A stretch of 29,568 nt of DNA. Origin: a virus. Both the position numbers and the translations under genes were made by a program. This document shows, piece by piece, positions 1 to 29,568 of the stretch (within the stretch, counting starts at the first letter, position 1; each line of letters begins with the position of its first letter). The DNA lies in the IMG/VR virus record IMGVR_UViG_3300024520_000362, positions 1 through 29,568 of that record, one strand, 5' to 3'. The notes below the pieces were generated by a model. The model was not told the origin of the DNA. It did no database searches and saw nothing but the letters and a program-made list of their open reading frames with translations.

Positions 1-1
1 T

Positions 2-2596
2 GCCTCTGGTGCTGAAGCCTTCAAGTTCTTGCGTGTTGCTCAACTCTCAGTCGTCCAGCCCACCACAAGCGTTGCCGATGCGGTTAACGCTGTGTCCTCC
101 GTGCTCAACTCCTATAACAAGGATATCTCCGAAACCGACAGGGTCACGGCCATCTGGTTCAAGACGATGGAGCTTGGTCGCTTCCGTCTTAACGAGGTTG
201 CCAACCGTATCGGCCGCCTGACATTCTCCGCCAATGCTCTTGGCATCTCGTTCGAGGAGTCTGCGGCTTCCTTGAGCCTCCTGACACGTAAGGGCATCCC
301 GGCTAACGAAGCTAGCACGTTGCTGATCAACGTCATCAACCAGTTGATCAAGGCTAGCCCGGCCTTGCAAGATGTCTTCCGCAAGTGGGGTGTTGGTTCA
401 GGACAGGCAGCCATCGCTACCTTCGGGTGGGCCGGCACCGTTGAGAAGCTCTCGCAGGAAGTCGCTGGTAGCTCTCAAGAATTGTCAGCACTCTTCCCCG
501 AGTTGCGGGCCTTCCGAGGGTTGACGGGTCTTGCTGCCAACGGTGCGGAGGAACTCGGCGAAGAGATCGAGAAGCTTACCGGCGCACAAGAGGACTTCAA
601 CAAAGCCCTCAAGGACACTACGGGCAGCGCCGGCTTCCGTGCTCAAGCTGCGTTCAACGAACTCAAGAACACGATGGCGGGGCTCAGTGACATCGCCCTC
701 GCAGCAGGAGTTGTTCTCGGTCGGGATCTAGCGGATTCCTTGGGTCTTGGCACTCAAGCAATCAAAACCTTCACCAACCAAACCAAGTTCGCCCTTGAGA
801 TTCTTAACACTATCCAGAATGTCCGTGATGCTGCGAACATTGCACCGGCCATCTCCGACCCTATCGCAGAGGGGCTGAACGAATTCAAGGAGTCCATCGC
901 CGCACGGGCGCAACTCACCAACAAGTTCGCTGCCTTTGTCCGTAAGAACATCAACGAGCTTCAAGATGCCAATGCCGGTAAGCTGCTCGAAGACAAGGAG
1001 TTCTTCAAGGCATCTCTCGAAGTCCGCAACGCCGCCCTCAGTAAGGAGCGAGGTCTTCTTGACAAGCAAGCAACGCAGCTTAGGAAGTCTGTCAAGACCA
1101 CCAAGACACTCACCGACGAGATGCGGTCCTTGGTCGAGGATCAGTTCCAAGGTGCACAGCGCACGTCAGACCAGATCCGAGGCATCCTCTCTGACACCTT
1201 GGGCGAAGACGTCACGCGGAACATTCTTGGACGCGAAGACCAGCTTGCCATCCAGCGTCTGCAACAGCTACAACAAGATGCCCGTCAATCTGCGAAGGTC
1301 AATGACGTAGGTGCGCTTCGCACTGCGACCAACGCATCTGTCCAGATCCTTAAGGCTCAGCAGGCCCGCATCGCCTCTGAGCTTGGCAAGTTCAAGAAGA
1401 GTGACCTTAACAGCCCCGACAAGAAGGACGAGTTCCTCTCCCGCACCGCTGGCCTGCAAGACATCCAGCGGATCATCAACAACCTCAAGCGGGAAGAGTT
1501 CCAGATTGAGTTGCGCATCAGCAAAGAGAACCGGGAGCGCGCAGAAAAAGTTGTTGCTCTTGCTGAGCGTAATCGTATTGTCATCAAGGACATTGCATCA
1601 GAGCAGAAGCGACTGTTCAAGCTAGACCCCTCAACCTTCAAGACAATCGAAGAGGGTGCTCAGGCTTTCGACTCTCTTGCTGATGGCATCTTGGGCCGGA
1701 CTGAGGCTGTCAGCCCCGCTGAAGCCCAGAACATGGCCCGCCTTGTTGCGGCGATGCGTGAAAGCTTCAGCATTGAACTGCAACGTGAGGTCGGTCTGAA
1801 GAACCTCACGCGAGCCCTGACAGACATGGGTGAGGCATCCAAGAAGGTCCAGTCGGATCTTACCGAGAATCTGGCAGTGCCGCTGCTGATCCAGTTTGCC
1901 AAGATCGAGGAACAGGCTCTGCGAACAGCAGATGCCATCGCTAAGATTCAGCCGGGACTAGGTATCGAAGCTGCTAAGGATCAGCTACGCGAACTTCGAG
2001 ATGTCCAGGGTAAGAAGGGTGTCGGAGGTCTCAGCCGTGCCCTCTTTCCTGAGGTCAAAGCCACGAGCAACCCTTTCAGCCCCTTGCCGGCAAGTGGGGA
2101 TGTTGCGAAGGACGCCTTCCTCAACGACTTTATCAAGACCTTTGACTCTAAAGAAAACCTCAAGATCCAAGAGACACGTAAGATCGCACAGAGGGCTGCC
2201 ATCCAACGGGCTGAACAACTTAGGAACCAAGTCAAGGTGTTCAACTTTTTCTCAAGGATCCTCACAGGTCGCAGCCTAGCCCCTCTAGCTCAACCTCGCG
2301 AAGACCAAACACAGTTTCGCGCCGAAGGTGGCAGCATCTTCCAGCCACGAGGAACCGACAGGGTCCCGGTCATGGCGACGGTTGGCGAGTTCATCAACGA
2401 CAAGAAATCCACCCAGAGGTTCTTCCCTCAGCTGGTGGCGATGAACGCAGGCAACGCCCCACAACCTATGGGGAACACAAGTAACTTCGGAGACATCAAC
2501 GTCACAGTTCAAGGCTCTCGGACGCCGGAAGCTACTGGGCAGAACATTGGCCGCGCCTTGCGACGTGAGATGCGTCGCGGCATCACAAGACTATAA
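2..2596 (+). CDS. Tail tape measure protein (5' end cut by window edge)
   Basis: The reading frame is open from the first bases of the window, so the true start lies upstream; the TTG at position 29 is just a leucine codon inside it. The visible 864 residues are mostly helical and rich in Ala, Leu, Lys and Glu. The N-terminal part resembles the conserved region of phage tape measure proteins (TP901/PhageMin_Tail type), with residues such as ANEASTLLINVINQL. The C-terminal part has the typical tape-measure ending, with RVPVMATVGEFINDKKS close to the end. Such proteins fill the tail tube, set its length and help pass DNA through the envelope. The following tail genes on the same strand agree. 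The long helical middle is expected for the family. Family call is secure; exact tail type is not visible. Confidence 0.9.
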   Translation, partial: ASGAEAFKFLRVAQLSVVQPTTSVADAVNAVSSVLNSYNKDISETDRVTAIWFKTMELGRFRLNEVANRIGRLTFSANALGISFEESAASLSLLTRKGIPANEASTLLINVINQLIKASPALQDVFRKWGVGSGQAAIATFGWAGTVEKLSQEVAGSSQELSALFPELRAFRGLTGLAANGAEELGEEIEKLTGAQEDFNKALKDTTGSAGFRAQAAFNELKNTMAGLSDIALAAGVVLGRDLADSLGLGTQAIKTFTNQTKFALEILNTIQNVRDAANIAPAISDPIAEGLNEFKESIAARAQLTNKFAAFVRKNINELQDANAGKLLEDKEFFKASLEVRNAALSKERGLLDKQATQLRKSVKTTKTLTDEMRSLVEDQFQGAQRTSDQIRGILSDTLGEDVTRNILGREDQLAIQRLQQLQQDARQSAKVNDVGALRTATNASVQILKAQQARIASELGKFKKSDLNSPDKKDEFLSRTAGLQDIQRIINNLKREEFQIELRISKENRERAEKVVALAERNRIVIKDIASEQKRLFKLDPSTFKTIEEGAQAFDSLADGILGRTEAVSPAEAQNMARLVAAMRESFSIELQREVGLKNLTRALTDMGEASKKVQSDLTENLAVPLLIQFAKIEEQALRTADAIAKIQPGLGIEAAKDQLRELRDVQGKKGVGGLSRALFPEVKATSNPFSPLPASGDVAKDAFLNDFIKTFDSKENLKIQETRKIAQRAAIQRAEQLRNQVKVFNFFSRILTGRSLAPLAQPREDQTQFRAEGGSIFQPRGTDRVPVMATVGEFINDKKSTQRFFPQLVAMNAGNAPQPMGNTSNFGDINVTVQGSRTPEATGQNIGRALRREMRRGITRL

Positions 2597-2604
2597 GGAG
2601 TATC

Positions 2605-3159
2605 ATGCAGAGAGTTGACAGCATCAACCTGCGCGACCAAGTTCACGGCTCACGTGCTCGTCGTGCCGAGGTTGCCCAAGACATCCAACCCAGGGGTAAG
2701 TATCACGTCGAGCATTGGCGTGAAGGCAAGCTCATCGCCATCTACGATTTCAAGAATGGAATCACCAACGTTGGCAAGAACTACTTGCTCGGCACGGGGT
2801 TTCACGCTGAGGCTCAGATTGCCACGTGGTATATCGGGCTGATCAACAACGCCGGCTTCACTGCCCTGGCCGCCACGGATACGATGGCTGCTCATGCCGG
2901 CTGGACGGAGACGACCAGTTACAACGAGGCGACTCGCGTCGAGTGGACCGAGGGCGTGCCTGCTGCCCAGTCCATCACGAACGTCGTTGCCGTAACCTTC
3001 ACGATGAATGCCAGCCTTACGGTCAATGGCATCTTCCTGAACAGCGTCAACACCAAGGGTGGAGCAACCGGAACTCTCTGGTCCACTGGCTCTTTCGCTG
3101 CTCCGGTTCCCGTTGTGAACCTGGACGAGCTTAAGGTCACCTACACTCTGAACGCATAA
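2605..3159 (+). CDS. Conserved phage protein of the tail region
   Basis: This is a 184-residue protein with a perfect ribosome site (AAGGAG) five bases before its ATG, eight bases after the tape measure stop. The N-terminus carries a segment about a region without a gap after a start (FKNGITNVGKNYLLGTGF), then an aromatic, Gly- and Thr-rich stretch with WYIGLINN and DTMAAHAGWTE. I recognise this pattern as a conserved protein found in many tailed phages, often close to tail genes, usually left unnamed. Its beta-rich composition suits a structural virion component. No catalytic motif is seen. Position between tape measure and tail-tip genes supports a minor structural role, but this is inference. 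Confidence 0.7.
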   Translation: MQRVDSINLRDQVHGSRARRAEVAQDIQPRGKYHVEHWREGKLIAIYDFKNGITNVGKNYLLGTGFHAEAQIATWYIGLINNAGFTALAATDTMAAHAGWTETTSYNEATRVEWTEGVPAAQSITNVVAVTFTMNASLTVNGIFLNSVNTKGGATGTLWSTGSFAAPVPVVNLDELKVTYTLNA

Positions 3160-3168
3160 GAGTAGCAG

Positions 3169-5121
3169 ATGCCCGCTGTAGTTGGAAACGGAACGATGAT
3201 CATCGCCGAGCCGCGCGCCGCGGCAGGTGATGGCCCCGGTAACGGAGTCTTTCATCTCCTAGACGAGAACAATGGAAACATTGGCTCGTTTGGGGTAACA
3301 GACCTCAACGAATCCTTCTGCAGCGGCGCATTTGACTCTGCTGGAAATGCTTACGTCTCTAGTGTCCTACCATCAACAGGTGTGATCTCTGTAGGTAAAT
3401 ACAATGCCGCAGGTGTTGAGCAGTGGCATGTAACTGTTGACACTGATGCAGTCTCTGCCCTCGGTGACCGTGGCGGATACATCACAATCGTCCAAGATGT
3501 CTGCTACGTGTGGACGTCTGCTAACGAGATCCATCGACTCAACACTGCTACTGGTGCCAACAACGATGGTGCTGGCCCGTGGATTAGTTCTCCACGAGTT
3601 CCTCAGACTCGGGTGCCAAATCGCACAACTCATCGCGGCCGCCCCATCCTGGCCTCGTCAACAGCCAACCTCTACTTGCTTCAAGGCCGTAAGTCAGGAG
3701 CCTTCAGCGACCACAACTTCATGATCATTGACCGTAGCACAGGAGCAACTAAGCTCAACGTCTCGCTGTGGTCAACTAACATGGGTGGAGATGCCGACGA
3801 CTTCGAGTCATGGGGTCTGACGGTTGATGAGAATGAGAACGTCTACGTTGCTTGGCATAGGAACGAAGATACTCCCATCCGTGAGACACGGATCAACAAA
3901 TACAATGTCGGCGGCACGCTACAATACAGCAAGAACCACGACTCTCTCCTGTCAGCAGTCGGGGCAATTTGGTATGACCCCTCATCTTCCACACTGTTTG
4001 CCAGCCTGAACCCCGCCCAAGTTGATACTATCAACATTACTAATGGCAATATCATTTCAACATCTGCTTCAACGGGTCGAGGTAATAGTCTTACTTGGCT
4101 AGTCACGCTACCTCCGAGTGTGGGTGACGACTTCATCTTTGCTGAGACAGGGATTACCGAGAAACCTATCTGGCGGCACGAGCGTGTTGATGTCAGCAAT
4201 AGTATTTGGGGAGGAACTGAACTTTCACTGACGGTGCAAGCGCAGCCCGTTGCTCAGATCTTTCACCAGTTTGATTGGACAAACGCACTCGCGGAGTTTG
4301 TGTCCGACACTTTGGCACTGTCACAAGTCATCGGCCTGAACGTCATCTACAACCGAACGGTTGTAGACACCCTAGCACTTACTGACTTGGTTGAGCGAAC
4401 CATCGGTGGCTCTGTTACCGATACTCTAGCCCTTAACGATGTTGTGGCATTAACTGTTGACCGGACTATTTCAGACACCCTAGCCTTGACTGACTTGGCT
4501 GCTGCCACCACAGGCCGGCCTCAGATAGTTACCGACACACTCAACCTCACAGACCTTGCTGAGGCTGAGGTCATCCTCTCGATCGTCGACGCGCTTAACC
4601 TAACACAAGTCATCGCTCGAAACGTAATCTATAACCGGGAGATCATTGACACCCTCAACCTAACCCAAGGCATCCTTCAGCTAGGGTTGGAGTTGTGTAG
4701 TGGTGAAGGGTTCACACCCGTCCCCGCTCTAGGCATCTCCCCGTTCGTCACGTTGACCTTCCCGTTCGTGGCACCGGCACTAACCGTTAACCTACGAGTT
4801 CCTGAGTTCGGCAACATCCACAGGCTTGACCTGGGCACGGTTGTCCGGCGGAACAGGGGTGGAGCCCTCAAGGCTTGCCGGCCTGTCACGTGGCCGATGG
4901 TTGAGGAACTCCAACTCACGTTTGAGAACCTTTCTGATGCACAGAAGATCGCTCTTGCAGCCTTCCTCATCACATCGGCTGGGTTGGAGATCGGGCTGTT
5001 GGATCACGAGAACCGTCAGTGGAAGGGTGTCATCATCACCCCAAGCAACAGCATCACTCACGCTAACCCTGGGTGCAGCTTTGAAACAGGCTTCACCTTC
5101 CGAGGCAAGCTCCAACCATGA
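3169..5121 (+). CDS. Repeat-bearing tail protein with beta-propeller-like N-terminus
   Basis: The 650-residue protein falls into three parts. Residues 1-350 are beta-rich with recurring VDENENVYVAW-like and DSAGNAYVSS-like strands, which resemble propeller or NHL-type repeats. Residues 379-502 hold seven copies of a DTLALTDL-type motif about 16-21 residues apart. Residues 539-650 form a compact domain that aligns with the next protein along its length. The layout suggests a tail-tip or fibre-like virion protein whose C-terminal domain docks on the tail. The ATG lies ten bases after the previous stop, with only a weak ribosome site (GAGTAG). Function is inferred from location and repeats. No enzymatic motif is evident. 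Confidence 0.65.
   Translation: MPAVVGNGTMIIAEPRAAAGDGPGNGVFHLLDENNGNIGSFGVTDLNESFCSGAFDSAGNAYVSSVLPSTGVISVGKYNAAGVEQWHVTVDTDAVSALGDRGGYITIVQDVCYVWTSANEIHRLNTATGANNDGAGPWISSPRVPQTRVPNRTTHRGRPILASSTANLYLLQGRKSGAFSDHNFMIIDRSTGATKLNVSLWSTNMGGDADDFESWGLTVDENENVYVAWHRNEDTPIRETRINKYNVGGTLQYSKNHDSLLSAVGAIWYDPSSSTLFASLNPAQVDTINITNGNIISTSASTGRGNSLTWLVTLPPSVGDDFIFAETGITEKPIWRHERVDVSNSIWGGTELSLTVQAQPVAQIFHQFDWTNALAEFVSDTLALSQVIGLNVIYNRTVVDTLALTDLVERTIGGSVTDTLALNDVVALTVDRTISDTLALTDLAAATTGRPQIVTDTLNLTDLAEAEVILSIVDALNLTQVIARNVIYNREIIDTLNLTQGILQLGLELCSGEGFTPVPALGISPFVTLTFPFVAPALTVNLRVPEFGNIHRLDLGTVVRRNRGGALKACRPVTWPMVEELQLTFENLSDAQKIALAAFLITSAGLEIGLLDHENRQWKGVIITPSNSITHANPGCSFETGFTFRGKLQP
4303..4672 (+). 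repeat. Seven-copy DTLALTDL protein repeat coding region
   Basis: The translated product of this segment contains DTLALSQ, DTLALTDL, DTLALND, DTLALTDL, DTLNLTDL, VDALNLTQ and DTLNLTQ at residues about 380, 400, 418, 436, 456, 473 and 494. The first and last repeats also share a longer block with NVIYNR before the Asp. At DNA level the copies have drifted in third codon positions, so the array is old or held by selection on protein. Confidence 0.8.
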
Positions 5122-5516
5122 GCGTCATCTTCACTCACCCTTACGGTGTCAACACTCTGGTCTTGCGTATGCGCAGTCCAGAGTTTGGCGATGATGAAAT
5201 CCTCGGCCTCAACACCCGGTTCAAGGTGGCGATGGACGGGACGGATTACAGCTATCGAGCCACCCCATCGAGCACGTCGTTCAACCTATCGTTCACCAAT
5301 CTCACCCGACGTAAGGCGATGGAGCTTCGCAACTTCCTCATGACTTCCGCCAGTGAAGAGATTGGCTACGTAGGTCACGACGGTAGAACCTGGCGAGGTA
5401 AGTTGTTGATCGAAGCTGGTGAACTCATCACGGCTGGCACGGGACCTGGTGACGCTACGATGCGCAAAGAAGACACGAGCATCACTCTGCAATTTGAAGG
5501 CGAGTTGATTACGTGA
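5118..5516 (+). CDS. Small tail protein related to the preceding C-terminal domain
   Basis: This 132-residue protein starts at an ATG that overlaps the previous stop (ATGA). It aligns with the last 110 residues of the preceding 650-residue protein: both have R-x-PEFG or RSPEFG, then an L-x-LxFxNL strand, a helix ending in FLxTSAxxEIG, an HDGRTWRGKL or HENRQWKGVI strand, and a final F-x-G-x-L. This shows a domain duplication. Domains of this size and order often belong to tail-tip or distal tail assembly, and the neighbours support that. No catalytic motif is visible. The specific role is unknown. Confidence 0.65.
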   Translation: MSVIFTHPYGVNTLVLRMRSPEFGDDEILGLNTRFKVAMDGTDYSYRATPSSTSFNLSFTNLTRRKAMELRNFLMTSASEEIGYVGHDGRTWRGKLLIEAGELITAGTGPGDATMRKEDTSITLQFEGELIT

Positions 5517-8209
5517 GTCGGACTCTTACCGCTGCTGCAACGACGAAGACTCAGACTCCTTTGGGGACTGAGCCTATTATCCTTGTAGCCATCAGTTGGA
5601 ACCAGTTGACCCCGCAGTATTATGCGGATAAGGACCTGGTTGTCGGGACAATCAACGCTGATGGTCGGCTCCTAGAGGTTGGCTCTATCAACACCGTGCA
5701 GAAGTCCATAGCGTCTGGGGCTGTTGGGATCGTCTCCATCACTCTTGACGACTGCGATGGAGTTATCAAGACTCTCCTAGACTCCACACCTATTGAGAAC
5801 ACGCCCATCACGGTCTATCAACATTACGAAGGTGGTGTTGAGGCTGACCTGTTCAAGCTGTTCGAAGGTGTCATCACCAACCCTATCGAGTGGTCAGAAG
5901 CCGAGCGTATCCTACGCTTTGATTCAGAGACTCGGGTGGACGACAGGGACATCGGCTTCAGCCTGACTTCTGTAGATCAGTTGATCCAGGTGTCGGCCAT
6001 CGAGTCGCTGAAATCCAACCCAGACGCTACAGGTAAAGCCTGGCCCCTAGTGATGGGCACCCCTCTTAAGGTTCCAGTCCCGAAAGTCATTCGCTCATCC
6101 CAAGCCACCACGGTTCAACAGTTCGAGACTGGTGATGCGACGGTCACCGTTGAAGACGGCAGCGAGTTTGATATCGGGGAGATCTGCGACCTAGAGGTCA
6201 ACGGTGCTCTCTTCAACGCTCGCTATGATGGAGCTAATGTCTTCACGATCCTGGCAGCCAATGTTGCCATACACTCCAACCTAGACATCACGGCCCGTGT
6301 TGTTGCTGACCCAGACTTCAACAATCCTAAAGCCTTCTGGTTGCTGAACTACGTCAATGACCCTGTGTCTCTGGTTGGGCAATTTGTCCACATCGCTGAC
6401 ACGTTGAACATTGACACCCAGATCAATTACGTGGAGTCGCAGGAAGGTAACAAGATCATCCTCCGCGACCCTTTCCAGAAAGCTGATGGTGAGTATACAC
6501 TACTTGCTGCTGGGTTCCGGGTTACTGCCGCATCCAAGGTCCCGCTTGTGGGTTGGACCTTCACTTTCAATGAAGAGGATACAGCCCCTGACGGGTTTGA
6601 CATCACCATTGTTGGTGGACTTGTCACAGCCTTTGGTTGGAAGATCGCTGCTGGCACTGTTCTACGGAAGTGGCTTGGTCCGGAGTATGTTGTTGCAACC
6701 ATCGAGACCGGAACAGTTCGTGCCGTCTACGCTAAGCGGGATGGGGTCTTTACCCAGATTCCAGATGAGTTCTACGAAGTCACTGCCGGTGCAGCGTGGC
6801 AGGTCTTCAATCCCGTAACAGGCATCACTGAGACTTTCTACAACGACACACTTTTTATCCCCGTCACAGTTGTCAAGTTCCCTCGGCCACTGTGGCAGTA
6901 TGACGGAGCTAAGTGGGATGTCTCCCAGTTCTATGTTACGGTGACTGGACCTGTCAACACTAACACTGCTGACCAGATCCAATATATCGTCGACACGTTC
7001 TCACTCCTGACGGCTGATGCTCCCAGCTTTGCGACTGTCCAGCCGCTACTCGCTGTCTACCCTAGCAACTTTGCCATACTGTCTAGGGAAAACTCCCTCG
7101 GCCTCATCGAGGCTATTGCCTGGCAAGCTCGGTGTGCCATCCTGGTAACTGACGGGACGGTTAAGCTCAAGTATCTGAGTGCCGAGCCTGCTACGGTGTT
7201 GACTGTTGATGAGTCTGTTGTCGAATACAAGTCCATAAGCCTAGGCTTCACGTCTGCTGAAGATGTTGTGACACGTCTACAAGGCGTCTACAAGACAGCA
7301 GGTGTTGAACCAGAGTTCACTTACTCCGTCGACACTAACGTCGCTAAGTATGGACTTCGTGAAGAGTCCGTCGACATGTTCATCTACAACGACTTGGCGT
7401 TGGTCAAGAAGAGCATCGACTTCTGGGCAACTAGGAAGAGTAATGTCTGGCGCATCGTCAGATTGAACAACTTTCTCCAAGCCCTGTCAACTGAAGTCTT
7501 CGATGCCTTAAGCCTAGCATTCGCCGATACCTCCCTACTAGGTATTGCTGCGATTAAGGGTATGGTTCAAGCCCATGAATACAACATCGGAGACGGCACT
7601 GTTGGGTTGGAGCTTTGGCTCCCCAGCATCGCAGGTTCCCTCTTGGTTGAAGCTGGTGCTTGGGTCAGCGATGTTGGAGATGTGTCGCCCACGGCAATTC
7701 TAACCGTGCAACAGGTTGATCCTCTACTGGTTACAATTCCAAAGAAGCGGACGAACAAGCAGTCTCCAGCCATCGTCGTCCGCGAGCTTAATCCAGCCAC
7801 AGACCCTGCCGCCCTTGTTGCTGCTGGCACGCACTTGGTGGATGTCTACGACCACGGCTTTGACAACCCCGTCACCCGACCTAATGTCCCTGCTGACCTG
7901 ACAAACCCTGCTGCCCCAGTTAATGACTTACAGCAAGTCTCAATCTTTGAGGTTGAGACGGACAACAAAGCTGTCGTCACCCAACAGACCTACATCCAGT
8001 CAGGTGCACCCAGCGCTGTTCTAGCCAACATTACTAGTGAAGTGGGTGCAGGTGTCTACAACTGGGCACTCCATCTTGGTGCAGGTCCGGCTACAGGTCA
8101 GGCTAGTGAACTGAACCTGTCAACGGGTATTATAGCGGGGACTAAGGTTGTCCTCCATCGAGTAGGTGCTGACTTCCACTTCTTCTTCCCTGTTGAGGAC
8201 TGTCCTTAA
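5513..8209 (+). CDS. Large tail hub-like / baseplate protein
   Basis: The 898-residue protein begins with GTG in a GTGA overlap with the previous gene. The N-terminal 160 residues are a beta-rich region with an ISLDD-like strand and ETRVDDRDIGFSL, as in hub-type phage tail proteins. Near residue 520 there is a segment (NSLGLIEAIAWQARCAILV, then DGTVKLKYLS) that resembles the gp44/gp27-like hub fold where a tail protein builds a ring at the tail tip. The rest is mainly beta with few cysteines. Its size and place after the distal-tail-like proteins agree with a central tail-tip component. The match is by pattern, so other large tail-tip proteins remain possible. Confidence 0.6.
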   Translation: MSRTLTAAATTKTQTPLGTEPIILVAISWNQLTPQYYADKDLVVGTINADGRLLEVGSINTVQKSIASGAVGIVSITLDDCDGVIKTLLDSTPIENTPITVYQHYEGGVEADLFKLFEGVITNPIEWSEAERILRFDSETRVDDRDIGFSLTSVDQLIQVSAIESLKSNPDATGKAWPLVMGTPLKVPVPKVIRSSQATTVQQFETGDATVTVEDGSEFDIGEICDLEVNGALFNARYDGANVFTILAANVAIHSNLDITARVVADPDFNNPKAFWLLNYVNDPVSLVGQFVHIADTLNIDTQINYVESQEGNKIILRDPFQKADGEYTLLAAGFRVTAASKVPLVGWTFTFNEEDTAPDGFDITIVGGLVTAFGWKIAAGTVLRKWLGPEYVVATIETGTVRAVYAKRDGVFTQIPDEFYEVTAGAAWQVFNPVTGITETFYNDTLFIPVTVVKFPRPLWQYDGAKWDVSQFYVTVTGPVNTNTADQIQYIVDTFSLLTADAPSFATVQPLLAVYPSNFAILSRENSLGLIEAIAWQARCAILVTDGTVKLKYLSAEPATVLTVDESVVEYKSISLGFTSAEDVVTRLQGVYKTAGVEPEFTYSVDTNVAKYGLREESVDMFIYNDLALVKKSIDFWATRKSNVWRIVRLNNFLQALSTEVFDALSLAFADTSLLGIAAIKGMVQAHEYNIGDGTVGLELWLPSIAGSLLVEAGAWVSDVGDVSPTAILTVQQVDPLLVTIPKKRTNKQSPAIVVRELNPATDPAALVAAGTHLVDVYDHGFDNPVTRPNVPADLTNPAAPVNDLQQVSIFEVETDNKAVVTQQTYIQSGAPSAVLANITSEVGAGVYNWALHLGAGPATGQASELNLSTGIIAGTKVVLHRVGADFHFFFPVEDCP

Positions 8210-9135
8210 TGGCGCCTACGTTCTGGGGTCGATGCCCTACAGGGTTGATCAAGCGCACACTTACAGGGCTAGGTTCCAACTCCCTGTGCTGTGCTGTAGC
8301 TTGCACGGACTTCCCAATACTCCGAGTCAACTTTGGATCGGTTACGCCCGTCACAACTTTGGCAGCCCTCATCTATGATGCTTGGGCTGTTAATGTTGTG
8401 TTCAACATGGGGCTGCCAGCCACAACAGACAATAGAACGTTTCCACTCTTTTGGGATCCTATTAAATCCAAGCTTACAGCAAGAGACCCCGGGGATCTCT
8501 CAAGCCAAGCCACGTTTGAAGCGGAGTTCATTGGTATTACGGGCAGCTCGTTTGATTTTCGCATCACCCAAGTAGGCCATGCCCTGGTGGCTGGTGGTGC
8601 AATTTCAACGTATTCTTACCCTGCTGCTGCACCAAGTGTCTGTGGAGTATTGACATCTGGTCCAGCTAGGGAATGGACTAATGTTGCAGGCCCGTTTGTT
8701 TTCCAGGGAGAAGCCTGGACTGTCTACATGCCGGCAGCAAAACGTATAGGTTCGTTCTTCACCCTCTCAGGGTTGAACCCTGCACTCCCCGCAGGCATAG
8801 CTACTCTCAACTTCCAGACTTCTACAGTGCGAGATGGTTGGAGTCTTGGCGGAACTTGGGCAAGTCCTATCTTAGCAGGGCCTGGAGGGGACCACATCTA
8901 CGAAATCTTTGTGCCGTTCCTTGGAGGGTTCCGTGGGATGACTGTCAGGCGCAGGCTTATTATTGGAGGGGTTCAGTCTTCTGCTGTAATTACTGAAGCT
9001 CAACAAGCTTCATCTACAGATTTCACGCGTAGAGTGTGGGGACCTGTTATAGCAACACCGCCTGTCACGGGGTCTGCTAACCTATTCGATGCCACACCTG
9101 AATTTACTAACGCAACTCTGACCGAAGGCCCATGA
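8209..9135 (+). CDS. Uncharacterised tail-region protein
   Basis: This is a 308-residue protein whose ATG overlaps the previous TAA by one base (TAATG). It is rich in Gly, Ala, Thr, Phe and Trp with many predicted beta strands, as expected of a virion surface protein. The N-terminus has an unusual Cys cluster (SLCCAVACTDF). I recognise no family. Its position between the hub-like gene and the last gene of the tail block suggests a tail-tip or host-contact role, and surface proteins in this position diverge quickly. Codon use matches the rest of the tail module. Confidence 0.6.
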   Translation: MAPTFWGRCPTGLIKRTLTGLGSNSLCCAVACTDFPILRVNFGSVTPVTTLAALIYDAWAVNVVFNMGLPATTDNRTFPLFWDPIKSKLTARDPGDLSSQATFEAEFIGITGSSFDFRITQVGHALVAGGAISTYSYPAAAPSVCGVLTSGPAREWTNVAGPFVFQGEAWTVYMPAAKRIGSFFTLSGLNPALPAGIATLNFQTSTVRDGWSLGGTWASPILAGPGGDHIYEIFVPFLGGFRGMTVRRRLIIGGVQSSAVITEAQQASSTDFTRRVWGPVIATPPVTGSANLFDATPEFTNATLTEGP

Positions 9136-9488
9136 TCCAGCAGATCCGTCAGGCTCCAGACGGCACGTTCTTCATCCCTAAGCCACACGCCCAGACTGAG
9201 GCGTTCATGGATAAGAACTACACGCGTGTTGGGGTTGAGCTTCGATGGTTGAAGAAGCCCAATATCTTCCAGAAGGCTAAGTCGTTAGCCGCAGCACTAG
9301 CATCGGGTCCAGCTAGTGAGTTGACCTTCGAAGCCCGGCTCGCTCATTGCATGGCGTGCGCTCAGGGTCTCAAGAAGGTCGGGGAAGATTTGTTCTGTGG
9401 CTTGTGCGGATGTGGGCGTCACCCCTTCTCCCGCCTACGCGTCAAGCTTAAGATGAAGGGAGCCGGGTGCCCACTCAAGAAGTGGTGA
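9132..9488 (+). CDS. Small zinc-ribbon-like protein
   Basis: The 118-residue protein starts at an ATG in an ATGA overlap. The C-terminal third has a dense Cys pattern: HCMAC near residue 77, then FCGLCGCG, then a basic stretch and a final GCPLKKW. Two CxxC pairs plus further Cys are typical of a zinc-binding ribbon. The CGLCGCG...CPxKKW ending recurs in small phage proteins that sit beside tail genes. The N-terminal half (DGTFFIPKPHAQTEAF) is not recognised. It could be a tail assembly or regulatory factor. It is the last gene of the rightward tail module. Confidence 0.6.
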   Translation: MIQQIRQAPDGTFFIPKPHAQTEAFMDKNYTRVGVELRWLKKPNIFQKAKSLAAALASGPASELTFEARLAHCMACAQGLKKVGEDLFCGLCGCGRHPFSRLRVKLKMKGAGCPLKKW

Positions 9489-9494
9489 GCACCC
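9465..9494. terminator. Candidate hairpin between convergent transcription units
   Basis: An interrupted inverted repeat spans the stop codon of the zinc-ribbon gene: an outer GGGTGC/GCACCC pair and an inner CCACT/AGTGG pair around a five-base loop, with a three-base bulge (TGA) on the right arm. It sits in the short gap where plus- and minus-strand operons converge. It has no T tract on either side, so a rho-independent terminator is possible but not convincing. Confidence 0.3.
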
Positions 9495-9503
9495 AGCTTC
9501 AAC

Positions 9504-10115
9504 CTACATCATCCGCATCATCTTCTTCCAGCACTGTGCCGTAGCAACGGCGTCTTCCAGTGCACGATGCCGGCGCTCACGAGGAACCTCCAGCTTTTTA
9601 CAGAGCCACTGGAGAGTCACCTTGTTGAACGGGAACTCCTCAGCACACAGGTCAGCCCTGTCGTTGAGCGCCGTAGCCAAGACCATAGTGTCTCGGATGC
9701 GGCTGTCGAACATGTAAGAGAAGCTGCGGTAACCGAGCCAATCCTTCATGAAGTCGGCATCAATGCTGAGGTTGTGTCCCAGCAACATGATCCGCTTACC
9801 CGGCATCAACTTGAGCCTGGCAAACCAATCCTCAAAGAGCGTAACTGCCTGCCAAGGGTCTAGGCCCTCAAGCATCAGTGTCTCTTCCCGAATGCCGTTA
9901 ACCTTCAGTGCCCTTTTGTCTAGGTTCTGGGGTCGCTTCATACGCATCAGGGTTGAGAACGGGACGACGCGTTGTGATGGCTCGTAGTTCGCGTCAAGAG
10001 GGCAGATAGCGATTTCAATCAGGTCGTGGTAGCCCGGCACCAAGCCTGACATCTCACCGTCGACAGCACAGAGTATGTTGCCGTTCAGGTGGATGAGTTC
10101 TGCTTCACCCCTCAT
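9504..10115 (-). CDS. DEDDh 3'-5' exonuclease (oligoribonuclease/RNase T-like)
   Basis: The 203-residue protein has the four acidic residues and histidine of the DEDDh exonuclease family. Motif I is AVDGEMSGL (Asp19, Glu21), close to the DxEMTGL form of oligoribonuclease. Motif II is LGHNLSIDADF (Asp119). Motif III is HRALEDAVAT (His183, Asp188). Such enzymes remove nucleotides from 3' ends of DNA or short RNA using two metal ions. It is the last gene of the leftward replication operon, overlapping the 101-residue gene by 11 bases. A role in nucleotide recycling or in trimming replication intermediates is likely; the substrate cannot be told from sequence. Confidence 0.85.
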   Translation of the reverse strand: MRGEAELIHLNGNILCAVDGEMSGLVPGYHDLIEIAICPLDANYEPSQRVVPFSTLMRMKRPQNLDKRALKVNGIREETLMLEGLDPWQAVTLFEDWFARLKLMPGKRIMLLGHNLSIDADFMKDWLGYRSFSYMFDSRIRDTMVLATALNDRADLCAEEFPFNKVTLQWLCKKLEVPRERRHRALEDAVATAQCWKKMMRMM

Positions 10116-10410
10116 TTTTGTAGACTCCGATGTGGACTTGGTAGCCGTAAGAGTTGGCGAACTTGATCAGGTCTTCGAGCGGCACGTAGTGGACACCCTT
10201 ACCCTCTAGAGCGGGCTTCCACTCATCAGGGATCTCGACGTCAGGCTGCTCGGTAACCATCTTGTCGACTTCGACAGCCACCCGAGCTAGGGTTAGCTCA
10301 CGGCGAACGTCATCACCCATACCCTTGGCATCGAGTTCCAGCATCATCTGGTCTACGGTTTGGAACCCATGATTCTTCTTCGCCGCTTCGAATTGTTCTT
10401 TGAGGCTCAT
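10105..10410 (-). CDS. Small hypothetical protein of the leftward operon
   Basis: I place the start at the ATG in an ATGA overlap with the kinase-like gene, giving 101 residues (MSLKEQFEAAKKNHG...). A longer reading starting at 10491 would run deep into the kinase gene and is unlikely. The protein is charged, mostly helical at the N-terminus, and ends with a short beta-like segment (GYQVHIGVYKNEG). I recognise no family. It is co-transcribed with replication and nucleotide genes. The C-terminus overlaps the exonuclease start by 11 bases, which suggests translational coupling. Confidence 0.6.
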   Translation of the reverse strand: MSLKEQFEAAKKNHGFQTVDQMMLELDAKGMGDDVRRELTLARVAVEVDKMVTEQPDVEIPDEWKPALEGKGVHYVPLEDLIKFANSYGYQVHIGVYKNEG

Positions 10411-10955
10411 CCGTATATCTTTTCTACGAGTTCTTGGCACTTCTTGAAGAGTTCCTTCTTGGTGCCATTGTTCTCGATGTAGAAGTCCCACTCGAAGTCT
10501 TCAGGTATTGCCTGATCAAAGCCCATCACGGGGCAGCCGTCACGCGTCACCTTAATGACAACACCACCTTCGTCGCGGATGGCTTCCACTTCATTCAGGG
10601 CTCGCACGTCGCGGATGATAACGGTCTCACCCATGGCGTGCTCGTAGATAAGTGCCTCAGCCCACACCTTAGGGTAGAGTTCACGCATCTTGGTGCCGAC
10701 GCCGATCCACAGATCAACAATCCCCATACCTAGTGCGGGGATCATCTTGTAACGCTCTGTGGGGTTGTCTTCGAAATACTCCCCAGGCTCCACACCTTCG
10801 ATGTGGCCAAACAGGTCGTAGGTTATCGCCTTAATAGGTGTGGCGAAAGAGCACAGCTTGATGTCTTTCAAGCCTTTGATGCGGAGGATGCTTGCGATGA
10901 AGCCACCACACGTGTCCTTACCCACACGACTCTGCTGCCCTAATCCAATAATCAT
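10407..10955 (-). CDS. Deoxynucleoside monophosphate kinase-like P-loop protein
   Basis: I choose the ATG at the ATGA overlap, since GGAAGGAAA lies just upstream; this gives 182 residues starting MIIGLGQQSRVGKDT. That opening is a P-loop of the GxxxxGKDT type found in phage dNMP kinases. RDVRALNEVEAI and a conserved Arg/Asp in the middle are also in keeping with this group. Such enzymes phosphorylate dNMPs to supply DNA synthesis, often taking unusual bases too. The operon mates (primase-helicase, exonuclease) and the ribonucleotide reductase further right fit this role. Other P-loop nucleotide kinases cannot be ruled out. Confidence 0.7.
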   Translation of the reverse strand: MIIGLGQQSRVGKDTCGGFIASILRIKGLKDIKLCSFATPIKAITYDLFGHIEGVEPGEYFEDNPTERYKMIPALGMGIVDLWIGVGTKMRELYPKVWAEALIYEHAMGETVIIRDVRALNEVEAIRDEGGVVIKVTRDGCPVMGFDQAIPEDFEWDFYIENNGTKKELFKKCQELVEKIYG

Positions 10956-11143
10956 AGTTTCCTTCCAACGGTCCACGCCCCAGCCGTATCAATGACTTCT
11001 AGGCCGCCATGGTAATAGATGTTAACGCCGACAAAGGTGTCAGCCTGTAATACAACCTGGTCACTAGAGCCTTGTTCGAAAGCGAACTGGAGTCTAGCAC
11101 GTTGTCTGTCTGAGATGCGTAGTAAGGCTTCCTTAACCTTCAC
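10952..11143 (-). CDS. Small hypothetical protein between primase and kinase
   Basis: The frame gives 63 residues starting with GTG (MKVKEALLRIS...) and ends in an ATGA overlap with the kinase gene. Its start overlaps the primase stop by 11 bases. No clear ribosome site precedes the GTG. The C-terminal half has short alternating beta-like segments (FVGVNIYYHGG, VIDTAGAWTVG), so it may be a small beta-rich fold. I recognise no family. The tight overlaps on both sides are the main evidence that it is real. Confidence 0.55.
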   Translation of the reverse strand: MKVKEALLRISDRQRARLQFAFEQGSSDQVVLQADTFVGVNIYYHGGLEVIDTAGAWTVGRKL

Positions 11144-13832
11144 GTTGAGGCACCAGACGGATACCCGCCAGCTTCAACCTAGGACCCTTTGACTTAGTCT
11201 CCGAGAAGGAGATATTGCCGATGTGTCGGGTTGAAGACCCGTGAGGGTTTCCGCAAGGGAAGTGGGGAGGCATCTTCTTTGAGACTCTAATCTTAGACCA
11301 GAAGTCTGCTTCGGTGGGGTCTACCCAGTCTTGGAAGTGCATCCAGAACGTGCCGAAGGGAATGGTTTCACCCGGCACGTCGTAACACATATCCTCCAGG
11401 AACCGTTGCAACGCGTCTTGGTTGCTCCGCTGTAGAGCCAGCTTCTCGCTGGTCTCGATGATCGGAACGTTGAGACGATCGTTCGACGGTGGCAGGTCTA
11501 GGTTCAGGATGTGCTCCAAGAAGAACGGAGCCTCCTTCCGTAGAAGCTGCATCAACTGCTCTTTAGGGATCATGTTCTGAGGCTCTAGGGCTGGAACATG
11601 AACCATCGTGATACGTGAGTCCCCGTCGAAGATCGGCGCTGCGTCGTGCTCGTTTGCACAGTGAACGTAGTGACCGGTATTGACGACTTCGTAAGGTGTG
11701 CAGTTCTTACGGTGGATGCTGATCATAAGACTAGTTACCCAGTCCTTAATCTTGTTGTAAGCCTGACGATCGTTCTTGAAGTGGGCTTCCTCAATGACAC
11801 ACAGGATGCCACCCTCAAGCTCAGCGTTGAACTTCTCACCCTTACGTAGGGCGTTGTCAGCACGTCGAACACCTCGTGTCATCAGCAGGCCCAACGCCTC
11901 GTGAAGGATTGACTTACCTGCGTTCTGACTTCCGTAGAGGAAGAGGTAAGGCAACTGCTTCGTGGGGTGTTGGAACATCGACGCAATCCACAACAGCAAG
12001 TAGTCTTCACCTGACTTAATGTCGTTCGCTTTGAACCACCAGTTGTCAGGCTCAACCAAAGCATCGTCAAGTCCACTACCAATGTGGGCCAGGACCTTTC
12101 TCCAGCTTGGGAAGTCTCCAGGCTCTTCACTCGGGAGGAAGGCAAGCTGAGCCGCATCCCGATTCCACTTACGGTCGCCGGGGTATTCCGGTTGGAACGG
12201 CTCGTTGACCAGAGTCCATGGGCGGAAGATGTTCGACCCAATGATGGGCTCGATCTCCTTTGCAGGATAACCCATAGCCTTAAGAGCCGGCTTGATATGG
12301 GCTAGGGGTTCACAAGCCCAACGACTCTCAACCCGCACGACCCAACCTGCGTCATCACCTTTTGGCGTCGTGACGTGTCGAAGCATGTCATCGTGAATTC
12401 CGGCGTCAACCTCTTGTTGGTTGTTCTTCGCCTGCACCTGGAAGATGCGCTTCCACACCTTCTTCTCTTGGAGCCACCCACGCATGTCGCCACTAGGGTC
12501 GTGCTGAGTGTGTTCAATCTCAAAGATGAGTCGACCGTCTTTGTGCTGACGCAAGACAGCAGGACGGATACCTGCCCACCCAGGAACACTGATGTTGGCT
12601 CCCAGTAGGTTGGCAGCCTTCTCAGCTATTTCTGCACTGCGAAAGACGTAACCGCCCTTCTCGTTTTCGATGGCGCCGAGTGAGCGGGCTGCTGTCTGGA
12701 GGTCAGGGTCGCGGTTCAGGTAACAACGTGTCCACCCAGCCCCATCCTGATCCCAGGTGTCACTCTCGTTCACTCCAGGACTGAACCGACGAACGACCCA
12801 AGCACCCCGACGCATCGGGAATAGAAAGCAGTTGTGGTCGTTCGGGGCTTCAGTGCCCTTACTCATCGTGTCGTAGACACCGATAAGATTCAAAGCATCG
12901 TGGGCCTTATGGAGATGGTGCGTGTGGGTCACCAACATGTGGTGGTCAGAGTCCCACCAGGCTTGCGCATCGTTCTCACGCAACCACTCGATGAGTTGCT
13001 GGTGAGTCTTGTCAAGCCGGCACCTTGGGCGCTGACCCGTCATCTCGTCGAACAGTGCCTCCATGTCTGTAGGCTGGTTCTCGATGAATGCTGGCAGGTT
13101 CTTCTTCCGTGTGCCCTTGACCACCTTGACGTGATCCCGCCAGTTAGGCGGCACGTTGTCAAGAGTGACACCGGCTTTGATGAGTTCGAACCCATCATTA
13201 CCTATGCACTTACGGTGCCAGATCCACATGTTGCCACCGCAGATGTCGACCTTCGAGCAGAAGTCGAACCCAGCCTCAGCACTCATGATGCCAAGGATCG
13301 CTCGCGCAAGTGCTGCATGTTCGTGGTGGTTGACAGTGGGGATGTCGTTCAGGAAGACGTAGAGGTGTAATCCCTTACCTCCACTACTCTTACGCACCGT
13401 CACCCAAGGGATGGCACAAGCAGTCTTCTGAACCTCAGCTAGTGTCTGCTCGTCAAGCTTCTTAGTGTGCTTGTCCGAGTGACCCACGATGCCGTCGAAG
13501 TCGAAGGCTACGAACTGGGATGTCTTCTCTTTGAAGTTCCATCCTGTGAGGCCGATCCCTTGAGCATGATGTTCTAGGGAGTAAGTCATCGGCAGGTGGC
13601 CGTTGTCTTCTGGCTCCGTCGATGCGTGTTTGGGTATACGGATGGGATACCACTTGCCTACACCATCAGTCCAAGTGCATCCTCTCCATCCTTTGTAGTC
13701 GCCGACACGGTCACCTCCATCCCTGGCGACGTTGACTTGGCACTCCATCTCTGCATCATACAGGTCGGCTAAGTCAGGCCGAGCTTTTGCATCAAGGAAT
13801 CTCTTGATGGCTGTTGAACGCGTTGGTTGCAT
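11133..13832 (-). CDS. AEP-type primase fused to SF3 helicase
   Basis: This 899-residue protein joins two replication enzymes. Residues about 30-210 carry archaeo-eukaryotic primase motifs: AFDFDG (residues 109-114) with the metal-binding acids, SSGGKGLHLYVF (149-160) with the catalytic His, and VDICGGNMW (195-203). Residues about 605-770 form a superfamily 3 helicase: Walker A GSQNAGKS (634-641), Walker B ILCVIEEAH (676-684), and a sensor stretch in GHYVHCANEHDA. The protein would prime DNA synthesis and unwind the fork. Its ATG follows an AGGAG site, and a 30-bp promoter element lies 25 bases before the start. It heads the leftward operon. A role as the main replication initiator is inferred. 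Confidence 0.85.
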   Translation of the reverse strand: MQPTRSTAIKRFLDAKARPDLADLYDAEMECQVNVARDGGDRVGDYKGWRGCTWTDGVGKWYPIRIPKHASTEPEDNGHLPMTYSLEHHAQGIGLTGWNFKEKTSQFVAFDFDGIVGHSDKHTKKLDEQTLAEVQKTACAIPWVTVRKSSGGKGLHLYVFLNDIPTVNHHEHAALARAILGIMSAEAGFDFCSKVDICGGNMWIWHRKCIGNDGFELIKAGVTLDNVPPNWRDHVKVVKGTRKKNLPAFIENQPTDMEALFDEMTGQRPRCRLDKTHQQLIEWLRENDAQAWWDSDHHMLVTHTHHLHKAHDALNLIGVYDTMSKGTEAPNDHNCFLFPMRRGAWVVRRFSPGVNESDTWDQDGAGWTRCYLNRDPDLQTAARSLGAIENEKGGYVFRSAEIAEKAANLLGANISVPGWAGIRPAVLRQHKDGRLIFEIEHTQHDPSGDMRGWLQEKKVWKRIFQVQAKNNQQEVDAGIHDDMLRHVTTPKGDDAGWVVRVESRWACEPLAHIKPALKAMGYPAKEIEPIIGSNIFRPWTLVNEPFQPEYPGDRKWNRDAAQLAFLPSEEPGDFPSWRKVLAHIGSGLDDALVEPDNWWFKANDIKSGEDYLLLWIASMFQHPTKQLPYLFLYGSQNAGKSILHEALGLLMTRGVRRADNALRKGEKFNAELEGGILCVIEEAHFKNDRQAYNKIKDWVTSLMISIHRKNCTPYEVVNTGHYVHCANEHDAAPIFDGDSRITMVHVPALEPQNMIPKEQLMQLLRKEAPFFLEHILNLDLPPSNDRLNVPIIETSEKLALQRSNQDALQRFLEDMCYDVPGETIPFGTFWMHFQDWVDPTEADFWSKIRVSKKMPPHFPCGNPHGSSTRHIGNISFSETKSKGPRLKLAGIRLVPQREG

Positions 13833-13856
13833 CGCATCTCCTGGTAGAATGTCTCG

Positions 13857-13886
13857 CCCTATACTACGGCAAAACTCGTGAAAATA
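13857..13886 (-). promoter_or_regulatory. Phage-type promoter element, leftward copy
   Basis: Read on the minus strand the element is TATTTT, eight free bases, then TTGCCGTAGTATAGGG. It matches the rightward copy at 14041-14070 in 23 of 30 positions, with both outer blocks identical. The final TATAGGG matches the usual start of transcripts made by T7-type polymerases. Predicted transcripts would begin at the GGG and give a leader of about 25-27 bases before the primase ATG, with AGGAG just before that ATG. Confidence 0.65.
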
Positions 13887-14040
13887 TGCCCAAATTATCT
13901 AACCCCTTGCCACATAAGGAGTTAGAGCATAATACCATATTACCACTGGCTTTGAAACTAGGAAAGAGAAAAGAAGAATGGAAAAGGTATAGAGAATAAT
14001 GGTGCTCAAATGCTCAAAAGGTTTTCTGAGAATTCGCTTT

Positions 14041-14070
14041 TATTTTTGGGCCCGTTGCCGTAGTATAGGG
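14041..14070 (+). promoter_or_regulatory. Phage-type promoter element, rightward copy
   Basis: On the plus strand this reads TATTTT, eight free bases, then TTGCCGTAGTATAGGG, with both blocks and their spacing identical to the leftward copy. It lies 84 bases before the chosen ATG of the ParB-like gene. Identity in two divergent places, each ahead of an operon, is strong evidence for a shared control element. It is not a good sigma70 promoter: the T-rich block and the TAGTAT block are only 14 bases apart. Confidence 0.65.
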
Positions 14071-14154
14071 TCCAGGGGAGGAGGCTGTAGGATGGGATGC
14101 AACCACCTAAGCCATCGACCCGGACTTTTAACAACCATCGAGGAGACAGCGTTA

Positions 14155-15147
14155 ATGTCAACCACCCAACTGCTTCACGTCCCCGTCAAGAACATCACCG
14201 AGCGTCAGGACAGTCTTCGCGGCTTCAACCCCGAGAACGACGAATACAAGATGGTCCGTGATTCCGTCGAGCGCCAGGGTGTCATCACGCCCATCAGCCT
14301 CGTTCTCGCCTTCATGCCGGACGGTCGCACGCCGAAGACTGACGGCGACAGCGGCGCCCAGATCTACATCTTGGTTGACGGTCTTCAGCGCACCAGCGCC
14401 TGCCGCGACCTCGGTATCGAGACGATCCCCGCCCAGGTTCTCCAAAAGAGCGACGCGGATATTCTCTCCGTTCAGCTGATGGCGAACGCCAACCGCGTCA
14501 AGACCAAGCCTTCCGAGTTCACCGCCCACATCTGCCGGATCCTGGCGGCTGACCCCACCCTGACGAAGATCGAGTTGGCGGCCAACTTGTGCGTCTCGGT
14601 GTCCTTCATCGAGAACCGTCTGAGCCTCGGCTCGGTCGACGCTGACGTGGCGAAGCTGATCGACGCCGGCGACATCGTTCTGACGAACGCCTACGAGCTG
14701 GCCAAGCTCAAGCCCGAGGAGCAGCCCGACTACGCTCAGGCCGCCATGGACGACGCGCCGGCCATCTTCAAGGTCAACGTGCAGAAGCGTCTCAAGGAGA
14801 TCCGGGATGCCAAGCGTGCGGGTCGTGATCCGAACGCCGTGCCCACCTTCGAGGCCGTCCCGCACATGCGGAACCTCGGGGAGTTGAAGACCGCCTTCGA
14901 CGATGGCGAGATGGGCATGGTCGAGGACTTCGTGACCGAGGCGGGTCTGGCTGACGATGGCGTCGGTGCCGGCAAGGCGATCCTCAAGTGGGTTCTCCGG
15001 ATGGACGACGAGTCCGTGGCGCACTACCGCGCCGAGTGGGAGGCTCGCCAGGCGAAGGCCAAGGCCGGCAAGGAGGAGCGTGCGAAGGAGCGTGCTCTCA
15101 AGCGGGCTGAGGAAGCCAACGCGGCTGTCGCTGGCCTCACTAGCTAG
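14155..15147 (+). CDS. Divergent ParB-like DNA-binding protein (first of two)
   Basis: I choose the ATG at 14155, giving 330 residues (MSTTQLLHVPVKN...), with GAGGAG nine bases upstream. The N-terminal ParB/Srx-like domain has an altered box II, VDGLQRTSA (residues 74-82), followed by NANRVKTKPSEF where ParB has its next motif. A helix-turn-helix-like stretch follows near residues 138-160. The C-terminal 40 residues are Ala-, Lys- and Glu-rich and likely helical. An in-frame ATG at 14092 has a stronger ribosome site, but the codons between the two do not match the GC-rich third positions of the gene. It may act in partition, replication control or as a regulator. The family is clear, the role is not. 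Confidence 0.7.
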   Translation: MSTTQLLHVPVKNITERQDSLRGFNPENDEYKMVRDSVERQGVITPISLVLAFMPDGRTPKTDGDSGAQIYILVDGLQRTSACRDLGIETIPAQVLQKSDADILSVQLMANANRVKTKPSEFTAHICRILAADPTLTKIELAANLCVSVSFIENRLSLGSVDADVAKLIDAGDIVLTNAYELAKLKPEEQPDYAQAAMDDAPAIFKVNVQKRLKEIRDAKRAGRDPNAVPTFEAVPHMRNLGELKTAFDDGEMGMVEDFVTEAGLADDGVGAGKAILKWVLRMDDESVAHYRAEWEARQAKAKAGKEERAKERALKRAEEANAAVAGLTS

Positions 15148-15154
15148 TCAGCCT

Positions 15155-15171
15155 GTCGACTGATGGTCGAC
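15155..15171 (+). other. Perfect short hairpin after the ParB-like gene
   Basis: Two GTCGAC boxes separated by five bases (TGATG) form a six-pair stem right after the stop codon. GTCGAC is itself palindromic, so it could also be a protein-binding dyad. There is no T tract, so it is not a usual terminator. Confidence 0.35.
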
Positions 15172-15180
15172 GCCCCACCC

Positions 15181-15292
15181 ACCAGGGGTTAGGTGTGACG
15201 GCTCGGAAAGACGAGCACTTGCCACTGAGGCCCTTGGCGGGCAAGGTTGGTCTAACCAACTAGAGTATGAGGTTCGAATCCTCACCTTGGCG
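15181..15292 (+). ncRNA. tRNA-like RNA element, incomplete or unusual
   Basis: The 3' half matches a tRNA: a perfect T-arm (TGAGG, loop TTCGAAT, CCTCA, at 15268-15284) followed by seven acceptor-like bases CCTTGGC and a G at 15292. The 5' half does not give a standard cloverleaf. ACCAGGG at 15181-15187 can pair with the acceptor strand at six of seven positions. GCTC/GAGC with an eight-base loop (15201-15216) resembles a D-arm. CTTGCC/GGCAAG form a stem but enclose a 16-base loop instead of an anticodon stem-loop. GTTGG/CCAAC could be a long variable arm. Alternatively GGCAAGG (15240-15246) pairs with the acceptor strand with one mismatch. It could be a degenerate tRNA, a tRNA mimic, or a remnant of a host tRNA. 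I cannot assign an anticodon. Confidence 0.35.
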
Positions 15293-15312
15293 TTTCTATT
15301 TTCTATTTTCTA
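15293..15312 (+). repeat. Seven-base pyrimidine repeat
   Basis: TTTCTAT occurs twice in tandem followed by TTTCTA, directly after the tRNA-like element. The T-rich run could help end transcription of that RNA. AGGA follows it at 15312-15315 and may serve as ribosome site for the next gene. Confidence 0.55.
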
Positions 15313-15321
15313 GGATGTGAC

Positions 15322-16020
15322 ATGACAACTGATATGACTGTTCCCGCTGGCTTTGGTGCTGGCATCGCCGGTGTTGACGAAGCGCAAGAGAAGCGTCTCG
15401 CAGAGATGACCAAGGGTGGTAGTTGGCTTCCCCGCATCTCAATCATGAATGGCCAATCTGGCCTCGTTACTGAAGGGCACATGTCGGTTGGTCGACACGC
15501 GCTGATCTTCAGCAAAGAGCATCACGTCGACTTGACGAAGGAGTTCAACGCCCTCGTCTTGTGCTACCGTTTCAAAGCTCTCAGGTTCGAGGGTGGCGCA
15601 GCGACCAACGTCTACGACCCCAACCACAAGATGTTCGACGAGATCGTCAAGCTGTCTTCGGTCAAAGACTCGGGATGTTCCTACGGCCCGGAGTTCCTGA
15701 TGTGGCTGCCGGAGCACGGCTACGCGACCTACTTCTGCAACAGTGCCACGGCTCGGAAGTCGGCACGACACTTCAAGGTCATCCTCAAGGAGTTCGCTGA
15801 GAGTAACAAGCTCCCCGGCGTGACCCTCAAGGGCGACCTCAAGAAGAACCCGAAGTTCAAGTGGTGGGGTTCCGATGTGTTCCCTTGCACGACGCCCTTC
15901 GCGGAGATGCCCGACTGGGACGAAGCGAAGAAGCAGGTCGAGAAGTTCAAGAACCCGCCTGCGACCGTCGCCGAGAAGGTCGAGTCGAAGGACGACGCCG
16001 AGGGTGGTGACCGCGACTAA
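15322..16020 (+). CDS. Possible single-stranded DNA-binding protein (hypothetical)
   Basis: This 232-residue protein has an ATG seven bases after AGGA. The core is beta-rich (about residues 35-160, with WLPRISIMNGQSGLV and LVLCYRFKALRFEGG), followed by a Lys-rich segment (LKGDLKKNPKFKWWG) and an acidic, unstructured tail (DDAEGGDRD). A compact beta core with a positive patch and an acidic tail is typical of phage ssDNA-binding proteins, and the place among replication genes agrees. I have no firm family match, so the role is inference. Its codons favour C and G in third positions more than most of the window, as in the ParB-like gene, which suits a highly expressed protein. Confidence 0.5.
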   Translation: MTTDMTVPAGFGAGIAGVDEAQEKRLAEMTKGGSWLPRISIMNGQSGLVTEGHMSVGRHALIFSKEHHVDLTKEFNALVLCYRFKALRFEGGAATNVYDPNHKMFDEIVKLSSVKDSGCSYGPEFLMWLPEHGYATYFCNSATARKSARHFKVILKEFAESNKLPGVTLKGDLKKNPKFKWWGSDVFPCTTPFAEMPDWDEAKKQVEKFKNPPATVAEKVESKDDAEGGDRD

Positions 16021-16039
16021 AACGTAGTTGAGGCGGCCA

Positions 16040-16071
16040 GGCCGCACCCAGGATTCGTCTTGGGTGCGGCC
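16040..16071 (+). terminator. Strong hairpin terminator with TTCG loop
   Basis: A 14-pair stem (13 Watson-Crick pairs plus one G-T) of high GC content runs from GGCCGCACCCAGGA to TCTTGGGTGCGGCC and is closed by a TTCG tetraloop, the most stable such loop known in RNA. A short T-rich stretch (CTCTTTA) follows. It lies 19 bases after the stop of the ssDNA-binding-like gene and just before the next gene. Confidence 0.8.
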
Positions 16072-16082
16072 ACCTCTTTAAT

Positions 16083-16625
16083 ATGAACGAACTAGCACAT
16101 CGCAAGCCCGACCCCGATGCCTTCCCAATCACCTCAAGTGAGGTTGATTGGAACATGCTGTTGATGGCGAGCAACCAGTTCTTTGGGCGTTCATTAACGT
16201 GCGGTCTTGACAAGTGGAAGATCAAGCCACAGGGTAAGCAAGCCTTAATCTGTGTCTTAGAGGAATTCAGGGAACCCGGCAGCAATCCGCATCACTCAGT
16301 TGACGCAGGTCCCCTCGAATTCCTGCATCAAAGCTTCCTGGTGCTAATACCTCCTACGGTGTTACTCCAGGTCGCTGCGATGCGGGAACTCGATTTTCTC
16401 ATGCCACCAGAGTATGAAGAGAAGGAGATGGCAATCCTTTCAGGCACGTTGAAAGCCTGGCAAAAGACCATAACGTCCATCCTTACAGCTTCCAGTAGTC
16501 GCAAGGCAAGACAGCTTTTTGGTAAGATTGTCCTGCACTTTGAAGCTATGAAACTCAGTGGGATCTTTCGCTCCTTCACGAAAGTGGACGCGAGAGATGG
16601 CACTTTCTACCTAAAGAAGAAATAA
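16083..16625 (+). CDS. Uncharacterised 180-residue protein
   Basis: The frame runs from an ATG immediately after the terminator hairpin and has no visible ribosome site, which is unusual here; a later ATG at 16138 (MLLMASNQFF) follows a weak GAGG and is an alternative. The stop overlaps the next start by one base (TAATG). The protein is mainly helical, with a Leu-rich middle (FLHQSFLVLIPPTVLLQVAAM) and a basic end. I recognise no family. The following ATPase gene suggests it may be a partner or a loading factor. Confidence 0.55.
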   Translation: MNELAHRKPDPDAFPITSSEVDWNMLLMASNQFFGRSLTCGLDKWKIKPQGKQALICVLEEFREPGSNPHHSVDAGPLEFLHQSFLVLIPPTVLLQVAAMRELDFLMPPEYEEKEMAILSGTLKAWQKTITSILTASSSRKARQLFGKIVLHFEAMKLSGIFRSFTKVDARDGTFYLKKK

Positions 16626-18643
16626 TGGAAACTCGATTCGAGTGGGAGATGAAGGGCGGTGGCTACTGGGTCCCCGTCGTTGCAGAGATCGAAGACGATC
16701 GCATCTACTTCAGCTGGGGCTTTGCTACCGGCTGGCGAGGGTTGAAAGACACGCTTAAGGCGATGGGCGCCGAGTGGCATGGTTACGACGAGCATAACCC
16801 CACTAAGCGATGGAGTCTTCCCCTCAATCAAAGAACGGAGTTCCGGCTCGCGCATCTCCTGCGCCACAAGCCCAGCCCGTTCAAGCTGTTCGACAAACCC
16901 CTAGAGCCGTATAAGGCTGTGCGGGACTACCTCAGCCCGGACGGGGTCATCTGCCCAGCTTACGACCACCAAGAGGAGATGTGGTCTCAAATCATCACCC
17001 GACACTTTGCTGTGTTGGCGTGCGAGATGGGTGTTGGCAAGACCCGTGCTGTTGCCGAGGCTATGGAGTATCTACTCTCCAAAGGCTTGATCGAGGTTAC
17101 CGATATCATCTACGTTGGCCCACGGTCAGCGATGGAGTCTGTCAAGGACGACTTCAAGGAGTGGGGCTTCTGGTTCCGCCCACACATGATGACCTACCGG
17201 GGTCTTGTCAAGGAAGTCGATACCTGGGGTGAGGGTCGTCCGGCTCCCAAGTTTGTAGTCTACGATGAGTCGTCTAGGGTTAAGAACCCTAACGCTCAAC
17301 AAGCTCAGGCTGCCAAGTATCTCGCAGACTGTATGCGTGCTGAGCACGGTGACGATTGCTGGATCGTGTTGATGTCTGGCAGCCCGGCACCTAAGAGCCC
17401 TGCTGACTGGTATTGGCAGTGCGAGATCGCTCGTCCCGGCTTCCTCCTCGAAGGCACGCATAAGAAGTTCATGGACCGCCTAGCCATCGTCAAGCGTGTC
17501 GAAGACATGAGTGGCGGTAGCTACCCCAAGCTGCTAGGGTGGCGTGACGCAGAGAACATCTGCACTCACTGCGCTCAAGCTGAAGACCACCTCGACCACG
17601 ATGCCGAGGCTATCCTCTTTGGGAGTGATAACGCCCACGCCTACGTTAAAGCCACCAACGAAGTTGAGAAGCTGTATAAGCGGATGCGTGGCTTGGTTCT
17701 GGTCAAGCTGAAGAAGGACTGCCTGGACCTGCCTGATAGGGTCTGGAAGGTCTACCGCGTCAAGCCTACGCAGCGCATCTTGAACGCTGCTAAGATCATC
17801 ACTCGCCGGGCTAAAAGCGTCGTGCAGGGGATGACCTTGCTTCGCGAGTTGTCTGATGGCTTCCAATACAAGGACCAAGAGACTGGCGAAGTCAAGTGCG
17901 AAGTCTGCGGTGGCTCAGGCAGGCAGATGGTCAAGTTCGATCCTGACGACCCTTGGTCACCTATCAGCGACGCAGCCCTCATCGCGGGTAAGAAGCTCGA
18001 CGAGCGTGAAGCAGCCTGCGACGGGTGTAGCGGCATCGGGATTAAGATCACCTACGAGCGCAAGGCTAAGCAGGTTCCTTGCCCCAAAGAAGACATCGCT
18101 CGCGAGATCCTCGAAAGCCACAACGACATCGGTCGTCTCGTCTTCTTCGCTGCCTTCACCGGCTCTGTTGACCGTGTGCGTGACGTGTGCTTGGGTATGA
18201 ACTGGCACGTCATCCGCGTCGATGGTCGTGGCTGGTCGGGTTGGTCGCCTAAGGGTGAGAAACCTATCAAGGGTGACCGTCAACATCTCTACAACGCCTT
18301 CCGTCGTGACAAAGAGAACTACCCTCGCATCGCTTTTGTTGGTCAAGCTGGAGCAGCCGGGATGGGACTGAACCTAAGCGCCAGTCCTACCGAGGTCTTC
18401 TACTCGAATGACTTCAACTTCGAGTCTAGGGTCCAGGCCCTTGAGAGGACGTATCGTCCCGGCATCGAGAAAACGTTGGCGCTGCTCCCTGAAGAGCATC
18501 GTAAGATCATGGTAATCGACATTACCCACCTCCCCACAGACCAACTGGTTCTGGACAACCTCAACAAGAAGAAGCGTCTACAAGCCCTGACGATGGGTGA
18601 CGTCCAGACTGCTTTGGCCTGCGAAGAGGAGCGTGTAGATTGA
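16625..18643 (+). CDS. SNF2-like SF2 ATPase with zinc-finger inserts
   Basis: The 672-residue protein is a DEAD/SNF2-type superfamily 2 ATPase. Walker A is CEMGVGKT (residues 133-140), motif II is VVYDESSRVKN (211-221), motif III is LMSGSPAPKSPADW (249-262), and the C-terminal motif is QALERTYRPG (604-613). Between the two RecA-like lobes lies an insert with two CxxCxGxG units, CEVCGGSG (425-432) and CDGCSGIG (465-472), as in the zinc domain of DnaJ, plus an extra CTHC at 313-316. SNF2-type phage ATPases are linked to replication, recombination or remodelling DNA-bound proteins. The DnaJ-like zinc insert is not common in such helicases. It overlaps the previous and next genes by one and three bases. 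Confidence 0.8.
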   Translation: METRFEWEMKGGGYWVPVVAEIEDDRIYFSWGFATGWRGLKDTLKAMGAEWHGYDEHNPTKRWSLPLNQRTEFRLAHLLRHKPSPFKLFDKPLEPYKAVRDYLSPDGVICPAYDHQEEMWSQIITRHFAVLACEMGVGKTRAVAEAMEYLLSKGLIEVTDIIYVGPRSAMESVKDDFKEWGFWFRPHMMTYRGLVKEVDTWGEGRPAPKFVVYDESSRVKNPNAQQAQAAKYLADCMRAEHGDDCWIVLMSGSPAPKSPADWYWQCEIARPGFLLEGTHKKFMDRLAIVKRVEDMSGGSYPKLLGWRDAENICTHCAQAEDHLDHDAEAILFGSDNAHAYVKATNEVEKLYKRMRGLVLVKLKKDCLDLPDRVWKVYRVKPTQRILNAAKIITRRAKSVVQGMTLLRELSDGFQYKDQETGEVKCEVCGGSGRQMVKFDPDDPWSPISDAALIAGKKLDEREAACDGCSGIGIKITYERKAKQVPCPKEDIAREILESHNDIGRLVFFAAFTGSVDRVRDVCLGMNWHVIRVDGRGWSGWSPKGEKPIKGDRQHLYNAFRRDKENYPRIAFVGQAGAAGMGLNLSASPTEVFYSNDFNFESRVQALERTYRPGIEKTLALLPEEHRKIMVIDITHLPTDQLVLDNLNKKKRLQALTMGDVQTALACEEERVD

Positions 18644-18957
18644 TGGAGGAGCAAATCTATAAGGAGTGTCGTGAGTCAGCCAAGTTCAGACGAGCTCTCG
18701 GCGGGTCAGCCATGATGTGCTTGTTTGGGGTGCTGGTGTGTGCGGGGTTCCTTACCTTTCGACACCTGAACCCTGTCGACCTCTCACCTGTGGAGGTTGA
18801 TGTCCGGCACGCGTGTGCCCACGCGGAGTGCCGGAGTGGGCACAAACAGCTTGAGCGGGAGACGGAGTATGCCCCTAGTGCTGTTGTGATCCTAACGATC
18901 TTGTATTGTGGGATTGTAGGTGGGACAGTCTTCACCTCGACGATGGAGGGCTCTTGA
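18643..18957 (+). CDS. Small protein with two predicted membrane segments
   Basis: I choose the ATG overlapping the ATPase stop (TGATG), giving 104 residues. Two hydrophobic stretches are visible: MMCLFGVLVCAGFLTF near residues 24-39 and VVILTILYCGIVGGTVF near 81-97. The loop between them (about 40 residues) is polar with three Cys or His residues. Size and layout are those of a small inner-membrane protein, possibly holin-like, but no lysis enzyme is nearby. It is followed by another membrane-anchored gene with an overlapping start. Confidence 0.6.
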   Translation: MEEQIYKECRESAKFRRALGGSAMMCLFGVLVCAGFLTFRHLNPVDLSPVEVDVRHACAHAECRSGHKQLERETEYAPSAVVILTILYCGIVGGTVFTSTMEGS

Positions 18958-19289
18958 CCCGCGACCAGTTACAAGATGAGGGTGCAAAGATAGCGTGCGT
19001 CCTCCTCGGGGCTCTCATTTGCCTGAGCATTATCTTTAGCCAGTCGGCCCCAGCCCTACCAACACAGGTTCCTTGGACAGATCCAGAGCCAGTGAAGGAC
19101 ATCGAGGTAGTTGAAGAGCCTCTCCTGATACTACAGTCTATGCCGTTCCCTAGAGAGGTCTACGCGGAAGCGGACGAGGGCACCTTACGTGTGGTGCGAG
19201 ATGACAAGATCCTCTTTACTGTCTACGACAAACTAGGCTGCCAAGGGCACGTTGAGCCGTCACACATCTGCGCCTGTGAGAACAAATGA
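18954..19289 (+). CDS. Membrane-anchored hypothetical protein
   Basis: The likely start is TTG at 18954, in a TTGA overlap with the previous gene and preceded by GGAGGG; this gives 111 residues. An N-terminal hydrophobic segment (IACVLLGALICLSIIF) acts as signal anchor, followed by a Pro-rich, acidic region and a C-terminal domain with three Cys (LGCQGHVEPSHICAC). It would face the periplasm. The pair with the previous gene suggests an envelope function, possibly in superinfection exclusion or lysis. I recognise no family. Confidence 0.6.
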   Translation: MTRDQLQDEGAKIACVLLGALICLSIIFSQSAPALPTQVPWTDPEPVKDIEVVEEPLLILQSMPFPREVYAEADEGTLRVVRDDKILFTVYDKLGCQGHVEPSHICACENK

Positions 19290-19501
19290 TCATCGAAATC
19301 GACGTCCACCCTGAGTCAGTGGTGTATGACACCTGCGAGGACAAGCGCGTCCGTCACTACGTCGAGCGCGTGACGGCGATGGGTGTCGTCCCGCCCCAAT
19401 ACTCCAAGATCGCCATCTGCGGTGCAGAGGTCAAGGAGCTTGTCCAAGAACATAGTGAGGAGATTTGCCAGGCTTGCATCGACAAAATGCGTAGCCGCTA
19501 G
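19286..19501 (+). CDS. Small Cys-containing hypothetical protein
   Basis: This 71-residue protein starts with ATG in an ATGA overlap with the previous gene. It has Cys residues at DTCEDKR, AICGAEV and EICQACIDK, a spacing that could bind a metal. The N-terminus is a short beta-alpha segment. No family is recognised. It ends the operon before a fresh host-type promoter. Confidence 0.55.
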   Translation: MIIEIDVHPESVVYDTCEDKRVRHYVERVTAMGVVPPQYSKIAICGAEVKELVQEHSEEICQACIDKMRSR

Positions 19502-19536
19502 CATCCCATCCCTGGAAAATTAAAATAAAATATGTG

Positions 19537-19565
19537 TTGACATTGCCATATAGTAATGGTATACT
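19537..19565 (+). promoter_or_regulatory. Near-consensus sigma70 promoter
   Basis: TTGACA (19537-19542) and TATACT (19560-19565) are separated by exactly 17 bases, matching the host sigma70 consensus at 11 of 12 positions. An A-rich run (19516-19534) upstream could act as an UP element. The spacer contains CCAT-N6-ATGG, a small dyad that could be an operator. The next gene starts 30 bases after the -10 box. It is the only strong sigma70 promoter I see in the window. Confidence 0.8.
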
Positions 19566-19594
19566 GCACGTATCACTTAGTAGAAAAGGATGTG

Positions 19595-19915
19595 ATGCAA
19601 ATGATTCCTCAAGACATCGTCAAGTCAATTCTGGCAGCAATCCCCAACGGGCAGTTCTTCACGGTCATCTTCGAGAAGAAGGGTGACGGCGCCATGCGCC
19701 GGATGGTTTGTCAGAAGGGTGTTCGGAAGCATCTCAAGGGTGGTCCCCGTCGTGCTCCCAACCCCAACCTCCAAGGCGTCTACGAGCAGAACGTCGAGAA
19801 CTACCGTTGCTTCGATACGCGACGCGTCTGCTACATCAAGGCTCGTGGCGTCGAGACTAAGACCACCGGTGGCTACGTTCACCTGATGGAAGAAGTCCTC
19901 AACCAAGGAGTCTAA
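19595..19915 (+). CDS. WYL_2/DUF2693-like small protein
   Basis: The start is set at the ATG at 19595, since the promoter -10 box lies at 19560-19565 and AAGGA is just before it; an ATG at 19601 is an alternative. The 106-residue protein has FTVIFEKKGDGAMRRMVC, then a GVRKHLKGG turn, then a C-terminal YIKARGV. This pattern matches the small SH3-like family called DUF2693 or WYL_2 found in many phages. Its role is not known. It is the first gene behind the host promoter, so it is probably made early. Confidence 0.65.
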   Translation: MQMIPQDIVKSILAAIPNGQFFTVIFEKKGDGAMRRMVCQKGVRKHLKGGPRRAPNPNLQGVYEQNVENYRCFDTRRVCYIKARGVETKTTGGYVHLMEEVLNQGV

Positions 19916-20128
19916 GTGAAAGACGCAGTAGTTAAAAGCTGGCAGACGACCCTCGCAGGCGTCGGTCAGTTCATGGGCGTGGCAGGCACCGCCATCCACG
20001 CACACTTCGATGGAGATCCCACGACCGTTGTGGCGTGGGGTCTTCTGGCTTCCAGCTTTGCTGTGATGATCGGACTCATCACCGCTCGCGACAACTCGGT
20101 CAGTTCCGAAACGGCAGGCGTCAAGTGA
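19916..20128 (+). CDS. Holin-like two-segment membrane protein
   Basis: The gene starts with GTG five bases after AAGGAG and encodes 70 residues. Two hydrophobic stretches surround a short polar loop (HAHFDGDPTTV): TTLAGVGQFMGVAGTAI and VVAWGLLASSFAVMIGLITA, followed by a charged ARDNSVSSE end. This layout matches small holin-like proteins that often sit in phage lysis cassettes. The adjoining lipoprotein gene (GTGA overlap) supports this, although no endolysin is visible in the window. Confidence 0.6.
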   Translation: MKDAVVKSWQTTLAGVGQFMGVAGTAIHAHFDGDPTTVVAWGLLASSFAVMIGLITARDNSVSSETAGVK

Positions 20129-20367
20129 AGTATCTCTTTCCCCTCATCATGATCCTCAGCGGTTGCTGTGCGACCATCTCGGCGGACTATGTCGAAGCCG
20201 ACGCGGCGGCTTGGAAACATATTGATCCATATCTGGACGGATGGATCGATAACGAGCCGCTACTTAAGGCCCGTGAAAAGAAAGCCCTCCACGCCGTCAA
20301 TGCCGGGCGTCGCGCACGCATTCTCCATGCGCAGGAGGAAATCGATGCTGAATCTAGCAGCGAGTAA
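20125..20367 (+). CDS. Small phage lipoprotein
   Basis: The start is the GTG in a GTGA overlap with the holin-like gene, giving 80 residues. The N-terminus MKYLFPLIMILSGC is a short lipoprotein signal with the lipobox LSGC. The mature part begins with ISADYVEADAAAWKHIDPYLDGWIDNEPLL in outline, followed by a helix with many charged residues. Similar short lipoproteins with YVEAD near the mature start sit beside holin-like genes in many phages. It is a spanin-like candidate (outer membrane), but no inner-membrane partner is seen next to it. Confidence 0.65.
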   Translation: MKYLFPLIMILSGCCATISADYVEADAAAWKHIDPYLDGWIDNEPLLKAREKKALHAVNAGRRARILHAQEEIDAESSSE

Positions 20368-20671
20368 GCTCGGCGAAGAGTCTCTTGAGTTCTTTCGGGT
20401 CACTCTGGCTGACGCTTGGGACAAGCTCAGCGACCTCGAAAAGAACGACATCCGTGATCTGTTCTTGCTAATGGCCGAGACCAGGCTCCTTGAGCTTGCC
20501 GGTCAAGACGTCGGCGACGCAGTCGCAATCCTCGAATCCGCTCTGTTGCAGTGGAAGGTGGCCGGCAAGACCATCATCATCGGGGCGTTCAAGCAAACCG
20601 CGCGTGAGGTCTTCGGCCTCGGTGGAGAGTTCCTTGGTGGACTCCTACGCGCCTTGATCAAAAAGGTCTAA
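20345..20671 (+). CDS. Helical protein of the lysis-like cluster
   Basis: The start is an ATG six bases after AGGAGG, giving 108 residues and overlapping the lipoprotein by 23 bases. The protein is strongly helical, with a hydrophobic C-terminal half (EVFGLGGEFLGGLLRALIKKV) and a motif AGQDVGDAV in the middle. Earlier in-frame starts would put it deep inside the lipoprotein and lack a ribosome site. I recognise it only as a neighbour often seen beside the lipoprotein type above; the function is unknown. Confidence 0.6.
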   Translation: MLNLAASKLGEESLEFFRVTLADAWDKLSDLEKNDIRDLFLLMAETRLLELAGQDVGDAVAILESALLQWKVAGKTIIIGAFKQTAREVFGLGGEFLGGLLRALIKKV

Positions 20672-20673
20672 CG

Positions 20674-21501
20674 ATGGAAACCCTCGGCAGTGTTCTCAAT
20701 CTGCCCATGACCGATATCTTTGTTGACGAAGAGTTCAACTGCCGAGGGCACATCGTCCCGGTCCACGTCTATGAGTTGGCGAAAGATATTCGGGAGCATG
20801 GGCTCCTTCAAAATATCGTCGTTCAGCCTTGGGACAAGGACGGTTTCAAATACCGTATTGTGTGCGGCCATCGTCGATACATGGCTTACCGTATCAACGA
20901 AGAGACGCACATCCCCGGCACCGTTAAGGAGGGCCTGACCGAAGAAGACGCGATGGCCATGAACCTCTCGGAAAACCTTTGCCGGGAGGATCTCAACCTA
21001 CTCCAAGAGGCAAAGGCCATCGAGAAGTTCATTAACTTCGGGTGGTCGACGAAGCGTATCTGCAAGAAGCTGTCCGTCAGCGAGATGTGGTTGCGTGCTC
21101 GGACGGCTCTACTCCAACTGGAGCCGGAGATCCAGAAGCGTGCTGAGGCTGGGTTGCTGACGCAGCACCAGATCATGGACATCAGTCGGATGCCCACAGC
21201 AAAGGACAGGATGGCTGCCACTCAGAAGGCTGTCAACCACAAGCTGGCAGGCGAGCGTAAGTCCCTGAAGCTGAAGGAGTCCAAGAGCGTCTTCACCAAG
21301 AAGCCTCGTGCAGTGGAAGAGATCCACGAGATGCAGGGGTTGGTTGCCGATGTCTTGGGTAACGGCCTGACGACACGTTTCGCAGCATGGGCAGCAGGAG
21401 TCATCTCGGATCGGGATTTCCACAAGGACATCCGCAAGGCTGCTGACTCAAGAGGCATCTCCTGGGAGTTGCCGATGGCGGTCGCTCCGCCCAGTGCCTG
21501 A
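20674..21501 (+). CDS. ParB-like protein (second of two)
   Basis: This 275-residue protein has canonical ParB motifs: box I region FNCRG near residue 22-25, box II CGHRRYMA (64-71), and box III SENLCRED (99-106), all of which form the nucleotide-binding pocket in ParB. A helix-turn-helix-like stretch follows (FGWSTKRICKKLSVSEMWL, 122-140). It would bind CTP and a specific DNA site. There is no ParA nearby. Unlike the first ParB-like gene, its box II is unaltered. Phage ParB homologues can act in partition, transcription or host take-over, and this one sits directly upstream of the polymerase block. Confidence 0.8.
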   Translation: METLGSVLNLPMTDIFVDEEFNCRGHIVPVHVYELAKDIREHGLLQNIVVQPWDKDGFKYRIVCGHRRYMAYRINEETHIPGTVKEGLTEEDAMAMNLSENLCREDLNLLQEAKAIEKFINFGWSTKRICKKLSVSEMWLRARTALLQLEPEIQKRAEAGLLTQHQIMDISRMPTAKDRMAATQKAVNHKLAGERKSLKLKESKSVFTKKPRAVEEIHEMQGLVADVLGNGLTTRFAAWAAGVISDRDFHKDIRKAADSRGISWELPMAVAPPSA

Positions 21502-21763
21502 AGCGATCGTGATCTATCAGGAGATCCCAGATAACCTGAAGATCTACAAGGTGACTGTCGACGAGACAGACCTCGGTATTCTAAAAACCTGCCACAATGC
21601 TTTGATCGGTGAGGAGATCGTTGAAAGCTTGGGGATGTGGCTTCTGGAACTTCTAGAAGCTAACGACCCCATATACTCCATGGAGGGAGGACTGACAGAA
21701 GGGTGGCCTGTCATCTTGAACGAGTTCAGTGGGAACATAGTTGTAACGGGGATTATGCTGTGA
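21494..21763 (+). CDS. Small acidic hypothetical protein
   Basis: The frame starts with GTG at 21494, overlapping the ParB stop by eight bases, and gives 89 residues; GTG at 21509 is an alternative start. The stop falls in a GTGA overlap with the next gene. The protein is acidic and mixed alpha/beta, with a hydrophobic helix (SLGMWLLELLEA). No family recognised. Tight spacing on both sides supports it. Confidence 0.5.
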   Translation: MPEAIVIYQEIPDNLKIYKVTVDETDLGILKTCHNALIGEEIVESLGMWLLELLEANDPIYSMEGGLTEGWPVILNEFSGNIVVTGIML

Positions 21764-21945
21764 GAATGTTCGAGTGTTATTGGTGTAAGCGCGAGTTGGT
21801 CTGGTCCGACGAGCACCATCACATGACGAACCGTCGTGACTGCTGTAGGGATTGTTACAAGGATCCCAAGTCCACCTACCGTAAAATCTACGCCGATGCT
21901 GCCTCTGAGTCAGCAGAGTCCAAGCGCATAAGGATGCAAGGCTGA
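21760..21945 (+). CDS. Small zinc-ribbon protein
   Basis: The start is a GTG in a GTGA overlap; an ATG two codons later is possible. The 61-residue protein has CYWC at residues 6-9 and CCRDC at 28-32, a classical two-hook zinc ribbon. A GGGG ribosome-like site lies nine bases upstream of the GTG. Its stop overlaps the polymerase start as CTGA. Small zinc ribbons next to phage polymerases may be DNA-binding factors or regulators. Confidence 0.65.
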   Translation: MRMFECYWCKRELVWSDEHHHMTNRRDCCRDCYKDPKSTYRKIYADAASESAESKRIRMQG

Positions 21946-24266
21946 TCTTTCTTGACTCCGAGACTTGTGGATTTGAAGGCCCCGCCGTCCTCCTGCAGTG
22001 GGCTGAGGACGGCGGGCCTGTGCAACTACACGATGTGTGGCTGGAGCCGGTCGGTAAGACTATCGACCTCATCGAGCGCATCATCCGTAAGGAAATCTGC
22101 GGATTCAACCTAGCCTTTGACTGGTATAAGATCGTCCAGATCTACACTACGTTCCTGCTACTTAAGGATAAGGATGCACCACCTAACATTCTTGAGTATG
22201 CACTAGCAGAACCCGAAGCACGTGATGGCCCTTGCCTCCGTCCTGCCGGCGCCTGTGACCTTATGCTTCACGCGCGTAAGGGACCTTACCAAAACACTAT
22301 GAACCGTGCTGACATCCGTATTCGGCGCGTTCCAGTTCAACTCTCCTACATGCTTGCTGCCGAACTTGAGCAGCGTATCACCCTGAGCGACATCTTCTTC
22401 GCTCGGAAGAAAGACAAACATGCACGCCGTTGGCAAGTCGAAGACATTTCCACGACACGTGAGTTCAAGAACGTCGTGCTACGCTTTGCTCCAAGCTCAG
22501 CACTCAAAAACCTTTGCCTCGATGCAGGTATCGTCTCCCAAAAGGACGTTCTCACGTTCGGAGACATTGACGGTCCACTTCAAAAGGCAAAGCCCAATGA
22601 GTATGCCTTCGCACCTTTTGCCTTGGCAGTTGGAAACCCTGATGACTGGAACGGGGCGTGGCCGGAGGTAATCCAGACCCACATCAATCACTGGGGTTAT
22701 GACGAGCAAGCCCGACGCTATGCGTATATGGATGTCGACCCTTGCACTCGGGGTCTCTGGCACCATTTCGAGAAGCCTGAAGCTGGTGACATCGACTCAG
22801 AGCTAGCGTGCCAGGTAGCTGCTGCCAAGTGGAAGGGTTACGCCCTCAACATGAAGGGCATCAAGTATCTACGTGACCTGTCGCTGTCAAAGATCGGAGA
22901 CACCCCGACAGCACCAGCCAAGGTCATGAAGTATTTGATGGAGGTCCTCTATGAAGAGGAGCAGATCGCACTCGAAGATGAGCATGGTGTGCCCAGCACC
23001 AAGAAGGTCATCCTCGAAACTCTTAAGGAGTTGAAGGATGAAGATGGTGAAGCGCACCCCGTTGCTGTCAGGGCCAAAGATGTCTTGGACACTCGGGTCA
23101 ACAAATACCTTGCCGATTTCTACGACAAGCTTATCATCGCCGGACGTCTTCACGCAAGCACGAACATCATTGGCGCACGCTCTTCTCGCATGTCTGGTGG
23201 TCAAGAGCGTGAGGGTAAGAAGTTCAAGAAGAACAAGAGCATCAACCCCCAAGGTATCAGCAAGAAGAAGATCGTCCGTGCACAGTTCCCTCTAGCGTTC
23301 ACCAAAGGCATCACCAAAGCCTATGGGATGGAGCCCCAAGACGAGGAGCTTGACGGCGGTGACTTCATGTCGTTCGAAGTCGCCATTACCGATGCCTACT
23401 ACGACGACCCTCAACTCCACGAGGACCTGACATCTTTCCAGCCTGACGGGTCCAAGACTAAGATCCACGCTGTAGTCGGAACCCTAGCCTACCCCGACAA
23501 GACGTATGAAGAGATCAAAGCGTCGTCGGGTTCTGACATCTTCGACTTCTACACTCGGGCTAAGTCAGCCCTGTTCGCGTTGATCTACTTCGGCAATGCT
23601 CACACCTTGAAGGGCCGTCTAGGCATCGATATCGGTGACGCTGAGGAGACTGAGAAGCGCATCATGCACCGCTATAAGGGCATGGGTAAGGGTCGTAAGC
23701 AGTTCGAGCGTGACTTCGTTGGGATGAAGCAGCCTGGCGGCCAAGGGACTAAGGTCTTCTGGGAAGATCCTAAAGAGTTCGTCTTGTCCATGTTGGGCTT
23801 CCCTCGCTACTTCACATCCGAGAACGAAATCTCTAAGAAGATCTTTGAGCTTGCTACCAAGCTGCCCAAAGAATGGCGCAACATGAAGATGCGTGTTCAG
23901 CGGCGTAAGCTCGAACACGGCGGGGACCAGACAGCATACGGGGCCGCGACGTCAGCGCTCTATGGGGCTGCCTTCTCCATCCAAACAGCCAACATGCGCG
24001 CTGCTGGTAACCACGTCATCCAGTCAACTGGGGCGCAGCTTACCAAGATTCTCCAGTATCGTATCTGGGAGCTTCAGCCCCGAGGTATTGGTGAGTGGTA
24101 TGTGCGCCCGCTTAACATCCACGATGAGGTCATGGTCCCCCGTAAGAGGGGTCTAGGCCCTCAGATCAAGAAGATCGTTGACGACTTCGTGGAAGAGTTC
24201 AAAGAGATCATCCCTCTGCTGGGGATTGACTGGGGTCAGAACTTGGCAAACTGGGCGGGGAAATAA
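21942..24266 (+). CDS. Family A DNA polymerase with 3'-5' exonuclease, apparent CTG start
   Basis: The conventional GTG start at 22020 would lose exonuclease motif I. Reading upstream in the same frame gives MIFLDSETCGFEG from CTG at 21942, with AAGGA seven bases before it and a CTGA overlap with the previous stop. No ATG, GTG or TTG occurs between the upstream stop and 22020. On this numbering the protein has 774 residues. Exo motif I has Asp5 and Glu7, motif II Asn56 and Asp60, motif III Tyr260 and Asp264. Polymerase motif A has GGDFMSFEVAI, motif B RAKSALFALIYFG with Lys541 and Tyr549, and motif C HDE at 727-729. This is a proofreading replicative polymerase of the phage PolA kind. The CTG start is inferred and needs checking. 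Confidence 0.85.
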   Translation: MIFLDSETCGFEGPAVLLQWAEDGGPVQLHDVWLEPVGKTIDLIERIIRKEICGFNLAFDWYKIVQIYTTFLLLKDKDAPPNILEYALAEPEARDGPCLRPAGACDLMLHARKGPYQNTMNRADIRIRRVPVQLSYMLAAELEQRITLSDIFFARKKDKHARRWQVEDISTTREFKNVVLRFAPSSALKNLCLDAGIVSQKDVLTFGDIDGPLQKAKPNEYAFAPFALAVGNPDDWNGAWPEVIQTHINHWGYDEQARRYAYMDVDPCTRGLWHHFEKPEAGDIDSELACQVAAAKWKGYALNMKGIKYLRDLSLSKIGDTPTAPAKVMKYLMEVLYEEEQIALEDEHGVPSTKKVILETLKELKDEDGEAHPVAVRAKDVLDTRVNKYLADFYDKLIIAGRLHASTNIIGARSSRMSGGQEREGKKFKKNKSINPQGISKKKIVRAQFPLAFTKGITKAYGMEPQDEELDGGDFMSFEVAITDAYYDDPQLHEDLTSFQPDGSKTKIHAVVGTLAYPDKTYEEIKASSGSDIFDFYTRAKSALFALIYFGNAHTLKGRLGIDIGDAEETEKRIMHRYKGMGKGRKQFERDFVGMKQPGGQGTKVFWEDPKEFVLSMLGFPRYFTSENEISKKIFELATKLPKEWRNMKMRVQRRKLEHGGDQTAYGAATSALYGAAFSIQTANMRAAGNHVIQSTGAQLTKILQYRIWELQPRGIGEWYVRPLNIHDEVMVPRKRGLGPQIKKIVDDFVEEFKEIIPLLGIDWGQNLANWAGK

Positions 24267-24463
24267 TGCATCCACAGGTATTGGAGTTCATCCAACATTT
24301 CTCAGCCATGCGTGCCTCTGAGGAGCATACCTTGACAGGGTATGAGTCGTTAGCCCACCAGGCTGCTTGTCGATGGGTTGAGACGTGGTTCAACAAGAGC
24401 CGACAGAACCTAGAAGATGGGTCGGAGGAGGTGGACGATGGATCTGATTCAAATACTGTGTAA
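24266..24463 (+). CDS. Small hypothetical protein after polymerase
   Basis: The ATG overlaps the polymerase TAA by one base, with a GGGG ribosome-like site before it; 65 residues. The N-terminal 45 residues are helical with aromatic and His residues, and the C-terminus is acidic (GSEEVDDGSDSNTV). The acidic end overlaps the next gene by 26 bases. No family recognised. Confidence 0.5.
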   Translation: MHPQVLEFIQHFSAMRASEEHTLTGYESLAHQAACRWVETWFNKSRQNLEDGSEEVDDGSDSNTV

Positions 24464-24953
24464 GGTTGAGGCCGACCTTGCTTTCAGTAGGTCCCTGTCT
24501 CGCATCCTCCGACAGAGTCACTTCATGGGTCTATGGGAGAAAGCTACGGAACGTGACCGTGGGCTACTCGTCGGACACATCGACAGGCGAAACAAGAAGG
24601 GCATCAACCAGTGGGTTAGGCTCCAGACACTCAAGGTCAAGGACTTCAAAGACTGGCCTGTTTCAAAACTACGCCCCTTTGCACGTGAGCTAGGGGTTCA
24701 AGAGTATCACCATCTACGCAAGGCCCAACTTGTGTGGCAGATTGAACGGAAACTTGATGCCGAAGCCGAAGAAGAAGCGGACTACCAGGAACGTTGTGCA
24801 AGTCGTGAAGCAACACAGCTTGCGCTCCAGGTTGAAGCATCTGGAACGGAACTACCGACAACTCCTTCAAGAGAACGCAATAATGATGCACACGTCGTCG
24901 ATGACGGCGGCTCTTGCGAAGGCCCTAGTCAACAAAGGAATCGTGACGAATGA
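24438..24953 (+). CDS. SAP/Rho-N-like putative DNA-binding protein
   Basis: I choose the ATG after GGAGG (GGAGGTGGACG-ATG), giving 171 residues. Residues about 66-105 (from LKVKDFKDWPVSKLRPFARELG to the RKAQLVWQIERKL helix) match the helix-loop-helix pattern of SAP or Rho N-terminal domains, which bind nucleic acid. The C-terminal 65 residues are low-complexity and acidic, then Gln- and Arg-rich. The stop sits in an ATGA overlap with the gene at 24950. The last 197 bases also overlap another open frame (24757-25206), so the C-terminal tail may be shaped by two codes. Confidence 0.6.
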   Translation: MDLIQILCKVEADLAFSRSLSRILRQSHFMGLWEKATERDRGLLVGHIDRRNKKGINQWVRLQTLKVKDFKDWPVSKLRPFARELGVQEYHHLRKAQLVWQIERKLDAEAEEEADYQERCASREATQLALQVEASGTELPTTPSRERNNDAHVVDDGGSCEGPSQQRNRDE

Positions 24954-25206
24954 AGAAATCGACTTCGCCCTCCAAGACGTCCGTCAGCAATGTCTTGCGG
25001 GAAGCGCAATGGGACCCGAGAGCGACGGGGATGAGGGCTCCGATGGCTCAGATGAGTGCGAGCTATCTGACGGATCATGCGATCTGTCTGATCCAGCAGT
25101 CGAAGACGCTTCAGACAGGGGAGCCGTCGGGGAAGCTGGACACCCCCGAGGGGCAGATAGTGCTGGACGGGATGGTCCGGACGATGCTTCTCCAAGCGAT
25201 GGGTGA
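24757..25206 (+). CDS. Overprinted coiled-coil candidate gene
   Basis: This frame (149 residues) overlaps two other candidate genes. Its first 85 residues look like a true protein: a basic start (MPKPKKKR), then a coiled-coil stretch (LRSRLKHLERNYRQLL), then ALVNKGIVTNEEIDFAL, a motif often seen in small folded domains. The remaining 65 residues are Asp-, Gly- and Ser-rich and look like a shadow of the gene at 24950. There is only a weak ribosome site. It may be a real small protein whose tail has no function. Frameshifting into it from the upstream gene is another option. Confidence 0.4.
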   Translation: MPKPKKKRTTRNVVQVVKQHSLRSRLKHLERNYRQLLQENAIMMHTSSMTAALAKALVNKGIVTNEEIDFALQDVRQQCLAGSAMGPESDGDEGSDGSDECELSDGSCDLSDPAVEDASDRGAVGEAGHPRGADSAGRDGPDDASPSDG

Positions 25207-25243
25207 GCTAGCCCTCGCTGTCGACAAGACGGATCGGGAGTAA
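24950..25243 (+). CDS. Small hypothetical protein
   Basis: This 97-residue frame starts with ATG in an ATGA overlap with the SAP-like gene and ends two bases before the nuclease gene. It begins with a Ser/Lys-rich stretch, then has several helical segments (MSASYLTDHAICLIQQ, QIVLDGMVRTMLLQAM). Its third codon positions favour G and C as in genuine genes here. No family recognised. It shares 257 bases with the frame at 24757-25206. Confidence 0.55.
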   Translation: MKKSTSPSKTSVSNVLREAQWDPRATGMRAPMAQMSASYLTDHAICLIQQSKTLQTGEPSGKLDTPEGQIVLDGMVRTMLLQAMGELALAVDKTDRE

Positions 25244-25244
25244 G

Positions 25245-25595
25245 ATGAGGCGTAAGTCGTTCAGTAAGAAGGGCCCAGAGACTATCATACGTGATAAGCT
25301 CATCCCTTACCTTAAAGCTAGGGGATGGTTTGTCAAGATCGTCCACGGCAATAAGTTCACTAGCGGCTTACCCGACCTCTTCATCGCGCACATCTCACAT
25401 GGGCCGAGGTGGGTGGAGCTTAAGAACCCTGCAAGCTACCACTTCACCCCGGCCCAGAAGAAGACTTTTCCCGAGATGACTGAGCAGGGCGTTGGCATCT
25501 GGATCTTGACAGCAGCCAACGACGAAGAATACAAGAAGCTTTGGTCGCCGCCTAACTGGTATATCTACTACGGTAGGAGTAAGAAACCATTTTGA
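25245..25595 (+). CDS. VRR-NUC-type nuclease
   Basis: The 116-residue protein fits the short VRR-NUC family of PD-(D/E)XK nucleases: Glu12 in PETIIRDKL, Asp44 in SGLPDLF, then Glu58 and Lys60 in RWVELKNP, in the correct order. Such stand-alone phage nucleases may resolve branched DNA or cut recombination structures. It starts with ATG four bases after GGGAG and ends in a TTGA overlap with the ribonucleotide reductase gene. The SNF2-like ATPase in the same arm is the kind of partner often found with these nucleases. Confidence 0.85.
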   Translation: MRRKSFSKKGPETIIRDKLIPYLKARGWFVKIVHGNKFTSGLPDLFIAHISHGPRWVELKNPASYHFTPAQKKTFPEMTEQGVGIWILTAANDEEYKKLWSPPNWYIYYGRSKKPF

Positions 25596-27523
25596 ACTAC
25601 GCAAAGAAACTTGACGCATCGTTCGTGCGTCGCTACGTATTGGCTGAGGTCCCTTGGGGACCTATTGGCTATGTGACCTACAAGCGCACATACGCCAGGC
25701 CCATCGAGGGGTCGGACCGGGTCGAAGAGTGGTGGGAGACCTGCTCCAGGATGGTGCACGGGCTGCTGGACCAGGGTCTAGCGGTCAGCCAAGAAGAGGC
25801 CGAGCAACTCTACCACTACTTCTTCAACCTCAAGATGCTTACGGGTGGTCGGGGTATCTGGCAACTCGGCACCAAGAACATCGAGACCATCGGTGCTGAC
25901 AGCCTCCAGAACTGCTGGCATGTCACGTGTCATCGGCTCAAGTCGTTCTTGTTTGCCTTCAACCAACTCATGTTGGGTGGTGGCGTCGGCTTCAGCATTC
26001 AGGCTGAGCACATCTACAAGCTGCCTCCGGTGCGCTTCAAGCCTACGGTCAAGCGTGTCGACTCGTGGGATTGTGACCACATCGTCACTGACAATCGTGA
26101 GGGCTGGGTTGCTCTGCTCGGCAAGGTGTTCGAAGCCTTCTTTGACACTGGCAAGGACTTCTCGTATTGCACGCGTGCAGTGCGCGGACGTGGGACGGCT
26201 ATCAACGGTTTCGGCGGGACTGCTTCAGGTCCTGAGATTCTGGTCAAGGGCATCAAGCAGATCGTCAAGATCCTTACCCACGCCTTCGGTCGTCAGCTAA
26301 CGGATGTCGAGTGCCTCGATATCTACAACATTATCGGCTCCATCGTGGTGGCTGGTAACGTGCGACGTTCGGCTGAAATCGCCATTGGGGATTCGATGAG
26401 CATCGACTTCCTGAACGCCAAGAAGTGGGAGTTGGGCAACGTGCCAAACTGGCGGACGATGTCGAACAATACCGTTGCTGAGACGATGTTCGAGCGCCTG
26501 TCAGATTTGTTCTGGGGCAACTACAATGGTGATGGGGAACCTGTTGGTCTCTGTAACCTCAACGTCGCCCGAAACTACGGCCGTCTCGTCGATGGCAAGG
26601 GCTACCGTCTAGACCCTAGGGTCAAGGGAACAAACCCCTGTGGTGAGATCTTCCTCGAAGACGCGGAGTCGTGCAACCTGCTCGACATCTTCCTCCCCAA
26701 CGTCAACCGCTCCGAACTGTTCACGGCAGCGAACCTGGCACTTAAGGTTGGAAAGACCATCTCGTTGGTGCCGCACTCTGATCCTGATACCCAGGCTGTT
26801 GTGGACCGGAATCACCGTATCGGTATCGGCGTCACGGGCTTTCAACAGGCGTTGCAGCATCGTGATCCCCGACTCTTCGATGCAGTCTACAAGAGCATTG
26901 AGTCGACGGACTCGTCATACTCAGCCCTGGTAGGGTGTGCGACGAGTATCAAGCTGACCACGGTCAAGCCGTCGGGCACCTTGTCCTGCTTGGCTGGAGT
27001 GACCTCTGGGATGCACGCTGCCAAGAGTCGTTACTACATCCGACGTATCAGGATGTCGGCTGACGATGACTTGATCCAGACGTGTCGGTCAGCGGGGTAT
27101 TGGGTCGAGCCTCTCCTGAACATGGACGGCACGCACAACTACGAGACGATGGTCGTCGAGTTCCCGTGCAAGACGCCTGAAGGCACGGTCATCGAAGACG
27201 AGATGACGGCCGTCGACCAGTTGGAGACGCAGCTTTGGTTGCAGACACACTGGGCCGACAACGCTGTCTCGTGCACCGTGTCCTACGACGAGGAGGAGTT
27301 GCCCGACATCAAGAAGTGGTTGTCCAAGAACTACAACGAGAAGGTCAAGTCCACATCCTTCCTCAAACGTTCGGGTGGTGGCTACAAGCAGTTGCCTTTC
27401 GAGGACATCGAGGAGTGGGAGTTCAAGCAGGCCATCTCCAAGATCAAGCCCTTGGGTAAGATCACTACGGGCGGCAGTATTACTGGGGTCGAATGCACCT
27501 CCGGGGTATGTCCAGTCAAATGA
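25592..27523 (+). CDS. nrdJ: Class II (adenosylcobalamin-dependent) ribonucleotide reductase
   Basis: This 643-residue protein has the class II signature NPCGEIFLEDAESCN (residues 348-362). Cys350 would carry the thiyl radical, Glu352 is the partner acid, Cys361 and Cys108 (SLQNCWH) form the redox pair, and the C-terminus CTSGVCPVK holds the two Cys that pass electrons. It uses adenosylcobalamin, not a metal-oxygen cofactor, so it works with or without oxygen, and depends on B12 in the host. It is about 100 residues shorter than the well-known Lactobacillus-type enzyme, mainly in the region after FLPN. The start is TTG in a TTGA overlap with the nuclease stop. It supplies dNTPs together with the kinase-like protein on the other arm. 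Confidence 0.9.
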   Translation: MNYAKKLDASFVRRYVLAEVPWGPIGYVTYKRTYARPIEGSDRVEEWWETCSRMVHGLLDQGLAVSQEEAEQLYHYFFNLKMLTGGRGIWQLGTKNIETIGADSLQNCWHVTCHRLKSFLFAFNQLMLGGGVGFSIQAEHIYKLPPVRFKPTVKRVDSWDCDHIVTDNREGWVALLGKVFEAFFDTGKDFSYCTRAVRGRGTAINGFGGTASGPEILVKGIKQIVKILTHAFGRQLTDVECLDIYNIIGSIVVAGNVRRSAEIAIGDSMSIDFLNAKKWELGNVPNWRTMSNNTVAETMFERLSDLFWGNYNGDGEPVGLCNLNVARNYGRLVDGKGYRLDPRVKGTNPCGEIFLEDAESCNLLDIFLPNVNRSELFTAANLALKVGKTISLVPHSDPDTQAVVDRNHRIGIGVTGFQQALQHRDPRLFDAVYKSIESTDSSYSALVGCATSIKLTTVKPSGTLSCLAGVTSGMHAAKSRYYIRRIRMSADDDLIQTCRSAGYWVEPLLNMDGTHNYETMVVEFPCKTPEGTVIEDEMTAVDQLETQLWLQTHWADNAVSCTVSYDEEELPDIKKWLSKNYNEKVKSTSFLKRSGGGYKQLPFEDIEEWEFKQAISKIKPLGKITTGGSITGVECTSGVCPVK

Positions 27524-28005
27524 AGATGATTGAGCAGCCGTCTCGTTGGTCGTGTCTCGCGACATCCTGGGCTATGGTCTTGGACGTCCCGGTTGAAGTG
27601 CTGTTCACCCTCGTAGGCCACGATGGTGGAGAGATTCTTTACCCAAGTAGCCCAGAGCCAGCGAGGCGGCGCTCTTTCCATCCCGCCGAATTCATCCACC
27701 CGGCTCTAGGTGCTGGGTTCGCTGTCGTGCCTGTCGAGCGCCGACCTTGTTGGAGGAACCCAGAGGGCGGTGTTGATTACGTCAAGCATGCTGGAGGTAA
27801 TGATCGGATGATCGCGACCTTCATGTCTAGGTTTGATGGGGTTATCACTGGTGAAACCCCTCGTGGCCTGTCTCATGCAGTGGCTTGGGACCATCGAGCC
27901 CGACTGATTCACGACCCTAGCGGCGATTACCGTCAGAGAACTTACATGACCATCCACACGTTTTGGGCCGCAGTGCCCAGGGAGAAAAAGAATGGACGCA
28001 GTTGA
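27520..28005 (+). CDS. Papain/C39-like fold protein
   Basis: I choose the ATG in an ATGA overlap with the reductase gene, giving 161 residues. It has EQPSRWSCLATSWAMVL with Gln6 and Cys12, then SHAVAWD with His119, and LIHDPSG with Asp132, which is the order of a papain-like cysteine peptidase active site, close to the C39 group. Phage proteins beginning in this way are known but have no confirmed role; some may be inactive or act as deamidases or transglutaminases. The ribosome site is not obvious, in line with coupling to the reductase. Confidence 0.6.
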   Translation: MKMIEQPSRWSCLATSWAMVLDVPVEVLFTLVGHDGGEILYPSSPEPARRRSFHPAEFIHPALGAGFAVVPVERRPCWRNPEGGVDYVKHAGGNDRMIATFMSRFDGVITGETPRGLSHAVAWDHRARLIHDPSGDYRQRTYMTIHTFWAAVPREKKNGRS

Positions 28006-28189
28006 TACCGCGATGGAAGCCTGGTGGACAGCCAACAAGGCTGACATGAAGGTGCAGTTGGAGGCGGTTGTGGGCGACAACAAATACAAGTTGTTGTCCA
28101 CGACCAAGACGAATGAGGAATACGAAGCGGCCCTAGGGGCGCGAAACATTCCTTACCACATCGCTCAGATGGCCAAGGGACTCTACTAA
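27992..28189 (+). CDS. Small hypothetical protein
   Basis: This 65-residue protein starts 14 bases inside the end of the papain-like gene, after a GGGAG site. It has an N-terminal helix with two Trp (AMEAWWTANK) and a second helix with a Tyr-rich motif (NEEYEAALGARNIPYHIAQMAK). No family recognised. The overlap and ribosome site support it. Confidence 0.55.
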   Translation: MDAVDTAMEAWWTANKADMKVQLEAVVGDNKYKLLSTTKTNEEYEAALGARNIPYHIAQMAKGLY

Positions 28190-28207
28190 GGGGTGGCCGC
28201 CTCAACT

Positions 28208-28795
28208 ATGAGAGTCCCGAAAGCTAGAGGACGAAGCATCGTCCATGATTTCAAAAACTTGCCGCCTGCTCTGACGCCTGAAGCGTTGGAGCAGGCGGTA
28301 GAGTCACATGATGTTGACGCCCTCATTCACGGGCACATGCGTCTGGCTCTACAAGTCATCGCTATCTACGGACAGAGCGATGACCTCATTGGTGCGGGCA
28401 TGTTTGGGTTGGTGTATGCTGTCAATCGCTGGCCTGAAGTGCGGCGAGACAACAACATCTCCCCTTACATTGTCACGATCATTCACTCCAAGATCCGCGA
28501 CCACCTAGACAATGACGATGTTGTTAGGATGCCGGGTCGAACACGTCGGCTGAAGAAAGCTGACCGGGTGAAGGTTGTTCACGATATCGATGTCGCCTGC
28601 AAGAACGGCGATGACCGCATTCACTTCAGGGAGATGATGTCCCTGGTTGTTAAGACCCCTCTAGAAAAGCGTATCGTCGAGCTACGTATGGAGGGGCATG
28701 GCGATGTTGAAATCGCCTACCGTCTAGGGTATACCCAGCCTCACATCGGCAACATCCGCAACCAACTCAAGAAACGATTCCTGGACCTACAATGA
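28208..28795 (+). CDS. Phage sigma-like transcription factor
   Basis: The protein has two regions of sigma70 type. On the longer numbering from the GTG at 28193, residues 41-110 (GHMRLALQVIAIYGQSDDLIGAGMFGLV in outline, then AVNRW and IHSKIRDHL) match sigma region 2, which binds core polymerase and melts the -10 box. Residues 157-200 (EKRIVELRMEGHGDVEIAYRLGYTQPHIG in outline) match region 4, a helix-turn-helix that reads -35 boxes. Region 3 is mostly missing. I choose ATG at 28208 because AAGGGG lies before it, though the spacing is long; GTG at 28193 is possible. It likely directs host polymerase to phage promoters. The paired promoter elements in the middle of the window are the best candidates. 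Confidence 0.7.
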   Translation: MRVPKARGRSIVHDFKNLPPALTPEALEQAVESHDVDALIHGHMRLALQVIAIYGQSDDLIGAGMFGLVYAVNRWPEVRRDNNISPYIVTIIHSKIRDHLDNDDVVRMPGRTRRLKKADRVKVVHDIDVACKNGDDRIHFREMMSLVVKTPLEKRIVELRMEGHGDVEIAYRLGYTQPHIGNIRNQLKKRFLDLQ

Positions 28796-29568
28796 GAAAA
28801 CCTGAATACTTGAGCCCGACGTCGATTGCCACCTACGTGGATGACCCTGAGAAGTTCTATCTCAAATACATCACGGACAACCGACCTCCGCGCGATCCTC
28901 AGACAAAGCCGATGTCGGTGGGTTCAGCCTTCGATGCCTACGTCAAGGCTTACCTGGTCGAGTGCCTGTTCGGTAAGGGCTCCAAGCCTGAGTTCGAACT
29001 CGATGCCTTGATGGTCTCTCAGGTTGAGGCCCATAACCGCGACTGGGCTTACGGTGCTGGCCTCAACTGCATGGAGCAATACAAGCAGCTGGGTGCGTTG
29101 GCTGACTTGTTGGCAGCCTTGGAGAAGTCCATCGTTGAGCCTAGGTTCGAGAGCGATCTCTACGAGACCTTCATCTTCGAAGGTGTGCCCATCCGCTTCC
29201 GTGGCAAGCCTGACTGCTCATTCGTGAATGATCGTGAGATCAAGATCATCCTTGACTGGAAGGTCAACGGCTACTGCGCCAACAGAACGACGAGCCCCAT
29301 GCAGGGTTACGTCAAGCTTCGTGAGTCTGGTAAGCTGCCGAAGACCCACAAGAAGTGCACGATGGGCTTGGTCGACGGGGTCTTCATCAACACGGAGTAT
29401 GGGCTGGAACTCTTCAACCAGTCTTGGGCTCGTCAGACGACCATCTACGGCTGGCTCGGTGGGTGTGAGGTTGGTGAGAAGTTCATCTCGATCATCCATC
29501 AACTGGCCTGCAAGGCTACCCCGACCAAGCCGATCATCAGGGTTGCTGAGCACGCCTCACACATCTTG
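28792..29568 (+). CDS. RecB/Cas4-like PD-(D/E)XK nuclease (3' end cut by window edge)
   Basis: The frame starts with ATG in an ATGA overlap with the sigma-like gene and remains open to the end, giving 259 visible residues. The N-terminus YLSPTSIATYVDDPEKFYLKY and MSVGSAFDAYVKAY are typical of RecB- and Cas4-type nucleases. Asp141 in RGKPDCSF, then Asp155 and Lys157 in ILDWKVNG form the catalytic core, and Gln215 and Tyr219 (RQTTIYGW) form the usual QxxxY motif. It probably processes DNA ends during recombination or packaging. No Cys cluster for an iron-sulfur site can be judged because the C-terminus is missing. Confidence 0.85.
   Translation, partial: MRKPEYLSPTSIATYVDDPEKFYLKYITDNRPPRDPQTKPMSVGSAFDAYVKAYLVECLFGKGSKPEFELDALMVSQVEAHNRDWAYGAGLNCMEQYKQLGALADLLAALEKSIVEPRFESDLYETFIFEGVPIRFRGKPDCSFVNDREIKIILDWKVNGYCANRTTSPMQGYVKLRESGKLPKTHKKCTMGLVDGVFINTEYGLELFNQSWARQTTIYGWLGGCEVGEKFISIIHQLACKATPTKPIIRVAEHASHIL

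Follow-up and report, generated by a model that had tools for sequence, protein, structure and literature searches.

The window analysed in this study comprises all 29,568 bases of the IMG/VR record IMGVR_UViG_3300024520_000362, which is probably a fragment of a phage genome, with the capsid/terminase part absent. Its replication genes form two divergent arms separated by a 322-nt intergenic region (Table 1; start codons follow the automatic assignment). The leftward arm encodes a primase-helicase (DUF5906), a dNMP kinase, and an exonuclease, and the rightward arm a ParB-like protein, an SNF2-like helicase, a second ParB-like protein, a family A DNA polymerase (PolA), a ribonucleotide reductase, and a sigma homologue. 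The sigma-like protein noticed in the preliminary description of this DNA is real: its family profile (A3) matches sigma-factor structures (best E 6.8e-19), the single-sequence match is weak, and its assignment as a phage sigma factor is firm at the family-profile level.

A tRNA gene with a CTA anticodon (15220-15293, plus strand; called Pyl by ARAGORN) lies directly 3' of the ParB-like gene and encodes a possible amber suppressor. The ParB-like gene stops at TAG, followed by 16 readthrough codons, and the exonuclease gene likewise, followed by 72; TAG stops occur in only two of the 24 genes. A derivation of this tRNA from the tRNA-Gln of relatives received no support from alignment. A second ARAGORN call, tRNA-Val at 26055-26149 (plus strand) within the ribonucleotide reductase gene, is probably false. 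One relative (L004) encodes a tmRNA (4089-4418, minus strand; tag ATPVRLAA) beside tRNA-Gln and tRNA-Glu.

Table 1. Features in and around the intergenic region and related genes of the window.
Feature	Position	Strand	Remarks
Element A, TATTTTCACGAGTTTTGCCGTAGTATAGGG	13857-13886	-	-10-like core and putative start region, toward primase gene
Element B, TATTTTTGGGCCCGTTGCCGTAGTATAGGG	14041-14070	+	Mirror copy, toward ParB-like gene
Ribosome-binding site of primase gene, AGGAG	13838-13842	-	Sequence
GGGGAGGAGG, ribosome-binding-site-like run downstream of element B	14075-14084	+	Sequence
GATGCAACCA, spanning primase start codon	13824-13833	-	Post hoc; 23 nt past GGG of element A
GATGCAACCA	14096-14105	+	Post hoc; 25 nt past GGG of element B
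Inner dyad CTAACCCCTTGCCACATAAGGAGTTAG	13899-13925		Sequence; resembles AAGTCCTT dyads of relatives, resemblance only
Alternative sigma-70-like promoter, TTCAAA-16-TATTAT, TG before -10	13929-13956	-	Predicted; toward primase
Primase-helicase gene (DUF5906)	11133-13832	-	Downstream of element A
ParB-like gene with HTH_ParB	14155-15147	+	Downstream of element B; in-frame alternative start at 14092
Second ParB-like gene	20674-21501		
Sigma-70-family protein gene	28193-28795	+	Last gene seen in rightward arm; no element copy in front

Mirrored elements in the intergenic region

Elements A and B are identical at 23 of 30 positions and share the 16-mer TTGCCGTAGTATAGGG exactly (13857-13872, minus strand; 14055-14070, plus strand). 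The preliminary description, which had reported two elements with identical internal spacing, this identity, and a perfect 16-base match, was exact on these points, and each element does point into one replication arm, A toward the primase and B toward the ParB-like, helicase, PolA, ribonucleotide reductase, and sigma genes. The pair is absent from the repeat-finder listing and was found by direct computation. With 16 nt, it is the longest separated inverted repeat of the intergenic region, a length reached in none of 2000 dinucleotide shuffles of that region (shuffle maximum 12); the maximum in the remaining 322-nt segments of the record is likewise 12. The match was thus rightly described as beyond chance for this region. 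Record-wide it is less remarkable, since one more 16-mer inverted pair exists, within genes, and its significance therefore comes from its location.

The elements contain a -10-like hexamer, TAGTAT or TATAGG, each matching TATAAT at four of six positions. A -35 sequence TTGACA was not found 16-18 nt upstream in the window's elements, and TATTTT occupies that place. Between the end of element A and the primase ATG lie 24 nt, which include AGGAG. The occurrence of GATGCAACCA after both elements looks, post hoc, as if the inverted duplication had formerly extended beyond the primase start codon. No known RNA family matched in the window.

No further copy of TTGCCGTAGTATAGGG with up to three mismatches exists elsewhere in the whole record (shuffles expect 0.12), which agrees with the earlier observation that there is no third close copy. 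A promoter class repeated genome-wide was rejected on this basis, and scanning of the record and its relatives showed largely no enrichment upstream of operons elsewhere. Beyond this region, the arm 16-mers of relatives occur mostly upstream of sigma, arm sequences were not found at structural genes of the relative records, and a weight-matrix scan of these records gave mostly coding noise. In IMG/VR, the exact 16-mer had a single match, within a MazG-like coding frame and judged to be chance, and the pattern TATTTT-N8-TTGCCGT-NNN-ATA had 18 matches, about the chance level, with none in contigs carrying homologues of window proteins. Of the new promoter class proposed previously, the outward elements are real and a related CGTAnTAT core recurs at the corresponding place in many relatives, but the genome-wide repetition finds no support. 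In one relative record (G017, the record of L026), a promoter-like direct repeat TAATTAAAAGTGTATTTTRCCGTCATATATTATAGAG lies immediately upstream of polA and close to the sigma region, at about 24007 and 28791, both on the minus strand in primase-forward orientation.

Conservation of the mirrored architecture among relatives

A primase search yielded 35 loci, the window and 34 relatives, and a primase profile search yielded 291 relatives in IMG/VR, from which 80 non-redundant phages, window included, were kept. Eight of 11 primase matches in genome bins fall in Planctomycetota or Pirellulales bins, and we infer that the host of the clade is probably a planctomycete. As of 2017, no Gemmata phage had been isolated (PMC5707555). 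The named phages found are only distant, with Casjensviridae-type primases of 25-32% identity across part of the protein, and an annotated phage collection contained no DNA similar to the window and no PolA relative.

Most relatives compared have the divergent primase/ParB-like arrangement in a broadly conserved local gene order, and the region adjoins the primase-helicase gene in all relatives. The inverted-repeat, motif, and k-mer tests reported here are exploratory and use overlapping data; several motifs were tried and p values are nominal. An inverted repeat scoring at least 32 was found upstream of the primase in 49 of the 80 phages, and one above the shuffle maximum in 62. By the same measure (at least 32), such repeats were found in 0/94 regions upstream of six other genes, 1/13 regions upstream of parB2, and 1/142 random stretches. 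Of the 54 phages with clear arms, 51 have a pair of arms that resemble each other more than the right arm resembles that of any other phage, and the arms thus change together while their sequence varies from phage to phage. Perfect arms range from 16 nt in the window to 47 nt in L025, where the repeat (about 735-843, with a 14-nt loop) lies immediately upstream of the primase; imperfect arms exceed 100 nt in L018 and L195. The inter-arm distance varies across phages from a few nucleotides to about 300, which speaks against a single hairpin as the common function. Judged from these comparisons, it is the architecture at the primase/ParB-like junction, not the sequence, that is conserved, and the region is best described as a mirrored, phage-specific control region.

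The -10-like core CGTA-N0-3-TAT faces outward 26 times and inward 7 times in the clade regions (nominal p = 0.001, several motifs tried), GCCGTA 11 times and once, and TGATTTGAT 35 and 15 times, respectively. The core is present in both arms of the window and of L009, L030, L129, L130, L155, and L171. In L033, with a primase about 37% identical, TATTT-N9-TTGCCGT is kept in both arms, and L167 has a mirrored GTGCCGTACTAT, with GTGCCGTACTATAGCATG (minus) and GTGCCGTACTATGTAGTGG (plus) between the ParB-like gene and the primase side. A second layer, nearer the genes, consists of TGATTTGATT, and GATTTGATT occurs in 31 of 79 regions (1.1 expected). In several relative genomes, these sites are almost confined to this region and the sigma upstream region, with G023 as an exception. 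A dyad TGATTTGATT...AATCAAATCA is also seen in the primase and ParB-like 5' leaders of relatives. The third layer is formed by central GTAAGTC/AAGTCCTT dyads, with CGTAAGTC counted 12 times against 0.9 expected in the k-mer enrichment of relatives.

TTGAC has no orientation bias in the relatives (33 versus 34), so that a -35 is no general feature. Scored with an E. coli sigma-70 matrix, the arms likewise did not favour the outward direction overall (59/108, p = 0.16), and a de novo EM motif search on the arms returned no single strong consensus. Some relatives do have textbook mirrored sigma-70 promoters, such as L031 with TTGACA-17-TATACT in both arms. TATAGGG, tried as a common start motif, was seen in 14 of 79 regions and favoured neither orientation. 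In L026 and L027, a -10-like sequence ends immediately before the primase ATG, which suggests a leaderless primase mRNA.

Relation of the control region to the sigma gene

Relatives of the sigma gene are present in 23 of the 35 records, window included. Additional arm or region sequence lies directly upstream of the sigma gene in G007, G009, G012, and G022. The sigma upstream sequence aligns with the control region above all shuffles in about half of 20 relatives, with seven clear alignments (L160, L016, L153, L035, L020, L156, and L169), and TGATTTGAT is found in 7 of 23 sigma upstream regions. At the corresponding positions ahead of the relatives' sigma genes, the CGTA..TAT core was not found. 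In the window, the sigma gene follows directly 3' of a 65-aa ORF; its transcription probably starts further upstream, and this would account for the lack of a third copy of the element. Because one-third to one-half of the tested sigma upstream regions share control-region motifs, the sigma factor appears more likely to be a target than the reader of the control region, contrary to the role suggested for it at first.

Discussion

Based on their position, orientation, and conservation, we propose that the two elements are probably the matched mirror-image -10/start cores of two divergent promoters driving both replication operons, each core comprising the -10-like hexamer (TAGTAT/TATAGG) and the transcription start. 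Element A would drive the primase operon leftward and element B the operon for the ParB-like protein, helicase, and DNA polymerase rightward. One phage-specific machinery would read both elements, switching on both replication arms together, and the need to be read by the same machinery would keep the elements alike. The likely reader is the host RNA polymerase with a sigma-70-family factor, aided or checked by a phage DNA-binding regulator, with the adjacent ParB-like protein as the leading candidate for that role. In some relatives, the phage sigma gene with its related control motifs may represent a later step of the cascade. Against this promoter-core reading stand the lack of a recognisable -35 and of an element copy at the window sigma gene.

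Given the second sigma-70-like promoter inside the region, the true promoter could instead lie there, with the 16-mer downstream of it as a leader element or an operator. The elements would then be paired operators or leader elements: a phage regulator, such as the ParB-like protein, would bind both copies in front of the two genes and repress or activate promoters starting further inside. We consider this alternative somewhat unlikely. The element would lie about 55-75 nt downstream of that predicted promoter, GTAAGTC-type and TGATTTGATT dyads recur in the relatives' region and upstream of sigma, the paired arms of L004 and L016 lie upstream of a -10-like sequence and not at it, and a ParB-like HTH gene adjoins the region. 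However, the element is asymmetric, its -10-like core faces outward clade-wide, and ribosome-binding sites follow it after 20-30 nt; purines occupy the position where transcription would be expected to begin.

A more far-reaching and unlikely possibility is that a bidirectional promoter and a replication start are united in one clade-wide mirror-image region, with arms actively kept identical and sigma as a relay. Gene conversion or template switching would then maintain the identity of the arms, and their sequence would drift along with a phage-coded reader. That the region is primarily a replication origin seems quite improbable; paired sites, bound by the primase-helicase or another initiator, would flank an AT-rich unwound core, and transcripts of the arms would prime replication. 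The primase-helicase gene adjoining in all relatives, the mirrored arms around an intergenic core, and the GTAAGTC-type dyads repeated in some relatives are consistent with such an origin. On the other hand, the window has no iteron array, only one 8-nt tandem pair, and thus lacks the direct-repeat initiator array of iteron-type origins; its GC skew at the region tracks the gene strand, giving no independent switch, and is uninformative about an origin. Single related elements also occur in front of sigma genes, a placement that fits transcriptional control better than an origin.

That the elements form a promoter class specific to the phage, with the phage sigma and the host core polymerase as its reader, seems to us very doubtful. 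A true sigma-70-family protein is encoded, with relatives in most records, the -10-like core stands without a -35, and G017 repeats an TTTTRCCGTCATATATTA element in front of polA and of a further gene, but the window copies are only two, with none before its sigma or tail genes, and the absence of the element from structural genes of the relatives makes the phage sigma less likely as the reader. The T7-type likeness suggested previously finds no support, with just two copies, no consensus of about 20 bp repeated genome-wide, and no single-subunit RNA polymerase among the window ORFs tested or in the 34 relatives, in a weak search whose control also gave none.

Paired similar sites, two divergent promoters (PR/PRM), and one regulator are known from the lambdoid operator OR, with sequences that differ between phages. 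The region described here resembles lambdoid control regions in its paired sites between divergent operons and its phage-specific sequence, with regulator binding being putative; it differs in that its arms are mirror copies between primase-helicase and ParB-like genes and in that no lysogeny repressor was recognised here. T4 gp55-type late promoters consist of a -10 only and are read by a phage sigma. The -10-like core lacking a -35 and the encoded phage sigma are shared with them, whereas the element was found only at the replication arms and not at late genes, in a window that lacks the capsid/terminase part. A divergent pair of sigma-70 promoters has the same outward orientation upstream of two divergent operons, except that no -35 is recognisable in the elements here. 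The Casjensviridae (Chi, BcepNazgul) have a primase distantly related to that of the window, and the BcepNazgul primase follows a small same-strand gene, with no adjacent divergent ParB-like gene, unlike here.

Short phage-specific sequences have also been described in mycobacteriophages. In Cluster K, SAS/ESAS lie just upstream of start codons; many genes carry them, their orientation is mostly the same, and the extended form (ESAS) includes 17-bp inverted repeats (PMC3203893). The elements in the window are similarly short, phage-specific, and near start codons, but are two mirrored copies at one locus. The 17-bp dyad repeats of Cluster O are present in more than 30 copies over the genome (PMC4351075); they share with our elements the short phage-specific repeat and an unsettled function, and differ from the two copies here in number.

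Overall, the region opens a way to study how transcription is controlled in a large clade of uncultured phages. The arms, alike within a phage and divergent between phages, offer a testable case in which control DNA and its reader co-evolve, and the motifs that the region has in common with sigma upstream regions predict a regulatory cascade.
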